Source: Paenibacillus sp. sptzw28 (lineage in GTDB: Bacteria; Bacillota; Bacilli; Paenibacillales; Paenibacillaceae). From it: a stretch of DNA of 64,000 nt. The notes beneath the pieces were generated by a model. That model searched no databases, was not told the DNA's origin, and saw only the letters and a list, made by a program, of their open reading frames with translations. Both the position numbers and the translations under genes were made by a program. Position 1 is the first letter of the stretch. Each line of letters begins with the position of its first letter. The stretch lies in NCBI RefSeq assembly GCF_019550795.1, contig NZ_CP080545.1, forward strand, positions 1,259,501 to 1,323,500, in the 5' to 3' direction. Of this stretch, positions 1-64,000 are shown one piece after another.

Positions 1-1
1 T

Positions 2-838
2 CCGCAGTTAGGTTCAAAAAGCGTACAAAAACTAGGACATGGCTGGGATAACACTGTTTTTCTTATCGGGGCCGAATATGTATTTCGCTTTCCTAGAAGA
101 GAAGTTGCAATTAATTCTTTAAGGATGGAAGGAAAGATACTACCTAAGCTTAAAGATTATTTTTCCATTGCATATTCGATACCTCTATTTTTGGGGGAAG
201 GGGATTATGATTATCCTGCACCCTTCCTAGGCTACCCCTATTTATCCGGAGAATTTCCGATCGGATTAACTGACAAGCAACGTGCGTTATCAGCTACAAC
301 GCTCGCGCAATTTTTAAGAAGCTTACATGCATTCCCTGTGCAAATTGCCCAAGAAAATGGAGTTCAACATGACCATAGAAATCTGACTGATATTGCGATG
401 CGTAAGGAAAAGATGCATAAATTTATTTCCGACCTTGCCCTTCATTTTCGTGAAGAAGAGTATCGTGCAATATCGAATTACTTGGAACAGCTCAGAACTG
501 AAAGAGTGAAACAAAAGCACGTATTCCTTCATGGTGACCTTCATTTTAAAAATATGCTGGTAGATGAGAATGGAAGAGTTTCAGGGATTATCGACTGGGG
601 AGATATCAATATTGGGCATCCTGCATGTGACTTGAATGTTGTGTATAGCTTTTTACCTCCGGATGCGCGTTCTGACTTTTTCAAAGAATATGGGGATGTA
701 GATGAAGAAACGAAGACATTAGCTCGATTGATTGCCATCTATATTCCCATTTTGATAATGATGCAGGCAATTGATGATAAAGATGAAAGGTTGGTTGATG
801 AAGCAAAAGCGAACATAAAACGTGCTCTCGCTGATTAA
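2..838 (+). CDS. Aminoglycoside phosphotransferase (APH) family protein, 5'-truncated by window edge
   Basis: The reading frame is open from base 2 with no start in view, so the N-terminus lies outside the window. The first visible residues include LGHGWDNTVFLIG and YVFRFPRR, which match the nucleotide-binding lobe of APH-type kinases. The catalytic loop is HGDLHFKNMLV, followed by the metal-binding IIDWGDINIGHPACDLN. These two motifs are the hallmark of the family that phosphorylates aminoglycosides, macrolides or other small alcohols with ATP or GTP. The substrate cannot be read from sequence. It may be a resistance enzyme or a housekeeping small-molecule kinase. The gene stands alone, with about 130 bases before the next start. 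Confidence 0.85.
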   Translation, partial: PQLGSKSVQKLGHGWDNTVFLIGAEYVFRFPRREVAINSLRMEGKILPKLKDYFSIAYSIPLFLGEGDYDYPAPFLGYPYLSGEFPIGLTDKQRALSATTLAQFLRSLHAFPVQIAQENGVQHDHRNLTDIAMRKEKMHKFISDLALHFREEEYRAISNYLEQLRTERVKQKHVFLHGDLHFKNMLVDENGRVSGIIDWGDINIGHPACDLNVVYSFLPPDARSDFFKEYGDVDEETKTLARLIAIYIPILIMMQAIDDKDERLVDEAKANIKRALAD

Positions 839-967
839 GAAATGTCATTCCGCTAACGGGAACAAGAGCTCAATGAAGAAGGGATAGGCATCACTTATAA
901 GAAACTGCTGTCTTTTCACAACTAACAGCGCATACAACCATTAAACAGAAACTCGGGAGGGATGAGG

Positions 968-1774
968 TTGAAACAGAAGCTGGCTGTTATCGTGGTTCAT
1001 GGATTAGGCAGGCAGAATGAAGATTACGCCGACCATTTTATTCGTACACTTATGACTAAGTTTGCACATGAGACAGGAGCAAAAGATCCTGAACAAAATG
1101 TCGTCGTAAAGGCCGTTCATTGGGCCAAGGTGCTGGAAGGCAGGGAAGCAGAGTTCAAACAGAAGCTGTTCCGGCCTTACGATCTGCATTATGAATGGCT
1201 GAGGGATTACGTTGTGCATTATTTAGCCGATGCTATCGCCTATCAACCGCTCGAGACCAACGATCAGAATTATTATGCGATTAATGAAACGATCAGCGCC
1301 TCATTGCATGCTCTGACGGATAAGGCAGGAGACGGCGCCCCGCTCTGGGTCATCTCGCACAGCCTAGGCACGGTCATTGCCAGCAATTACTTCTACGATC
1401 TTCAGAATTCCTCCAACTGGAAGCCCGTCATCTACAACCCGGACTCGGCATTGGAGCGTGGAGACACGCTGGCGCTGTTCTATTCTTGCGGAACGACTCT
1501 GCCCTTATGGAGCCTGCGTTACCGTGAATTCGACAAGCCTATCCGCGTACCCAGTGAATCTATGCGCGATCGGAACATCGAGGGGGAGTGGATAAATTTC
1601 TACGACAAGGACGATATTCTTGCTTATCCCTTGCGCCCTTTGCATCCCGCTTACATGGAGGCGGTCCAAGAGGACATGGAGGTTCGGGTAGGTAACTGGC
1701 TGACCGGTTGGAACCCGTTCAGCCTCCAATCTGCGATGTCGTCGATTATTTCATCAACCACGGTGAAAATGTAA
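968..1774 (+). CDS. Alpha/beta-hydrolase (lipase-like) protein with a replaced C-terminus
   Basis: The N-terminus KLAVIVVHGLGRQNED carries the oxyanion-hole HG of alpha/beta hydrolases. The nucleophile elbow is WVISHSLGTVIASNYF, an S-H-S-L-G variant of GxSxG. A TTG at 968 is preferred because GGGAGG at 955-960 sits seven bases upstream; the ATG at 962 is almost on top of it. Proteins of this type, as I remember them, continue past the WNP motif with a further conserved tail. Here the sequence after LTGWNPFS reads as the antisense of the convergent gene that ends at 1651. The two frames overlap by about 120 bases, so the tail is probably chimeric and the gene may be inactive. Substrate unknown. 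Confidence 0.7.
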   Translation: MKQKLAVIVVHGLGRQNEDYADHFIRTLMTKFAHETGAKDPEQNVVVKAVHWAKVLEGREAEFKQKLFRPYDLHYEWLRDYVVHYLADAIAYQPLETNDQNYYAINETISASLHALTDKAGDGAPLWVISHSLGTVIASNYFYDLQNSSNWKPVIYNPDSALERGDTLALFYSCGTTLPLWSLRYREFDKPIRVPSESMRDRNIEGEWINFYDKDDILAYPLRPLHPAYMEAVQEDMEVRVGNWLTGWNPFSLQSAMSSIISSTTVKM

Positions 1775-2073
1775 TAATTGTTGTCCCCCACTGGAATTTC
1801 TTCATCACAGCATTCGCAGCATAAAGTTTCAATGCCATCGTGTTCCTTTTCAACGCATTCCGGTATCATTTCGACCAGTTTGTATCCGTATTTCTCAAAA
1901 AAATCGTTCACAATCTCTCCGCAGCTGCGACATAGAATGGTCTCTTGTAACTCCGTGATAGCGCGCACATACATCCCCCTTGCCTTTTCAAAATCGTTTG
2001 ATTGTTTGCCCCTCCCACGAGGCGGCCGATCAATATAGCCTGTCTGATGAATCACCTTTCTAGTATATACCAA
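1651..2073 (-). CDS. Cys-rich putative zinc-binding hypothetical protein, 3' end chimeric
   Basis: I do not recognise this protein. Its middle has a CRSCGEIV pair and a CCECCDEEIP cluster, about 40 residues apart, which could bind a zinc ion. The stretch between them (NDFFEKYGYKLVEMIPECVEKE) looks like ordinary coding sequence. The start is uncertain: a TTG at 2073 opens the frame, and an ATG at 1974 has an AAGGGGG run directly in front. After about EIIDDIADW the frame runs into the antisense of the convergent hydrolase gene, so the last 30 or so residues (NGFQPVSQLPTRTSM...) are probably not native. See the finding on the junction near 1725. Confidence 0.5.
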   Translation of the reverse strand: MVYTRKVIHQTGYIDRPPRGRGKQSNDFEKARGMYVRAITELQETILCRSCGEIVNDFFEKYGYKLVEMIPECVEKEHDGIETLCCECCDEEIPVGDNNYYIFTVVDEIIDDIADWRLNGFQPVSQLPTRTSMSSWTASM

Positions 2074-2574
2074 TAAATTAATCTGTCTGTTAGCTTATTG
2101 AAGCGTCGAAAGTCTAACACTTTATTTTTCCAGTCTATACTTAATTTTCTTCAGACATTAATAAACTGGTGCGAGATTATAGGCTCAAAAGAAAGAACTT
2201 TTCTAAAAAAGTAACGCAGACAAACAAAAAAACGGCTTCCTCCATTAAGGTGAATACCGCTTTCGTTGGTTTCCCTACTTTCCATTTTAACCTACGATTC
2301 TCAGCAAATACGGAGCTGTTTCACGTTCATCATAACTTACGGCTGTAACGCTTGAAGTGCATGTACGATTTTGAATGATAACATGTCTAGTTTGGAGGGT
2401 ATTTTGAAATTCGACATAATGTTACAATTTTTTTGTGAGCGCTATTATTTCTTAGAGAGAGCCGAAATTAGCTAAAGGGGTTGATCGCAAGCGCCATCTT
2501 TTCTTTTGCGCCGTCTCTCCGTGAATATCCGAAAACATTTGTATCCCATTCATTAATTAAAGGAGCGTATCGAA
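2074..2574. other. Intergenic region upstream of the GH5 gene
   Basis: This 500-base AT-rich stretch holds no convincing gene. It contains a candidate promoter and a CcpA-box-like site (2422-2448), listed separately. AAAACGGC and GCCGTT-like segments near 2228-2270 hint at a weak hairpin, but no clear terminator is formed. Confidence 0.5.
2422..2448 (+). promoter_or_regulatory. Candidate promoter with overlapping cre-like site upstream of the GH5 endoglucanase
   Basis: TTACAA (2422-2427) and TATTAT (2443-2448) are separated by 15 bases, a slightly short sigma-A-like arrangement. The sequence TGTGAGCGCTATTA at 2434-2447 matches the CcpA box consensus TGWNANCGNTNWCA at all but one defined position. 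Overlap of the two would allow glucose repression of the cellulase gene. Inferred from consensus only. Confidence 0.4.
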
Positions 2575-4263
2575 TTGTTCACTAAAAAATTCTTTTCGTT
2601 TTTTCTGGCCTTTTCCATGATGCTGTCTGTGTTTTCCGTTACCGCTTCGGCACAAGAGTCACAAACCATGAAGAAATCCAAGATGCAGAAATACGTTGAA
2701 GCAATGCAGCCGGGTTGGAACTTGGGCAATACATTTGATGCATTGAACTCTTGGGGCGACCCGAAAGTAGTCCAAAATGCCGTAACCAAAGATTTCATTA
2801 AGGAAATAAAGAAGCAAGGCTTCAAAAGCATCCGCATTCCGATTACATGGGGCGAACATATGAGCGGCGCACCGGATTATACGATCGATCCGGCCTTTAT
2901 GGACCGGATTCAGCAGGTTGTAGACTGGTCGCTTCAAGAGGGACTGTATGTCATGATCAACGTTCACCACGACTCCTGGATGTGGATCAACAAGATGGCG
3001 ACGGATCATGACGCTGTATTAGCCCAATTTAATGCGATATGGACACAAATCGCCGACCGCTTCAAGAATCATCCCGACAAACTGATGTTCGAAAGCGTCA
3101 ATGAACAGTCCTTCAACAACGCAGATAAGGCTACGCAAATTAACCTGCTCAACGAGTTGAATACGAATTTCTTCCATATTGTCAGAAACACGGGGGGTCG
3201 CAACGCCACTCGTCCGCTTGTACTGCCTGAAATAGGGACCAGTCCCGATAAGTCATATATGGATGCGACCCTCAGCCTTATGAAAAGTTTGAACGACCCG
3301 AATCTGATTGCTACGATCCATTATTACGGATTTTGGCCGTTCACCAGCAACATCGCGGGCTACACCAAATTTGATTCCACTTCGCAAAACGATGTCAACA
3401 CAGCGTTCGATGGAGCGTACGACGACTTTGTGGCCAATGGAATTCCGGTTATTATGGGCGAATTCGGTTTGTTTGGCTGGGATGCAGGCCCGGGAACTGT
3501 CGAGCGCGGCGAGGAGTTGAAATTTTTATCGTACGCGCTCCAATACTCGAAATCAAAGGGCATTACCACCATGCTTTGGGATAACGGCACGAAATTTAAC
3601 CGCACCAACTATACGTGGAGCGATCCGGACCTCTACGCTTACATCATGCAAAGCTTAAAAGGCAATACGTCTACAGCCGATACCGATCTGGTCTTCTTAA
3701 AGAGCGGAACGACGGTTGGTGACGCAACCATCAACTTGAACTTGTACGGGAATCAATTCGTCTCGCTCAAAAACGGCAACACGGTGCTGGCCCTCGACAA
3801 AGATTACACGATTAACGGCAGCGTCTTGACGATCAAAGCCAGCTACCTCGCCAAGTTTGCAACAGGCGCATTTGGAGAGAAGGCGGTTTTAACAGTCGGT
3901 TTCAATTCAGGTCCGGCTTGGCAAATCCATGTGAAATACAATGATACACCTGTATTTTCCGACGCATCGGGCACAGCCAGCAACTTTGCGATTCCAGTTT
4001 CCTTCAACGGCGACCAGTTAGCCACGATGGAAGCCGTCTACGCAACTGGCGGCAATGCGGGTTCGAATAATTGGACTTCATATAAGGCGTTCAACTATGA
4101 TTTCGCGCCTGACTACACCAATAACACGATAACGCTGAAGCCGAACTTCTTCACTTATACGAATGACGGCGTAGTGAATTTGACGTTCCACTTCTGGAGC
4201 GGCGCAATCGTCAAGTACACGATCACAAAGACCGGTACGATCGTCACTGGCTCGGCTTCGTAA
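2575..4263 (+). CDS. Secreted GH5 endoglucanase with X2 (Ig-like) and CBM46-like domains
   Basis: The 562-residue protein starts at TTG 2575 behind AAGGAG (2559-2564). Residues 1-27 form a signal peptide (FFSFFLAFSMMLSVFSVTASA). The catalytic domain (about 35-360) begins with MQPGWNLGNTFDALN, typical of GH5 subfamily 4. The acid/base is E177 in ESVNEQSF and the nucleophile is E296 in VIMGEFGLFGWD. Residues 370-465 (DLVFLKSGTTVGDATI...) fit the X2 module, and 465-555 (MEAVYATGGNAGSNNWTSYKAFNY...FHFWSGAIVKYTI) fit CBM46. This GH5_4-X2-CBM46 order is known from Bacillus enzymes that cut cellulose, xyloglucan or mixed-linkage glucan. It acts outside the cell. It stands alone and is followed by a terminator. 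Confidence 0.9.
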   Translation: MFTKKFFSFFLAFSMMLSVFSVTASAQESQTMKKSKMQKYVEAMQPGWNLGNTFDALNSWGDPKVVQNAVTKDFIKEIKKQGFKSIRIPITWGEHMSGAPDYTIDPAFMDRIQQVVDWSLQEGLYVMINVHHDSWMWINKMATDHDAVLAQFNAIWTQIADRFKNHPDKLMFESVNEQSFNNADKATQINLLNELNTNFFHIVRNTGGRNATRPLVLPEIGTSPDKSYMDATLSLMKSLNDPNLIATIHYYGFWPFTSNIAGYTKFDSTSQNDVNTAFDGAYDDFVANGIPVIMGEFGLFGWDAGPGTVERGEELKFLSYALQYSKSKGITTMLWDNGTKFNRTNYTWSDPDLYAYIMQSLKGNTSTADTDLVFLKSGTTVGDATINLNLYGNQFVSLKNGNTVLALDKDYTINGSVLTIKASYLAKFATGAFGEKAVLTVGFNSGPAWQIHVKYNDTPVFSDASGTASNFAIPVSFNGDQLATMEAVYATGGNAGSNNWTSYKAFNYDFAPDYTNNTITLKPNFFTYTNDGVVNLTFHFWSGAIVKYTITKTGTIVTGSAS

Positions 4264-4355
4264 TCGATAAGAATATTTGCTCGTAAAAAAGCCTGAGGCC
4301 AAGGCCGAAGCCACTGAAGAACTGGTGAGTTTGGTCTAGGTGGCTGTTCTGGCAC

Positions 4356-4399
4356 AAAAAAAGAAGACATCAACCCTCAGGGAAGATGTCTTCTTTTTC
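4356..4399. terminator. Bidirectional rho-independent terminator
   Basis: AAAAAGAAGACATC and GATGTCTTCTTTTT form a near-perfect stem around a 13-base loop, with T or A runs at both ends. It can end the GH5 transcript from the left and any minus-strand transcript from the right. Confidence 0.8.
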
Positions 4400-4728
4400 A
4401 CTTTATTTGGTTTTTAAGCATCGGCGATGGAAAGCGACTTTTGTAATCCACTTGAATCACGGTCCGATCGGCCGGGACCAGCCTATCCTTGCAGGGCGTC
4501 GTGACAGCTGAACAACGTTTGGATATTTTGTTTACGCTGGAGGTCCCCTCGTTGCCGGATTATGATGCCGTTGAATTCGATTAATATTATGGTTAATGTA
4601 GGTTTATGGTTTTTAGTTTTAGGAATTCTTATTAAAAGAATTCGCAGAAAAAAGAAGGAAAAGGATTAAAATAAACAAATATCTCTTTTCTTTTCCACCA
4701 TTAAAAACAAACGGATTACCAGAGCTCA
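4400..4728. other. Gene-remnant region between GH5 and the beta-lactamase-like gene
   Basis: No full gene is visible. On the minus strand an open frame with no start ends at about 4404, just before the terminator, and reads CKDRLVPADRTVIQVDYKSR. On the plus strand 4456-4584 reads VVTAEQRLDILFTLEVPSLP. Either could be the end of a decayed gene; I recognise neither. At 4589-4669 a 26-codon plus-strand frame encodes MVNVGLWFLVLGILIKRIRR, one membrane helix and a basic tail, with no good ribosome binding site. Confidence 0.35.
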
Positions 4729-6030
4729 ATGAAGTTGCCGCTCAATGTCTGGCAGAAGGGATTTGGCAAGTCAGGAAATGGGCAGCCGGTTACAACGAGC
4801 ACACCTTTTGCTATTGCTTCCTTAAGTAAGTCGATCACAGCCTTAGCCGTGATGCAGTTGGTTGAGGCAGGGAAAATTAACCTGGATGCTTCAATTACGA
4901 ATTATATTCCTTCCTTCCAAATGGATGACACTCGCGGTTCGAAAATTACCGTGCGGCAGCTGTTGAATCAAACAAGCGGGCTAACGGACGCTGCTTTTCC
5001 TGAAATGGCATTTCGTCAGCAGCCCAACACCTTGGAGGAATCCTTAGCCCGGTTAAAAACCGTCAAACTTTCGAGTGACCCCGGCCAGCAATTTCATTAT
5101 TATAATCCCAACTATCAGATTTTGGCCTGGCTCGTGGAAGAAGTGAGTCAAGAAAGCTATGCGGAGTACTTGAAAAGGCATATCTTTCAACCTCTTCAAA
5201 TGGATCACACAGTTGATGTCGCCACTACCAAGCAATTTACTGAAGCAGCCGATAATTTCGCGAGCGGACATATTTTCCTATATGGCAAACCTGTTATAAA
5301 GAAAGAACCCGATTGGTTTATAGAAGGTGCTGCGGGAAATATTTCTACAGCAGAAGATATGGCGCATTGGCTCATGCTGCAGCTTAATGGAGGAACGTAT
5401 CGAGGTGTCCGGCTTCTTAGCGGCGAAGGGATCAGAGCGATGCATGCTGCCCCGGCGGGGATGAACAGTAACTACGGGATGGGATGGGTAGTTGACGAAC
5501 ACAAAGTTACTCATAACGGGTTATTATGGACTTACTATGCGCATCAGGTTCTGATACCCGAAAGTGGTATTGGAGTGGTCGTCTTATTCAATAGCGGTCT
5601 CAATATGCTTGTTGACTATTCTTCGTTCGCCCAGGGGATAACTGAAATACTGGAGGGGAAAATACCTGAGAAGTCCTACTTCTCCGGGTGGAACCTTGAG
5701 ATTATTATTGCTCTTCTCACTGTTGTGACTGTTGCGGTCGGGATTCGCAGCCTCCTACGATTGCGCAAATGGGAGGAGAAATATAGAAAGCGTGCCAAAT
5801 GGCTAACCTGGTTAAACATTTTATTGGCCTTTATTCCTCTTGTATTACTCATCTCTCTCCCGCAAGTCATGTCTTTCATTGCGGGACAAAGGGTACTGAA
5901 TTGGGAACGGATTTTCTTAATTATGCCAAGTGTTTGCATATGGTTAATACTTGCATCTTTATTTAACATGGTAAATGTGATAAGACGAGTTTCACGGATG
6001 TATAGGATTTATAGGGATATCCAGAGGTAA
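4729..6030 (+). CDS. Serine beta-lactamase-fold protein (class C/PBP-like) with C-terminal membrane helices, N-terminus missing
   Basis: The SxxK motif is FAIASLSKS (S31, K34) and the second motif is YYNPNYQ, so the fold is that of penicillin-binding-protein/class C esterases, which hydrolyse or transfer acyl or peptide groups. The C-terminal third has three hydrophobic segments (IIIALLTVVTVAVGI, WLNILLAFIPLVLLI, FLIMPSVCIWLILASLF), placing the enzyme at the membrane. Family members usually start with a signal peptide and about 40 residues leading into VYxKGFG. Here the frame closes at a TAA (4702-4704), and the start MKLPLNVWQKGFGKSG lacks the leader and has no strong ribosome binding site. 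The gene is probably 5'-truncated and perhaps not functional. Confidence 0.7.
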   Translation: MKLPLNVWQKGFGKSGNGQPVTTSTPFAIASLSKSITALAVMQLVEAGKINLDASITNYIPSFQMDDTRGSKITVRQLLNQTSGLTDAAFPEMAFRQQPNTLEESLARLKTVKLSSDPGQQFHYYNPNYQILAWLVEEVSQESYAEYLKRHIFQPLQMDHTVDVATTKQFTEAADNFASGHIFLYGKPVIKKEPDWFIEGAAGNISTAEDMAHWLMLQLNGGTYRGVRLLSGEGIRAMHAAPAGMNSNYGMGWVVDEHKVTHNGLLWTYYAHQVLIPESGIGVVVLFNSGLNMLVDYSSFAQGITEILEGKIPEKSYFSGWNLEIIIALLTVVTVAVGIRSLLRLRKWEEKYRKRAKWLTWLNILLAFIPLVLLISLPQVMSFIAGQRVLNWERIFLIMPSVCIWLILASLFNMVNVIRRVSRMYRIYRDIQR

Positions 6031-6059
6031 AGACTACGCTAATAGTCTATAATGAATCT

Positions 6060-6092
6060 CAAAGGCCGCCTTTTAACAGGCGGTCTTTTTTG
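6060..6092 (+). terminator. Rho-independent terminator
   Basis: AAGGCCGCC and GGCGGTCTTTTTT form a GC-rich stem with a TTTTAACA loop, followed by six T. It ends the beta-lactamase-like gene and isolates the next operon. Confidence 0.85.
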
Positions 6093-6119
6093 AACCCTAA
6101 ACAACAGAAGAAAATTCCA

Positions 6120-6157
6120 AGAAAGCGATTGCAAAAATTAAAAACCTAATGTACAAT
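6120..6157 (+). promoter_or_regulatory. Sigma-A promoter with overlapping cre-like box for the 6.2-14 kb operon
   Basis: TTGCAA (6129-6134) and TACAAT (6152-6157) are spaced by 17 bases, a good housekeeping promoter. AGAAAGCGATTGCA at 6120-6133 matches the CcpA box consensus except at two defined positions and covers the -35 element. Binding there would block initiation. This suggests catabolite repression of the eight downstream genes. Confidence 0.55.
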
Positions 6158-6227
6158 GCTATTGAACAAAGTTTAATAAAACAAAACATAGTTTAACTAT
6201 TAAAAAATGAGAGGCGGAATTACAAGC

Positions 6228-7223
6228 ATGAAAAAGTACAAGGTGGGTATTGTAGGCGCAGGCGGCGTCACCGATTTACATTTCGTAGGCTACAAGGATC
6301 ATCCGGAGCGTGTCGAAGTTGTGGCGATCTGCGATCCGAATCCCGAAGCGCTGTTTGCGAGAGCCGAGAAATATGGGGTACCTCAGCGGTATACGAACCT
6401 TGACGATTTTATCCAAAGCAGCGGTATAGATGTTGCTGTTGTCTGCACGCCATCTCCGATCCGTAAGCAAATTCTGTTTCCTCTCGTCGAAGCGGGATTG
6501 CCGGTATTCGTTGAGAAGCCTTTCTCCGACTCGCTGGCCGAAGCGGCGGAAATCACCGAGAAAGCGAAGCAGCACGGCGTACCGGTATCCGTCAACCAGA
6601 ACTTCAGACGGCATTTCCCGTTCGAGCTGATCAAGGATATCATCGCGAAAGACACCATAGGCAAGGTGACGTCGATTTTGTTTACCAATATCCACTTCAG
6701 GCAGGATGCGGGTTGGCGGCTCGAATGCGAGCGGCATGCACTGTCCGTTATGGGGATCCATTGGTTTGACGGCTTCAGACTGATTCTCGGCTCGGACGCC
6801 AAATCCATCGTGTGCCAGAACCGCTCCTCTTCGGCTATCGATTGTATCGGGGAAACAGACGCCACCGTACAGGTCGTATTCGAGAATAATACGGTTGCAA
6901 CTTATGTTCAAAGCTTCTCCTCCACATTCGGGAAAACGGAAATGATCGTTATCGGCGATACCGGCACGCTCGTCACCGGTCACGGCAAGGTCGATTTGTA
7001 CCGGAAAGACGACAAAGCGCCGTCGCAAAGCTGGGAGAACAACGTGTCAAGAGAAGTAGCCACCTATGAAGGGTTGGAGCAGCTGCTCGTTTCACTGGAG
7101 ACAGGCGTGGAAGCGCCGAACAGCTCGCAGGATAATTTGAAAACGATAACGATGCTGGATTCAGCTTATGTTTCGGCGAAGGAGCAAAGGATCGTTCAAT
7201 TAAAGCACGGTATCGGAGTATAA
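6228..7223 (+). CDS. Gfo/Idh/MocA family NAD(P)-dependent oxidoreductase
   Basis: The Rossmann start KVGIVGAGGVTDLHFVGY binds NAD(P). FVEKPFSDSLAEAAEI carries the conserved EKP lysine-proline pair of the family, which oxidises or reduces sugars, inositols or sugar amines. An ATG at 6228 is chosen because GAGGCGG (6211-6217) lies 10 bases before it; an upstream in-frame ATG at 6207 overlaps that site. The length, 331 residues, is normal. It is the first gene of an eight-gene operon, 16 bases before the first permease gene. It is probably cytoplasmic and probably acts on the sugar imported by the transporter. The substrate is not readable from sequence. Confidence 0.85.
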   Translation: MKKYKVGIVGAGGVTDLHFVGYKDHPERVEVVAICDPNPEALFARAEKYGVPQRYTNLDDFIQSSGIDVAVVCTPSPIRKQILFPLVEAGLPVFVEKPFSDSLAEAAEITEKAKQHGVPVSVNQNFRRHFPFELIKDIIAKDTIGKVTSILFTNIHFRQDAGWRLECERHALSVMGIHWFDGFRLILGSDAKSIVCQNRSSSAIDCIGETDATVQVVFENNTVATYVQSFSSTFGKTEMIVIGDTGTLVTGHGKVDLYRKDDKAPSQSWENNVSREVATYEGLEQLLVSLETGVEAPNSSQDNLKTITMLDSAYVSAKEQRIVQLKHGIGV

Positions 7224-7239
7224 ACCGGGGTGATGCAAA

Positions 7240-8202
7240 GTGAACGTTCGAACTTCCGTTCTGCAGTCGTCGGCAACGGCTGTTAAAAAAAGCAAATCTC
7301 GTACTCTGCTATCGGATGTAAGACGGGATAAATATTTGTATATGCTGGTCATTCCAGGTGTGCTCTTTTTTATCATCTTCAAATACATTCCGATGTGGGG
7401 AATCATCATCGCGTTTCAGGAATACTCGCCTTACCTCGGCGTCCTGAAGAGCGAATGGGTAGGTCTTGACCATTTCATCCGGTTCTTCTCGAACCCGGAT
7501 TTCACGCTGCTGTTCCGCAATACGATGATGATCAGCTTGCTGAACCTTCTCTTCTTCTTTCCTTTGCCCATTATATTGTCCTTGCTCCTAAATGAACTGA
7601 ATAATCAGGGGTTCAAAAGAGTCATTCAATCGATCGTATATCTTCCGCACTTCTTATCATGGGTTATTATTGTCGGTATTTCGTTTCTGCTGCTCTCGGA
7701 ATCCTCGGGAATTATCAATAAGATGATGATGTCCGTCGGACTGCCGAAATACGATTTTCTGACCAATACCGATACGTTCTGGGGGCTTCTGGTGCTGCAG
7801 AACATATGGAAAGAAAGCGGCTGGGGGACGATCATTATTCTGGCGGCCATTACCGCGGTTGACCCGCAATTGTACGAGGCAGCCAAGATCGACGGGGCGG
7901 GCCGGTGGGGGCAGATGTGGAATGTAACTCTTCCCGCTATCCGAAGCGTTATCATCGTGCTGCTCATATTAAGACTCGGCCATATCATGGATGTCGGATT
8001 CGAACAGGTCTTTCTGATGAATAACGGCGCTGTCGCCAAGTATGCGGACGTATTCGAAACCTACGTATACCGCAACGGGATACAGAGCGGACAATTCAGC
8101 TACAGTACGGCAGTCGGATTGTTTAAATCGTTAGTAGGCCTTATTCTCGTCGTGATGGCAAACAGGTTCGCCAAGCGGATCGGCGAGGACGGCGTCTATT
8201 AG
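7240..8202 (+). CDS. Carbohydrate ABC transporter permease, LplB/MalF type
   Basis: The 320-residue protein begins at GTG 7240 behind GGGGTGATG. It has six likely membrane helices, starting with YMLVIPGVLFFIIFKYIPMWGIIIAF. The EAA loop that contacts the ATPase reads YEAAKIDGAGRWGQMWNVTLPAI. The sequence GIIIAFQEYSPYLG is characteristic of the LplB group of Bacillales sugar importers. It pairs with the next gene, the inner-membrane partner. No ATPase gene lies in this operon; relatives use a shared MsmX-type ATPase encoded elsewhere. Confidence 0.93.
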   Translation: MNVRTSVLQSSATAVKKSKSRTLLSDVRRDKYLYMLVIPGVLFFIIFKYIPMWGIIIAFQEYSPYLGVLKSEWVGLDHFIRFFSNPDFTLLFRNTMMISLLNLLFFFPLPIILSLLLNELNNQGFKRVIQSIVYLPHFLSWVIIVGISFLLLSESSGIINKMMMSVGLPKYDFLTNTDTFWGLLVLQNIWKESGWGTIIILAAITAVDPQLYEAAKIDGAGRWGQMWNVTLPAIRSVIIVLLILRLGHIMDVGFEQVFLMNNGAVAKYADVFETYVYRNGIQSGQFSYSTAVGLFKSLVGLILVVMANRFAKRIGEDGVY

Positions 8203-8226
8203 AGCGGGCTTGCAGGGGGAAGGAAT

Positions 8227-9108
8227 ATGAAGGAGAGCTTTGGAAGCAGGCTGTTTAATTCGGCGAACATACTTCTGTTGGCACTGATAGGCATTGTTAC
8301 TGTATTCCCTTTGTATTACGTGTTTGTAGTCTCTTTCACACAGCCGCACGAATACCTGCAGAAGAGCGGCTTTGTACTGTTTCCGCAGAGCTGGACGCTC
8401 GCCTCTTACGAGTATTTGCTGAACACCTCAGCGTTCAAGAACGCGATGCTGGTGAGTATTTTTCTGGCAACGGTCGGAACGGGCTTGAGCTTGTTTTTCA
8501 CGGCGGCTATGGCTTTCGGGGTATCTCGAAAGAGACTCAGAGGCAGAAAAATCATTATGATGATGGTGCTGCTGAGCATCTTGTTCAATCCGGGCATCAT
8601 CCCGAATTACCTGGTTGTGCGCGACCTTGGGCTGATTAACAGTATATGGTCGCTTATTATTCCGGTGCTGATCAGCGGGTGGAACATCATTCTTATGAAA
8701 AGCTTCTTCGACAGCATACCGGTAGAACTCGAGGAGGCCGCCATGATTGACGGCTCCAATGATATGGGTACTTTCTTCCGTATCGTGATTCCATTGTCCG
8801 CGCCTGCACTGGCGGCATTCGGGCTGTTCTACGCGGTAGGTTATTGGAACACGTTCTTTAATGCGGTCCTGTTCATTAATGACTATACCAAAGTGCCTTT
8901 GCAGATTGTGCTGAGGAACATGCTGATCGATTCGGAGATGTCCACGGGAGGAGCCGCAGCAGCGGAAATGATCTCGGATAAGCAGATTCCGTCGCAGACG
9001 CTTAAGATGGCTGCGGTCGTTATCGCCACCTTCCCGATCCTCATCGTCTATCCGTTCCTTCAAAAACATTTCGCCAAGGGCGTTATGCTGGGCTCGGTCA
9101 AAGGTTGA
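8227..9108 (+). CDS. Carbohydrate ABC transporter permease, YtcP/AraQ type
   Basis: 293 residues with about six helices. The N-terminus NILLALIGIVTVFPLYYVFVVSFTQ and the C-terminus YPFLQKHFAKGVMLGSVKG are hallmarks of the YtcP-type second permease. The EAA loop is LEEAAMIDGSNDMGTFFRIVIP. Start ATG 8227 follows GGGGGAAGGA. It forms the translocation channel with the gene 24 bases upstream. Confidence 0.93.
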   Translation: MKESFGSRLFNSANILLLALIGIVTVFPLYYVFVVSFTQPHEYLQKSGFVLFPQSWTLASYEYLLNTSAFKNAMLVSIFLATVGTGLSLFFTAAMAFGVSRKRLRGRKIIMMMVLLSILFNPGIIPNYLVVRDLGLINSIWSLIIPVLISGWNIILMKSFFDSIPVELEEAAMIDGSNDMGTFFRIVIPLSAPALAAFGLFYAVGYWNTFFNAVLFINDYTKVPLQIVLRNMLIDSEMSTGGAAAAEMISDKQIPSQTLKMAAVVIATFPILIVYPFLQKHFAKGVMLGSVKG

Positions 9109-9144
9109 CCGATGAGAGAAGATAACCAGGGGAGGTTTTTGTTT

Positions 9145-10644
9145 GTGAAGAGAGCAATAACGCAAGTTTCGGCGGCAGCGCTGCTGGCGGTAACTGTTTT
9201 GACAAGTGCTTGCTCCAGCTCCCAGGAAGCAGCGGATGCGGAAGGCGGGAAGGATTCTCCTACGACGATTTCGATCTTGAGCAATTTCTCGATCGCGCAG
9301 CCGCCTGCCGCCGATAGTCCGATTACGAAGGAATTCGAGAAAAGGACAAACACGAAGCTCGATATCACATGGAGCTCGGATAACGGGTTTAACGACAAGC
9401 TGAATGTGCTGCTGGCTTCCGGCGATCTTCCCGATCTCATCAAGCTGCCGGATACGACTTCCATTCCTCAGTTCAGGACGATGGTGAAGCAGGGCGCGTT
9501 CTGGGACCTCACGCCTTTTATCAGCGATTATAAGAACCTGATGGAAACACCCCAGCCAATTTGGGACAAAACGAAGATTGACGGTAAAAATTACGTCGTG
9601 CCTATTGTACGGCCTTTGGAGGGCGGGGGCACATTCGCGATTCGCCGGGATTGGCTGGATAAATTGGGTCTCCAAATGCCGACGACGATGGATGAATTGT
9701 ATGAAGTCATGAAAGCTTTTAAAGAGAAACAGCCGGACGGACAGAAGGATACGTATGGTTATACGATGCGTGTGAACGGTTTGATCGATAACGCGTTCAC
9801 AGGCTCTAACGGCAAATGGAAGCTGGTCGACGGCAAGCTGATTGACGTGACATTGGAACCGACTTCGCGGGACGCCATCCTCTACAAGAAGAAATTGTAC
9901 GATGAAGGGCTTATTCCGCCGGACTTCTCGGTCATGAAAGACGATCAGTACTGGGATTTGGCGACAAGCGGCAGGGCCGGATTGACAGGGGAAACGATTG
10001 AAGCCTTATGGCGCTGGACATATGATCAATGGAAGCGGGACCCTAAGGTAACATGGGAGCCGATGGTTTCCATCGATGCAGGCCAAGGTCAGTTCAACGG
10101 GCAAAATTCAGGCTTTATCGGCGTGGCCGCCATTCCGAAGAAGGTCCCGGAAGCAAAGGTGAAGAAGATTCTGGCACTCCTCGATTACGGAGCGTCGGAG
10201 GAAGGCAGCACTTTATCCCAATACGGGATTGAAGGCGTGCACTATAAGAAGGAAGACGGATTTTTCGTGACGAACGAGCAATCGGTCAAGGATAGTGTCG
10301 GGACAGGATCCTTCGGCAAGCTGTTCATGAAGTATGACCCATATATGTATGCTTTCGCCCCGGGAATGCCGAAGGAAGTATTCGAACGCAATAAGAAAAT
10401 TATCGATGCCAAGTCCAAACTGAGCACGCCTAACCCGGCAGTAGGATTGGTATCTGAGACGGATCAGAAGGTTGGGGCCGACTACAATAAGAAGATCGGC
10501 GATTTGAAGACTCAAATTATTATGGGCAAAGCCAGCATAGATGAATGGGATAAACTCGTGACCGAGCTGAAGCAGGACAGCACTTATCTGAAAATTATCG
10601 AAGAAATGAATGCAGCTTATAAAGCGCGCATGGGGACCCAGTAA
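9145..10644 (+). CDS. Extracellular sugar-binding lipoprotein of the ABC importer
   Basis: The lipoprotein signal is KRAITQVSAAALLAVTVLTSAC, with lipobox LTSAC: lipid would attach at that Cys, leaving an Ala/Asp/Glu-rich linker. GTG 9145 is the better start because AGGGGAGG (9128-9135) lies nine bases upstream; an in-frame ATG at 9112 would add 11 polar residues before the signal. The mature part fits the family-1 solute-binding fold of LipO/YtcQ-type proteins (499 residues, RRDWLDKLGLQMPTTMDELYEVMKAFK, with typical GYTMRVNG). It is anchored on the outer face of the membrane and hands substrate to the two permeases upstream. Confidence 0.92.
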   Translation: MKRAITQVSAAALLAVTVLTSACSSSQEAADAEGGKDSPTTISILSNFSIAQPPAADSPITKEFEKRTNTKLDITWSSDNGFNDKLNVLLASGDLPDLIKLPDTTSIPQFRTMVKQGAFWDLTPFISDYKNLMETPQPIWDKTKIDGKNYVVPIVRPLEGGGTFAIRRDWLDKLGLQMPTTMDELYEVMKAFKEKQPDGQKDTYGYTMRVNGLIDNAFTGSNGKWKLVDGKLIDVTLEPTSRDAILYKKKLYDEGLIPPDFSVMKDDQYWDLATSGRAGLTGETIEALWRWTYDQWKRDPKVTWEPMVSIDAGQGQFNGQNSGFIGVAAIPKKVPEAKVKKILALLDYGASEEGSTLSQYGIEGVHYKKEDGFFVTNEQSVKDSVGTGSFGKLFMKYDPYMYAFAPGMPKEVFERNKKIIDAKSKLSTPNPAVGLVSETDQKVGADYNKKIGDLKTQIIMGKASIDEWDKLVTELKQDSTYLKIIEEMNAAYKARMGTQ

Positions 10645-10667
10645 AAGTACTAAGGAGAGTGGAGTGT

Positions 10668-11030
10668 ATGGCTACCATTACGGACCTCAGGAAACAGGAT
10701 CCGCAGCGAATGTTTGAACAGGATTGGGGAAGAATTCAGTGGCTCTGCGGCCGGGATATCGATGCGGACAGCGAAATGACGTTCGGCATGGTCTATATCC
10801 ATGCGGGTCAAGCGAACCCGAGACACGTTCATCCGAATTGCGAAGAGATCATTTTTATCCTGTCGGGTGAATGCGATCATACTTTGGGTGACGAAACCTA
10901 TCATCTGGAGCCCGGCATGATGCTGCGCATTCCGCGTAATGTACCTCATAATGCTACGACAACAAGCTGGGAGCCGTGCAGAATGATCATCGCTTATTCG
11001 TCACCGGACCGTCAAACGATCGGAGAGTAG
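10668..11030 (+). CDS. Cupin-domain protein
   Basis: 120 residues. The two cupin motifs are PRHVHPNCEEIIFILSGE and PGMMLRIPRNVPHNATT, which place His, His, Glu and His as metal ligands. Such small cupins act as sugar isomerases, epimerases, dioxygenases or binding proteins. ATG 10668 follows TAAGGAGAGTGGAG. It lies 23 bases after the binding-protein gene in the same operon. That context favours a sugar-related step, for example anomer or keto-sugar isomerisation, but this is inference. Confidence 0.82.
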   Translation: MATITDLRKQDPQRMFEQDWGRIQWLCGRDIDADSEMTFGMVYIHAGQANPRHVHPNCEEIIFILSGECDHTLGDETYHLEPGMMLRIPRNVPHNATTTSWEPCRMIIAYSSPDRQTIGE

Positions 11031-11112
11031 GATTTTCAGCGGTTTGAAATCGTTGGCCCTGAAGCTGCCTTGGAAGGTCTAATTTATTTATAAAGATTGT
11101 GAGGTCCTAATC

Positions 11113-11865
11113 ATGAGTATTAAGCTGGCTTTCTCCCGGCCGACTTCCATATCCGAGGAGCAGACGCTGCTATTTGAACAATACAGAACGACCGGATACG
11201 ACGGGCTGCAGCTCAAGTGGGGGCAATATTCCCCTTATTTGAACGAGCCGGAACGGTTCAAGGAACAATGGGGTCACCTGTCAGGAGTAGGCTCGGCGCT
11301 CATTGCAGGCGGCAGTCTGGATGAGACGAATGTGGAGCTGCTGCGCAGCATATATCGTTTTGCAGCGGGCATCGGCACAGAGATGATCGTCTTCTGCCAT
11401 GGGATTGCAAGAGCGGATGTGACGGCGGATGATATTCGCCGGTATGCTGATGTCCTTTCGGAGCTTGGGCTTGAAGCGCAGCAGCACGGCATCAAACTCT
11501 CGCTCCATCATCATCACAATAATCCTGTGATGTACCGAGAGGATTTTGACATTTTCTACGATCGCGCCAAGCAAGGGGCAGTCGGATTGACCGTGGATAC
11601 CGCCCATTTGGTGAAATCCGGCGTCGAGGATGTGGCGGAGATCATTCGCAGCTTCCGTCCCGTGATCGATAATTTCCATCTGAAGGATTTCGAGCAGGGG
11701 GAGTGGAAGGTGCTTGGCCATGGAGCGATCCCGTTCGATCCTATTTTTCAGGCGATACGGGATATCGGCTACAGCGGCTGGGTCTCGGCGGACGAGGAAA
11801 GCGGCAGCGGCGTGCTCGAAGGTATGCAGGATTGCTACGCTTATATGAGAAATGGCTTGAAGTAA
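11113..11865 (+). CDS. Sugar phosphate isomerase/epimerase-like TIM-barrel protein (xylose isomerase-like fold)
   Basis: 250 residues, close to the family norm. The motifs SLHHHHNNPV (metal-binding His region), GLTVDTAHLVKSG (Asp-x-x-His), and DNFHLKDFEQGEW (His and Asp) match the AP-endonuclease-2/xylose-isomerase-like barrel that binds two metal ions. Members include hydroxypyruvate isomerase, inosose dehydratase and ketose 3-epimerases. Start ATG 11113 has TGTGAGG upstream. It is gene six of the operon, after an 82-base gap in which I see no terminator. It probably rearranges the oxidised sugar made by the first gene. Confidence 0.82.
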   Translation: MSIKLAFSRPTSISEEQTLLFEQYRTTGYDGLQLKWGQYSPYLNEPERFKEQWGHLSGVGSALIAGGSLDETNVELLRSIYRFAAGIGTEMIVFCHGIARADVTADDIRRYADVLSELGLEAQQHGIKLSLHHHHNNPVMYREDFDIFYDRAKQGAVGLTVDTAHLVKSGVEDVAEIIRSFRPVIDNFHLKDFEQGEWKVLGHGAIPFDPIFQAIRDIGYSGWVSADEESGSGVLEGMQDCYAYMRNGLK

Positions 11866-11894
11866 ACTGCAGATCCTTGAAGGAGCTGGGTGAA

Positions 11895-13124
11895 ATGGGG
11901 AAAAAGGCGGTTCTGATCGGGGCCCTTGACACGAAGGGAGAGGAATTCCGCTTCGTCAAGAATACGATCGAAGCATGCGGTCATGCGACATTGATCATAG
12001 ATACGGGGGTGATCGGGGATCCTCTCTTCCAGCCTGATGTGCCGGCGGATGAGGTGGCCGCAGCAGGAGGTTCAAGCTTGGAAGAGCTGCGAAGGGGGAA
12101 TGATCGCGGCACAGCGGTTGCTGTCATGACCCGTGGCGCTGCGAAGATCGCTGCCGAACTTGAGCGCGAGGGAGTCATCGGAGGAGCGTTCGGAATGGGA
12201 GGGACGGCCGGTACGACCGTTGCATCGGCCGCCCTGCAGGCGCTTCCGATCGGTATTCCGAAGCTGCTGGTATCAACGGTTGCTTCCGGAAATACTCGTC
12301 CCTATGTGGGCGTGAAAGATATTATGATGATGTACTCGGTTGTCGATATCGCGGGCATTAACAAGCTTTCACGAAGAATATTGAGCAATGCCGCTTACGC
12401 CCTGGCGGGGATGATCCGGGAAACAGGGAAGGAAGAAGAAGCCGTCGACGATAGAACGACGCTTGGCATAACGATGTTCGGCGTCACGACCCCCTGCGCG
12501 ACTCGGGTACGCGAAGCTCTTGAGAAGAAGGGATACGACCTGCTTGTATTCCACGCGACGGGCACGGGCGGAATGGCGATGGAGGAACTGATCAAAGCCG
12601 GTTACATCAAGGGCGTAGCCGATATTACAACGACGGAGCTCGCGGACGAACTGGTAGGCGGCATATTCAGCGCCGGTCCGAACCGTCTGGAAGCGGCCGG
12701 TCAGTCCGGCATTCCTCAGGTGGTGTCAATCGGTGCGCTCGATATGGTTAATTTCGGTCCGCCGGAGACGGTTCCGGATAAGTTTAAGGACAGAGTGTTC
12801 TATCAGCATAACCCGACAACGACACTGATGAGAACGACCGTGGATGAGAACCGCGTGCTGGGGCGCATTCTTGCAGGGAAGCTGAATGAAAGCGCTGCTC
12901 CGACGGTTGTCGTTTTCCCGAAAGGCGGAGTATCCTTGCTCGATGTGACAGCCAAGCCGTTCGAGGGCATAGAGGAACGGCAGGCGTTATATGAGGAGAT
13001 CAGGCAGCATCTGAAGGCGGACATTCCGTTGATCGAGATGGAGCAGGATATTAACGATCCTGCGGTAGCCGATATGATATCTGACCAGCTGCTTAAGCTG
13101 CTGGAGCATAGTAAGGAAGGATAG
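11895..13124 (+). CDS. Tm-1-like ATP-binding protein (UPF0261 family)
   Basis: [22 protein letters not shown] is the signature start of the family. Further conserved segments are [46 protein letters not shown] and [16 protein letters not shown]. Relatives include the N-terminal half of the tomato Tm-1 virus-resistance protein, which binds ATP. Its enzymatic role in bacteria is not established as far as I know. ATG 11895 follows AAGGAGCTGGGTGAA; the frame is open further upstream but only through the antisense of the previous gene's end. 409 residues. The next gene, eight bases on, encodes the barrel half found fused to this domain in eukaryotic relatives. Confidence 0.88.
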
Positions 13125-13131
13125 GGGAGCA

Positions 13132-13959
13132 ATGGCGATATCAAGGCGGGAAATAGTGCAAAACCTTCGCTCACAGCTGGAAAATGGGCGTTTTATCGTA
13201 GGGGCCGGAGCCGGAACCGGACTGTCGGCGAAGTGCGCGGAAGCGGGCGGCGTCGATATGATCATTATTTACAATTCGGGCCGCTACCGGATGGCCGGAC
13301 GGGGATCTTTGGCCGGCTTGATGCCTTACGGCGATGCCAACCAAATCGTAATGGATATGGGCGGCGAAGTGCTGCCCATCGTGCAGAACACCCCGGTGCT
13401 TGCCGGAGTATGCGGTACAGATCCTTTCAGGCTGATGGATGTTTATCTCAAGCAGCTCAAGGGGATGGGATTCTCGGGCGTGCAAAATTTCCCCACCGTC
13501 GGCCTGATTGACGGTGTTTTCAGACAAAACCTCGAAGAAACGGGTATGGGCTATCACCTGGAAGTGGATATGATCCGTAAAGCCCACGAACTGGATTTAT
13601 TGACTACTCCGTACGTATTCAATGAAGAGGATGCCATTAATATGGCCAAAGCTGGAGCGGACGTATTGGTCGCTCATGTTGGACTGACCACCAAAGGCAG
13701 CATCGGCGCCAAGACCGCTTTGACACTAGACGAATCAGCCGTTCTGGTGCAGAAAATTCACGATGCGGGCAAATCGGTTAATCCTGATATTCTGGTAATT
13801 TGCCACGGCGGCCCTATCTCGGAGCCGGAAGATGTCGAATATGTGCTGGGCCGCACGAGCGGCGTTGTCGGATTTTTCGGGGCTTCGAGCATTGAGCGCC
13901 TGCCTACGGAGGTAGCCATTACCGAGCAGGTAAGAAGATTTAAGAAGCTGATGAAATAA
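13132..13959 (+). CDS. Phosphoenolpyruvate hydrolase family TIM-barrel protein
   Basis: 275 residues. The start [50 protein letters not shown] is highly typical of the bacterial protein annotated as phosphoenolpyruvate hydrolase and as the TIM-barrel half of Tm-1-like proteins. Other conserved parts are [37 protein letters not shown] and [21 protein letters not shown]. The barrel resembles isocitrate-lyase/PEP-mutase enzymes that cut C-C or P-C bonds. ATG 13132 follows AGGGGAGC. It is the last gene of the operon and is followed by a strong terminator. With the Tm-1-like gene it may catalyse a cleavage step yielding a three-carbon product (inference). Confidence 0.87.
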
Positions 13960-13965
13960 TAGGCA

Positions 13966-14022
13966 TGCAGCCCTCACAACGCCTCCCAGATAACGGGAAG
14001 CCGCGTGAGGGCTGTTTTTTTT
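13966..14022 (+). terminator. Rho-independent terminator of the eight-gene operon
   Basis: CAGCCCTCAC (13968-13977) pairs with GTGAGGGCTG (14005-14014), followed by eight T. A strong signal at the operon end. Confidence 0.92.
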
Positions 14023-14256
14023 GCATAGCTTTATGCTGGCCACCTCTTTTAACCAAATGATGGAAATGGTAAAATGGTGGAGGTAACGGGTCAGAATCGC
14101 TCTGGCATCGTCAGCTCAATGTGACCATATCCGCACTCTTCCTCTTCTTAGACTTTTACTCTAATACGGCAACTCCGCTGCTTGCAAGCTCAGTTACTTC
14201 AATGATCGTTTGAATCTTAATTCGAAAAAAATTTATTTAGAAGAGAGGTTATTGCG

Positions 14257-14781
14257 ATGTTCAAGCTGTTGCTTGCGACCAGAGGATTGGCGGTGCTGCT
14301 CCTCGGCATCTTCGCCGGCGGTGTCGCTTTCACGGTGATCGCTCCATCCTTAATGGAGCTCCCCGGTCCCGACTACACGCGATACTGGCAGGCCCTCAAC
14401 GTCGATTACGGCCGTGCCATGCCGATACTCCTCATGACAAGTATTGTTTTGGTTCTTATCACCACTATACTCTCGTACCGACGCGGTAACCTCATATTCG
14501 TTCTCAGCGTCCTTGCCCTTCTGCTAATCGTACTCACTGTCGCTCTTACTCTTACCATGATGGAGCCGCTTAACCAACTCGCCGATACCTGGGACCCCGA
14601 TCAGCTGCCCGCGGATTGGGAAGAGGTGCGGCAACGCTGGCTTGCCCTGCATACCGTGCGCACGGTACTTGCCGTTGGGGCGTTTGCCGCGCTTCTGGCT
14701 GCTCACACCGTCAATCGGGCCAGCGCCCCGCTGCAAGTGAATGCGGACAAGATCCAGATAGGCTCGACCGGTGCCCGCTAG
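14257..14781 (+). CDS. DUF1772 family integral membrane protein
   Basis: 174 residues with four hydrophobic segments: VLLLGIFAGGVAFTVIAP, ILLMTSIVLVLITTIL, LIFVLSVLALLLIVLTVALTL and a C-terminal TVLAVGAFAALLAAHTV. The block WDPDQLPADWEEVRQRWLALHTVRTVLA is the typical DUF1772 motif, a family that includes fungal anthrone oxygenases. Function in bacteria is unknown. ATG 14257 follows AGAGAGG. It stands alone between a terminator and a convergent superoxide dismutase gene, so neighbours give no clue. Confidence 0.75.
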   Translation: MFKLLLATRGLAVLLLGIFAGGVAFTVIAPSLMELPGPDYTRYWQALNVDYGRAMPILLMTSIVLVLITTILSYRRGNLIFVLSVLALLLIVLTVALTLTMMEPLNQLADTWDPDQLPADWEEVRQRWLALHTVRTVLAVGAFAALLAAHTVNRASAPLQVNADKIQIGSTGAR

Positions 14782-14898
14782 GTAGGTAGGACTATCGAGG
14801 AAAAAATGGGGCATGCCGCAATGGGCTGCCCCTCAATCGTTGTTAAGTTATCAGATCCGTTCACAACGAAATACAGAGTGCTGCAATCAACGGTCGTT

Positions 14899-15633
14899 TC
14901 ACATCGGGATATTGGCGCCGGCGACACGATCGCCGGAATTACCGGCCGGATCGGTCATTTCATCGTCCTCACCGGCATGAATAATGATGGAACGTCCCAG
15001 CAGCGAATCGGTCTTGCCGGGTTCCAGCGTGGCATTCTCGACCAGAAAGGTCGCCTCGGCTGTGCCGTTCTCGCCTACGACCAGATTCGGCAGGTCGCCT
15101 AGGTGATGGCCTTCGGGATTTAGAAGTCCGTGCTTTTTTACTTCCGGATTGAAATGGCCGTCTGCCATCTTGAAGTTGCTTCCTGCAAATGCGCTTTCGT
15201 GAATGTGGATACCATGCTTGCCTGGCGTCAAGCCGGATACTTTCACGGTGATTTCCACGCCGTTCGCTTGCTGCTTTAAGACGGCACTGCCAATGGTTTG
15301 TCCTTTGGCATCCACAAAAGTGGCTGTCGGAGCCCCGATGGAAACGGATCTCCCGTTACCTTCCCAATACACGGGTTGACCGAGCAGGCTGCTCACCATG
15401 CGAACCGGTACATAGGTTGTACCGCGGTAGTCCAGCGATTCAGGCACCTGAGTGCCGCCGTTATCGTATAGGCCGTCCGCTGAAGATTTGTTTTCTCCCT
15501 GAACGAAAAGCGATACCCTGTCCAGGTTTGCTTCGATCTTGTCGCCGGCGGCTAGTGCCACGCCAGAGAAGAATACCGATCCGCATAAGAATGATACGGC
15601 AAGGTGTTTAATAGAATAATTCTTTTCACTCAT
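14899..15633 (-). CDS. Secreted Cu/Zn superoxide dismutase fused to a copper-amine-oxidase-type stalk domain
   Basis: 244 residues. Residues 1-29 form a signal peptide (HLAVSFLCGSVFFSGVALA). Residues 45-100 (YRGTTYVPVRMVSSLLGQPVYWEGNGRSVSIG) match the stalk domain PF07833. Residues 105-244 match Cu/Zn SOD, which turns superoxide into oxygen and hydrogen peroxide. The metal ligands are present: HIH in GKHGIHIHES, His in GHFNPEVKKHG, EGHHLGD, and His in SIIIHAGEDD. The two Cys that usually form the intrasubunit disulfide are absent (RVAGANI instead of RVACGxI). No partner genes are adjacent. It acts outside the membrane. Confidence 0.85.
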   Translation of the reverse strand: MSEKNYSIKHLAVSFLCGSVFFSGVALAAGDKIEANLDRVSLFVQGENKSSADGLYDNGGTQVPESLDYRGTTYVPVRMVSSLLGQPVYWEGNGRSVSIGAPTATFVDAKGQTIGSAVLKQQANGVEITVKVSGLTPGKHGIHIHESAFAGSNFKMADGHFNPEVKKHGLLNPEGHHLGDLPNLVVGENGTAEATFLVENATLEPGKTDSLLGRSIIIHAGEDDEMTDPAGNSGDRVAGANIPM

Positions 15634-15874
15634 CAGTTCTCATCCTCCGATGATTAAGTATTTGGATTACAAAGAAGCGCCAATCACATCCTTTATTGTA
15701 ATATCGAGTTTTTCATCAGGCTTAGCTATAATAGAGTAGCGGCGAAATTGAGCCTGTTTTTTATTTTTACCAACCGATGGTAACGGTGAATCACCGATGA
15801 ACGTGAAGCCGACTGTTTTTACTTGTATTCAAATAGACAGAAGAACAAGTCGATTAACCGAGAAAGGCTTAATT

Positions 15875-16195
15875 ATGAAGATTATAACTTTGTGCGGCTC
15901 TACCAAATTCAAAAATCAATTTGAACAAGCAAACGCATTTCTTACACTTCAAGGAAATATAGTAATCAGCCTTGCCTTCTTTGAGCAGAGTGAAGAGGTT
16001 GAAATCACACAAGAACAGGCTCAATTACTCGGAAACTTACATTTCCGGAAAATCGATATTTCCGATGAAATATTCGTCATTGACGTTGATGGTTACATAG
16101 GTAGCAGTACAAGAAGAGAAATTGAGTATGCTGAAAAAAAGGGAAAAGCAATTCGCTACTACTCTGATACAGAGATCGTGGGCTTTCAGTTGTAA
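15875..16195 (+). CDS. Nucleoside 2-deoxyribosyltransferase-like small protein
   Basis: 106 residues. The start KIITLCGSTKFKNQFEQANAFLTLQG and the block RKIDISDEIFVIDVDGYIGSSTRREIEYAEKKGKAIRY match a small protein often annotated as DUF4406-like or nucleoside 2-deoxyribosyltransferase-like, common in phages and Bacillales. Such proteins bind nucleotides; the reaction here is not known. ATG 15875 is preceded by AGAAAGG; the upstream ATG at 15797 lacks a binding site and would add 26 unlikely residues. Its last bases overlap the end of convergent ribD by 10 bases. Confidence 0.72.
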   Translation: MKIITLCGSTKFKNQFEQANAFLTLQGNIVISLAFFEQSEEVEITQEQAQLLGNLHFRKIDISDEIFVIDVDGYIGSSTRREIEYAEKKGKAIRYYSDTEIVGFQL

Positions 16196-17283
16196 GCAGG
16201 ATAGGCCGTAATGCAAATATCTTCGCCGCATTGTCGAACGGAATGGACCTTAACCTTGATCGCTTCATCCATCAATTCTAAGTCTTCACCCCCATAGGGT
16301 GTAATGGAATGCCGTCCCCCCAATACCTTCGGAGCGATATAAATTATCCACTTGTCAATAAGATTAGCGCGTAGAAATGAGCCGTTTACTTCGCTCCCAC
16401 CCTCCACCAGTAGAGAGGTTACTCCCCGGCGGTGCAAAATATCCGAAAGCGCATGCAGATCCAATCCGAACCTGGTTTCAGGGACGGACAGCACTTCAAC
16501 TCCCATCTGTTCCAGCTTATATACTTTTTCCGGGTCAGCATCCAACTTGGTGACAACCCAAGTTTGAACCTCCGAACAGTCGGTTACATGGGCATCATCC
16601 GGCAGCCTCAACTGCGAATCAAGGATAATACGGATGGGATTCTTTCCCCCTTCCGGCAAACGGGTGGTCAGGTGAGGATTATCGGTCAATACCGTATTTA
16701 TCCCGACCAATATGGCGTCGACCTCGTTCCTTATTTGATGTACCTCAAGCTGTGCTTCCTCGCCTGTGATCCACTTGGAATGCCCTGTTGACGCAGCTAA
16801 TTTCCCGTCCAAGGTCATAGCAGCCTTGGAGATGAAAAAAGGCCGCCGGTGTGTCATATGATGCACGAATTGTTCATTGAGTCGTCTGGCTTCCGATTCC
16901 AGTACGCCAACCTCGACCTCGATTCCCTCCTCTCGCAGCAATTGAATGCCGCGTCCGGCAACCATCGGATTCGGATCCTGCATGGCCACAACAACCCGTG
17001 CGATCCCGGAGCTTCGAATCAGTTCTGCGCAAGGAGGGGTCTTCCCGAAATGAGAGCAAGGCTCCAGCGTAACGTACAATGTTGCTCCCCTTGTATGGCC
17101 GCTTGCCATTTGGAAAGCGTGCACCTCAGCATGGGGTTCACCCGCCTTACGATGAACGCCGAGGCCGACAATTTGTCCATCATTAACGATGATGGCGCCA
17201 ACAACCGGATTCGGATTCGTTTTTCCAATCGCCGTAGCCGCCATGTCCAATGCGAGTTTCATAAAATGTTGGTCTGAGTTCAT
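16186..17283 (-). CDS. ribD: Bifunctional riboflavin biosynthesis deaminase/reductase RibD
   Basis: 365 residues, the usual length. The N-terminal deaminase (1-145) has the zinc motif GEPHAEVHAF and TLEPCSHFGKTPPCAELI, which deaminates the pyrimidine made by GTP cyclohydrolase II. The C-terminal reductase (146-365) has FFISKAAMTLDGKLAASTGHSKWITG and LLVEGGSEVNGSFL and reduces the ribosyl side chain with NADPH. It follows ribA on the minus strand after 16 bases, so the two form an operon under the upstream riboswitch. The other riboflavin genes (ribE, ribB, ribH) are not here, so this is either a split or a second set. Confidence 0.93.
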   Translation of the reverse strand: MNSDQHFMKLALDMAATAIGKTNPNPVVGAIIVNDGQIVGLGVHRKAGEPHAEVHAFQMASGHTRGATLYVTLEPCSHFGKTPPCAELIRSSGIARVVVAMQDPNPMVAGRGIQLLREEGIEVEVGVLESEARRLNEQFVHHMTHRRPFFISKAAMTLDGKLAASTGHSKWITGEEAQLEVHQIRNEVDAILVGINTVLTDNPHLTTRLPEGGKNPIRIILDSQLRLPDDAHVTDCSEVQTWVVTKLDADPEKVYKLEQMGVEVLSVPETRFGLDLHALSDILHRRGVTSLLVEGGSEVNGSFLRANLIDKWIIYIAPKVLGGRHSITPYGGEDLELMDEAIKVKVHSVRQCGEDICITAYPAYN

Positions 17284-17299
17284 GTTGTAATCCGGCTCC

Positions 17300-18052
17300 T
17301 CATCCCAGTTTGACGCTTTCAGTCATAGCGTTATAAATATGACCCGATTTTTCAACCTTCGTTGCCAAATAACGAGTGTTGTGCTTGGATACATCCCCCC
17401 AAATGGATACATGGTTATCGGTTAAGAGACCTTTTTCCCGCAATGACTGCAATTTCCTGGGATTGTTCGTTATTAAACTTACCGGTTTTTGCCGCAAACC
17501 TTGGAGTACGCGTATCGCCTCTTCATAGGATCTTTGATCGTCAGCGAAGCCAAGACTAAGATTTGCCTCTACAGTATCGCATCCTTCATCCTGCAGGATA
17601 TAAGCTAATGATTTGGAAAAAAGTCCAATTCCACGGCCCTCGTGATTGGCCAAATAGAATAATGCCCCGCAGCCGTTATCGACAATCATTCGCATGGATT
17701 TCCGTAATTGATAGCCGCAATCGCATCGTTTACTTCCAAATATATCTCCCGTGTGGCAAATGCTGTGCATCCGGATTAAGGCATTCTCTCTATTGGCAAA
17801 ATCACCGTATACAAGCACGGAGGATTGTTGGTAGGAAGCTAATTCTGCATGAGGTAAAAATTTGAGTACATCATCCATCTGCATGGAAGCGCTGCCTAAA
17901 TTCAGCCAGGAATACCATTTGAAATCGATCTCCTGGTCGTCCAATTGAACAGGAAGCCTCACCGGGCCTACAAGAGCTATATCAGGACTTTGCTGTTGTT
18001 TTAGAATAGTTGTTTTATCAGCCAGAGCATTGTTAACCTGGTTCTTATTCAT
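17300..18052 (-). CDS. ribA: GTP cyclohydrolase II (stand-alone RibA)
   Basis: The block RMHSICHTGDIFGSKRCDCGYQLRKSM gives three zinc Cys, and NHEGRGIGLFSKSLAYILQDEG, LGFADDQRSYEEAIRVL and LITNNPRK are signature motifs. The enzyme opens GTP to start riboflavin-type synthesis. It lacks the DHBP synthase half that Bacillus RibBA proteins carry; instead about 60 extra residues precede the catalytic core. ATG 18052 follows AGAGGAGATGGATTC. A GTG at 18118 is in frame and has AGGTAAG near it, so a 22-residue longer form is possible. It leads ribD by 16 bases and lies 130 bases after a riboswitch terminator. Confidence 0.9.
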   Translation of the reverse strand: MNKNQVNNALADKTTILKQQQSPDIALVGPVRLPVQLDDQEIDFKWYSWLNLGSASMQMDDVLKFLPHAELASYQQSSVLVYGDFANRENALIRMHSICHTGDIFGSKRCDCGYQLRKSMRMIVDNGCGALFYLANHEGRGIGLFSKSLAYILQDEGCDTVEANLSLGFADDQRSYEEAIRVLQGLRQKPVSLITNNPRKLQSLREKGLLTDNHVSIWGDVSKHNTRYLATKVEKSGHIYNAMTESVKLG

Positions 18053-18180
18053 GAATCCATCTCCTCTGTTTGTATAGTTATCGGTGGTATGATGGCCCCG
18101 TCTCTCAACTGAAATCACTTTGCTTACCTGTCACCGCACCTCCTGATAGTTATTCAGCTTGGGCAGATCTTCCGCGGACG

Positions 18181-18221
18181 GCAAAAAAACCCGTCTACAC
18201 GTGAGAGTGAATAGACGGGGC
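18181..18221 (-). terminator. Intrinsic terminator of the c-di-GMP riboswitch upstream of ribA
   Basis: On the minus strand CCCGTCTA and TAGACGGG pair around a 14-base loop, followed by seven T. A competing stem is possible, since GACGG just upstream can pair with CCGTC of the terminator's first arm. This is the arrangement of a transcription-attenuating expression platform. Confidence 0.85.
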
Positions 18222-18233
18222 TGAGCCGTCGTA

Positions 18234-18326
18234 TTCGGTAGCTGGCTGGCATAGCGGATATTTGATCCGCATTAGCCCCTTTAGCTTTGCGTCGCCGCTT
18301 TTCAGCGGGTTTGCCATTATCGTACG
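18234..18326 (-). ncRNA. Cyclic-di-GMP-I (GEMM-I) riboswitch aptamer upstream of ribA-ribD
   Basis: Read on the minus strand, the sequence has in order: ATAATGGCAAACC; a perfect stem CCGCT-GAAA-AGCGG capped by a GNRA tetraloop; the core GACGCAAAGCTA; AGGGGCTAA; a second stem GCGGAT/ATCCGC; and the 3' block TATGCCAGCCAGCTACCGAA. These match the consensus blocks of GEMM-I aptamers as I know them. The flanks TCGTA and TACGA are complementary and could extend the closing helix. An FMN riboswitch would be expected before rib genes, but its conserved blocks are absent. Confidence 0.88.
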
Positions 18327-18341
18327 AAATATTTCAAAAAA

Positions 18342-18378
18342 GCACTCCTGCCGCCGCAATCACTGCGAAAGGGCAGGT
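18342..18378 (-). other. Extra hairpin just upstream of the riboswitch aptamer
   Basis: On the minus strand CCTGCC and GGCAGG pair, with an inner GCA/TGC stem, followed by AGTGCTTTTTT. It looks like a terminator or leader hairpin lying between the candidate promoter and the aptamer. If it acts as a terminator, the aptamer would need readthrough. Confidence 0.4.
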
Positions 18379-18398
18379 AAAAATTAGTAAAAAATGTC

Positions 18399-18428
18399 AT
18401 TATACTCTAAAGCATGTTTAACTGACTA
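18399..18428 (-). promoter_or_regulatory. Candidate sigma-A promoter for the riboswitch-ribA-ribD transcript
   Basis: On the minus strand TATAAT (18404-18399) is a perfect -10. TAGTCA (18428-18423) is a 4-of-6 -35 at an 18-base spacing. It lies about 75 bases upstream of the aptamer, in an AT-rich stretch with no gene. Confidence 0.5.
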
Positions 18429-18517
18429 CACAATGAATATAAGATACAAATTCAAGAAAAGCAAGAATAATCATGATTTTTCGACATCAGTCGATAGGGT
18501 CCGTGCTGACCTACCTA

Positions 18518-19393
18518 TTATTCGAGGGAGGACCAGTGCGCCGGGTGAATAAGTGACGGGGGCAGTTTTGTAGTCATATCCCCTTTGGCAGCGTTCACCT
18601 GAGCTTGTGTGAGAAAAATACTTTCAGTAAGGTTAGCGCCTCTGAGATCAGTATCCCGGAAATCAGCTCCAATAAGGTCAGCCGCTCTCAGGTCGGCACC
18701 TCTGAGGTCGGCTGCAATAAGGTAAGCCCCTCTCAAATTGGCGCCTCTAAGATCGGCCCCCTTCAGCTTCGCACCGATAAGGTCAGCCCCTCGGCCGTAC
18801 GTCTTGCGACGGTTCGGGGAGCCCTTCAGGGAGCGAAGTGCTTCGGCTCTGACAAGTTCACTGGCCTCCACGAGCAAAGCGTTGACATCTGCCCGATATT
18901 CGGCAACATCCAGTTCGATTAGTGAATCGGGAGCAAGATGAGTAAGGCGCTCCGTTTCTTCCAGGGCAGAACGGAGAGCATCCCGCATCACACGGGCTGG
19001 CGGAAACGATAGCGCTTCACTCAGATACCAAAGGAGTTCATGGAGGTGCCTCATGACCGGAAATACTTCAAACATTTGTTTTGCGGTTTCCGGGGCTTGC
19101 CGCCAGTCCTGCCCGCCGAAGGTCACTTGGGAAACCTGCTGCCCCGCGCCAAAGCAATCATAAACAGTGCATCCTGGGAAGCCCAGCTGCCTGAGACTGC
19201 CGTGAACGCCGCAGCGGAAGTCCGGCTGCAGGTTTTGGCAGGGCTGCCCGGCAGCTTTGTCAATTGCGAAGTCTGCCGAAGCCGAGAACGGCAGGGCAGC
19301 ACAGCACAAGCCGAAGCATGCCTCGCAGTCGGCTTGCAGAAGGAGCCGGCTGCCGCCCTGGAAAAGCCCAGAAGATTCTTGATTATTAGACAT
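18518..19393 (-). CDS. Pentapeptide-repeat protein with Cys-rich N-terminal domain
   Basis: 291 residues. Residues 195-265 are tandem pentapeptide repeats (GADLIGAKLKGADLRGANLR...), which form a right-handed four-sided helix. Residues 15-85 hold a Cys-rich region with CEACFGLCCAALPFS, GQPCQNL, FRCGVHG and GCTVYDCFGAG, a likely metal-binding domain. The middle (100-190) is mostly helical. AAGGAGACCAGACA precedes the ATG. Pentapeptide proteins may mimic DNA and protect gyrase (Qnr, McbG), but most have unknown roles. The gene stands alone on the minus strand between the rib leader and the GH50-like gene. Function not assigned. Confidence 0.85.
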   Translation of the reverse strand: MSNNQESSGLFQGGSRLLLQADCEACFGLCCAALPFSASADFAIDKAAGQPCQNLQPDFRCGVHGSLRQLGFPGCTVYDCFGAGQQVSQVTFGGQDWRQAPETAKQMFEVFPVMRHLHELLWYLSEALSFPPARVMRDALRSALEETERLTHLAPDSLIELDVAEYRADVNALLVEASELVRAEALRSLKGSPNRRKTYGRGADLIGAKLKGADLRGANLRGAYLIAADLRGADLRAADLIGADFRDTDLRGANLTESIFLTQAQVNAAKGDMTTKLPPSLIHPAHWSSLE

Positions 19394-19453
19394 TGTCTGG
19401 TCTCCTTCAGTTCCGGCATAACACAGTACTCAGTGCTTGCATAACTCAGTGAA

Positions 19454-21436
19454 TCAGAATCCCGTTTTCGGTATTTCAACCGGGGAATTAGCACAGGGTT
19501 CCGCCGTTCCGGTACGAATATTATACATCCGTTCGTGCGCCTGTTTCATGGCCTCGACAAAAGGACGATAAGGCTGTTGACATACATCCACAACCCCAAT
19601 TTGATAGTTCTCGCCGTCGAAGCGTCCTAACACAGGTTGGTCGTTCAGCTGGAAATAATGAACCCCGATCAGTTCCGGTATGGAAGCCGCCTGCTCTACA
19701 AAGTACCGGTATGCCAAGCCGCGGTCATCCTGGGTCGCAACTGCCCGAATACCGTAGGCCAGCATGCCGACGTCGGCAGCCCCAAAATGGAACTCGCCGA
19801 TCATGACCGGCTTGTCCAGCCGTTTGCTGATATGCTCAATCATGCTGCGTTCCGGGGCGAATTGATAACAATTGACCGAGAACACATCGAATGCCTCGCA
19901 TCCTTCCAGCACGTCGTCGCTGCCTACCCATGCATACCGCATTCCCAAATTCAAATGGTTAGGGTCCGCCATCTTACAAGCTCTTGCAGGCACTTCCACA
20001 TACCGCCGGATAAGTATACGGTTAAAGGCGGTGAAATCTTCCTTGCGTCCCGGGTGATCCGTCCATTCAGCAGACCCAGTCTCGTATAAATCCTCGAACC
20101 GCTCGTATAAAGTCCCCCAAGCGGCATTCAAGCCGTCAACGGTATCATATCTCTCAATCAGCCATTCCACAAACTGCAATTTGCTTGCAAAACGGACCTC
20201 AGACTTCAGCATCTGTCCTGTCAAATCCAAACCGTCGACAAATGCCCAATGGGGCTCGTTCCGCATAAAATAACCGATCAGGCGGGGGTCTTCCCGCATC
20301 GGGATCAATTGTCTAGAGAACGCTTCTGCATTCCGCTCATATTCCGGGCTGAACACATCCGGGAAATCCCGGAAAATAGTCTTCTCCGTAGCCGGGAAGC
20401 CGTCCATCGGATAGACATAAGGAAGTTCGGATTGACGGATATAATCGGGAGCGGACCAATTGCCGATCGTGTTCAACCCCCATTGCTTCATTCGATGCTC
20501 CGTCAAATCAGCCCATTTCTCCCGCCATTCCTCTCCGAATACGCGGATCAGATTCGCAACCGAGAAGCTGTATCCTTGCTGTGACCAAGCATCGCGGAAC
20601 GGGCCGTCCCTGTCCGGAAGCGGCGGAATGAGATGCTCCATGCCGGAAATCCTCATATGATCGGAAGGGTGAATGCAGTCCATCCCCGCGCTGAATAGGG
20701 CGTAACCATCGGGGTCGACGAACCACCACCGCTTACCGTCATGCTTCGTCCGGAAAAAACCGGTCGGCTCAAAGCGCAGCCGTTTCCACCCGCCGAATCG
20801 TCCGAGATCCGTTTGAAACGTACTGTTTATTTGCGAAAGCTGCCACTCCTCCGTCAAATCGGATGCGAGCTGTTCGGGGTTAGCCGTCTTTCCCTGCCAA
20901 TCCTTACCGGCAAGCTGTCCCAGCTCATCGACATAGGGCTTATTTTCATATTGGAATTGCGGAACGGACGGGCTGAGGGACAGACCGGATATTTCCAGAC
21001 TTCTTGAAGCGACAGAAGGGATGGTCGAGATGGTGAGCCGGGTGATCAGGCTCCGGTCTACGAACGCATCTCCTCGAATGACGGATTGCATGACGCCGGG
21101 AAAGCGGTCAAGGAACAGCTTTTCCCCTTTCAGCGCGGTCAAAGGCAGGCAGATCCTCGTCGGAACTCGGGGCAGTATGCCATAATGGACGCTAATCGAG
21201 CGGCTTGCTTCATCATCGAAGGAGAACAGCACGACGAGAACGTCGTGCGATTCATGGTACACATCGGCCGTTACAAAACCATAGTCCGTCCAGATGCTTG
21301 AATCATACTGCTTCGCATCCAGACTGATGCTCCCGCCTTGCGGAGTGGTTTCCATCCGAAATCTGTTCGCGCCGGTCATGTCCATATAGGTATTGGGAGC
21401 GCAGCGAAACGCTGCGGCAGGTAAATTGAATGTCAC
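19454..21436 (-). CDS. GH50-like (beta-agarase-type) glycoside hydrolase
   Basis: 660 residues, no signal peptide visible. The N-terminal third looks like a carbohydrate-binding or beta-sandwich domain. The barrel starts near residue 225 with GKRWWFVDPDGYALFSAGMDCIHP and MKQWGLNTIGNWSAPDYI. E394 in MRNEPHWAFV is the likely acid/base and E548 in VMIGEFHFGA the nucleophile. The end GVHYFQLNDQPVLGRFDGENYQIGVVD is close to agarase-type GH50 proteins. The natural substrate may be another galactan or unusual glycoside. Its start lies 18 bases beyond the permease gene's end, making it the third gene of a minus-strand operon. The product is probably cytoplasmic and acts on imported oligosaccharides. 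Confidence 0.75.
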   Translation of the reverse strand: MTFNLPAAAFRCAPNTYMDMTGANRFRMETTPQGGSISLDAKQYDSSIWTDYGFVTADVYHESHDVLVVLFSFDDEASRSISVHYGILPRVPTRICLPLTALKGEKLFLDRFPGVMQSVIRGDAFVDRSLITRLTISTIPSVASRSLEISGLSLSPSVPQFQYENKPYVDELGQLAGKDWQGKTANPEQLASDLTEEWQLSQINSTFQTDLGRFGGWKRLRFEPTGFFRTKHDGKRWWFVDPDGYALFSAGMDCIHPSDHMRISGMEHLIPPLPDRDGPFRDAWSQQGYSFSVANLIRVFGEEWREKWADLTEHRMKQWGLNTIGNWSAPDYIRQSELPYVYPMDGFPATEKTIFRDFPDVFSPEYERNAEAFSRQLIPMREDPRLIGYFMRNEPHWAFVDGLDLTGQMLKSEVRFASKLQFVEWLIERYDTVDGLNAAWGTLYERFEDLYETGSAEWTDHPGRKEDFTAFNRILIRRYVEVPARACKMADPNHLNLGMRYAWVGSDDVLEGCEAFDVFSVNCYQFAPERSMIEHISKRLDKPVMIGEFHFGAADVGMLAYGIRAVATQDDRGLAYRYFVEQAASIPELIGVHYFQLNDQPVLGRFDGENYQIGVVDVCQQPYRPFVEAMKQAHERMYNIRTGTAEPCANSPVEIPKTGF

Positions 21437-21454
21437 GATTAAGCAGCTCCTTCT

Positions 21455-22333
21455 CTATTCTTTCACCGCTCCCAGCACAATGCCTTTTACGAAATATTTT
21501 TGCAAAAACGGATAAATGATCAGGACGGGAAGCGCCCCGATAAAGATCTGCGCTGCTTTTACGGTTCGCTGCGACAAGTTGGCCATATCCTCGGGGTTGA
21601 TGCTCATCTTGCTGAAATCCTGCTGTACGACAACGGTTTGAAGGAAGGTGGCGAGCGGATATTTCTTTGTGTCCATCATATAAATCAGCCCGTCGAACCA
21701 GGAATTCCAATGACCTACGACCGTGAAGAGTGTTATTGTAGCCAGCGCAGGGAGAGATACCGGCAGGTGAATGCTGAACAAGATTCGAAACAGCCCCGCC
21801 CCGTCGATAAGCGCAGCCTCTTCAAGCTCGGCCGGAATCGTGCGGAAGAAGTTCATGAGCAGAATCATATTGTATACACTAAGCGCGGACGGCAGAACGA
21901 GCGCCCAGATCGTGTTGATAAGATGCAGATTTGTAATCAGAATATAGCCCGGCACCAATCCGCCGGAGAACAGCATCGTAAATACGAAAAACCACATATA
22001 GACGTTCCGGCTCTTGAATTCCGTATAACGCTTCGACAACGCATATCCTGCAAAAATGATGACAGCCATGCCGATGGCGGTTCCGAGAACGGTCCGGTAG
22101 ATGGAGTAAAACAGCGCTCTTATAAATGCCGGATTATCGATCGTCTGTTTATATGATTCTATCGTGAAGTCCACCGGCCAAAGGTTGACGATATTAGCAG
22201 TTGCGGCTGATTTACCGCTGAAAGACACCGCCAATACATGAAGAAGCGGCAGTATGCAAATTAGGGACATGACAATCAGGAAGAGATGATTGAAGCCGTT
22301 GAAGATTTTGTACCCGGTCGTTTTATTATACAT
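21455..22333 (-). CDS. Carbohydrate ABC transporter permease, YtcP type
   Basis: 292 residues with about six helices (HLFLIVMSLICILPLLHVLAVSFSG at the N-terminus). The EAA loop is LEEAALIDGAGLFRILFSIHLPVSLPA. The C-terminus YPFLQKYFVKGIVLGAVKE matches the family. It follows the LplB-type permease by 20 bases and precedes the hydrolase gene, all on the minus strand. Confidence 0.93.
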   Translation of the reverse strand: MYNKTTGYKIFNGFNHLFLIVMSLICILPLLHVLAVSFSGKSAATANIVNLWPVDFTIESYKQTIDNPAFIRALFYSIYRTVLGTAIGMAVIIFAGYALSKRYTEFKSRNVYMWFFVFTMLFSGGLVPGYILITNLHLINTIWALVLPSALSVYNMILLMNFFRTIPAELEEAALIDGAGLFRILFSIHLPVSLPALATITLFTVVGHWNSWFDGLIYMMDTKKYPLATFLQTVVVQQDFSKMSINPEDMANLSQRTVKAAQIFIGALPVLIIYPFLQKYFVKGIVLGAVKE

Positions 22334-22353
22334 GATTCTCTCCTCTTCTTTCT

Positions 22354-23313
22354 TTAGAAAATCCGATAGTTGGCAAATTTGTACACCATCCGGTATGAGA
22401 AAATAATCAGGACGAAACTGATGATCGACTTGAACAATCCGACCGCGGTGGCGAAGCTGAAGTCGCCTTTCAACATAGCAGATCGGTAGACGAAGGTATC
22501 GATGACGTCTCCTTTAGAGTATACGAGCGGGTTATACAGGTTGAAAATCTGGTCGAAACCGGCGTTGAGCACATTGCCGAGCTGGAGCGTGGCCACGACG
22601 ACGATTATCGGCATCATGATGGGCAGCGTCACGTGAATCGTCTGCTGCATCCGGGTTGCGCCATCCACTTCGGCAGCTTCGTACAATGCCGGATTTACGC
22701 CGGCAATCGCCGCCAGATAAATAATCATACCAAAGCCGAATTCCTTCCATATATCACTGACAACGACCACGAACCGGAACCAATCGCCATCCCCGAGGAA
22801 GAAGATCGGCTGCATTCCGAACCAATCGACAAGCATCCGGTTGACAAGACCGCCTTTAACCGACAATAAATCGATAAGAATGCCGCCAAGAATAACCCAA
22901 GACATAAAATGCGGAAGATAGACGAGTGTTTGGATGCCCCGTTTGATTCCGACAATGCGGATTTCATTGAGCAGGAGAGCGACCACAATCGGCACGAATA
23001 GCCCGCATACGATTTTTAATACCGAGATAATGAGCGTGTTCCAGATCACCTGAACCGAGTCTTCGAACAGAAACAACGATTCGAAATGCTTGAGCCCGAC
23101 CCACTCCGATTTGAAGAAGCCGAGCCATGGCTTATAGTCCTGAAAGGCCATTACAAGCCCAAAGATAGGCAAATAGTGAAACACAATGGCAATGACCGTT
23201 GCCGGTAAAATCAGCAGATGAAGCGGCCATGTCTTCTTCAGTCCTCTACTCCATTTCGACTCCGCTTTAACCGCGTGAGCAGGTGCGATCGATGCTTGAA
23301 GACCGCTTTTCAT
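22354..23313 (-). CDS. Carbohydrate ABC transporter permease, LplB type
   Basis: 319 residues. The membrane start WPLHLLILPATVIAIVFHYLPIFGLVMAFQDYKPWLG is the LplB-type signature. The EAA loop reads YEAAEVDGATRMQQTIHVTLPIM. It is the first gene of the minus-strand operon, divergent from the sensor kinase gene at 23471. No ATPase is encoded nearby, so a shared ATPase from elsewhere must power it. Confidence 0.93.
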   Translation of the reverse strand: MKSGLQASIAPAHAVKAESKWSRGLKKTWPLHLLILPATVIAIVFHYLPIFGLVMAFQDYKPWLGFFKSEWVGLKHFESLFLFEDSVQVIWNTLIISVLKIVCGLFVPIVVALLLNEIRIVGIKRGIQTLVYLPHFMSWVILGGILIDLLSVKGGLVNRMLVDWFGMQPIFFLGDGDWFRFVVVVSDIWKEFGFGMIIYLAAIAGVNPALYEAAEVDGATRMQQTIHVTLPIMMPIIVVVATLQLGNVLNAGFDQIFNLYNPLVYSKGDVIDTFVYRSAMLKGDFSFATAVGLFKSIISFVLIIFSYRMVYKFANYRIF

Positions 23314-23370
23314 ACGTAAAATCCCCTCTCTGTAAATATCCAGATTGCACTTTGATTGGCTTCTGCTACT

Positions 23371-23379
23371 ATTATACCA
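23371..23379 (-). promoter_or_regulatory. Extended -10 promoter for the permease/GH50-like operon
   Basis: On the minus strand TGGTATAAT is a perfect TATAAT with the TGn extension, which relaxes the need for a -35. It lies about 60 bases upstream of the permease start in the divergent region shared with the two-component genes. Confidence 0.55.
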
Positions 23380-23470
23380 ACAGCTATTGACCCCACCTAT
23401 GATAAGGTCTTAACATCTATATCCTCTCTCTTAACCTGTTTAGCCAATTCCGTTTCAGGCGGTGACATTC

Positions 23471-25225
23471 ATGATAAAATATAGAATATTTCAAAAGCTT
23501 ATTATTATGCTGGCGGCATTGCTCATACCGGCGACTCTGTTATTCGCCTATGCCAACCATGCCAGCGAGAACGTCGTAAGAGAGTCTCTCGAGAGATCGG
23601 CCTCGAAGCAGCTGGAATTTACGATTCAGCAGATGGAACAGTCGCTCAGGCAGCTCGAAACGCAAACCCTTCTGCTTGTTAATGATGCCACAATACAGAG
23701 ATATGCCAGTTCACTGGATTTTCCCGAATATTTGAATCATCTGCTGCTGAGGAAAACCGTAGAAGAGAAGCTGATCCTGCAAAGCCAGGCCGAACCGCTC
23801 ATATACCGGTTAACGGTGTATTGGCCTTCCATACAAGAAGCCATATCTTCAACCGAGGGGAAAATCGAGTTTGATGGCGAGGAACTCAGGACGACGCCGA
23901 AGAATAGCTGGATTGTTCGCAAGAGCGAAGGCCGGCTCACCTTTCACTTGTTATTTACGAACCCATCGATCGCAGCCCCCGATATGAACAATATTGTTTC
24001 CGTTGTCGAGACGACTATTTCAAGCGATTATTTACAGGCGGTGCTGCAGGGTCTTGATGCGTCCGGTAACGGCAAATCTTTTTTTTATTTCCCCGGTGCA
24101 CAGCCGATTGCAAGCGGCGCGGTAGATATGCAATTATTTTCGACGCTCTCCAAGGAGAACGTATTCGACGGCAACGTATCAGCCCATCCCAGGCTGACGG
24201 TTCTCGATATGGAAGGTGTAGAATATCTGGTTCAATCGATACCGAGCCCTTCACTCGGGGGGATATTGGTGAGTTACATTAAGCTGGATGAATTCCTCAA
24301 TCCGCTCCAACAGGTGAATTGGCTTGTTAACGGAAGTCTGTTCTTTCTATTTATAGCAGGGGTGGCGATATCATATTTGTTTCTCCGTCATTTCCGTTTG
24401 CCCTTCGGATATCTGGTGCGGAAAATCGAAAGCTTGGGCGCCGGCGATTACGGAAGCCGAGCGACGGTCAAAACGAATACCGAATTTGATTATTTGTTCG
24501 AGCGTTTCAACGAGATGGCCTCCCGCATCCAATCCTTGATAGAGAATGTATACGAAGAGAAGGTCCGAACCCGGGAGGCGGAGTTTAAGCATTTGCAGTC
24601 GCAAATCAATCCGCATTTTCTGTACAACTGCATGTTTTACATCATGAGCATGGCGAATAAATCGCCGAACGCCGTCATTTCCATGGCCAAGAATTTGTCC
24701 CGATTCTATCGTTACATCACACGCAAGGCCGGAATGAACACGACACTGGAAGACGAAATTCATTTGATAGAAAGCTACCTTGAGGTCCAGTCTCTGCGCA
24801 ATAAACGGTTGACTTACCGGATCGATATGCCTTCTTCCATGCTTGAGCTTTCCGTCCCGACCTTACTTCTGCAGCCGATTGTGGAGAATGCAGTCGTTCA
24901 TGGTCTGGAGAAAAGACGGAAGGCCGGGCGGATTCTGATTCAGGGAAAAGAATCGGATGATCAATATATCATTTATATCGATGACGACGGCGCCGGCTTA
25001 TCCGTAGAAGCGCTGCAGATGCTTGAGGAACGAGTTCGCAATAACCTTCAGTATTCCGATGAAATGGGCTGCGGGTTGTCGAATGTGCATCATCGGCTTA
25101 TCAATCGTTATGGTCCGGATGCCGGCTTGTCCTTCTCAAGCAATGAGTGGGGAGGCTTCCGGGTGACTCTCAGACTATCGCATAAAGAGCAGGTGAATGG
25201 GAATGAACGTCTTATTGGTGGATGA
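23471..25225 (+). CDS. YesM-type sensor histidine kinase
   Basis: 584 residues. Helix 1 is about 8-28 (KLIIMLAALLIPATLLFAYA) and helix 2 follows the extracellular sensor region (VNGSLFFLFIAGVAISYLFL). HAMP follows. The His_kinase domain has H382 in QINPHFLYNCMFYI, the site of phosphorylation in this family. The C-terminal ATPase has VENAVVHGLEKR (N-box), DDDGAGLS and GCGLSNVHHRL. ATG 23471 is chosen because AGGCGGTG lies just upstream; GTG 23462 is an alternative. It overlaps the regulator gene by 23 bases, so the pair is translationally coupled. It probably senses sugar import through the neighbouring ABC system and controls it. Confidence 0.92.
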   Translation: MIKYRIFQKLIIMLAALLIPATLLFAYANHASENVVRESLERSASKQLEFTIQQMEQSLRQLETQTLLLVNDATIQRYASSLDFPEYLNHLLLRKTVEEKLILQSQAEPLIYRLTVYWPSIQEAISSTEGKIEFDGEELRTTPKNSWIVRKSEGRLTFHLLFTNPSIAAPDMNNIVSVVETTISSDYLQAVLQGLDASGNGKSFFYFPGAQPIASGAVDMQLFSTLSKENVFDGNVSAHPRLTVLDMEGVEYLVQSIPSPSLGGILVSYIKLDEFLNPLQQVNWLVNGSLFFLFIAGVAISYLFLRHFRLPFGYLVRKIESLGAGDYGSRATVKTNTEFDYLFERFNEMASRIQSLIENVYEEKVRTREAEFKHLQSQINPHFLYNCMFYIMSMANKSPNAVISMAKNLSRFYRYITRKAGMNTTLEDEIHLIESYLEVQSLRNKRLTYRIDMPSSMLELSVPTLLLQPIVENAVVHGLEKRRKAGRILIQGKESDDQYIIYIDDDGAGLSVEALQMLEERVRNNLQYSDEMGCGLSNVHHRLINRYGPDAGLSFSSNEWGGFRVTLRLSHKEQVNGNERLIGG

Positions 25226-26807
25226 CGAGGATTACGTGCTCGATTATTTGGAGGAAGAGATCCAGTGGACAAGTATGGGAATAACTCATGTTTACCGGGC
25301 AAGCTGTGCAGAAGAGGCCCTCAATATTACAAAGCGGGTAAATGTCTCAATAGTCCTCACCGATATCCAAATGCCTGAAATAAGCGGATTGGAGCTGCTC
25401 GAGGCTCTTAAGGGCGATTACCCTGACGCAAAGGTTATTCTTTTATCCGGGTATTCCGAATTCGAGTATGCCAAGAAGGCGCTGCAGCATGGAGCAGCCG
25501 ACTATTTGCTGAAGCCCGTCACCGTAGAAGAAGTAACCGATTGCTTGAGCAAAGTGTGCGCACAAATCAAAACGGAACAGCGGCAGAGGGACAATGTGTC
25601 AGCGGCGAGCGATGTGTTGAAGCTGGGAATTACCAGAATGAGAGAGCACTTGCTGCTTGATCTCCTGCTCGGCAAGCGGTACACCTCCGAGGAGGAACTG
25701 GGCCGGCAGCTTAAGGCGCTCAATCTGGAGCTGCAGCCGGACCAAAATTGCGTGCTTGCCTTAATCCGGATTGAAACGGGAGCGGAAGAAACGAAACGGG
25801 AGGATTTCGAGCTGTTCAGCTATGCTTTGCTCAATATGGCGGAGGAAATCTTCTTCGAGAAAATCGATGAGATTCCTTCCCTCTGGTCCTGCAAGGATCT
25901 GCATCGTTATGTCGCCATTGTGTTCCCCGCCCATTCGCCCGGTAAACAACCGGAACTCGGCCGGCGGTTAGCTTCGCTTCAGCAGGCGGTTCAAACTTAT
26001 ATGAAGCGTACCGTTTCCATCGTGATTACACATCCTTTCGCATTCCGGCATGAGCTCCATCGTCAATATTTGCAAGCGGTGAACGTATTCTGGCGGCTGG
26101 TCGGAACGCGCAGCGGAATTGTGCTTACGATGAACGATGCGGAGGCAGACAAAGAACTGAAGCCTTTAACCCGGCTTCATCTATCGCCCACCCTGCCCCA
26201 GCTAATGGAATCCGGCCGTTGGGAAGAAGTCACGGACAGGCTCGACCTCATTCTGGGTGAGCTGGATATGCCGCCATACCGGACGCAGCAGCATCTTCTG
26301 GAGGCGGTTTATTACCTGTTCAGCAGCTTCTCCTTCATGGCTCACAAGCAGGGGGATTCTTTTGCCGATATGATCGATAGCCCGGCTTTACTGAACGATC
26401 CGTTCTATTTTCAGTCTACGGATAAAATTAGAGAGTGGTCCTTTTCGCTCATTGAACAGTTCAAACGGTCCTTGCAGGAATCTGCGCCCGGCCCGAGTCA
26501 TGTCATCCGGCAAATCCAAGACTATATCGAACGCAATCTGCAGGAGGATGTATCTCTCACCCGTATTGGCGAACATGTATACCTTCACCCGGTCTATCTG
26601 TCCCGCTTGTACAAGAAAGAGACGGGAGAAAGCCTGTCCGCTTATATATCGCGTGTCAGGTTGGAGAAAGCGGCGGGGCTGCTGATGTCTACCAATAAGA
26701 AGGTCGCCGATATTGCCAAAGAGGTCGGCTATCAGAAAACACAATATTTTATTCATTTATTCAAGGACTACTATGATTGCACCCCTCAGAACTTCCGGAA
26801 CCGATAA
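25203..26807 (+). CDS. YesN-type response regulator (REC plus AraC HTH)
   Basis: 534 residues. The receiver domain begins MNVLLVDDEDYVLDYLEEEI; phosphorylation site D54 lies in VLTDIQMPEISG, and KPV is present in YLLKPVTVEEV. The long middle is the usual YesN linker. The C-terminal AraC domain has two HTH motifs, from VIRQIQDYIERNLQEDVSLTRIGEH to KVADIAKEVGYQKTQYFIHLFK. It should bind DNA near the divergent permease promoter (23.4 kb) and possibly the binding-protein promoter. ATG 25203 is used; ATG 25197 is also possible. The gene ends just before a strong terminator. Confidence 0.92.
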   Translation: MNVLLVDDEDYVLDYLEEEIQWTSMGITHVYRASCAEEALNITKRVNVSIVLTDIQMPEISGLELLEALKGDYPDAKVILLSGYSEFEYAKKALQHGAADYLLKPVTVEEVTDCLSKVCAQIKTEQRQRDNVSAASDVLKLGITRMREHLLLDLLLGKRYTSEEELGRQLKALNLELQPDQNCVLALIRIETGAEETKREDFELFSYALLNMAEEIFFEKIDEIPSLWSCKDLHRYVAIVFPAHSPGKQPELGRRLASLQQAVQTYMKRTVSIVITHPFAFRHELHRQYLQAVNVFWRLVGTRSGIVLTMNDAEADKELKPLTRLHLSPTLPQLMESGRWEEVTDRLDLILGELDMPPYRTQQHLLEAVYYLFSSFSFMAHKQGDSFADMIDSPALLNDPFYFQSTDKIREWSFSLIEQFKRSLQESAPGPSHVIRQIQDYIERNLQEDVSLTRIGEHVYLHPVYLSRLYKKETGESLSAYISRVRLEKAAGLLMSTNKKVADIAKEVGYQKTQYFIHLFKDYYDCTPQNFRNR

Positions 26808-26831
26808 GAATCCCCAAAAAGTGCATGAGAA

Positions 26832-26873
26832 AAAGGGCTGAACCCGGGACATACTTACCCGGGACAGCCCTTT
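26832..26873 (+). terminator. Terminator of the two-component pair
   Basis: AAAGGGCTG-CCCGGG pairs with CCCGGG-CAGCCCTTT around a nine-base loop, with a short T run after. It separates the two-component genes from the convergent binding-protein gene. Confidence 0.8.
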
Positions 26874-26880
26874 GCTTCAA

Positions 26881-26925
26881 TATCAGAAAGTATAAGTTTC
26901 GCTTCCATACTTTTCTGATATTTCT
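26881..26925 (-). terminator. Hairpin, probable terminator for the convergent binding-protein gene
   Basis: ATATCAGAAAGTAT pairs with ATACTTTTCTGATAT apart from one bulged base. It lies about 60 bases beyond the end of the minus-strand gene and has no strong T run, so the role is inferred. Confidence 0.45.
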
Positions 26926-26982
26926 AAGGGAAGAAACTTGCTTTCCGCCAAAGGACGGTGTGAGCCGTTTCTTCTTGAGGTT

Positions 26983-28671
26983 TTACGGATTCACGCTTTT
27001 GTACCATTCGTTAACTTCTTTTTCGATCTGGTCGCCGCCTTTGCTTTTCCAATCGGTCACGAACGTATCGAATTTATCGAGCGGCTCGTTGCCATAGATG
27101 ATTTTGGCAAAAGTCTCAAGCTCCATCGTTTTCAAATTATCGCCTTTGCTTCTCATCGTTTCCGTAGGAGCGCCCAGAAACTCGGTCGGCGCATTAATGC
27201 CGGTCATTTCATAATTCAAAGCTCCGGCACGGATTAGCTCTTTATCTTGACTGAGGATTTCATTGTGCGCTCTCGTCTTGGGCTCGCCGCCTTTGTAAAT
27301 ATATTCGTAGTTGGCTGAACCTTGGAACGGAATCGCTGGTGTATTCCAGAACAAGTTATACTTGCCGGACGAAGCTGCCTTCTCCATCGGAGTTGGAAAC
27401 TTCTTTGGGTCATAGACAGGCTTGCCGTCTACCATTGCATAATCATAGCCTTCGAAGAAACCGTTCTTGAAATCGCCCGTTTCGAACGGATTATCATAGA
27501 TTTTATCCAAATAGAAGAAGAAGGCATCCATATGCTTGAAATCTTTATTGAACATCATGACTTTGCCTTCATTTACGTACCCGGTGTATCTGGCGGATTT
27601 ACCGTCCGGCCCGGTTGGAAGAGTATACGCTCTGAGCTTCGCGTTCGGATTGGTACCTTTGACATCGCCGAGAGGCCAACCTAACGCCCAGAACGGAGCT
27701 GCAATCATGCCCGACTTGCCCTGAATAAAACTCTCGGTTGCTTTGACTTCATCAAGCGCGGCCAATTCGGGATCCAAATACCCTTTCTTGTACCATTCCT
27801 GCAGTTTACTAAGGCCCGTCTTGATCTCCGGCTGAATCGATCCGTATTTCAAGCTGCCGTCATCGGCTTTCTGCCAATTCCCCGTAATAAATTTTCCGGT
27901 ATACGCGCCGAATACAAAGCTCGCATCGGACATCCAGTTAGAGAACCCGTTCCGGGCCGAAAAACTGAAGCCGAACGTATCCTTCTTACCGTTGCCGTCC
28001 GGATCCTGATTGGTGAAAGCATCCATGACCGTCTCGAATTCATCGATTGTCGTAGGCGCTTTCAATTTCAATTTATCCAGCCAATCCTGGCGAATCCACA
28101 GGACGGGGTTCGTTCCGTCTCCGCCCGAGAAGATTGGAAGTCCCATCAGCTGCGTTCCATTCTTCACTTGATTGAGCGCTTTACTGTTATCTGCATAAAT
28201 CTTTTTAATCCGCTCGGGTGCATAATTCTCGAAATCTTCTCCGATATCCTTCACCTTGCCGGATTGAATGAGGTCGGCGATCAGGTTGACGTCCTGCACG
28301 ATGAACACATCGGGCAGTTGGTCTTGAGTCGTTAGTGAAAGTCTGAGCTTTGTATGATAAGCCGCATTGTCAGGCGTATCCCAAAGGTCCTTAATTATAA
28401 TGCCAAGCTTGTCCTTCGCCCACTTGTTATGGACGTTGTTGTTAATATCTTCGCCTTTGATAAAGGTATAGTCCGAGCCTACGACGCGGGCGGTCGTAAT
28501 CGTAACCGGAGGTTCGAATTTGCCGGCAGCATTTTGCACCGGTTTTGTTTCCCCTTCAGGCGCATTCAACTCGTTTGCGGAATTCGAATTGCCGCCCCCA
28601 TTGGAAGAGCATCCGACCGCGGTTGCGAGAACCAGCGTCAGCATCAACGCAACCCATTTGTTTCTCTTCAT
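26983..28671 (-). CDS. Extracellular sugar-binding lipoprotein
   Basis: 562 residues. The lipoprotein signal is KRNKWVALMLTLVLATAVGC, lipobox ATAVGC, followed by a Ser/Asn/Gly linker. The mature part has IRQDWLDKLKLKAPTTIDEFETVMDAFTNQDPDGNGKKDTFGF, a loop typical of LplA/YtcQ-type proteins, including the DPDGNGKKDT calcium-like motif. It presumably supplies substrate to the LplB/YtcP permeases at 21.4-23.3 kb. Unlike many such loci, the binding-protein gene is not in the permease operon but transcribed convergently with the regulator. The substrate is unknown but is expected to match the GH50-like hydrolase. Confidence 0.92.
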   Translation of the reverse strand: MKRNKWVALMLTLVLATAVGCSSNGGGNSNSANELNAPEGETKPVQNAAGKFEPPVTITTARVVGSDYTFIKGEDINNNVHNKWAKDKLGIIIKDLWDTPDNAAYHTKLRLSLTTQDQLPDVFIVQDVNLIADLIQSGKVKDIGEDFENYAPERIKKIYADNSKALNQVKNGTQLMGLPIFSGGDGTNPVLWIRQDWLDKLKLKAPTTIDEFETVMDAFTNQDPDGNGKKDTFGFSFSARNGFSNWMSDASFVFGAYTGKFITGNWQKADDGSLKYGSIQPEIKTGLSKLQEWYKKGYLDPELAALDEVKATESFIQGKSGMIAAPFWALGWPLGDVKGTNPNAKLRAYTLPTGPDGKSARYTGYVNEGKVMMFNKDFKHMDAFFFYLDKIYDNPFETGDFKNGFFEGYDYAMVDGKPVYDPKKFPTPMEKAASSGKYNLFWNTPAIPFQGSANYEYIYKGGEPKTRAHNEILSQDKELIRAGALNYEMTGINAPTEFLGAPTETMRSKGDNLKTMELETFAKIIYGNEPLDKFDTFVTDWKSKGGDQIEKEVNEWYKSVNP

Positions 28672-29285
28672 TGTATAACCCCTCTCTGAAATTCAGTCTG
28701 CACCTTAATGGTAGCAAACTGAAACAACCTGCGTATATGCCCTAATCTAAACAATCATAACCTTGGCATGAACTGGCCTGGTGTCTGCAAATATCTCTGC
28801 CCGGAAATGGGCAATCCCACTATGTTGGTTGAATCCGCGCAGTGGAACAAATGGAGATCGATTATGAAATCAGCTTGTCACTATTTTCGGAGAATAAGGC
28901 CGGCAGTCGACGATATCCATTTCGGCAAGATTTCGGTGCGAATGCCGTAAATTTAATGGAGATAACTGGGAAACTTGTCGCCGGCTTGGCGATTATCATA
29001 CCTGAAGCATAATGGCATATGTTCATAGTAGGACGATAGGACGGGAAGCTTACTCGTTCTTTTGGCGCTTGATGCGAAATTTGCCATCTGGAATATTTAA
29101 CTAAGATGAATAATATATTACAGCTTGTGCAGAGGGGAGGGATGCAGGCTTTTTTGTGTGGTTAAAGCTGTTTTTGAGCACGCTTACATTTCCAATTTTA
29201 TTTCAGAGAGAACTCGGAGATAACAGAAGGGATTCCAGCTTTGCCTGAATAACACTTTGAAAATTTAATACAAGGAGGAATGATT
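28672..29285. other. Intergenic region with a possible gene remnant at 28851-29012
   Basis: The region holds the leaders of two divergent genes. A short plus-strand frame at 28851-29012 reads MEIDYEISLSLFSENKAGSRR and on for 53 residues. It looks protein-like but has no ribosome binding site and I cannot place it firmly. The rest shows nothing clear; AAGGAGG (29272-29278) belongs to the next gene. Confidence 0.35.
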
Positions 29286-32200
29286 GTGGAAAAAGGAACG
29301 ACTTTGTTTCTGCTCAAAAGCGACAGCGAAGGAGCATACGATGGTTCCGTGAAGGGGATATCAATCGCCCGGTCGGTCAATGCTAAGCCGCTTGAGAGGG
29401 ATATGGGCTTCCGACTGGAGAAAGGCTATATCGAGCTGGCGCGCAATAAAGACCTTGAACAGCTTCAGGCCTTCACGCTGGAGGCTACGATCCAGCCCGA
29501 TTCGATCGGAGGCGCTAGGCAGAATATCATGGAAGCGCAGAGCCCGTCCGTGGCGCTGTTTATTGAGTCGAACGGCAAGCTGATCGGCTCCGTACATACA
29601 GCTGCCGGGTGGGTGAGCGTGGACAGCGGCAGCACTCTTATTAAAGCCGGTGAAGCCGTTGGCGTTCGGTTCACAAGGGATGATGCAGGGGTCATGGAGC
29701 TTCATATCAATGACCGGGTTGTCGCCTCCAAAGCTATTCCCGGGCCGATTCGGAATGTCGGAGCGCTCGGCTTCAAGCTTGGAGCGGGCATCGACGGCAA
29801 AGTATACGCATTTACAGGCAGGATCAGCGGAACGGTCATCCGAAATGGCGCAGTCGGTGCTAACTATACGACCGAGAAGCAGAAGCTTGCAGCCAGTATT
29901 GAACAATCCGTCCGTCAAGCTATCGGAATTCAGGACATCAAGGTCAACCTGCTTCCAGACCTCAGCAGAGCGCGGCTGCAGCCGGTGAAAGATATAATGA
30001 ACGCTGCCGGCGTCGATAAGCTGACCGATCTAGGTACGCTTAAATTCGTTTCCAAGACCGTTATGACGCCCGGTAAAATTATTGTCGCACCCAAGAAGGG
30101 CGGCGGCAAAGAGATCGATTGGTCGCAGATCGCCAAGGATATATCGCAGTTCACGGATATCGGAGTGAAACGCGAGAATCTGGCGAAATATTTAACCAAC
30201 CGAAACAGCACGCCAACGCTTAAGAAGTGGATACCCAATTCACCGACGACACCTCCCATTTCATCTATTCCGCGGCCTACCATTCCTACCCGGCCGACGA
30301 TACCGACGCCTACAATTCCGAGAACTTCGCCTGCAGCCGGCATGCATATCCAACCTGTGAGACGTACTGGGGTCCTCCTGCCCACGAACGTTCTTCGTGA
30401 GAGCCCGGTTCTACGCAGGCTCGGGGCTTCAACAACGATATCCGAGCTTATTACCATTAACCAGAACACCATTGAGCTGAATGATACGAAGATTATCGAT
30501 AAGCTAGAAGCGGGGAATCCCGCAGCATGGCCTTCGTTAACCGACAAGGGCGCTCAGCTAATCAGTCTCAAAACAATTCCTGTCTCGAGTGCGGTCATCA
30601 TCGCCAATACGCTTGATCTGACAGAGACCGAACTGATAGTCGAACCGAATGTTACGACGTTTTATATTATTGCGGAGAAAATCATCTGCGGCAATAATGC
30701 GAAAATCACATGGCGCCGCCCCGGCGGCGTAACGCCTCCCCGTCTCGATAATCCGGACCTGAACGGACGGGGCTGGTCCGGCGTGCATACGAAGCCGGAC
30801 TCGCGCGACGGCTTGAACGGCGAAGACGGCCGTTCCGGTGAACCGGGAATCGACGGCGCTAAAGGCAGCAGCTCTCCGAATCTGGAAATATGGGTCAGAG
30901 ACATGAGTGCGATGCCGAACATCGATATGAACGGCGAAGACGGCCGAAAGGGCGGACGTGGACAGCGCGGCGGACGCGGCGGCGACGGCGCCGACGGGCA
31001 TGTCGGCGAACGCTGGTGGTTGTTCGGCTGGCACTGCTCGGCAGATCCGGGCGATGGCGGAGAAGGCGGCGACGGCGGCATGGGCGGACGCGGCGGACGC
31101 GGGGGTACCGGCGGCGCGGGCGGCAACATTACGATCGGTGTGCTCGAAGGTACGCTGGTGTCAACGGTCACAAACCGCGCATTCAAAATTAAGAACCAAG
31201 GCGGCCAGCGCGGGCGTGGAGGTGATGGCGCCGATGGCGGATCCCCCGGCGCAGGCGGCCTCAGCGGTATCGGCGAAACGTGCCGTGACGCACGGAACGG
31301 AAGAGCGGGCGCGCAGGGCCAGCGCGGCAACCCGGGGATGGATGCCGCTTATGAAGGTATCGACGGCAGCATCCGGTTCTTTGAATTTACAGAGGATGCA
31401 TGGGAAGACCTGCTTGAACGGCCATGGCTTTCCGAGATTTCGCCGACTCAGGCATTTACGGGCGATAAGCTTACCCTTCGCGGCAGCCATTTCACCAGTC
31501 ATGACCGGGTTGTTTTCGGCGGAACGGTAATGGTTCCGGTAGTCAATGCGGATGAAAGCTTGTCCATTACCATCCCGCTCGAGGCGACGGGCGGCGAGAA
31601 GACAGTTTATGTGCGCCGGGAGGACGGAACGGAGAGCAACCGGCTTACAGTCCGGATCAAGCCGCAGCTCGATGCATTCAGCGGCGGACTCATACCGGGT
31701 TCGACGATTGCGCTTACGGGACGCGCTTTCCTGCCGGGCGCTTCAGTTCTCATTAACGGAGCCGCAGCGCCGGCGACCGTCATCGACCGGAAGCATATCA
31801 CCTTCGTCATGCCCGGCACCGGCGGAGGCGGCAGCGCCGGCGGCAGCGCATCCCTGCAGGTGCGCAATCCCGACGGGCTCGTCAGCAACAGCCGTACGGC
31901 CTCCGTTGCGAGGGTACTCGAAATTCCGTTCAAATACGGTGTACACAATTTGACTTTCAAGAACTTCTCGGACGGACTGCCGACATGGGGAACCTATCAG
32001 GATACTTTCGGCTCGGCCGAGGTTTGGCACGAGCAGCTCGATCCGGTATTCGGCCATCCGATTCTGACCGCGGCATTTTACGGATTCTATCATTATTTCC
32101 TCAAAGGCAAAGCCAACGGCGGTCTGGCGACAGGATACTGCACCTCCTTGGCCAGCCTGGTCGCCGATAATTTCTGGCAGGGTCGCCTCGATACGCCTAC

Positions 32201-33395
32201 ATTGACCAAGGCAGGTCTGCAGACGATGCTGACAGGTGTGCACGGCAAGCTGCTCAGCCGGGAAAGCCTGATTCATTTCCACGATCAAGGCCGCGAAGGG
32301 ATTGCACGCGTGGAGAGGACATACCGTGAGATTGAAGCGACCTTCCTGCGCGGGTGCGACCGCGAGAACGCTCCGCTGCTGTTCTTCATCCCTTCTGGCG
32401 AAGTGTGGGATGCGGGATACACCGACAAGCTGAGCGACTCGCACTGCGTCATGCCGTACAAGTTCGTCTACCCGGACGGTCATCCCGGACCGCAGCTCTC
32501 TGCGGACGGAACGACGACAGTGACAGATCTCGACGGTGTCCAGCTCTTCGTCTGGGATTGCAACAGGCCAACGTCGGATTTATGCAAGCTTACCTTTAAA
32601 CGAAGCGGCAGCGTGTTCACATTCGAATATTCATGCGATCCGGGCGTCACGGAATTCCGCAGCCAGGACGGGATTACGCTCGGCATGATGACCAACGGCC
32701 AATATATGCTGGCAGACCACGATTTGCCGTTCAGCGGACCGTTCGGATTGACCCGTTTCGTTATCGATTTCCTGCTCTCGCCGGCTGATCTGCAAATTAC
32801 CGACGAGAACGGTCTTGCGACCGGACGATTCGGCTCGCAGCTTCATGCGGATATTCCGGACAGCCATCTGTGCTATTTGGTTCCGGGCGCTTACCTGCTG
32901 CCTGAGAACGTCGCGCTTTCTCGCAGGATCGTCGGCACCGGCAGCGGGACTTACACGTATAATTCGATTTTGCCCAATGGACTGTCGGTCGTTATCTCGG
33001 GGGTATCCACACAGGTCGGTCAGGAGGATCTGCTCTCGGCAAATGAAGACCATTCACAGCTTCGCTTCACGCCAGGGGCGGAGAAGGAATTTACGATGAC
33101 AATTGCCCGTCAGGTCGACGATCAGGTCCGGGCTGTCGCCATCCAGGGAATTGGCGGGGGACCTCTGTCGGGGCTCGATATTACGCTGTCGCCCGAGCTG
33201 TCGCTCGTAAGAGTAGGCAACCGGAGCAGCGGGAAAACAGTCGATGTGCGTGCTTTTACGATTGATAAGAAAACCAATACGCCGCTGAACGACAAGGTGG
33301 AAGCGGTCCATCTGCCGACTAGCCACGATCTGGTGGTCGCCGTCTCGGATTGGGACGCCCTTGACTTGAACGTACAGACGCTCAGCTTCTCGTAA
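29286..33395 (+). CDS. Very large multidomain protein: LamG-like, Pro-rich, Gly-rich, IPT/TIG, putative papain-like cysteine hydrolase
   Basis: 1369 residues from GTG 29286, seven bases after AAGGAGG. No signal peptide or membrane helix is visible. Residues 1-190 read like a LamG/ConA-type fold (FTLEATIQPDS..., VRFTRDDAGVMELHINDRVV). Residues 310-355 are Pro/Thr-rich (PTIPTRPTIPTPTIPR). Residues 500-690 are Gly-rich with many GGRGGDGADG-type tracts. Two IPT/TIG-like modules follow (WLSEISPTQAFTGDKLTLRGSHF; PQLDAFSGGLIPGSTIALTGRAF). Near the C-terminus C952 (GYCTSLASLV), H1053 (SDSHCVMPYKF) and D1091 (LFVWDCNRP) are spaced like a papain-type triad with the H...Y.F...v.vyD.N.P pattern. It is monocistronic with its own terminator. 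Function unknown: it might be a surface or injected effector, or an intracellular protein. Confidence 0.75.
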   Translation: MEKGTTLFLLKSDSEGAYDGSVKGISIARSVNAKPLERDMGFRLEKGYIELARNKDLEQLQAFTLEATIQPDSIGGARQNIMEAQSPSVALFIESNGKLIGSVHTAAGWVSVDSGSTLIKAGEAVGVRFTRDDAGVMELHINDRVVASKAIPGPIRNVGALGFKLGAGIDGKVYAFTGRISGTVIRNGAVGANYTTEKQKLAASIEQSVRQAIGIQDIKVNLLPDLSRARLQPVKDIMNAAGVDKLTDLGTLKFVSKTVMTPGKIIVAPKKGGGKEIDWSQIAKDISQFTDIGVKRENLAKYLTNRNSTPTLKKWIPNSPTTPPISSIPRPTIPTRPTIPTPTIPRTSPAAGMHIQPVRRTGVLLPTNVLRESPVLRRLGASTTISELITINQNTIELNDTKIIDKLEAGNPAAWPSLTDKGAQLISLKTIPVSSAVIIANTLDLTETELIVEPNVTTFYIIAEKIICGNNAKITWRRPGGVTPPRLDNPDLNGRGWSGVHTKPDSRDGLNGEDGRSGEPGIDGAKGSSSPNLEIWVRDMSAMPNIDMNGEDGRKGGRGQRGGRGGDGADGHVGERWWLFGWHCSADPGDGGEGGDGGMGGRGGRGGTGGAGGNITIGVLEGTLVSTVTNRAFKIKNQGGQRGRGGDGADGGSPGAGGLSGIGETCRDARNGRAGAQGQRGNPGMDAAYEGIDGSIRFFEFTEDAWEDLLERPWLSEISPTQAFTGDKLTLRGSHFTSHDRVVFGGTVMVPVVNADESLSITIPLEATGGEKTVYVRREDGTESNRLTVRIKPQLDAFSGGLIPGSTIALTGRAFLPGASVLINGAAAPATVIDRKHITFVMPGTGGGGSAGGSASLQVRNPDGLVSNSRTASVARVLEIPFKYGVHNLTFKNFSDGLPTWGTYQDTFGSAEVWHEQLDPVFGHPILTAAFYGFYHYFLKGKANGGLATGYCTSLASLVADNFWQGRLDTPTLTKAGLQTMLTGVHGKLLSRESLIHFHDQGREGIARVERTYREIEATFLRGCDRENAPLLFFIPSGEVWDAGYTDKLSDSHCVMPYKFVYPDGHPGPQLSADGTTTVTDLDGVQLFVWDCNRPTSDLCKLTFKRSGSVFTFEYSCDPGVTEFRSQDGITLGMMTNGQYMLADHDLPFSGPFGLTRFVIDFLLSPADLQITDENGLATGRFGSQLHADIPDSHLCYLVPGAYLLPENVALSRRIVGTGSGTYTYNSILPNGLSVVISGVSTQVGQEDLLSANEDHSQLRFTPGAEKEFTMTIARQVDDQVRAVAIQGIGGGPLSGLDITLSPELSLVRVGNRSSGKTVDVRAFTIDKKTNTPLNDKVEAVHLPTSHDLVVAVSDWDALDLNVQTLSFS

Positions 33396-33419
33396 TACAA
33401 CTGTATCGCACTTGCAGAG

Positions 33420-33468
33420 CCGCGCAGCAGATGAGGGCCCATTCGCCTTCCTGCCTGCGCGGTTTTTG
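33420..33468 (+). terminator. Rho-independent terminator of the 1369-residue gene
   Basis: CCGCGCAG pairs with CTGCGCGG, followed by TTTTT. The loop is long (about 30 bases) but the stem is strong. Confidence 0.7.
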
Positions 33469-33594
33469 CCGATTCGGCCGGATGCTTTCCACGGAATAGT
33501 TAACCCCTGTTATTCAAATCAGCAATCGAGAAGAAATGCGCGGTAGGTATAAATGATAACCTTGAAACAAGCAAATATAGGAGGTGGAATTCAT

Positions 33595-34308
33595 TTGACT
33601 AACAGCAATTTGGCTTTTCCCAAAATCGTGTCCCAGGAAGAATGGCTGGCTGAACACAAACAACTGCTCGCCAAGGAAAAGGAAGCGACCCGTGCGCTGG
33701 ACGCACTGGCCGCAGAGCGTCGCAGACAGCCGATGGTCCGCATCGACAAGGGTTATGTTTTCGAGGGTAAGGATGGTTCGGCGAGTTTGCTCGATCTATT
33801 CGACGGACGACGGCAGCTCATCGTCTATCACTTCATGTTCGACCCAGGCTGGAAAGCGGGGTGCGTCGGCTGTTCGATGCTGGTTGACGGCATGGGCCAT
33901 CCGGCTCATTTGCAAGCCCGCGATACCTCATTGGTCCTCGTCTCCCGTGCGCCCCTTGAGGGGATCGAGCCGTTCAAGAAGCGGATGGGCTGGAACATAC
34001 CGTGGTTCTCCTCCTTCGGAAGCGACTTTAACTATGATTTTGGCGCAACGACCGATAAAGGCGAGGTATCCTGTTTAAGCGTCTTTCTCCGAGATGGAGA
34101 AAATGTCTTCCGTACCTACTTCACCTCTGCCCGCGGCTCCGACAGGCTGAACGCCAGCTTCAATTATCTGGACCTGACGCCGCTCGGCCGGCAGGAGGAT
34201 TGGGAAGATTCACCTGAGGGATGGCCGCAATCTCCGCCGTATAAGTGGTGGCGGCGCCACGACGAATACGAGCATTCCAAGGGTTCGGACTCCTGTTGTA
34301 ATTCGTGA
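33595..34308 (+). CDS. DUF899 (thioredoxin-like fold) family protein
   Basis: 237 residues. The blocks VIVYHFMFDPGWKAGCVGCSMLVDG, FKKRMGWNIPWFSSFGSDFNYDFG and LSVFLRDGENVFRTYFTSARG are typical of DUF899, whose members have a thioredoxin-like fold with a CxxC-type pair (here GCVGC). Length and ending (SPEGWPQSPPYKWWRRHDEY) agree with the family. TTG 33595 is chosen because AGGAGGTGG lies 10 bases upstream; ATG 33553 would place this site inside the coding region. The family's reaction is not known; redox roles are suspected. It stands alone. Confidence 0.85.
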   Translation: MTNSNLAFPKIVSQEEWLAEHKQLLAKEKEATRALDALAAERRRQPMVRIDKGYVFEGKDGSASLLDLFDGRRQLIVYHFMFDPGWKAGCVGCSMLVDGMGHPAHLQARDTSLVLVSRAPLEGIEPFKKRMGWNIPWFSSFGSDFNYDFGATTDKGEVSCLSVFLRDGENVFRTYFTSARGSDRLNASFNYLDLTPLGRQEDWEDSPEGWPQSPPYKWWRRHDEYEHSKGSDSCCNS

Positions 34309-34348
34309 GAGATCCGATCCGTTTGATAAGGCAATATATCCCTGAAAG

Positions 34349-35152
34349 TTAAAGCAGGGATGCATTTCTTAATATTTGTGGAATTTCGAGCAAGCCGGCT
34401 GCTTCATAAGTTGGTATGATGCCGATATCACGCTCCCGCTGTCTGCCTGTGCGGTTCAGCCATATACTGCTTATTCCCGAGCGGTTTGCGCCTAGTATAT
34501 CGGTATATAAATTATCTCCAATCATGACGCACTCAGAGGGTCCGGCGTCCAGCAGGCGCATGCAATGGTTGAAAATCGACTCGCCCGGCTTGCCTTCGCC
34601 CAAGTATCCGGATATAACGATGTGCGGAAAATAGCCGGAAAGCCCAGGGATACCGTCCACCTTTTCCTGCTGAAGGTCGGGCGCTCCATTGGTCAACAGC
34701 AGCAGTGAATAGTCGCCTTTAAGCTGATCCAGCGCTTGAAAGGTATCTTCATAAACGATCGGCCTGTTTCTTCTCTCCTGCATAAACAGTTCCGCCAGCT
34801 CACCGCCCAGCGCTTCATCGTTCACACCGGCGCGAAGCAATCCACGCGTCCACGCCTGCTTGCGGTACGAAGGCGCTAGCTTCTCCAAACGGCGGAGCAT
34901 GGGATGGTCGCCCTGATCGAACCGTGCCCATAACGCTTCCAGATGGGTCACTTCAATTGCATTCGCATAAGGAAATGTGTCCAGCGAGCGGTATAAAGAT
35001 AGAGACTCATCCCGTACGCAGGATTCCAGATGGCCCGGATCGACGTTCACACGAAGACCTGCGTACCGGCAAGTGGCTTCAAACGATTCTTGATTGCTCC
35101 TTTCATCCCAAATCAACGTATTGTCCAGGTCAAACAAGATCGCTTTCGGCAT
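34349..35152 (-). CDS. HAD-superfamily phosphatase
   Basis: 267 residues. Motif I is ILFDLDNTLIWDER (nucleophile and acid Asp), motif II is LLLLTNG, motif III contains the Lys in YLGEGKPGESIF, and motif IV is VMIGDNLYTDILGANRSG. These define a haloacid-dehalogenase-type phosphatase, similar to YjjG/NANP-like enzymes that act on small phosphomonoesters. ATG 35152 is preferred over TTG 35161; AAAGGTGA lies upstream of both. It is convergent with the DUF899 gene and divergent from the Nif3-like gene. Confidence 0.85.
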   Translation of the reverse strand: MPKAILFDLDNTLIWDERSNQESFEATCRYAGLRVNVDPGHLESCVRDESLSLYRSLDTFPYANAIEVTHLEALWARFDQGDHPMLRRLEKLAPSYRKQAWTRGLLRAGVNDEALGGELAELFMQERRNRPIVYEDTFQALDQLKGDYSLLLLTNGAPDLQQEKVDGIPGLSGYFPHIVISGYLGEGKPGESIFNHCMRLLDAGPSECVMIGDNLYTDILGANRSGISSIWLNRTGRQRERDIGIIPTYEAAGLLEIPQILRNASLL

Positions 35153-35351
35153 GTTGGTCAAATCACCTTTTCCCTTTGGTTTTATACATTAACCTTGAAG
35201 GATGAGGACCCAAAAGTCAACGAAATCCCTTCCGGTACACCGGCTGGGATTTTTTCATCTATTTATTCGCTCAGCGGTATTTCATTGAAGGAATTGCGAT
35301 TACGGGGACGAAAGGATAAACATCCCACTTTAAAAAAGGAGTGAGCTTGGT

Positions 35352-36158
35352 GTGGAGGAAACTCCAATCAATACCATACAAGATGTGATTAAGGTACTGC
35401 AATTACCTTCCGGCAATAAGGAAGGTTCGGTTGACGGCCTGTTAACAGGCGATACCGGCAGCGGGGTTACGGGAATCGTGACAGCATTCATGCCCACTGC
35501 GGGTGTGATCGATCAGGCCGCCAGGCTTGGAGCCAATTTAGTTATTGCGCACGAAGATCCATTCTATTCTCATCGGGGCGGAATCGAAATATACAGGGGC
35601 AGCCTCGTGGGACAGGAGAAAAAAAGGCGAATCGATGCATCCGGCATTGCGGTCTACCGCTGTCACGACTATCCGCACCTCTGCGAGCCCGATGGCATAA
35701 CGGAGGGACTTATCAACGCTCTTGGGTGGGGCCAGCATGTCAAGGTTCGTCTGCCTGACGCCACGATTGTTGAGATTCCCGCTGCAACAGTGCGGGAGAC
35801 CGCCCTTCGGGTCAAGGAGGCGCTCGGCATCCCGTTCCTGAGAACGATAGGCAATCCGGATATGCAATGCGCGCGTATCGGGGTGCTTGCAGGTTACCGG
35901 GGAGGGGGGCAGACGGTCATTCCACTCCTCGAGAATGAGCGTCTCGACCTCGTCATCTATGGTGAGGGTCCCGAATGGGAATCGCCCGAATATATTCGCG
36001 ACGCCTCGTATTGCGGAATTGAGAAAGCGCTTATCGTGCTCGGACACGCGGAGAGCGAAGATCCCGGCATGTCCTTCCTGGCAGAGCGGCTTAGGCATGA
36101 GTTTCCAATGATTCCCGTCCATTATGTAAAGGACAAACCCCTCTTTAACATTCTTTAA
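35352..36158 (+). CDS. Nif3-like dinuclear metal centre protein
   Basis: 268 residues. VDGLLTGDTGSGVTGIVTAFMPTAGVIDQAARLGANLVIAHEDPFY and the C-terminal VLGHAESEDPGMSFLAERL match Nif3/YqfO-like proteins, which form hexameric toroids with two metals per subunit. The first metal motif is AHED rather than the usual HHP, as in the shorter Nif3-like branch. GTG 35352 follows AAAAAAGGAGTGAGC. The protein lies 14 bases before the GH2 gene, which suggests an operon. Nif3 proteins have no settled function; a link to sugar breakdown here is inference from position. Confidence 0.78.
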   Translation: MEETPINTIQDVIKVLQLPSGNKEGSVDGLLTGDTGSGVTGIVTAFMPTAGVIDQAARLGANLVIAHEDPFYSHRGGIEIYRGSLVGQEKKRRIDASGIAVYRCHDYPHLCEPDGITEGLINALGWGQHVKVRLPDATIVEIPAATVRETALRVKEALGIPFLRTIGNPDMQCARIGVLAGYRGGGQTVIPLLENERLDLVIYGEGPEWESPEYIRDASYCGIEKALIVLGHAESEDPGMSFLAERLRHEFPMIPVHYVKDKPLFNIL

Positions 36159-36172
36159 AAGGAGATAATAAC

Positions 36173-39100
36173 TTGAACAGGAAAACGTTGTTTAACGATG
36201 GATGGGAGTTTGCCAAAAGCAGCCTGGAGGCTGCAGACAGTGCCGCTTTGATATTTGAACCGGTCGACATCCCGCATGATTGGCTTATTTACGATACATT
36301 AAACCTTTATGAAAACAGTGTAGGCTGGTACCGCAAGAGATTTACATGTACGAGAGAAGCGAGCCGGATTCTCCTATGCTTTGACGGCGTTTATATGGAC
36401 TCGTCCCTCTATGTGAATGGTCAATTCATAGGGGAATGGAAGTACGGATATTCATCATTCGAACACGAAATCACCGGTGCAGTCGTGGACGGGGAAAATG
36501 AAATCCTTATGAAAGTCGTGCATCAAAGTCCGAACAGCAGATGGTATTCGGGTGCCGGCATCTATCGAAATGTGTGGCTGAAGACAAGAGACCGCAATCA
36601 TATCGTGACGGATGGAATTTATATAACGACCAGACAGGAAGCGGGTGGCTGGCTGGTAGATGTCGAGACTGAGATGAGCATAGATCAAGACGCGCAAATC
36701 TCGCATAAGCTCGTGTACAAGGACCAGGTCATTGCTGCTGCTTCAGAGAGGATTGCCGCAGGAAGTAATTCCGATTCGCCTAACCGGCAAAGCCTGTTTG
36801 TAGAGAATCCTCTGTTATGGAGCACGGACGACCCTAATCTTTACCGGTTTATAACCGAGTTAGAGCTGGCAGTGTCAGATAAAGATGCGGATCGGCGTTA
36901 TGAGGTTATTGAAAGTATATCCCGGAATATTGGATTTCGAACCATCATTCTTGATCCCGGGCAAGGACTTCAGCTAAACGGAAGAAAGCTGAAATTAAAC
37001 GGGGTGTGCGAGCACCATGACCTTGGAGCCTTGGGAGCGGCATTTAATATACACGCTCTAAGAAGAAGGTTTATGATTTTGAAGGAAATGGGCGTTAACG
37101 CGATCCGAACCGCTCACAATATGCCTGCACCCGAGCTTATGGACTTGGCGGATGAGATGGGGCTGCTGGTCGTCTCGGAAGCCTTCGATATGTGGGAGCG
37201 GCCTAAGACCCCGTATGATTACGCGAGATTTTTCAAGGAATGGGCGCCTATCGATGTGAAAAGCTGGGTCATGCGGGACCGAAATCATCCGTGCCTGCTT
37301 ATGTGGAGTATCGGAAATGAAATTTACGATACCCATGCGGATGCGAGAGGGCAAGAAGTAACAACAATGCTGATGGATGAAGTGCTGAAATACGATCCGA
37401 AAGAAAATGCCAAAGTTACAATCGGCTCGAATTATATGCCTTGGGAGAACGCCCGGAAATGCGCGGATATCGTTAAGCTCGCGGGATACAATTATGCCGA
37501 GAAATATTACGGCAAGCATCATGAGGAGCATCCTGATTGGATCATCTATGGGAGCGAGACAGCCTCTGTCGTTCAAAGTAGAGGCATCTATCATTTTCCG
37601 TTCGAGAAACCCATTCTTGCCGATGACGACGAGCAGTGCTCCGCACTCGGGAACAGCTCGACAAGCTGGGGTGCAAGGTCGGCGGAAGCGTGCATTATTG
37701 CAGAGAGAGATACACCCTTCTCCCTCGGTCAATTTATATGGACCGGATTCGACTATATCGGCGAACCGACTCCTTACCACACCAAAAACTCTTATTTCGG
37801 ACAGATTGATACGGCTTCCTTCAAGAAGGATTCCTATTACATCTACCAGGCGTCCTGGACGGATTACAAGACCAAACCAATGGTTCATATTTTCCCTTAT
37901 TGGGATTTTAATAAAGAGCAAATGATCGATGTTCGCGTATGCTCGAACGCACCTAAGATTGAGCTGCAATTGGGCGGTGTTACAATTGGAACCCATGAGA
38001 TTGACCACGAGCATGGGACGCAGCTTGTCGGGTGGTGGAAGATTCCTTATGAAGAAGGGGAGCTGAGGGCGGTCGCTTATGATGAGGCCGGTAATGTGAT
38101 TGCGACGGATGTGCGGCAATCTTTCAGAGACGCGAGCAATATTTGTTTGCATCCGGATAAAGATACGCTGATTGCAAATGGAACGGACTTGATCTTTGTC
38201 GAAATAACCATGGAGGATGAGGATGGCAATCCGGTTGAGAATGCAAACAACCGGGTGCATGTTCATGTTACGGGAGCGGGCCGTTTGATCGGTTTGGATA
38301 ATGGCGACAGTACGGATTACGATCCGTACAAGGGGTTAAGCAGGCGGTTATTCAGCGGTAAGCTGATGGCTATCATAGCGGCGACACTCGAACCCGGCAA
38401 GATTCGGATCGAGGTTGCCTCGGCCGGATTCGAAAGCCGGATTGCGGAGTTCGTATCTCTTCCGGCAGAGGATGGAGCCTCGGAGGGGGTTTCCGCCAGC
38501 ATGAGCAATAAAGATCTTCCAATCGTCATGGGAACCAGGGAGGAGATCCCCCTTCGCAGGATTGAAATCGTGAGCCCTTCGGGAAAGGTGTTTGATGCAT
38601 CGAGGCAGGAGATGACCGTGCGGGCCATTCTTTATCCGAATAACACTTCTTATCACGAAGTGACGTGGAGTGTCGTGAATGATGCGGGGATCCCCTCCAA
38701 TCTTGCAGCAGTAGAGGCTTCCGGCCTTGACGCGAAAATCACGGCATTAGGGGATGGAGAGTTTCGAGTCCGCTGTATGAGCAAGAATGGCAGTGACAAG
38801 ACAAAGCTTATTTCCCAGCAGGAATTTAAGGCTGTCGGACTGGGAACAGCCTTCAAGGATCCTTATGAATTTATATCTGCAGGACTGTATGATTACAGTA
38901 AAGGCGAAGTGGGAAATGGAAATGAGAGAGGAGTAGCTACAAGCAGAGATGGAGAAACCCAGGTAGGTTTTCGCGATATTGACTTTGGCTCATACGGCTC
39001 CGATCTGATCACCATTCCGATTTTTGCCTTGTCAAGCGAAGAGTACGCTCTGCAAATTTGGGAAGGAATCCCAGATGAAGAGGGCAGCGAATTACTGGCG

Positions 39101-39613
39101 GATGTCATCTATCAGAAGGAATCCAGATGGAACGTATATCAGGAAGCGACCTACCGCTTGTCCAAACGGCTCCGCGGCATAACTTCGATTTGTTTTGTCC
39201 TTCACAAGAAGGTGCATATCAAAGGGTTTTCTTTTGACAAAAAGAACCGTGCCTTCGAGCGAAACAGCGCTGTGGAATGCGACCATATTTATGGAGATAC
39301 GTTTGCTATTGCCGGCGATGCCGTTGAGGGTATAGGCAATAATGTTTCTCTGGAGTTTGAACAAATGGATTTCACAAGCGAAGGCGCTGCGAAGCTTATC
39401 ATCTGCGGCAGCTCGCCTATTGATAAAAACACCATTCATATCCGACTCGCGAATGATGACGGCGAAAGCAATCAACTCATTGAATTCTCACAATCGGGCG
39501 GATACGAAGAGCGGATATTCGAATTGGATAAAATAACGGGCATACAAAAAGTGACCTTCATATTCCTGCCGGGAAGCAATTTCGATTTCGGCTGGTTTCA
39601 ATTTGTAAGGTAA
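36173..39613 (+). CDS. GH2 glycosidase (beta-galactosidase-like) with C-terminal Ig-like and CBM-like domains
   Basis: 1146 residues with no signal peptide, so probably cytoplasmic. Domains in order: GH2 sugar-binding sandwich (1-150, RKTLFNDGWEFAKSS), Ig-like linker (150-270), TIM barrel (270-570) and then a DUF4982/Ig-like part (590-710), a bacterial Ig-like domain, and two CBM6-like sandwiches at the C-terminus (about 880-1146). Acid/base E383 lies in LMWSIGNEIYD, nucleophile E462 in IIYGSETAS, and VNAIRTAHNMPAPELMDLADEMGLLV is the usual barrel segment. TTG 36173 follows AAAAGGAGATAATAAC. It probably removes terminal beta-galactose or glucuronate from plant or animal polysaccharide fragments. 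The adjacent LacI-type gene is a likely regulator. Confidence 0.88.
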   Translation: MNRKTLFNDGWEFAKSSLEAADSAALIFEPVDIPHDWLIYDTLNLYENSVGWYRKRFTCTREASRILLCFDGVYMDSSLYVNGQFIGEWKYGYSSFEHEITGAVVDGENEILMKVVHQSPNSRWYSGAGIYRNVWLKTRDRNHIVTDGIYITTRQEAGGWLVDVETEMSIDQDAQISHKLVYKDQVIAAASERIAAGSNSDSPNRQSLFVENPLLWSTDDPNLYRFITELELAVSDKDADRRYEVIESISRNIGFRTIILDPGQGLQLNGRKLKLNGVCEHHDLGALGAAFNIHALRRRFMILKEMGVNAIRTAHNMPAPELMDLADEMGLLVVSEAFDMWERPKTPYDYARFFKEWAPIDVKSWVMRDRNHPCLLMWSIGNEIYDTHADARGQEVTTMLMDEVLKYDPKENAKVTIGSNYMPWENARKCADIVKLAGYNYAEKYYGKHHEEHPDWIIYGSETASVVQSRGIYHFPFEKPILADDDEQCSALGNSSTSWGARSAEACIIAERDTPFSLGQFIWTGFDYIGEPTPYHTKNSYFGQIDTASFKKDSYYIYQASWTDYKTKPMVHIFPYWDFNKEQMIDVRVCSNAPKIELQLGGVTIGTHEIDHEHGTQLVGWWKIPYEEGELRAVAYDEAGNVIATDVRQSFRDASNICLHPDKDTLIANGTDLIFVEITMEDEDGNPVENANNRVHVHVTGAGRLIGLDNGDSTDYDPYKGLSRRLFSGKLMAIIAATLEPGKIRIEVASAGFESRIAEFVSLPAEDGASEGVSASMSNKDLPIVMGTREEIPLRRIEIVSPSGKVFDASRQEMTVRAILYPNNTSYHEVTWSVVNDAGIPSNLAAVEASGLDAKITALGDGEFRVRCMSKNGSDKTKLISQQEFKAVGLGTAFKDPYEFISAGLYDYSKGEVGNGNERGVATSRDGETQVGFRDIDFGSYGSDLITIPIFALSSEEYALQIWEGIPDEEGSELLADVIYQKESRWNVYQEATYRLSKRLRGITSICFVLHKKVHIKGFSFDKKNRAFERNSAVECDHIYGDTFAIAGDAVEGIGNNVSLEFEQMDFTSEGAAKLIICGSSPIDKNTIHIRLANDDGESNQLIEFSQSGGYEERIFELDKITGIQKVTFIFLPGSNFDFGWFQFVR

Positions 39614-39791
39614 CAAGCTGGGGAATGGGCCGGCAGACCGCTGCTGCGGCGGTTTGATCGGACGATTCTTCACGATGGGAACAACCTTGGTTTCGATCAA
39701 AATCGGACTGAGGTTATTCTTATTTTTATACACCTTACATATTAGGGGAGGTTTTGATATGATAATGTTCATAATACGGAATTGAGAGGAT

Positions 39792-40826
39792 ATGAAGATG
39801 AATTCTCCGATCACGATTTACGATATCGCCAAAGAAGCGGAAGTATCGGTAACAACGGTTTCCCGCGTACTGAACGGCACGGCCCCGGTTAAGGGAAGCA
39901 CCAGAGCAAAGATTATGAGCATCATCGAGAAACATCAATTTCAGCCGAATGCGATTGCAAGAAGCCTTCTGAAGAAGCAAACGGGTACCATTGCGATCAT
40001 TCTGCCCGATATTACGAACCCATTCTTTCCGGAGGTGTTCTGGGGGGCGGAGAACGAGGCCAGAGATAAAGGATACACTCTTTTCCTGTGCGATACGGCC
40101 GGCGACTACAGCCGGGAGTCGCAATATCTCTCCGTTCTTCGGGAAAGACGTGTGGACGGTATTATTTACATGGGAGGCCGAATCAATTTGTCTCAATGTC
40201 CACCCGAGCTGGCACAGGAAATCATCGACCTGTCGAAGCGCGTTCCGATCGTTCTGGTCAATGGAAATGTGCCCAAAGGCGGCTTTCACCGTGTTTACAC
40301 CGACGAAGCTCTGGGAGCGGAACTGGCAACACAGCATCTTCTTGACCTGGGACACCGGGATATTGCCTTTATAGGCGGGTTAAAGGAAATGTCAACGACG
40401 ATGTCCAAAGTGAAAGCTTATCGAAGGAAGCTTGAACAAAGCGGTATCCCATATCGGGCGGAGCGCGTTTTGTACGGAGATTATTCGATCGCCGCCGGCA
40501 AGGAGCTCATGTCCAGGCTGCTGGAAGGCGAAGAACAACCGACTGCAGTCTTTTGCGTCAATGATTATACGGCGGTAGGGGCAATTAAGGTGATTATCGA
40601 ACACGGCCTTCGCATACCGGAGGATATCTCGGTCATTGGCTTCGACGATACGCCGCTGGCAGCTGCGGTTATTCCGGAGTTAACGACGGTTTCGCAGCAT
40701 ACGCACCAGCTCGGAAAGCTATCCGTGGAGGTTCTCCATCGGATAATAACGAAGGAGCAAATGACAAAACGCATTGTCCTGACGCCTGAACTTGTCGAAA
40801 GAAAGAGTACCGGACCCGTTCGATGA
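39792..40826 (+). CDS. LacI-family transcriptional regulator
   Basis: 344 residues. The HTH is PITIYDIAKEAEVSVTTVSRVLNG with the hinge helix PNAIARSLLKK. The effector domain follows the periplasmic-binding fold (TIAIILPDITNPFFPEVFWG, GHRDIAFIGG, PTAVFCVNDYTAVGAI, ISVIGFDDTPLAAAVIPELTTV). It represses or activates sugar genes in response to a sugar ligand. AGAGGAT precedes ATG 39792. It lies between GH2 and GH30 genes. A 26-base near-palindrome at 40996-41021 is a possible target. Confidence 0.9.
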   Translation: MKMNSPITIYDIAKEAEVSVTTVSRVLNGTAPVKGSTRAKIMSIIEKHQFQPNAIARSLLKKQTGTIAIILPDITNPFFPEVFWGAENEARDKGYTLFLCDTAGDYSRESQYLSVLRERRVDGIIYMGGRINLSQCPPELAQEIIDLSKRVPIVLVNGNVPKGGFHRVYTDEALGAELATQHLLDLGHRDIAFIGGLKEMSTTMSKVKAYRRKLEQSGIPYRAERVLYGDYSIAAGKELMSRLLEGEEQPTAVFCVNDYTAVGAIKVIIEHGLRIPEDISVIGFDDTPLAAAVIPELTTVSQHTHQLGKLSVEVLHRIITKEQMTKRIVLTPELVERKSTGPVR

Positions 40827-41136
40827 TGGCTGCCACTTAAGGAATAGGTACCGGTATCTGCAAAATTAGACAAAACAAGCAGCCGAATCTTGAACTTTTT
40901 AGGTACAAAGTTGGATGTTATCGGCCGGAGAGCGAAGTACAATCGAGGAAGTGGAACCCTTCTTTCGGGGGGCGCCATCTTTTTTGAAGCATTTGGAAAC
41001 CGGTTTCATGAAACCGTTTTCTTTGTCCCGCAGGAAGCTGGCGGAAACTTAGAGGAGGAGAAAAGTGTATGAGAATGCGGCTCTCGATGTTGTCGATGCA
41101 CGGCAAGAATCATCACATAATAAGGGGGAAAGCAAA
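40827..41136. other. Intergenic region upstream of the GH30 gene
   Basis: No gene is visible. The region carries a weak promoter-like TTGAAC (40890-40895) and the palindromic operator candidate at 40996-41021 (listed separately). GGGGGAAAGCAAA directly precedes the GH30 start. Confidence 0.5.
40996..41021. promoter_or_regulatory. Nested palindromes: candidate LacI-family operator
   Basis: The 16-base CGGTTTCATGAAACCG (41001-41016) is a perfect palindrome inside a 26-base near-palindrome with one mismatch. A second perfect palindrome GAAACCGGTTTC (40996-41007) overlaps it. Both have the CG-centred or ATG-centred form usual for LacI/CcpA-type sites. Because it is followed by TTTTCTTT, it could instead be a terminator of the regulator gene. 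Confidence 0.5.
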
Positions 41137-44100
41137 ATGAGGAAATTCATGTTTAAGAAAAGCGCGGCAGTGCTGCTTAGCGTCGTATGCTGCCTCGCCC
41201 CGTTCGGAAGTTTTTCATCCGCTGTGGAAGCGGACAAGAGTGTCGCGTATGACGCGGTTGTGACCATTGACACGTCGAAAAAATTTCAGACGATCGATAA
41301 CTTCGGCGCATCCGACGCCTGGTCGATGGACCCGATCGGCAAGAATTGGACAGAGGAAAATAAATCGCGCGTCGCGGATCTTCTATTTTCCAGGGATAAG
41401 GGAATCGGGCTGTCCGCTTGGCGCTTTAACATCGGTGCCGGCTCCACGGAAACGGATCAAACGATTATAACGAATCCCTGGCGGCGGTCGGAAGCGTTCA
41501 AATCCACTGAGGATGGCGCTTACGATTGGGGCAAACAGGCAGGGCAGCAATGGTTTCTGAAAGCGGCCAAGGAACGCGGAGTAGGCACGCTGATCGGTTT
41601 TGTAAACAGTCCGCCGGTATGGATGACCAAGAATGGGCACGCCCAGCCGGATTCGACCGTAGGGTCCACGAATTTAAAGGCTGGGTACGAAGATGAATTC
41701 GCCTCTTACCTGGTTGACGTCGTGGAGCATTTCAAGAAGGAAGGTCTCGAGCTGGCCGATATCAGTCCGATTAACGAACCGACCTGGGACTGGAACAAGG
41801 CCGGACAGGAAGGGAACCGCTATAACAACGACGATATGAAACGGGTAATTCTCGAGCTGTACCGGCAGCTGCAAGCCAAAGGGCTTGGGACTTCGATCAG
41901 TGCGCCGGAGGGCGTCGAAATCACCGCGCTGCTGGACGATGACGTCTATAAGACGTTCGCGAATAGAGAGCAGTATACAGGCGGGTCGAACAATCTGGGG
42001 CTCGGCAAATACCGAGAATATATCAAGGATTTCCTGGGCGACCCGGAGCTTAAGGCGGCTATCGGCAATACCATCGCATCGCATTCCTACTGGTCCGATT
42101 ACAGCAGTCCGGGCGATGACCGCCTCGGTCAGCTGAGGGATCTGCTCAGTGAGAATTTGAAGAGATATGACGAGAATGCCAAATATTGGATGACTGAATA
42201 TTGCATACTCGGATCCTATGGACCGGGCCGCGACCTTGGCATCGATCCTGCCCTCTATGTCGCCAGAACGATTCATTTCGACTTGACCCGGGCCAATGCG
42301 GCGGCATGGCAGTGGTGGACGGCAGTTTCCAAGGAAGATTATAAGGATGGCTTGATTTATACCGATTACAACAACCCGGGCGACGAGCAGAACATACTTA
42401 CTTCGAAATTGCTCTGGGCGCTTGGCAACTACAGCAAATTCATTCGTCCCGGAGCCGAGCGCATCGCTTTGACGGGGCTGGATGAACAAGCGCGGAGCGG
42501 ACTGTTCGGTTCTGCTTATGAGCATGACGGAGAGAAGACCGTCACGGCTGTTTTCGTGAACGACAGCCAAGAGGCTAAACACGTTAAACTGGCTTTGAAC
42601 GGAGTCGACAAGCATGAATCCGTCTTTGTTATGAAACCGTATACAACGTCGGCAGACCGGGATCTTGCCAGAGGGGAAGACGTGCCGGTTCAAGCGGACG
42701 GTACGTTCGAAACAATCATTCCCGCCCGTTCTATCGTGACGCTGAACGGAGATATCGTTAAAGCGGACAAGAAGCCTGACGCTCCGGAGATCGTGAGTGT
42801 CAAGCCTCTTAATAAAGGTCTGAAGGTCGAATTCAACGCTCCAAAAGGCGCTTATGAATACAACGTTAGATACGGAGTCAAGAACGACATCCGAGAGCTG
42901 AAGCTATCGCATATGTCCGACGATTCGTTCGTCCTTCAGGGACTGAAGAACGGCGAACAATATTTTGTGACTATCAGTGCCAGCAACTCAATAGGCTTCG
43001 GCCCGCCGTCGCTGCGCTCATATGGCACGCCGCAGCTGCTGGCGCCGGCCGGTGTAACGGCTGGTGGAACAGATGGAGGCTTTACGGCAGCCTATAATGC
43101 GGAGATCGGCGTTCCCTCATATCGCGTTCGTTACGGTGAACAGCCAGGGAACTACGATAAACAGTCGATCAGTGAATTGCCCAGTGGAAAGATCCAAGTC
43201 GACGGGCTCGTGAACGGCGTTACCTATTACGGGGTCGTAGAAGCGGTTGACGGTCAAGAAGTGAGCCCGCCTTCGGCTGAATTCCAGGTGAAGCCGGATA
43301 TACCTGCGCCGGGCAAGCTAATAGCCATTCCGGGCGATCAAAAGGCGCGCATCGTATTTGCCCCGGTAGAAGGCGCTTTCGGTTATTCGGTATCGCTTGT
43401 CTCCGGCTCACCTGATAGCAATCCCAAGGAAATCAGCAGCAGCGCACTGGATCTGAACGGCTTAACGAACGGTTCGCCGGTAGTCGTTCGAGTCGCCACT
43501 ATCGGCAAAGGCGGCAAAGGGACCGGGTATACGGATACGGAAGTGACGCCGGCAGCCGAAGAAGTCCGGTTCGAGGACGAATATAATGAGGCGGACATCC
43601 CTCGTTATCAACAGGATGTAAGCAATTGGCTCATTGAGGACGGTTTGCTGAAGCATGTTTCCGGCGGAAACTCTCAAGGGGAGCTTGGAATCAAAGATTT
43701 TCAGTTGATCGATGGAACCATTACGACGGTTGCCAAGCATGCAACGCAGGAAGCGGATTGGGGCATCACTTTCCGCGGCAGCAGCTATTCGAAGGGCTAC
43801 ATGTTCGGATTTGAGAACGGGTTATTGTTCATTCGGAAAGACGGGCAGAATTTAGTGCCTCCGGTTCCTTTCACGGCAAAGCTGGGCGAGTATTATAAGC
43901 TGGAGGTCCGGCTGAACGGGAAACAGATTCAGGGCTATATCGATGGAAAGCAGATCTTCGACGTGGCGGACACGGTTTATACAAGCGGCCGCGTCGGACT
44001 TCACAGCTGGTCCGATGCGCAATTCGCCTACTTGAAGATTGCCCGCAATGCGGCTAACCTTACATCCAAGCCTGAAATTTATCAGGTGAAGGAGGGCGAT

Positions 44101-44814
44101 GGGCAAGTCGCGCTGCACTATAGTGAAGTTGACGGAGCGGATTCTTATGCCATCCGGTATGCAGCAGTTAACGGCGGATCCGCTCCTGTCGAGGTCGCCG
44201 CGACTCCGGGTTCCGCGATCGTGACGGGGCTTGAGAATGACAAGACCTATTCGTTCACCGTGGTCGCGCTTCGGGGCACAGGGCAAGCGGAATCGGCTCC
44301 GGTGGAAGCGACGCCGAGCGCGGCCGCCGGTCAGGTTGTTTACTACGTTGACGCCGGTGACGGGACGCCTGGCCAATTAGAAGACGGAGAAGTATTCGGA
44401 GCGCTACAGTCACAGGAAGAACAGGAATATGGAAGTGACCCTGTAACGGGGATGAAATGGGGTTACCAAGCCGATGACGGGCTCACCTGGGCATACACTT
44501 CCCCGGCGGATGCGTACGAATCGATTCGCCAATACGACGGAAACGAGAATGGCAAAGGGCTTGCCTATCGCTTCCAGCTCCCAAGCGGCACGTATAAGGT
44601 GACGATCGGTTTCTTTGATCCATGGAAGGCGGGCGACCGGGTGATGAATATCACGATCAATGGAGAGGTGAAATTGGCCAATTACGTGATCGGCTCGAAA
44701 CGGGAAGCGAAGGTATTCGATAATATTACGGTAACTAACGGAGAGCTCATCGTGAAAGCCGTCAAAGCCGGCGGTTCCAAGCCGATGGTAAGCTGGATCA
44801 AGATTGAGAAATGA
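41137..44814 (+). CDS. Secreted multidomain GH30 glycosidase with Fn3-like and CBM-like modules
   Basis: 1225 residues. Signal peptide 1-30 (FMFKKSAAVLLSVVCCLAPFG). The GH30 domain opens with FQTIDNFGASDAWSMDPIG; acid/base E214 lies in SPINEPTWDW and nucleophile E354 in YWMTEYCILG. These features resemble the endo-beta-1,6-galactanase-like subgroup of GH30, but the exact substrate is open. Then come three or so fibronectin-type-III-like repeats, a LamG/3-keto-disaccharide-hydrolase-like sandwich (about 800-980), another Fn3-like unit and a malectin-type C-terminus (YYVDAGDGTPGQLEDGEVFG). ATG 41137 is picked because a signal peptide follows and GGGGGAAAGC precedes. It acts outside the cell on polysaccharide. 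Confidence 0.87.
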   Translation: MRKFMFKKSAAVLLSVVCCLAPFGSFSSAVEADKSVAYDAVVTIDTSKKFQTIDNFGASDAWSMDPIGKNWTEENKSRVADLLFSRDKGIGLSAWRFNIGAGSTETDQTIITNPWRRSEAFKSTEDGAYDWGKQAGQQWFLKAAKERGVGTLIGFVNSPPVWMTKNGHAQPDSTVGSTNLKAGYEDEFASYLVDVVEHFKKEGLELADISPINEPTWDWNKAGQEGNRYNNDDMKRVILELYRQLQAKGLGTSISAPEGVEITALLDDDVYKTFANREQYTGGSNNLGLGKYREYIKDFLGDPELKAAIGNTIASHSYWSDYSSPGDDRLGQLRDLLSENLKRYDENAKYWMTEYCILGSYGPGRDLGIDPALYVARTIHFDLTRANAAAWQWWTAVSKEDYKDGLIYTDYNNPGDEQNILTSKLLWALGNYSKFIRPGAERIALTGLDEQARSGLFGSAYEHDGEKTVTAVFVNDSQEAKHVKLALNGVDKHESVFVMKPYTTSADRDLARGEDVPVQADGTFETIIPARSIVTLNGDIVKADKKPDAPEIVSVKPLNKGLKVEFNAPKGAYEYNVRYGVKNDIRELKLSHMSDDSFVLQGLKNGEQYFVTISASNSIGFGPPSLRSYGTPQLLAPAGVTAGGTDGGFTAAYNAEIGVPSYRVRYGEQPGNYDKQSISELPSGKIQVDGLVNGVTYYGVVEAVDGQEVSPPSAEFQVKPDIPAPGKLIAIPGDQKARIVFAPVEGAFGYSVSLVSGSPDSNPKEISSSALDLNGLTNGSPVVVRVATIGKGGKGTGYTDTEVTPAAEEVRFEDEYNEADIPRYQQDVSNWLIEDGLLKHVSGGNSQGELGIKDFQLIDGTITTVAKHATQEADWGITFRGSSYSKGYMFGFENGLLFIRKDGQNLVPPVPFTAKLGEYYKLEVRLNGKQIQGYIDGKQIFDVADTVYTSGRVGLHSWSDAQFAYLKIARNAANLTSKPEIYQVKEGDGQVALHYSEVDGADSYAIRYAAVNGGSAPVEVAATPGSAIVTGLENDKTYSFTVVALRGTGQAESAPVEATPSAAAGQVVYYVDAGDGTPGQLEDGEVFGALQSQEEQEYGSDPVTGMKWGYQADDGLTWAYTSPADAYESIRQYDGNENGKGLAYRFQLPSGTYKVTIGFFDPWKAGDRVMNITINGEVKLANYVIGSKREAKVFDNITVTNGELIVKAVKAGGSKPMVSWIKIEK

Positions 44815-44921
44815 TATAGTTGGCGATGCAACATTAGCAATCCGGAAGAAATCCTCAGAACCGCAATGGGTTATAGTGGAATCGAAGACATCAAATTGCG
44901 GTTAAGGAGCGTGACCACGAG

Positions 44922-45443
44922 ATGAAATCACAAGGATCGATGATGAAACTAACGGATCTGTGGATCGGGGAGCTTGCGCAGGAGGCTGCATCAACACGCC
45001 GCGTTCTTGAACGCGTTCCGGAGAACAAGCTCGCATGGGCTCCGCACCCCAAGTCAATGACGCTTGGACAGCTTGCTTTGCACGTAGCGGTAATACCCGG
45101 GGCGCTCGCTGAATTTCTGAATGATTTGATTCGGGAGGCCCCTTCCTCTCAGCGGGCGCCCGAGCCGGCATCTCTTGCAGAGATTCTCACGGCGTTCGAC
45201 AGCAGCGTGGAAGCCGCCAAGTTGAAACTTTCCTCTTGGGGAGAGGATGATCTGATGGCCGAATGGAAGATGATCAGTGGTACGGAAACGATTATAGCAC
45301 TGCCGAGGGTCGGTATGGCTCGTTCGGTTATGTTCAACCACTTGTATCACCATCGCGGCCAGCTCACCGTGTACCTTCGGCTGCTTGACGTTCCCGTTCC
45401 TTCCGTCTATGGGCCAAGTGCGGATGAGAATCCATTCGGCTGA
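44922..45443 (+). CDS. DinB-family (four-helix, metal-dependent) protein
   Basis: 173 residues. The metal His are in LGQLALHVAVIPGAL and MFNHLYHHRGQLTVYLRLL, and the end VPSVYGPSADENPF is typical of DinB/YfiT-like proteins. Many members are bacillithiol-dependent transferases; others are unknown. Start ATG 44922 follows AAGGAGCGTGACCACGAG. It lies 107 bases after GH30 with no clear terminator between, so cotranscription is possible though not obvious. Confidence 0.87.
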   Translation: MKSQGSMMKLTDLWIGELAQEAASTRRVLERVPENKLAWAPHPKSMTLGQLALHVAVIPGALAEFLNDLIREAPSSQRAPEPASLAEILTAFDSSVEAAKLKLSSWGEDDLMAEWKMISGTETIIALPRVGMARSVMFNHLYHHRGQLTVYLRLLDVPVPSVYGPSADENPFG

Positions 45444-45474
45444 TCGGCCCGCGTGCTGTTCCGGTTTACAGGGA

Positions 45475-45528
45475 TAAAAAAGGACCTTCAGTTATCCACT
45501 TTTACAGCGGATAATGAAGGTTCTTTTC
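45475..45528. terminator. Bidirectional terminator
   Basis: AAGGACCTTCAGTTATCC pairs with GGATAATGAAGGTTCTTTT, with A and T runs on the flanks. It sits between the convergent DinB-like and metallophosphoesterase genes. Confidence 0.9.
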
Positions 45529-45551
45529 GCTCATTTCAGGCAGACTCCGGG

Positions 45552-46274
45552 CTATTTCACGCTTGCCTTCCGGATTAACCTGGCCATCATTTCCGAATTC
45601 GGATAATGTTCATTTGCGTACCGCCGGATAACCTCTTCCGCATCAAAGGGAACTCTTTCAATCGAAGTGCCGATTCTTCCGCCATTCACCTCAATGATTG
45701 CATATGAAGCTTTGCGCAGGCCGTCAAACGGCAGACCGACGCTTCCGGTATTGATAAGGACTTTGCCCTCAATATATCGAATATAGGGCCTATGGATATG
45801 CGCATAAATAAACACGTCGGCTTCCGCCGCCGACATGAGCTTCCCCTTCAGGAATTCGTCGCCGGCATCCGGCGGGACAATCTCAAACAAGCTTTCGGGC
45901 GTCGCGTGAAATGCGCTGATTGTCACGCCTTCAACGTTAAGATCAAGTGTGGTGGGCAGTCTGTCTAAATAATCGATGTCATGCCGGTCTAGCCGCGATA
46001 TCGTCCAGCTGCGTTCGAGATTCATCATATCGATAACAGTCTCCGGTACTTCTCCCGGGCTGACCCCGCGTACAACCCATTCATCCGCATTACCCTTTAT
46101 CGCCTCGGTCTGCAACGAACGAATCCTATCTATGCATTGTTTGGGGTCCGGTCCGCGGTAACAAATGTCACCCAGAACGTAAATACGGTCGACCATTTTC
46201 TCCTTGATATCCTCCAGAACTGCCTCAAGGGCGACCGCATTGCCATGAATATCCGAAATAAAAGCCAATTTCAT
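45552..46274 (-). CDS. Metallophosphoesterase family protein
   Basis: 240 residues. The motifs MKLAFISDIHGN, YVLGDICYRGP, KGNADEW, and YAHIHRPYIRYI...NTGSVG give the binuclear-metal phosphoesterase core, in the YfcE/DUF2437-like branch. Such enzymes cut phosphodiester or phosphomonoester bonds; the substrate is unknown. The ATG at 46274 is chosen because GGGAGGG stands eight bases upstream; the longer frame to 46334 adds 20 residues without a site. It stands alone, divergent from thrS. Confidence 0.87.
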   Translation of the reverse strand: MKLAFISDIHGNAVALEAVLEDIKEKMVDRIYVLGDICYRGPDPKQCIDRIRSLQTEAIKGNADEWVVRGVSPGEVPETVIDMMNLERSWTISRLDRHDIDYLDRLPTTLDLNVEGVTISAFHATPESLFEIVPPDAGDEFLKGKLMSAAEADVFIYAHIHRPYIRYIEGKVLINTGSVGLPFDGLRKASYAIIEVNGGRIGTSIERVPFDAEEVIRRYANEHYPNSEMMARLIRKASVK

Positions 46275-46429
46275 TCTAATTCCCTCCCGCTTTCTGTTCC
46301 TGTTGAGTATCGGTATTCGCCGTAAATTTCGCAATTACCTTCTTTTCACCGTTAGACATTATCGGGGGCTGGTTGGCTCTGCTGCTGGAAGTACTTGATA
46401 GAAGCCGGCGTATTCATTTTTATTTTCCT

Positions 46430-46455
46430 TGACCGGCGCAGGCAGGTTCATTATA
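46430..46455 (+). promoter_or_regulatory. Candidate promoter of the thrS leader
   Basis: TTGACC (46430-46435) and a perfect TATAAT (46450-46455) flank a 14-base spacer, which is short. The match to both hexamers and its position just before the T-box leader support it. Confidence 0.4.
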
Positions 46456-46773
46456 ATGTGAAAAAATAGAATACGAGGCGATAATCAAAGACATGATTCG
46501 CATGAACCGGGCTGTCCAGAGAAGGGGTTTCAGCTGCGAGCTCCCCAGCGACCGGATGCGGAATTACCCCTTTGTAGCCGTGACGTTGAACCCGTATGCT
46601 TGATGTTTCAAGGCGGCGGTTATAAACGAAACCGGGTCATTCCCGTTACCGGATGCGTCAATGAGGACCTTGCGCGCGCAGCTTCTGTTTATGCTGGATC
46701 GCCGCAGGTCGAATGAGGGTGGAACCACGAGCTTGAACGCACTCGTCCCTTTCGGGAGAGATGCGTTTTTTTG
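46456..46773 (+). ncRNA. T-box riboswitch leader of thrS
   Basis: AGGGTGGAACCACGAG at 46716-46731 is the near-invariant T-box that pairs with the uncharged tRNA acceptor end. It is followed by a terminator hairpin (GCACTCGTCCC / GGGAGAGATGC, then seven T, 46735-46773). The stem I features CAGAGAAGGGG and the T-loop-like CTGCGAGCTCCCC lie near 46514-46545. The specifier should be a Thr codon; ACC in GGAATTACCCC (46560-46576 region) is a candidate. The leader lets thrS be read when tRNA-Thr is uncharged. Confidence 0.9.
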
Positions 46774-46816
46774 CGTTCAAATATTCGGATAAACCAGTGA
46801 AAAGGAGGAGACAGCA

Positions 46817-48739
46817 ATGGCTGAAATGCAAGTGCAAGTAAGACTGCCGGATGAGCGGAATCGTGAGGTGCTGCAAGGAACCACTGTCTTGCAGTTGGCG
46901 GAATCCATCAGCGGCAGCTTGAAGAAAAGCGCGATAGCCGGCAAAATAAACGGCCGCCCAGTCGATCTGTCGCGGCCGATTGAAACGGACTGCGAGCTTG
47001 AGATCATTACGACGGAAAGTATGGACGGACTGGAGATCTACCGGCACAGCACGGCGCATCTCATGGCGCAGGCGATCAAGCGGCTCTATGGCCAAGACCG
47101 CGTCAAGCTCGGTATAGGACCGGTCATTGAAGACGGTTTTTACTATGACATCGACCTTGCGAACCCGCTCTCTCCCGATGATCTGAAAGCAATCGAGCAG
47201 GAGATGGAACGAATCGTACAGGAGGATCTGACTATCTCCCGGCGGGAAGTGACAAGAGAGGAAGCGCTGCATATATTCGGCAGCCTCGAAGATCCGTTCA
47301 AGCTGGAGCTCATCCGGGAGCTGCCTGATGACGCGGTCATATCGATTTACGAGCAGGGTGAGTTCATGGATTTGTGCCGCGGCCCGCATTTGCCGTCAAC
47401 AGGGCGAATTCGCGCATTCAAGCTGCAGAGCGTTGCCGGCGCATACTGGCGCGGAGATGCGAGGAATAAAGTGCTGCAGCGGATTTACGGGACGGCGTTT
47501 CCGAAGAAGGCACAGCTTGCTGAGCATTTGCATTTGCTGGAAGAAGCGAAGAAGCGAGACCACCGCAAGCTGGGCAAAGAGCTTGGACTGTTTATGTTTT
47601 CAGAGGAGGCTCCGGGCATGCCGTTCTATTTGCCGAGCGGCATGACGATCCGCAATGAGCTCGAAAACTTCTCGCGCGAGCTGCAGCGCAAGGAAGGCTA
47701 TGACGAGGTGCGTACGCCGCTTATGATGAACCAGCGGCTGTGGGAGGAGTCCGGACACTGGGATCATTACCACGATAATATGTACTTTACCGAAGTGGAC
47801 GAAACGAAATTCGCGCTCAAGCCGATGAACTGCCCCGGGCATATGCTGATTTTCAAGAACAGTCTGCACTCTTACCGCGAGCTGCCAATCCGGCTGTCCG
47901 AATTCGGTCAAGTGCACCGTCATGAATTCTCGGGGGCATTAAACGGCATGATGCGTGTCCGGACGTTCTGCCAGGATGATGCGCATATATTCGCCCGGCC
48001 CGATCAAATCGAGGAGGAAATCGGCCGCGTTATTACGCTGGTCGACCGGTTTTACAAAATTTTTGGCTTTGAGTATCGGATCGAGCTCTCTACGCGTCCG
48101 GAAGAATCGATGGGCTCCCCGGAGCTGTGGGACCAAGCGGAGTCTGCGCTGCAGCGCGTAATGGATAAGCGGGGAATTGTGTACCGGATCAACGACGGGG
48201 ACGGTGCCTTCTACGGACCGAAGATCGATTTTCATATCCTCGATGCGCTCAAACGGAGCTGGCAGTGCGCAACGATTCAACTGGATTTTCAAATGCCGGA
48301 GAAGTTCGAACTGACGTATATTGGCGAGGACGGCCAGAAGCATCGTCCGGTCGTCATCCATCGGGCGGTATACGGCTCAATCGACCGTTTTATCGGCATC
48401 CTTACCGAGCATTACGGCGGCGCATTTCCGCTCTGGCTTGCGCCGTTTCAGGTGAAGGTGCTGCCGGTATCGGAGCACTTCGCCGCTTATGCGCTGGAAG
48501 TGCAGCGGACGCTGGAGGAAGCCGGTATCCGCGCCGAAGTCGACAGCCGCAGCGAGAAGCTGGGCTACAAAATCCGCGAAGCACAGCTGGAGAAGGTGCC
48601 GTATATGCTCATACTCGGCGAACAGGAGAAGCTGGCCGGTACCGTGGCGGTGCGCAAGCGCGGAGAAGGTGATCTCGGGGCTTTGGCAATCAGCGAGTTT
48701 ACTGAGATGCTGCTTGGAGAAATCCGAAGTAAGCAATAA
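46817..48739 (+). CDS. thrS: Threonyl-tRNA synthetase
   Basis: 640 residues, standard length. Domains: TGS (1-60, VQVRLPDERNREVLQGTTVLQLAESI), editing/second additional domain (HSTAHLMAQAIKRLYG; CRGPHLPSTGRI), class II catalytic core (MNCPGHMLIF with the zinc Cys; RLSEFGQVHRHEFSGALNGMMRVRTFCQDDAHIF; PKIDFHILDALKRSWQCATIQLDFQMPE) and anticodon-binding domain (540-640). It charges tRNA-Thr with threonine in the cytoplasm. AAAGGAGGAGACAGCA precedes the ATG. It is regulated by the upstream T-box. A second thrS copy elsewhere in the genome is possible in Bacillales but cannot be seen here. Confidence 0.97.
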   Translation: MAEMQVQVRLPDERNREVLQGTTVLQLAESISGSLKKSAIAGKINGRPVDLSRPIETDCELEIITTESMDGLEIYRHSTAHLMAQAIKRLYGQDRVKLGIGPVIEDGFYYDIDLANPLSPDDLKAIEQEMERIVQEDLTISRREVTREEALHIFGSLEDPFKLELIRELPDDAVISIYEQGEFMDLCRGPHLPSTGRIRAFKLQSVAGAYWRGDARNKVLQRIYGTAFPKKAQLAEHLHLLEEAKKRDHRKLGKELGLFMFSEEAPGMPFYLPSGMTIRNELENFSRELQRKEGYDEVRTPLMMNQRLWEESGHWDHYHDNMYFTEVDETKFALKPMNCPGHMLIFKNSLHSYRELPIRLSEFGQVHRHEFSGALNGMMRVRTFCQDDAHIFARPDQIEEEIGRVITLVDRFYKIFGFEYRIELSTRPEESMGSPELWDQAESALQRVMDKRGIVYRINDGDGAFYGPKIDFHILDALKRSWQCATIQLDFQMPEKFELTYIGEDGQKHRPVVIHRAVYGSIDRFIGILTEHYGGAFPLWLAPFQVKVLPVSEHFAAYALEVQRTLEEAGIRAEVDSRSEKLGYKIREAQLEKVPYMLILGEQEKLAGTVAVRKRGEGDLGALAISEFTEMLLGEIRSKQ

Positions 48740-49059
48740 AGCTGCAAGGCGACGGCATGACGCTACGCAGACCGTCAGAACAAATAGAATTGGTGCTTTC
48801 CCAAAAGGGTTGAAATTAGAGGCTTATTCTCTTCTTCATCGCACAGCTTTATTTTATTCAAGGGATCGCCATGACAAGCGTTAAAGGTTGATCTCAAAAA
48901 ATTTCTTATTATTCTCGGCCAAATCGCGGTGAAAGGCAATGAACGTTCGAGGGGGAGAGAAAGTGGTGTGACAATGGCTCTATAATTCCCGGAGCACGGG
49001 TTCGGGGGTTCACACAAAGACGCGGCCACCGGAATGGCCGCGTTTCTGTTATATAATAG
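48740..49059. other. Intergenic region after thrS
   Basis: No gene is convincing in these 320 bases. The only clear structure is a hairpin at 49016-49047 (listed separately). No clear thrS terminator directly follows the stop codon. Confidence 0.5.
49016..49047. terminator. GC-rich hairpin between thrS and a minus-strand small gene
   Basis: AAAGACGCGGCC pairs with GGCCGCGTTT around ACCGGAAT. Short T-rich flanks on both strands fit a bidirectional terminator. Confidence 0.65.
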
Positions 49060-49203
49060 TTAGTCTCCAACAATTACATCGTCGTCAACACTCCGGCCTT
49101 CCAGATAAATTTGAACTTCCTCAAGTGTAGCCCCTTTCGTGGCCATATTGATGACCGTCTGCTCGTCCTCGGTCAGCGCCATTTTTCGGTTAATTTCCGC
49201 CAT
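49060..49203 (-). CDS. Small hypothetical protein (47 residues)
   Basis: Minus-strand ATG at 49203 lies nine bases after a strong AAGGAGG. The product begins MAEINRKMALTEDEQTVINM and ends in VDDDVIVGD; it is acidic and soluble, with a probable helical middle (EEVQIYLEG). The strong ribosome binding site, the complete frame and the hairpin right after the stop make it a real gene. I do not recognise a family. The next minus-strand gene upstream (49393-49608) is also small. Confidence 0.72.
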   Translation of the reverse strand: MAEINRKMALTEDEQTVINMATKGATLEEVQIYLEGRSVDDDVIVGD

Positions 49204-49392
49204 TCAGCACATCCTCCTTAGGATAAGATGATAATATACCTATCGTTACCCGCAGGAAGAAGCCTTTAAGCGGAACTTGGATGAGAAATTTCTCATTTTT
49301 GCTCGAAATTAATCAACATATCTTATCCGCGAAATTTGTCGTCATCTGGCATGTCCATAATGCTGATCAAACGCATGCTGGAGTCGCTCCAG

Positions 49393-49608
49393 CTATCGTT
49401 TACGCAGCTCGAAAAATTCGCAGCTTTCTCTTGAATGATAAGCGATATCGCTCACGCTGGACTGAATAACAACAGTATGATCGTCGAAGCGGACGATGAA
49501 TCCGGCCGTATCGACAATATGATCGTCCCGGAAAACGCGTATACGAAATTGACGCTCCAACGCTTCGTTGAAATCCTGGTCTGTAAGCAATCGGCGGATC
49601 TGGGACAC
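49393..49608 (-). CDS. Small hypothetical protein (71 residues)
   Basis: GTG 49608 follows AAAGGAGCGAACACC. The product SQIRRLLTDQDFNEALERQ...IRVFRDDHIVDTAGFIVRFDDHTVVIQSSVSDIAYHSRESCEFFELRKR has a beta-rich middle and looks like a conserved small protein. It starts on the minus strand, 190 bases upstream of the 47-residue gene. I cannot assign a function. ATGAGAAATTTCTCAT (49281-49296) is a perfect palindrome between the two genes. Confidence 0.68.
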   Translation of the reverse strand: MSQIRRLLTDQDFNEALERQFRIRVFRDDHIVDTAGFIVRFDDHTVVIQSSVSDIAYHSRESCEFFELRKR

Positions 49609-49794
49609 GGGTGTTCGCTCCTTTGTAAGGTGGGTAGTCTCATTGTAGCAATTTAGTGATACGATTGAAACATATTGGAGATAATCGCAGCTTTATACGG
49701 CGGCCTTACTGTTGAAGCGGCTTTATTATGTTAAAATAAAACGATTTCATCCAATTAAAACCTAAAACATTTACGATGGAGGACGGAGATTACA

Positions 49795-51852
49795 ATGAGC
49801 AAGCGGTTTCCGCCAATCAGCCCGAAAGTGCCGCATATGCTGCACGGGGCGGACTATAACCCCGAACAATGGCTTAGCTATCCCGATATTCTGAAGGAGG
49901 ACCTGCGCCTGATAAAGCTGGCCGGCTGTAATGTAATGTCGGTCGGCATCTTTTCCTGGGTTGCGCTGGAGCCCGAGGAGGGTGTGTTTACCTTTGAATG
50001 GATGGACAAGCTTCTGGATTCTTTCGCGGAGAACGGCATATACGCATTTCTGGCCACACCGAGCGGAGCAAGGCCCGCATGGATGTCGGCACAGTACCCC
50101 GAGGTACTGCGAGTCGGGGCCAATCGTATTCGGAACCTGCACGGATTCCGGCACAACCACTGCTACTCGTCGCCGGTTTACCGCGAGAAAACCGCCATCA
50201 TGAACAGTAAATTGGCTGAGCGCTACGCGCATCACCCTGCCGTCATCGGCTGGCATATTTCGAATGAATTCGGCGGCGATTGCCATTGCGGCAATTGTCA
50301 GGAAGCATTCCGGGAGTGGCTCAGAGAGAAGTACGGCACGCTGGATAAGCTGAATCATGCATGGTGGGCGACCTTCTGGAGCCACACTTATACATCCTGG
50401 GAGCAAATAGAATCCCCTGCTCCGCACGGCGAAACGCAGGTGCATGGCATGAATCTCGATTGGAAGAGGTTCGTGACTGACAAAACGGTAGATTTCTGCA
50501 AGCATGAAATCGCGCCGCTGCGGGCGATAAACCCGGATCTGCCGGTAACGGCAAATATGATGGACCTGTTCGAAGGACTCGACTACCGGAAATTCGCGGA
50601 TGTTCTCGATGTCATTTCCTGGGACGCCTATCCGACATGGCATGACGCGGAGGATGACAGTAAACTGGCGGCATGGTTTTCGTTCAACCATGATATGTTC
50701 CGTTCCCTCAAGGGCCGTCCGTTCATGCTGATGGAAAGCACGCCGAGCCTCACTAACTGGCAGGCGGTCAGCAAGCTGAAACGCCCGGGTATGCACAGGC
50801 TTTCTTCGCTGCAGGCCGTCGCTCACGGCTCGGACACCGTCCAATATTTTCAATGGCGCAAGAGCCGCGGATCCAGCGAGAAATTCCATGGAGCCGTCGT
50901 TGACCATAGCGGTCATGAGCATACGAGGGTATTCCGTGACGTCGCCGAACTCGGTGAGACGCTCGGTCAGCTGACGGATGTAGTGGGTACGGGTGTTGCT
51001 TCAGAGGTGGCGATTCTGTTCGATTGGGATAACCGCTGGGCGGTTAAGGATGCCCAGGGACCAAGAAACATGGGCATCAAATATGAAGAAACGGTCATGC
51101 AGCATTATAGGGCCTTCTGGCAATTGGGCGTACCGGTTGATGTGATCGGGTCGAGCGGTGATTTCTCCGCTTATAAGCTGATCGTAGCTCCGATGCTTTA
51201 TATGGTCAGTGAAGATACAGGTGAACGGATTGAGCATTACGTGCAGGATGGCGGCTCGTTCGTCGCGACTTATTGGTCCGGCATTGTAGACGAGAACGAT
51301 CTGTGCCATTTGGGCGGATTTCCCGGACCGCTGCGTAAAACGCTCGGCATCTGGGCGGAGGAAACCGAAGGACTGTACGACCACGATGTGAACGGTCTGA
51401 AGATGCAGGCGGATAATGCGCTTGGGCTGAAGGGAGAGTACGAAATCGGCGAGCTCTGCGAATTGATTCACTCTGAAGGCGCTGAGACGATCGGCGTCTA
51501 CCGTGATGACTTCTATGCGGGGCGGCCTGCATTGACGATGAACAGACTGGGCAGGGGCAATGCGTACCATCTTGCCGGCCGGGTAATGGAAGACAGCTTC
51601 TACGACGCGTTCTATGCGGGTATTGTCAAGGAAGCAGGCATTCGCAAAGCGGTTGAGACCATGCTTCCGCCGGGAGTAACCGCCCAGGTTCGTACAGACG
51701 GTGAGAACGATTATGTATTCGTGATGAATTTCAGCGGCAAAGAGCAGTCGATTACGCTTGATGGCCGCGATTATACGGATATGGAGTCGGGACAAACCTT
51801 GGAGACGGTACTTTCGCTCCCGGTGAGCGGCGTACGTATTCTGAAGCGGTAG
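49795..51852 (+). CDS. GH42 beta-galactosidase
   Basis: 685 residues, no signal peptide. The start KVPHMLHGADYNPEQW and LIKLAGCNVMSVGIFSWVALEPEEG are hallmarks of GH42. Acid/base E158 lies in WHISNEFGGDCHC and nucleophile E314 in MLMESTPS. The Cys cluster DCHCGNCQEAFREWL is part of the usual zinc site. The barrel (1-390) is followed by the trimerisation domain (400-600) and a C-terminal beta domain. It removes terminal beta-galactose from oligosaccharides in the cytoplasm. ATG 49795 follows TGGAGGACGGAG. It stands alone, ended by a terminator. Confidence 0.95.
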   Translation: MSKRFPPISPKVPHMLHGADYNPEQWLSYPDILKEDLRLIKLAGCNVMSVGIFSWVALEPEEGVFTFEWMDKLLDSFAENGIYAFLATPSGARPAWMSAQYPEVLRVGANRIRNLHGFRHNHCYSSPVYREKTAIMNSKLAERYAHHPAVIGWHISNEFGGDCHCGNCQEAFREWLREKYGTLDKLNHAWWATFWSHTYTSWEQIESPAPHGETQVHGMNLDWKRFVTDKTVDFCKHEIAPLRAINPDLPVTANMMDLFEGLDYRKFADVLDVISWDAYPTWHDAEDDSKLAAWFSFNHDMFRSLKGRPFMLMESTPSLTNWQAVSKLKRPGMHRLSSLQAVAHGSDTVQYFQWRKSRGSSEKFHGAVVDHSGHEHTRVFRDVAELGETLGQLTDVVGTGVASEVAILFDWDNRWAVKDAQGPRNMGIKYEETVMQHYRAFWQLGVPVDVIGSSGDFSAYKLIVAPMLYMVSEDTGERIEHYVQDGGSFVATYWSGIVDENDLCHLGGFPGPLRKTLGIWAEETEGLYDHDVNGLKMQADNALGLKGEYEIGELCELIHSEGAETIGVYRDDFYAGRPALTMNRLGRGNAYHLAGRVMEDSFYDAFYAGIVKEAGIRKAVETMLPPGVTAQVRTDGENDYVFVMNFSGKEQSITLDGRDYTDMESGQTLETVLSLPVSGVRILKR

Positions 51853-51883
51853 AAACACGGAATAATCCATAATAAGAGGAGAG

Positions 51884-51907
51884 AAGGCTGCCGTGAACGG
51901 CAGCCTT
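51884..51907. terminator. Hairpin terminator after the GH42 gene
   Basis: AAGGCTGCCGT pairs perfectly with ACGGCAGCCTTT, with a two-base centre. It lies between convergent genes; the T tail is short. Confidence 0.75.
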
Positions 51908-51930
51908 TGAACTTTGTCCACGTGCGGATT

Positions 51931-52926
51931 TTAAACCAAAGGAGGAGGCTTGGGCAGGCTCAGAACCTTCGCAGCCCACTCAAGAGCGGGTCCGAGCTGC
52001 AGCCGTTGAATGTCCCTGAGTCTCGGGAGAGCAGGTATAGGCGGCTTTCCCGTCCGGCTAGCGAAGAATCCGGCTGTGGCCGCCGCTGCCGCCCGCTCGG
52101 CGTAAGAGGGGAAGCTCACTCCCTGGTCCGACATTGCCTGTTTATAGACAGGCAGCAGACGTTCGGCAGTCGGGCCGCCTTCTCCTTGAACACTTGGAAA
52201 GAAGAATATGACATCAAGTATTAACGGACCTCTGCACGCCAGTGCCCAGTCGAATAGAACGAGCTTATCGTCCCTGAACCGAAGATTGTCCGAACGTATA
52301 TCGCTGTGAATGAGCCCCCAGGGCTGGTCCATTCGCATCAATTCAGACTCGGCCGCAATCAGAATATCAAACGAATCGTTAAGCCAAGCCTCGGCTTCAG
52401 TTCTATCCTCCCCAAACAATCCGAGGAAGCAGTCCGATTCTTCTCGGTTATATCGAATTGTCCGCCAATTGTCGGTGAAGCCTTTCACATTGATTTCGTC
52501 GACCTTTCCCGATTCGGGCATACCCCGCAGATGAAATTGTGCAATATCATGAACGGCTTGAACCGCCAGCTTATCTGTCCAGGGAGGTACTGCAGCGGCA
52601 TCCTTCAAGTCTTCAAGCAATAGGAGGTGCCAACCGTCAGCCATGACAGAGCCGAGATATGATGGGGAAAAGGGACGGATTGCATCGATATTTCGGTATG
52701 CCGACTCTTCGACCGGGACAACCCTCCAGTTCACTTCGTTCGAGCCTTTCCCGGCACCCTTCGCAAACACGGTTCGGCCGTCTTCCAGAAAGATGCGGAA
52801 CGTTGCACTGGGCCCGTATCCCCCAAACACTCGAGTACCTTTGCGGATCGGGGAACCCACTAAGGCTTCGATCTCCCTACGCACCGGGGCCGGCACATCA
52901 CTCCAAAATGGTTTAGGTTCGCGCAA
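51931..52926 (-). CDS. Aminoglycoside-phosphotransferase-like kinase
   Basis: 331 residues. The nucleotide lobe has GGYGPSATFRIFLEDGRTVFAKGA; the catalytic loop is LIHSDIRSDNLRFRDDKLVLFDWALACRGPLILDV. These define the APH/choline-kinase-like fold, which transfers phosphate to a small hydroxylated molecule. The TTG start at 52926 follows AGGAAGGAGGTG. Its divergence from other APH proteins leaves the substrate open. The DUF6526 gene lies 54 bases further on the same strand upstream; cotranscription is possible. Confidence 0.87.
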   Translation of the reverse strand: MREPKPFWSDVPAPVRREIEALVGSPIRKGTRVFGGYGPSATFRIFLEDGRTVFAKGAGKGSNEVNWRVVPVEESAYRNIDAIRPFSPSYLGSVMADGWHLLLLEDLKDAAAVPPWTDKLAVQAVHDIAQFHLRGMPESGKVDEINVKGFTDNWRTIRYNREESDCFLGLFGEDRTEAEAWLNDSFDILIAAESELMRMDQPWGLIHSDIRSDNLRFRDDKLVLFDWALACRGPLILDVIFFFPSVQGEGGPTAERLLPVYKQAMSDQGVSFPSYAERAAAAATAGFFASRTGKPPIPALPRLRDIQRLQLGPALEWAAKVLSLPKPPPLV

Positions 52927-52980
52927 GCGTCACACCTCCTTCCTGAGAATCGTTATGTACGATTTAAGCCATTCAGTCTG

Positions 52981-53415
52981 CTAAATTCGGTTTGTATCCC
53001 CGTTCCACTCTTTAATCAGTTTTTTAATTTGCTCGCCGGTCAGCCGCTCCTTCACAGCTTTCCTGCACAATTCGGGGAACTCCCGGTCACCTGCAAAACG
53101 CAGTCCCGTGATTTGCTTCAAGGTTAAGGACGGATCAAGAAGCTGCCCGGTTAAGACGAAATGTCTAAGCTGCTGTTCGGATCGAATAACCCGGTCCTGC
53201 ACCTTTAAAGGGTATATCCGAAGTATGAATACGATTAATACAAGAATAATACTCATCAGGAAGCTTAACACGGACAACCAGAGCATTTCCCCTGAATTAA
53301 ATGAGTTGATAAGCAATATTACGGTTCCAACTAAAACAATAAAGCTCAGCGGCACCAATACGAAATGATAAGGGGGATGAAATCTTCGGTGAGTGCTGAA
53401 ATTCTGTTCTTGCAA
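52981..53415 (-). CDS. DUF6526 family membrane protein
   Basis: 144 residues. MQEQNFSTHRRFHPPYHFVLVPLSFIVLVG is the family signature start, with two membrane helices (FVLVPLSFIVLVGTVILLI, MLWLSVLSFLMSIILVLIVFIL). The remainder is a soluble tail (RIYPLKVQDRVIRSEQQLRHFVLTG...). A TTG start at 53415 is preferred because AGGGTGAT precedes it and it gives the usual N-terminus; an ATG at 53436 adds seven residues. The family's function is unknown. Confidence 0.85.
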   Translation of the reverse strand: MQEQNFSTHRRFHPPYHFVLVPLSFIVLVGTVILLINSFNSGEMLWLSVLSFLMSIILVLIVFILRIYPLKVQDRVIRSEQQLRHFVLTGQLLDPSLTLKQITGLRFAGDREFPELCRKAVKERLTGEQIKKLIKEWNGDTNRI

Positions 53416-53616
53416 AATAATCACCCTGCTTCCCATTGAAATGTAATACTACGAGTATAAATCAATATCCAAAGGTTTCCAACTGTTTTGGATACGTCTT
53501 AAGCCTGATTCGAAAATCAGGCCGAAGGCTGAAGCTGTTTCCTTCTCACGCTCGTCGTTACTTCCATCTATTTCCTTTAGACTGGAACTAATGAAGTGAG
53601 TGGAGGGAAAATATTT

Positions 53617-54522
53617 ATGAATTTACAATTCGTGCAGCGAGCGGAACGTTCGCCAAAGCTTTTCGAAGGAGAAATGTGGCTCGTATTTACAGGGCTGCTC
53701 GGCTTTCTGCTTGCCGGCTTTTGCGCGGTATGGGTGCTATTCAATGGGGGACCTGTTTCTCCGAATGGGGATGTCGCGAAAGCTTTATCGTTCAACGCCG
53801 CTTTGGGTGCCTTTATGCTGTCGACGGCCGCCATCGTTCCACTTACTGCAATGGGCAGGAAGAGCAGAAGCTTCTTCAGATGGTCATACATTATACTGGC
53901 GCTGTACTCGTATGGGGTAGAAACCGTGCAACACTTCCGGGGTGTCAATCCGAGGTTTGTGGAGGACGGCGCTCCCATTGATGTTCTGCTCGGTTCAATC
54001 TTTGCCTTTGTAGCGCTGCTCCTTATCCTTTACTATCTTTTCTTGGCCGCATACTATTTCCGCCGGAAAGCCTATAAGGGCCGGCCGGAGCTTGTACTCG
54101 GCATCCGCTACGCCATGATAGCCACAGTCTTATCTTTTGCGGCGGGCATTTGGATTTCAATCAATGAGGGCCGTTATACAGGTATGGGCGGCAACATCAT
54201 CATTGTGCATGGACTCGGATTCCATGCGCTGCAGGCGGTGCCTTTCGTCGCCTGGCTAACCGAACGGGCACAGCTGCCGCCCGCTGTGCGCCGCTGTTAT
54301 GTGCATCTGGCCGGCATTACCTTTCTGCTCGGGTTACTTGCAGTGGGCTGGCAGACGATGATAGGCCGGACTGTTATGGAGTGGTCAACGTTTCCACTGA
54401 TGGCCGCCTTCTGTTTCCTGATCGGAATGGGTGCGGCTGCTGCGGTTCTCCGTACTACACTGACCAGCAAGAGGGTCGGCCTAACCGCAAATGGTTCGAA
54501 TATGACAATAACGCGAAAATAA
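53617..54522 (+). CDS. Polytopic integral membrane protein of unknown function
   Basis: 301 residues with about eight hydrophobic helices, the first at MWLVFTGLLGFLLAGFCAVWVLF. Conserved-looking loops include GVETVQHFRGVNPRF and ISINEGRYTGMGGNIIIVHGLGFHALQAVPFVAWL, with His residues in membrane helices that could bind a metal or haem. I do not recognise a named family. ATG 53617 follows TGGAGGG; the earlier in-frame start at 53596 overlaps this site. It is divergent from DUF6526 and convergent with the DUF5946 gene. Confidence 0.75.
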   Translation: MNLQFVQRAERSPKLFEGEMWLVFTGLLGFLLAGFCAVWVLFNGGPVSPNGDVAKALSFNAALGAFMLSTAAIVPLTAMGRKSRSFFRWSYIILALYSYGVETVQHFRGVNPRFVEDGAPIDVLLGSIFAFVALLLILYYLFLAAYYFRRKAYKGRPELVLGIRYAMIATVLSFAAGIWISINEGRYTGMGGNIIIVHGLGFHALQAVPFVAWLTERAQLPPAVRRCYVHLAGITFLLGLLAVGWQTMIGRTVMEWSTFPLMAAFCFLIGMGAAAAVLRTTLTSKRVGLTANGSNMTITRK

Positions 54523-54546
54523 ACTCGAATCAAATAACAGGCGGCG

Positions 54547-55089
54547 TTATCGTTCCATGATCTTAGCTGCCCACCTTCGGATCTCGGGATGGTGCAAATG
54601 CCAAGAATCCCAAATCGAGATGGCCCACTTAACCGATTGCTTCTGCAGTGCAAGGATATCGGTGAGCGGCAGCAGGTCAGCTACCGTAATCGTACCATTC
54701 TGCTTAGGAGGCTCGAGCCAAACGAACTGGTCCGAATAACGGGTCACCTCTTTGATCATCCCTCGTCTCCATCCCGGGTCGCTAACCTTGTATTCGAACA
54801 TGAGACACAAGTTGACAAGATGGCCGGTGACAGACTGGATCGCTTGGGGAGATGGTGTACCGGGATGCTGCACGGCGTAGGCGTCGACACTGATGCGATG
54901 GACATCGGCTGCCGCGCCGTCCCCGTAGAATCGCTGCAGAATTTCTCCGAATGCTGCCCAGCAGCCGGCAGATGACGTCATATAACGATGAATCGGACCG
55001 TCGGACGGGGGGAAATGGGACCCGCATCCCACACACGGTTCAGTATAGAGGTGCGTTCGCATTATCGGTTTATTCTGGTTCATTTCCAT
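54547..55089 (-). CDS. DUF5946 family protein
   Basis: 180 residues. The pattern CVGCGSHFPPSDGPIHRYM, SSAGCWAAFGEILQRFYGD, ISVDAYAVQHPGTPSPQAIQSVTGHLVNLCLMFEY is typical of DUF5946. The CxxC, His and Cys could form a metal site. The function is not known to me. The start ATG follows directly the upstream gene's stop on the minus strand, separated by six bases, so the two are in one operon with the DUF2268-like gene. Confidence 0.82.
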   Translation of the reverse strand: MEMNQNKPIMRTHLYTEPCVGCGSHFPPSDGPIHRYMTSSAGCWAAFGEILQRFYGDGAAADVHRISVDAYAVQHPGTPSPQAIQSVTGHLVNLCLMFEYKVSDPGWRRGMIKEVTRYSDQFVWLEPPKQNGTITVADLLPLTDILALQKQSVKWAISIWDSWHLHHPEIRRWAAKIMER

Positions 55090-55095
55090 TAGATT

Positions 55096-56157
55096 CTACA
55101 ACCCTTCAGATAGAATAATGTCCTGCCAGGGGGAAGACAGCGCCGACTCAATCTCAATGCCTGTCGATTTCAAATACCGACTGACCAACCGATATCCCAC
55201 TTCGAAGCCTGCCAGATGAGGGATCCCAAATGATGGATGCCCCTGCGCGGAGATTGATGGATCACCATAAAGATAGGCAGCTACAACGTTCGCTTCTGAA
55301 CGGTCAGCTTGAGCAATCATTAATTCACAAGCATATTCAAGTTCTTCATTCGTCAGAGGAACAGGCTCCGGCGGCCGCATGCTGCCAGCCTGGATTTGCA
55401 TTCCGTAAATGTTGACCGATACATCGTTATAGTCGGGCTTGCCGTAATACCCGGCTACGTGAGACAGTGCCTCTTCCCAGTCATTCGGCGGCACGAAGCC
55501 GACTAACCAAGGTTGTATCACATTAGGAAACAAACCTTGTATAAAGGATGCTGCCAAGCCTTCCATGACAAGTGCTTCACCAAGCGATAGGGATTCCGTA
55601 TAGTGTAACTTTCTCCGGATTCCATGGATGAGGCTTCTCGCAAGGACGTGGCCGAGACGATTCATATTGCCTGCAGCAGGCCACACTCGCAGGAACAAAT
55701 AACCCGGCGTTCGGCCGTAACAGCTTAGACCCGAACCGTTCAGCATCAAATCTCCATTGCCGCAGTCTGCCGGTAAGATGACAACATTGAGCCGATCGGG
55801 CAAAAGAGATGACGGCAGCGCATTCACAATTACACCCAACCATTTCTCGATTCGTTTGTCCAGCTGCAGTCTTTCGGATTCGTCGAAACACCATTTTGTC
55901 GCCTCAATATTCCTTGACGGATTAAACAAGCCGTATTGCTGCTGTCCTTCCAAAATGTCGATACCATCGCTTCTTACTGCGGACAGAATGTCGTAATCCT
56001 GCATTCCATGTCGTCCTCCAGCTTCCCGGATAATCGTTAAAATACCTGTTTGGCTTTCCGCCCATTCCAAATAACGGGGCAGGTGCTCGTTTGGCTTAGC
56101 CTTTTCCGCAAAATACCGGTATAGTACAGGCAATGTATTATGAATGACATTTCGCAT
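55096..56157 (-). CDS. DUF2268-like protein with degenerate zinc-protease motif
   Basis: 353 residues. The C-terminal half (VNVVILPADCGNGDLMLNGSGLSCYGRTPGYLFLRVWP..., LGEALVMEGLAASFIQGLFPNVIQPW) fits DUF2268, a family of predicted zinc proteases related to Bacillus YjaZ. Members carry HHEYHH before this point. Here the same position reads HVLARSLIHGIRRK: the first zinc His and the catalytic Glu are missing. It is likely inactive as a protease and might be regulatory or decayed. ATG 56157 follows AGGAGCG; upstream frame to 56208 adds 17 basic residues. It forms an operon with the DUF5946 gene. Confidence 0.7.
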   Translation of the reverse strand: MRNVIHNTLPVLYRYFAEKAKPNEHLPRYLEWAESQTGILTIIREAGGRHGMQDYDILSAVRSDGIDILEGQQQYGLFNPSRNIEATKWCFDESERLQLDKRIEKWLGVIVNALPSSLLPDRLNVVILPADCGNGDLMLNGSGLSCYGRTPGYLFLRVWPAAGNMNRLGHVLARSLIHGIRRKLHYTESLSLGEALVMEGLAASFIQGLFPNVIQPWLVGFVPPNDWEEALSHVAGYYGKPDYNDVSVNIYGMQIQAGSMRPPEPVPLTNEELEYACELMIAQADRSEANVVAAYLYGDPSISAQGHPSFGIPHLAGFEVGYRLVSRYLKSTGIEIESALSSPWQDIILSEGL

Positions 56158-56345
56158 GTTCCGTCTCACGCTCCTAAGTATTACATTATATATTTTTGAT
56201 AAATACATGATAAGGGATAACGCTGCGTTAGAATCAATAGAAACAGCGCAAACATTTTCATAAGGGCGGACAGTGTTATATAATACGTATGTCTCTCATA
56301 GGGCGGCATGATCTGTCTGCTAATGAAAATGATAGGAGAAATAGC

Positions 56346-57365
56346 ATGGACATTATCGATATTCCAATAAGTTTGATCGAAGAAGATACCGACCAACCCA
56401 GATATCAATTTGATGAAGAGTCATTGCAGGAATTAATGAAAAGCATTGAGGAGCTGGGCCTGCTTTCTCCGATCAAAGTGAGAACGACAAGCGGCGGCCG
56501 GTATAAAATCATTTATGGGAACAGGCGGTACAAAGCCAGCAAAATGCTGGGCCGTCCGGTCATTCCTTGTATCGTATCCACCGTAACGGATGAGCTCGAA
56601 ATCTATCTGGAGCAGATAGCGGAGAATCTGACACGGGAAGGGTTCTCGCCGATTGAAGAGGGAGAAGCCTTCAACAAGCTGCTTAATGATCCCAAGTTCA
56701 GCAGTTCGACCAAGTACCTCTCGAGCAAGCTTGGGAAGCCGGAAGCCTATATCAAAAACAAATGCGAGCTTCTGAAATTCGGCAATGCGGTAAAAAAGCT
56801 GGTCGTTAGCGGCACGGAGATAAAGAAAGATAAACTAACCGAGGATCAGCTGATGCCCATCAAGGATTTGCCAATCGAGCACCGCGACCCGCTGGCCTTG
56901 ATTATTGCCAGGGATGAGCTGCCCGTCAGCGATGTCAAAAGGATTGCCCGTTTATTCAAGGATAAGGATCTCTCATCCGGCACCAAAGACAAGCTGCTGT
57001 ACAAATCCGGGCGTGAGCTGCTGGAAACATGGTTCGTATTCGAGCAAAATAAAGCGGAAAGAGCAAAGGCGGCCGAGCCGAAGGCGGCGGTTAAAAACGT
57101 CAATCCGGAGAAAGAAGAACCGGAGCGGGTTAAAGCCGCGCTTATTGAGGGCAAGCTGCAGCGGCTGCTTGCTGCGCTTCCGGCCCACAGTCCTCTCTCG
57201 GCGGAAATGATCAGTTCGTTTGAAGGAATCCAGGCAAGCGATAAAGACAATTTTCTGAGGGGTCTGGATATGCTCATTGAAAGCTTGGAGAAGCATCTTG
57301 CGGATTGGAGAACCGTGAAGGATCTGGCTAATTCCAAGGTATCGGCAACAGAAACGACGGAATAA
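56346..57365 (+). CDS. ParB/Noc-family DNA-binding protein without a ParA partner
   Basis: 339 residues. The N-terminal CTP-binding domain has DIIDIPISLIEEDTDQPRYQFDEESLQELMKSIEELGLLSPIKVR and YKIIYGNRRYKASKMLG (the GERRxRA motif reads GNRRYKA). The central HTH has FSPIEEGEAFNKLL and TKYLSSKLGKPEAYIKNKCELLKFG. The C-terminal 100 residues are Lys/Glu-rich with a possible coiled coil (LDMLIESLEKHLADWRTVKDL). ATG 56346 follows ATAGGAG. No parA or parS repeats are seen nearby, so it may be a chromosomal or former plasmid orphan. Confidence 0.85.
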   Translation: MDIIDIPISLIEEDTDQPRYQFDEESLQELMKSIEELGLLSPIKVRTTSGGRYKIIYGNRRYKASKMLGRPVIPCIVSTVTDELEIYLEQIAENLTREGFSPIEEGEAFNKLLNDPKFSSSTKYLSSKLGKPEAYIKNKCELLKFGNAVKKLVVSGTEIKKDKLTEDQLMPIKDLPIEHRDPLALIIARDELPVSDVKRIARLFKDKDLSSGTKDKLLYKSGRELLETWFVFEQNKAERAKAAEPKAAVKNVNPEKEEPERVKAALIEGKLQRLLAALPAHSPLSAEMISSFEGIQASDKDNFLRGLDMLIESLEKHLADWRTVKDLANSKVSATETTE

Positions 57366-57408
57366 TAGAACGGTTATAAAACAGCGGCAGTCAAGGACTT
57401 TCTGATAT

Positions 57409-57468
57409 GCTCCCCTTACGGTAGACAGGCGAAATAATAAAACCTGCTGCTGTGAGGGGAGCTTTTTT
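57409..57468 (+). terminator. Terminator-like hairpin after the parB-like gene
   Basis: GCTCCCCTTAC pairs with GTGAGGGGAGC (one mismatch), with 32 bases between, and is followed by six T. It may also be the left end of the decayed insertion sequence that follows. Confidence 0.5.
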
Positions 57469-57469
57469 C

Positions 57470-57565
57470 ATGTCTATAGGAAAATATAACGCTTTAGAGA
57501 AACTCGCTATTATCGAAGAAGTATCAAGTGAAGAAATTGTTTTCCTGGCCGCAGCGAAGAAATAA
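57470..57565 (+). pseudogene. Remnant of an IS3-family transposase OrfA
   Basis: The 31-codon frame KYNALEKLAIIEEVSSEEIV then FLAAAKK matches the beginning of IS3/IS150-type OrfA proteins (KYSxEEKLxIIxEVxxG...AxKYG), then stops. The upstream GGTAGACAGG and GCTCCCC stretch looks like the left terminal repeat zone of such elements. The rest of the element is gone. Confidence 0.55.
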
Positions 57566-57607
57566 AATCGCTCATCGATGTAACGGAATTCAAGTAAGAT
57601 ATCTTTA

Positions 57608-57719
57608 CTGACAACATGTGTGTCAGAATTAGATGCAAAGCGAATATATATTTCGGAATCATAGATGGGATGGGATGTAATATCCATTTTATTTTTAATC
57701 CTGACATACATGATGTCAG
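57608..57719 (+). promoter_or_regulatory. Two near-identical 19-base inverted repeats upstream of the WYL regulator
   Basis: CTGACAACATGTGTGTCAG (57608-57626) and CTGACATACATGATGTCAG (57701-57719) share six-base arms CTGACA/TGTCAG around seven bases, and both are followed by AATT. Spacing between their centres is 93 bases. They precede the WYL-regulator gene, so autoregulation is a natural guess. Confidence 0.5.
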
Positions 57720-57782
57720 AATTCATGCGTTATGCTTTCAAACAGATGGGTCGATAAATCTTGGAAGGAGAGGAGTGAAAAG

Positions 57783-58679
57783 ATGAAACTGGATCGCATG
57801 CTCGGGATTACGATGGAGCTATTAACAAGAAGAAGAGTGACGGCAACAGAATTGGCAGCTAGATTCGAGGTTTCCATTCGTACGATTTATCGTGATGTAG
57901 ATCTAATCAATCAAGCGGGCATACCCGTTGCTTCGTTTACGGGTACTGACGGCGGTTTTGAGCTAATGAACGGTTTCTTCTTAACAAAACAGCACTTCTC
58001 TGTTGATGATTTTTCGGTCATCTATAATCTTCTTAAGGGCATGGAAGGAGCTATGGGGGGCCAGTCCGTCTCGTTAATGCAAAAGCTTTCCAGTCTGCAG
58101 CCTGCTCTGTTGAATGGGGGGTACCACGATAAGATCATATTTGATATGAGTACATCAGAAAGCGAGAAGGAGATTGTTCATCCACTCCTTCATGCGATCA
58201 ATCGGACCCGGGTCATTGTATTTTTTTACACAAGTGCAACAGGCACCTTATCTCAAAAAAAGGTGGAGCCAATCAAGCTGTATTGGGAGCGCGGGGCATG
58301 GTATGTGGAGGGATATTGCTTATCGCATCAAGCGAAACGCTTTTTCCGAGTTTCTAGGATCACCGAGCTGGAAGTGTTAGACGACCAATTTCAACCTAGA
58401 GACATATGCTCCCTTCAAGCTGAGGAAGAGGCCCGAGGCGTACAAACCCATCTTCGTTTTGATTTAACAGCTCAGCCTCGAGTGTTCGAGCAGTTTCAGG
58501 GAGAGTGTACGCATCATGGGGATTATATTGACGTACACACAGTTTTCTACTCACAAGAATACGCGATTTCCATTATTCTTAGCTACAGTTCAAAGGTGAC
58601 TATCATTTCACCAGACGAGTTGAAGCAAAATTTAATAGAAAAAATCAATGAAATACAAAGGCTTTATACGCAAATTTAA
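57783..58679 (+). CDS. WYL-domain (YafY-type) transcriptional regulator
   Basis: 298 residues. The N-terminal HTH11 is KLDRMLGITMELLTRRRVTATELAARFEVSIRTIYRDVDLINQAGIPV. The WYL part begins near residue 140 (LHAINRTRVIVFFYTS) and includes the key stretch LYWERGAWYVEGYC, which gives the W-Y-V-like triplet in modified form. WYL domains bind ligands such as nucleic acids. ATG 57783 follows GGAAGGAGAGGAGTG. It is codirectional with the NmrA-like gene 78 bases later and the ABC genes, so it may regulate them. Confidence 0.88.
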   Translation: MKLDRMLGITMELLTRRRVTATELAARFEVSIRTIYRDVDLINQAGIPVASFTGTDGGFELMNGFFLTKQHFSVDDFSVIYNLLKGMEGAMGGQSVSLMQKLSSLQPALLNGGYHDKIIFDMSTSESEKEIVHPLLHAINRTRVIVFFYTSATGTLSQKKVEPIKLYWERGAWYVEGYCLSHQAKRFFRVSRITELEVLDDQFQPRDICSLQAEEEARGVQTHLRFDLTAQPRVFEQFQGECTHHGDYIDVHTVFYSQEYAISIILSYSSKVTIISPDELKQNLIEKINEIQRLYTQI

Positions 58680-58757
58680 GTATGCTTACGAAGCTAGATT
58701 TGCTGCGATGAATGTCAGGGAGCGCAGCTAAACAAAACTTTTTGGAGGGATTATCAA

Positions 58758-59579
58758 ATGACAATATTAGTAACAGGTGCTACAGGAACGGTAGGAAGAC
58801 ATGTTGTCAATCAACTCATGCAAATAGGGGAACAGGTGAGAGCGGTTTCACGCAATCCGGCAAAAGCGAATTTACCGGAGGGTGTTGAGGTTGTGGCAGG
58901 AGATCTTAATGAACCAGATACGCTGCAGGCCGCATTGGTAGGCGTTAAAGGGTTATTCTTAATCATCTCCAGCGATGAGGCTAATGCGACGTTGGAAACT
59001 CAGCCCAAAGTGATTGAGCTGGCGGAGCATGCCGGTGTGAAACGGGTCGTCGTATTGGTCGGTTACGAAGAGGGGCCTGTTGAGGAAGCGCTCAAGAATA
59101 GCGGGATGGAATGGACACTCGTAAAGCCGGGAGAATTTATGGCCAATATACTTATGGACTGGCGGGAATCGATTCGTTCGGAGGGAGTTGTCCGGGAGGC
59201 TTTCGGGGACGCGCCGAGTGCCAGAGTCCATGAAGCGGATGTTGCCGCCGTTGCCGTTACTGCTCTCACGGAGGGTGGTCATCACGGACAAAGCTATATT
59301 CTCACTGGCCCGGAGACTCTTTCGCGTAGAGAAGCTGTACGGACGATTAGCGAAGGGATCGGCAAGGAAATTCAATTTGAAGAACTGTCGGAGGAGCAAG
59401 CGAGACAAAACTGGAGAGATCAAGGCTATGAAGAGGGGGATATCGAATTTTTTGTCCTCATGGGCAAAAATCCACCCGAAATCGGACATACGGTCGTCTC
59501 CACTGTCGAGCAAGTGACTGGACGTCCTGCCAGAACACTTGCCGAGTGGATGGCTGAACATAAACACGACTTTTTGTAA
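58758..59579 (+). CDS. NmrA-like NAD(P)-binding oxidoreductase
   Basis: 273 residues. TILVTGATGTVGRHVVNQLMQIG is the GxxGxxG Rossmann motif of extended/atypical short-chain dehydrogenases, and MEWTLVKPGEFMANIL, SYILTGPETLSRREAV are typical NmrA/HSCARG-like segments. The catalytic YxxxK is absent, as is usual in this branch, so it may sense or reduce rather than act as a classic dehydrogenase. TTTTGGAGGG precedes the ATG. Lies between the WYL regulator and the ABC exporter. Confidence 0.87.
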   Translation: MTILVTGATGTVGRHVVNQLMQIGEQVRAVSRNPAKANLPEGVEVVAGDLNEPDTLQAALVGVKGLFLIISSDEANATLETQPKVIELAEHAGVKRVVVLVGYEEGPVEEALKNSGMEWTLVKPGEFMANILMDWRESIRSEGVVREAFGDAPSARVHEADVAAVAVTALTEGGHHGQSYILTGPETLSRREAVRTISEGIGKEIQFEELSEEQARQNWRDQGYEEGDIEFFVLMGKNPPEIGHTVVSTVEQVTGRPARTLAEWMAEHKHDFL

Positions 59580-59654
59580 CATTCAATGTTAAATAGGGGT
59601 GCCTTGGTTTCAACCAGGGCATTCTTTGATCAAGAGGATAAGGGGATGTCATAT

Positions 59655-60604
59655 ATGTCTTATGCTATTGAAATCATTGGCCTCCGAAAATCATTTAACG
59701 ATCAAGAGGTGGTTAAAGGCATTCATCTAAGCGTCAAAAAAGGAGAACTGTTTGCCCTGCTTGGCCCTAACGGCGCCGGGAAAACAACAACTATAAATAT
59801 GTTATCCACGCTTCTTAAGCCAGATGGAGGAACTGCGCTTGTATCTGGTTATGATGTGGTGAAGCACGCCAAAGAAGTGAGAAAGAAAATAAGCCTTACC
59901 GGGCAGTTCGCTGCCCTAGATGAAGGGTTGTCAGGGCTTCAAAATGTAATTCTAATTGCCAGGCTTTATGGCTTTCCTCCGAAAGAAGCACGTTCCATAG
60001 CAGAACAACTGATTCTATCGTTCGGGCTCTCGGATGCTAAGGATCGTATGGTTCGGAGCTATTCCGGAGGTATGCTCAGACGCTTGGATATTGCCGCTAG
60101 CATTGTCACTCAGCCGGAAATTATCTTTTTAGATGAACCGACAACCGGATTAGACCCTCAAAGTCGAATGGGGGTGTGGGAAGTGGTTCGCACGTTATTG
60201 AAGCATGGAACGACGGTGTTGTTGACGACCCAATACCTGGAGGAAGCCGATCAGCTGGCTGACAGAATCGCTGTAATCGATAAAGGGAATATTGTTGCCG
60301 AAGGGACACCCAATCAATTGAAGGCATCCATTGGCGTAAAACGTTAGCGATCCGGTTGGCAGAACAGACAGATGAAGCAACCCTCAACCGCCTGTTAGCT
60401 GATCATCATTTGACAGGATTTCAAGGTGCTGATCCACTCGTTTATAACATACCTGTGCAGGAAGCAAATCTCGCGAGCCAAGCCATTCATACGCTCATCA
60501 GCAATAGAGTCCCCGTTGATTACTTTTCGCTAAGTGAGCCAAGCTTGGACGAGGTATTCTTGGCCTTAACTGCTTCTAAACAGAAGAAGGAGATCGTTCA
60601 ATGA
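59655..60604 (+). pseudogene. DrrA-type ABC transporter ATP-binding protein, split by a one-base frameshift
   Basis: Walker A is GPNGAGKTTTINML, the signature motif is YSGGMLRRLDIAAS, and Walker B is IIFLDEPTTGLDPQ. The start at ATG 59655 has AAGGGG nine bases upstream. The first frame stops at 60347 in VKR-stop. The next frame continues as KTLAIRLAEQTDEATLNRLL to 60604, giving the usual C-terminal domain of DrrA proteins (YFSLSEPSLDEVFLAL). One added A in the AAAA run (60338-60341) would restore GVKTLAIRL and a single about 316-residue protein. This may be a real mutation, an error in the sequence, or phase variation. The ATPase core in the first part is intact. It powers the permease encoded next, overlapped by ATGA. 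Confidence 0.8.
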
Positions 60605-61434
60605 ACAGCAGCCCTAACATAAATGAATCGTTGTTGTTACGAAAGTCCGGGCCACGCAGTCCAAATTCCTTAACATCGACATCAATCTTCATGTGGAGAA
60701 CATGGCAAAATACGAAAAACAATGGGTTTGGCTTTGCAATGGATGCCATCCTGACTCCCGTCATGATGCTGCTCATTTTTAATTTTTTGTTCGGCGGCGC
60801 CATTGCGGGTTCTACCGAGGCATACATTCAATTTCTGCTGCCGGGCATCCTCGTTCTGACGGTTGTTCCTATGACCGTCTACAGCGGGACAACCCTGTGC
60901 CAGGACATCTCGAAAGGGGTGTACAACCGTTTCCGAACAATGCCATTTTGGCAGTCGGCCCCCGTGCTCGGGCCATTAATGACAGATGGACTAAGATATT
61001 CAATAGCCTTGCTTGTAGCTTGTGGAACGGGGTTGTTACTTGGCTTCCGCCCGGAGGATGGGGTTAAGGGCACGATAATAGCCATCTTGTTTATCATTTT
61101 TTTCGCCTTTAGTGTGAGCTGGATTTTTTCCATGATTGGTGTTATAGCCAAACGACCTGAGACGGTATCGGGATCAAGCATGATGGTGGTGTATCCTCTC
61201 TTGTTTGCGAGCAATATTTTGGTAGACTCATCAACAATGCCAAAATGGATTGGGGTCATCGTGGATATCAATCCAATCAGCATTGCGGTTACTACAGTAC
61301 GAGGATTCATGAATGGCACAGCAAGCACAACGGACAGTGCAGCAGGGCTTGGCGTTTGCCTGCTGTTGATTGTCATCTTTGCGCCAACAACATTGTATTT
61401 GTATCTGAATAATCTGAATAAAAATAATCGTTAG
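60601..61434 (+). CDS. DrrB-type ABC-2 transporter permease
   Basis: 277 residues with six likely helices; the soluble start is followed by DAILTPVMMLLIFNFLFGGAI. PGILVLTVVPMTVYSGTTLCQDISKGVYNRFRTMPFWQSAPVLG is a typical ABC-2 permease segment of daunorubicin-type exporters. The ATG overlaps the ATPase gene's stop (ATGA), so translation would be coupled. With the ATPase it should export a lipophilic drug or antibiotic, if the ATPase is functional. Region after 61434 contains foreign-looking DNA. Confidence 0.88.
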   Translation: MNSSPNINESLLLRKSGPRSPNSLTSTSIFMWRTWQNTKNNGFGFAMDAILTPVMMLLIFNFLFGGAIAGSTEAYIQFLLPGILVLTVVPMTVYSGTTLCQDISKGVYNRFRTMPFWQSAPVLGPLMTDGLRYSIALLVACGTGLLLGFRPEDGVKGTIIAILFIIFFAFSVSWIFSMIGVIAKRPETVSGSSMMVVYPLLFASNILVDSSTMPKWIGVIVDINPISIAVTTVRGFMNGTASTTDSAAGLGVCLLLIVIFAPTTLYLYLNNLNKNNR

Positions 61435-61502
61435 CACCACTGACGAATAATTGCCATTCATTTTGACTGTTCGATAAGTACGGTGAAAACATAGAACCCT
61501 CC

Positions 61503-61640
61503 ACTGAAGCCGAGGGTGAAGCACGGCTAGTCGAACTGTGGTTGCGGGCCTTCGGACCCGTAACCGCGACCGACATCAAGTGGTGGCTCGGTCGACGCTC
61601 ACCGCGGTGCGCAGGGCGCTCGTCACGCTCGTCAGCCTTC
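61503..61640 (+). pseudogene. Remnant of an actinobacterial-type winged-helix (HTH_42/AlkZ-like) gene
   Basis: The stretch is clearly richer in G and C than its surroundings. Frame one reads EARLVELWLRAFGPVTATDI and KWWLGR; a shift near 61594 gives STLTAVRRALVTLVS in the next frame. Together these match the HTH_42 winged-helix pattern (RWLRAFGPxTxxDLxWWxG...ALxxL). No start, no ends and a frameshift are seen, so this is a decayed piece, probably from a GC-rich donor. Confidence 0.6.
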
Positions 61641-61650
61641 ATTTACGCAT

Positions 61651-62598
61651 CTAAAAGTTCCTGCTTATCCGATTAAGGGGCGTTTCTGCGACTATATCAT
61701 AGATAACCCTGGCGATCAGGTCCTGCTGGTAGTTTCCGAAGCTCTGTCCGTAAATGGTTAGTCCGCCTGCTCTGGATTCCGCCACCCCGATCTTGAATTT
61801 GATATCCGCATTCTCCTTCAGATTAATGTCGGCAATCGTAACATGCGAAATCAGGCAGCCGTCAATGAACGAGCCGTTTTCGTTAATTCGAAGCAGCTTG
61901 ATGAGTCCGTATTGGTTCAAGTGGGGCGGCCACCAATCCGGGTTATAAGTGCCGCGTTCCGTTCCAAAATCGCCGGGGGACGTCCATACGCCGAGATCGA
62001 TGCCGTTCACACTGAATACGATGTCTGACGGAAAGTCGTCATTGTACCCCGGCGCTTCGGAACTGAGCTCCATAATGAACTGCAGCTCGCTGAACCGCTG
62101 GTTTGGCTTAAGGTAATTCGGGATTCGATATTCCAAAAAGCCTTTGGTAAGCCAAACGATGCCTGCATTAATATGCTCGGGATCGGCGAAATAACGCGGG
62201 TTGTCGAACTCGCCCACAATGCTGTCTTTAGTTGCCAGCCCGCAGGTCGCTTCCGCATGATAATCGCAATAATGGCCGACCTTTAACTCGACCTCATACA
62301 CGTTGGACTGACCAGTGTTCTTATTCCGAAGATTCACGGTAAGGATGTCTTCATTCAAATAACATATTTTTTGGATGCCGTGTCGTCCGACTGCGGTTGT
62401 GATGTCAATTAATCCGCTTTCCTCCAGCTTCTTGATATGCATCGTGATCGCGCCATTCGTCAGACCGAGCTTCTCAGCAATTTCATTGAGATTCAAGCTG
62501 TCATACTCGGTCAGCAGTTCCAGGATTTCGATCCGGATTTCGGAACTTAACGCCTTGAAAATACTTAATCCCGATCGGAGCTCTTTTATGTGAATCAT
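61651..62598 (-). CDS. ArsR-type transcriptional regulator with a long C-terminal domain
   Basis: 315 residues. The N-terminal winged helix is LSIFKALSSEIRIEILELLTEYDSLNLNEIAEKLGLTNGAITMHIKKLEESGLI. The C-terminal 210 residues are beta-rich (VNGIDLGVWTSPGDFGTERGTYNPDWWPPHLNQYG), probably a sensor domain. The Cys pair in HYCDYHAEATCGLATKD may bind a metal. The gene is divergent from the sugar-binding lipoprotein gene at 63000 and so probably controls it. A palindrome TTATTATATAATAA lies at 62635-62648, near its start. Confidence 0.85.
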   Translation of the reverse strand: MIHIKELRSGLSIFKALSSEIRIEILELLTEYDSLNLNEIAEKLGLTNGAITMHIKKLEESGLIDITTAVGRHGIQKICYLNEDILTVNLRNKNTGQSNVYEVELKVGHYCDYHAEATCGLATKDSIVGEFDNPRYFADPEHINAGIVWLTKGFLEYRIPNYLKPNQRFSELQFIMELSSEAPGYNDDFPSDIVFSVNGIDLGVWTSPGDFGTERGTYNPDWWPPHLNQYGLIKLLRINENGSFIDGCLISHVTIADINLKENADIKFKIGVAESRAGGLTIYGQSFGNYQQDLIARVIYDIVAETPLNRISRNF

Positions 62599-62634
62599 GA
62601 GGTATGCATCCTCTCTGGTAATAATTGTTTTAGA

Positions 62635-62648
62635 TTATTATATAATAA
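62635..62648. promoter_or_regulatory. Perfect palindrome, candidate ArsR-type operator
   Basis: TTATTATATAATAA is a 14-base perfect palindrome 37 bases upstream of the regulator's start. ArsR-type sites are often AT-rich palindromes, so autoregulation is plausible. Confidence 0.4.
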
Positions 62649-62835
62649 ACAGTGAGTACTGAGAAGAGAAAGGTTAAAATATAAGATTTTAAGTGAAATT
62701 AGTGCAATGCAAGGCAAGAAATTTCGCTTATGCGTTATTGGACACCCTTGGTTTTCCAGCCGCAAGCTGAGAAAGCCTCTTTATATTTTAAACTAATATA
62801 AATAAAATAAATTAAGAAAGCGCATACATTTAATA

Positions 62836-62864
62836 TTGACAAAGAAAATAAGGGTAATTATGAT
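62836..62864 (+). promoter_or_regulatory. Strong sigma-A promoter for the sugar-binding lipoprotein gene
   Basis: A perfect TTGACA (62836-62841), 17-base spacer and TATGAT (62859-62864) make one of the best promoters in the window. It lies 135 bases before the GTG start and would leave a leader of about 130 bases. Confidence 0.8.
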
Positions 62865-62999
62865 AATGATATAAAACATTTTAAATAAATATAAACTAAA
62901 CACTTACAACAGGTTCCGACCACCAAGTTTACTATCTTCAGCGGCTTCAATCTCGAAAGAGATTAAGTATATAACCTGATGGAACAAGGGGGAAACGAA

Positions 63000-64000
63000 G
63001 TGAAAAAGCATCTGCTTGCGGTACTTTCTCTTCTGGTCGTACTTATGGTGTTTCTGTCGGCATGTTCAGGCAATCAGACTGAGCAGCCGGGCGAGAAGGG
63101 CCAGGGTAATGGCAAAGCTGTCAAGCTTCAGCTGTGGACTTTCAACGAGCTTCATCAAAAATTCTACGAAGAAATGGCCAAGCGCTGGAACTCATCCAAT
63201 CCGGACAGGCAAATCCAGCTCGCTGCCAATACTTTTCCCTACGACGATATGCACAATAAGCTTCTCATCGCGCTTCAATCCGGCACTGGCGCCCCGGACC
63301 TCGCGGATATCGAGCTCAATAAGTTTCCGAACTTCTTGAAAGGCGAGCCGCAGCTTCTCCCATTGAACGATATCGTTGAACCGGAGTTATCCAATCTGGT
63401 TAAATCGAGACTCGATATTTACGCCAAAGACGGCAGCTACTACGGCATTGATTTCCACGTCGGCGCAGCAGTCATCTACTACAACAAGGAGATCCTGGAT
63501 AAAGCAGGCGTCAACCCGGACGATATAAGGACATGGGCGGATTTTGAGGAGGCGGGCAAGCAGGTTCTCGCGAAAACCGGCGTCCCGATGACTACACTGG
63601 AAACCGCAGATATGTGGTCTCTCTGGCCTCAAGTATCCCAGGCACCGGGTAATGATGACTTCCAAACAGCCGACGGGCAGTTGAACCTGACAAGCCCAAT
63701 CGTTCTGGAACCTCTGAAATGGCAGCAAAATCTGCTTAATCAGAAGATCGCGATCCCGGTACCGGGAGGCAATCACCATACGGAGGAATATTACGGTCTA
63801 ATGAACAGCGGGGGTTCCGCTTCCGTCTGGATGCCGATGTGGTACATGGGCCGCTTCACTGATTATATGCCTGACCTGAAAGGCAAGATGGTGATCAAAC
63901 CGATGCCTGCCTGGAAAGCCGGCGATCCACGTTCTGCCGGGATGGGCGGTACGGGTACGGCTGTAACGAAGACGACGCAAAATGCTGAGTTGGCTAAAGC
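63000..64000 (+). CDS. Extracellular sugar-binding lipoprotein, 3'-truncated by window edge
   Basis: GTG 63000 follows AAGGGGGAAACGAA. The lipoprotein signal is KKHLLAVLSLLVVLMVFLSAC with lipobox FLSAC and a Gln/Glu/Gly linker. The body has KLQLWTFNELHQKFYEEMAKRWN, LLIALQSGTGAPDLADIELNKF, GSYYGIDFHVGAAVIYYNKEILDKAGV and WADFEEAGKQVL, typical of family-1 sugar-binding proteins (UgpB/CUT1 type). The frame is open to base 64000. It is probably the first gene of a further ABC operon, controlled by the divergent ArsR-type regulator. Substrate unknown. Confidence 0.92.
   Translation, partial: MKKHLLAVLSLLVVLMVFLSACSGNQTEQPGEKGQGNGKAVKLQLWTFNELHQKFYEEMAKRWNSSNPDRQIQLAANTFPYDDMHNKLLIALQSGTGAPDLADIELNKFPNFLKGEPQLLPLNDIVEPELSNLVKSRLDIYAKDGSYYGIDFHVGAAVIYYNKEILDKAGVNPDDIRTWADFEEAGKQVLAKTGVPMTTLETADMWSLWPQVSQAPGNDDFQTADGQLNLTSPIVLEPLKWQQNLLNQKIAIPVPGGNHHTEEYYGLMNSGGSASVWMPMWYMGRFTDYMPDLKGKMVIKPMPAWKAGDPRSAGMGGTGTAVTKTTQNAELAK

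Follow-up and report, generated by a model that had tools for sequence, protein, structure and literature searches.

Can a riboswitch for cyclic di-GMP (c-di-GMP) govern the first genes of the vitamin B2 pathway and, if so, in which direction and to what end? The locus that raises this question lies in a 64,000-nucleotide stretch of the Paenibacillus sp. sptzw28 genome, which we analysed as a whole and call the window. Riboswitches of this kind have been described ahead of motility, chemotaxis and adherence genes (PMC6366702, in part), and 114 GEMM-regulated genes of unknown function have been counted (PMC3766115, in part). A preliminary description of the DNA had placed a c-di-GMP-I riboswitch on the minus strand ahead of ribA-ribD and had proposed running the RF01051 and FMN models. 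The placement is borne out: a cmscan of the whole 64-kb window against 4227 Rfam families gave a single match, to RF01051, at 78.9 bits against a gathering threshold of 35 bits, and no other family in the window at gathering thresholds. The FMN model (RF00050) has no window match at threshold, which rules out an FMN riboswitch at the ribA-ribD locus. In the order of transcription, the features are:

18464-18436, minus strand: likely promoter, TTGCTT-17-TATATT
18377-18336, minus strand: G+C-rich hairpin with a T6 run after it, lying between the promoter and the aptamer, -16.5 kcal/mol
18327-18323, minus strand: 5' arm of the extended P1, TCGTA, which pairs with TACGA
18325-18234, minus strand: c-di-GMP-I aptamer, RF01051, E 7.4e-14, model positions 1-87 of 87
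18233-18229, minus strand: 3' arm of the extended P1, TACGA, its last two bases being the first two of the anti-terminator
18230-18214, minus strand: anti-terminator hairpin, GACGG (18230-18226) with CCGTC (18218-18214), -5.0 kcal/mol alone
18219-18183, minus strand: intrinsic terminator with an 8-bp stem, CCCGTCTA (18219-18212) and TAGACGGG (18197-18190), then T7 (18189-18183)
18052-17300, minus strand: ribA, stand-alone GTP cyclohydrolase II (GCHII) of 250 aa, ATG at 18052, PF00925 at 145.9 bits (cut-off 23.3)
17283-16186, minus strand: ribD, bifunctional deaminase/reductase of 365 aa, PF00383 and PF01872

The aptamer was aligned with the other host copies and with those of relatives, 21 sequences altogether (15 from the host genome and six from relatives). 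The GAAA tetraloop on P2 is invariant in all 21; in the RNAalifold structure 97.4% of cells are paired and two-sided changes occur in 7 of the 13 pairs, amounting to 28 cells, a value that none of 500 shuffles equalled. The element is a genuine, conserved c-di-GMP-I riboswitch with an unusual target, and its sequence predicts c-di-GMP binding.

The association recurs outside the host, at orthologous ribA genes. In an Rfam scan of 13 relative loci, RF01051 was found upstream of ribA in six, at 74.2-78.7 bits: Paenibacillus lautus (L026), P. cookii (L027), Cohnella sp. (L028), a Paenibacillus MAG (L029), L123 and L124. A covariance model made from the 21 aptamers recovered the same six from 95 ribA loci at E below 1e-19; having been built from the 15 host aptamers and these very relatives, it matches them by construction, and the Rfam scan of the 13 loci is the independent test. 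Among the 95 loci there was no further convincing c-di-GMP-I aptamer, two weak matches (E 0.065 and 0.44) being taken as chance. ribD lies next to ribA in six of the seven riboswitch loci (5/6 relatives), the Cohnella locus carrying ribA without ribD. A RibA tree of 96 rows unites the seven RibAs behind riboswitches in one clade with support 100/99 and a single label change; L024, L028 and L029 are long-branch rows in this tree, and some genomes are included twice in it, as they are in the 95-locus scan. The RibA relatives were the best 80 of 319 loci. A RibA search across 394 family genomes yielded 14, the host included, at E no higher than 1e-95. At genus level 22 genomes were searched, and two besides the host have RibA relatives, with E no higher than 1e-90 and identity of 63% at the most. 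Because the pairing of riboswitch and ribA is conserved in six further genomes, chance placement is unlikely; and since the flanking genes are unlike between the host, cookii, Cohnella and lautus-type loci, the module is either retained in a patchy way or mobile, and the switch goes with it.

That a stand-alone GCHII is followed by RibD on the strand of the riboswitch, as first described, agrees with the family profiles (PF00925 and NF001591 for the former; PF00383, PF01872 and TIGR00326 for the latter). RibA scores 189 bits with NF001591 (cut-off 148) and 168.9 with the equivalog-domain model TIGR00505, under its cut-off of 205.85; the profile search found no DHBP synthase domain in it. It aligns with the E. 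coli GTP cyclohydrolase II, PDB 2bz0, at E 3.3e-38, with identical columns for three Cys, which we take to be the zinc cysteines, and for a Tyr and an Arg that are presumably catalytic. If translation began instead at the GTG at 18118, the protein would have 272 aa. The N-terminal part of RibA, about 67 residues (18052-17852) with a KWYSW motif, lies outside the portion aligned to the E. coli enzyme. RibD reaches 403.2 bits with TIGR00326 (cut-off 156.35) and E 1.4e-111 with PDB 2b3z. From ribD to the leader the G+C content is 47.8% against a window mean of 50.3% (ribA alone, 43.4%); as this is the 26th percentile of the window, composition is not decisive for a recent island.

What the pair makes is a separate matter. 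The host genome, 6.1 Mb in a single contig, has a sole FMN riboswitch (C1:4158985-4159190), followed by ribD, riboflavin synthase, ribBA and ribH, genes that were named by eye together with PF01872 and PF00925 matches. With this complete rib operon elsewhere, the ribA-ribD pair behind the c-di-GMP riboswitch is redundant for the first pathway steps. A third host GCHII, at C1:5094376, lacks an adjoining RibD and faces a divergent HxlR gene. It is thus possible, although we incline against it, that the riboswitch is real and the product is something other than flavin, for example a pyrimidine or an azapteridine, a reading that fits either switch direction. Besides the full rib operon, the gene neighbourhoods of related stand-alone ribA genes speak for it: among 84 riboswitch-less loci, ribD is nearby in 51, an FAD monooxygenase (PF01494) in 31, an NT5C-type phosphatase in 39 and HxlR in 20, and at least one of the last three in 61, counts in which some genomes enter twice and in which neighbours may have been missed at the short loci L024 and L107-L110. 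Both the pseudoiodinine operon and toxoflavin synthesis involve homologues of GCHII and RibD (PMC9911603, in part). Against this stand three observations: (i) at the cut-offs used, no FAD monooxygenase or NT5C phosphatase was found near ribA at the seven riboswitch loci; (ii) the best monooxygenase match in the host genome is partial, at 34%; (iii) RibD scores as an ordinary bifunctional RibD.

The same neighbourhoods bear on how the riboswitch came to its place. L041:4001-7541 and similar Bacillaceae loci have the order ribA-ribD-FAD monooxygenase-NT5C phosphatase, a candidate GTP-derived pathway; elsewhere the order is monooxygenase-ribA-ribD with an HxlR gene upstream. At 8 of 91 loci a divergent HxlR gene stands within 900 bases upstream of ribA; L030, L031, L127 and L128 are four of these, and they belong with the riboswitch group to a larger RibA clade. 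An HxlR gene adjoining ribA was sought in the riboswitch clade itself and, with 40% identity as the lower limit, none turned up within 3.2-3.6 kb at any of the seven loci; L026 and L124 have a 30% HxlR relative downstream. We tentatively suggest, as a scenario that may well prove wrong, that in one Paenibacillaceae clade the stand-alone ribA(-ribD) module of Bacillales lost the HxlR and FAD-monooxygenase neighbours that it has in some lineages and gained a c-di-GMP-I riboswitch, which would have come from the leader family that also precedes several other metabolic operons of the host. An RNA switch replacing the protein-regulated context of ribA is plausible.

The host has 15 RF01051 matches, along with 14 GGDEF and 6 EAL matches. 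Surface and signalling targets of its aptamers include a PilZ protein (L006), CBM96/Big_2 proteins (L010, L011) and an fn3-type secreted protein (L008); the L001 aptamer precedes an ATP-grasp gene and then a chemotaxis receptor. Others stand ahead of metabolic genes: an acylating acetaldehyde dehydrogenase with 4-hydroxy-2-oxovalerate aldolase (L004), a cluster with a PLP decarboxylase and an AMP-ligase (L007), at L012 an SDR epimerase accompanied by cupin and DUF6157, and an MFS transporter that follows two aptamers in tandem (L009, L005). In a scan that left out L014, the first genes behind the L002, L007, L013 and L015 aptamers had no Pfam match. Flanks and platform are shared by 10 of the 15 host aptamers, and these TCGTACGA-type flanks with the GACGG..CCGTC platform look as if one riboswitch had spread within the genome.

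Aptamer and terminator lie on the minus strand ahead of ribA, as the preliminary description had it; its candidate promoter, TAGTCA-18-TATAAT (18428-18399, with TATAAT at 18404), did not hold up: it occurs once, no more often than chance predicts (1.2 in shuffles), and its -10 is unconserved in the relatives' leaders. A TTGC..-17-TAT..T pattern is instead present in 7/7 riboswitch-ribA leaders, a count made without a chance control and with additional weak matches in L026 and L123; it precedes the aptamer core by 111-115 bases in five leaders, by 69 in L028 and by 21 in L029. The hairpin at 18377-18336 is present as a single copy in the host genome and was rejected as a conserved second element (leader z -0.63 at the ribA-ribD locus); among the six leaders long enough, L027 alone reaches -3.15 and the rest range from -1.12 to -1.88. 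Different hairpins occupy a similar place in the cookii and Cohnella leaders. Between terminator and ribA, directly after AGGAGG, is a nine-codon GTG frame, VTGKQSDFS (18134-18105, minus strand), and AGGAGG-like sequences are present in the relatives' leaders also. The upstream neighbour (18518-19393, minus strand) encodes a pentapeptide-repeat protein whose N-terminal part is rich in cysteine.

The terminator hairpin has a computed energy of -14.0 kcal/mol alone and -15.0 with flanks. The pairing of GACGG with CCGTC and the extension of the closing helix by TCGTA/TACGA are both present as originally proposed, and their conservation was followed in the 15 of 21 leaders that have the shared platform (10 host, 5 relatives; L001, L006, L008, L014, L015 and L029 were left out, L029 having its own, different expression platform). 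The extended P1 pairs in 15/15, with one pair altered on both sides in L028 (TCGC/GCGA), and the anti-terminator keeps 5/5 pairs in 14 leaders and 4/5 in one. In all 15 the two helices share two bases and hence are mutually exclusive. A P1 that competes with an anti-terminator is the usual build of a termination OFF switch. By folding energies that take in no tertiary contacts, and with a folded P1 form that differs from the crystallographic aptamer, in 13 of the 15 leaders the unliganded nascent RNA is more stable with the anti-terminator, by 0.5-2.9 kcal/mol, and in two with P1, at the ribA-ribD locus by 0.4 and in L010 by 1.1 kcal/mol; once the unliganded RNA is full-length, the P1-forced (terminated) fold lies below the anti-terminator-forced one in 14/15, the exception being L123. 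The OFF direction that had been proposed is thus favoured by the comparison of structures, while the full-length fold, already terminated without ligand in 14 of 15 leaders, and the slight preference of the nascent ribA-ribD leader for P1 count against it. Given this preference for termination, switching must be kinetic and decided during transcription. Taking these models together, we consider it likely that the riboswitch controls ribA-ribD by ending transcription prematurely, and most probably in the OFF direction.

In the mechanism that we infer, from ligand binding through direction and kinetics to flavin as the end product, the RNA would start a little way after 18436. Once c-di-GMP has bound, the GA of GACGG would be held by the aptamer and the extended P1 (TCGTA/TACGA), which would block the full anti-terminator; the terminator at 18219-18183 would then fold and transcription would stop. 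At low c-di-GMP, GACGG would pair with CCGTC, the first arm of the terminator would be occupied and ribA-ribD would be transcribed; RibA and RibD would then channel GTP into 5-amino-6-ribitylaminouracil phosphate, beyond the reach of the FMN feedback on the main rib operon. Low c-di-GMP would in this way bring a greater supply of flavin precursor.

The opposite direction is unlikely, though it deserves weighing: as an ON switch, the same riboswitch would favour read-through on binding c-di-GMP, and ribA-ribD would be made in sessile, high-c-di-GMP cells. The terminated state of the unliganded full-length RNA in 14/15 leaders is what one expects of a default-off gene, and in Bacillus thuringiensis one class I switch, Bc2, is of the ON type, direction not being transferable between species (PMC6366702, in part). 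Yet in all 15 shared platforms it is the anti-terminator, rather than the terminator, that has to compete with the extended P1, which of all the helices lies closest to where the ligand binds.

Less probable still is an aptamer that binds c-di-GMP in a switch that is silent or secondarily decoupled in the cell. There are precedents: B. thuringiensis Bc1 binds c-di-GMP without a downstream response (PMC11218506, in part), and just 11 of the 16 c-di-GMP riboswitches of C. difficile are functional (PMC6366702, in part). Here, however, the aptamer and the competing arms of the platform are retained in the RibA clade, whose members are as little as 68% identical to the host RibA of this locus.

As for the ligand, a G is found at position 20 in 21/21 aptamers, at the ribA-ribD locus the G before CAAA (18314); we take this alignment column to be Vc2 position 20. 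RF01051 spans c-di-GMP and cGAMP kinds (PMC7288161, in part), but A20 marks the cGAMP type and A20G turns a cGAMP switch into a c-di-GMP switch (PMC6456294, in part), so that with G in every aptamer we reject a cGAMP riboswitch (GEMM-Ib) and regard cGAMP as a very improbable ligand.

The predicted OFF switch may be set beside known systems. In Clostridioides difficile the class I switches that function, seven in number, are all OFF; Cd1, which precedes the flgB operon there, resembles the ribA-ribD riboswitch in Rfam family, in having an aptamer followed by an intrinsic terminator and in the OFF direction predicted here (PMC6366702, in part). Unlike the targets described in these accounts of Cd1 and other c-di-GMP-I OFF switches, which are motility, adherence or surface genes, the target here is a GTP-consuming pair of the flavin pathway. 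B. thuringiensis Bc1 and Bc2 are likewise class I switches with terminators in Bacillales (PMC11218506 and PMC6366702, both in part). Bc2, however, stands ahead of a collagen adhesion gene and works in the ON direction (PMC6366702, in part), and Bc1, which does not respond, has two terminators downstream of its aptamer (PMC11218506, in part), whereas the ribA-ribD leader has one terminator downstream and a hairpin upstream. The FMN riboswitch, of which the host has its one copy, also controls ribD and ribA-type genes, but it senses the pathway product and is absent from the locus with the c-di-GMP riboswitch. The stand-alone ribA-ribD modules of Bacillaceae (L041, L030, L053) have a homologous ribA with an FAD monooxygenase, NT5C phosphatase or HxlR nearby and no c-di-GMP-I aptamer; the riboswitch clade has the aptamer and lacks these neighbours.

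The RNA class is thus known, and ribA-ribD as its target is apparently undescribed: among the titles and abstract openings listed from the open-access literature, none links a c-di-GMP riboswitch to ribA or ribD, although an earlier table entry is possible (PMC3766115, in part). Our results suggest that c-di-GMP directly controls a metabolic branch, through spare copies of the two genes with which the vitamin B2 pathway begins, and may thereby be linked to flavin or pterin metabolism. If true, this would be a direct RNA link from the decision between motile and sessile life to GTP and flavin metabolism that bypasses FMN feedback. Should the proposed exchange of regulators also have taken place, c-di-GMP would set the share of GTP that goes to flavin-type metabolism independently of that feedback. 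The idea that c-di-GMP steers metabolism can be tested in one short leader, with six natural variants for comparison.
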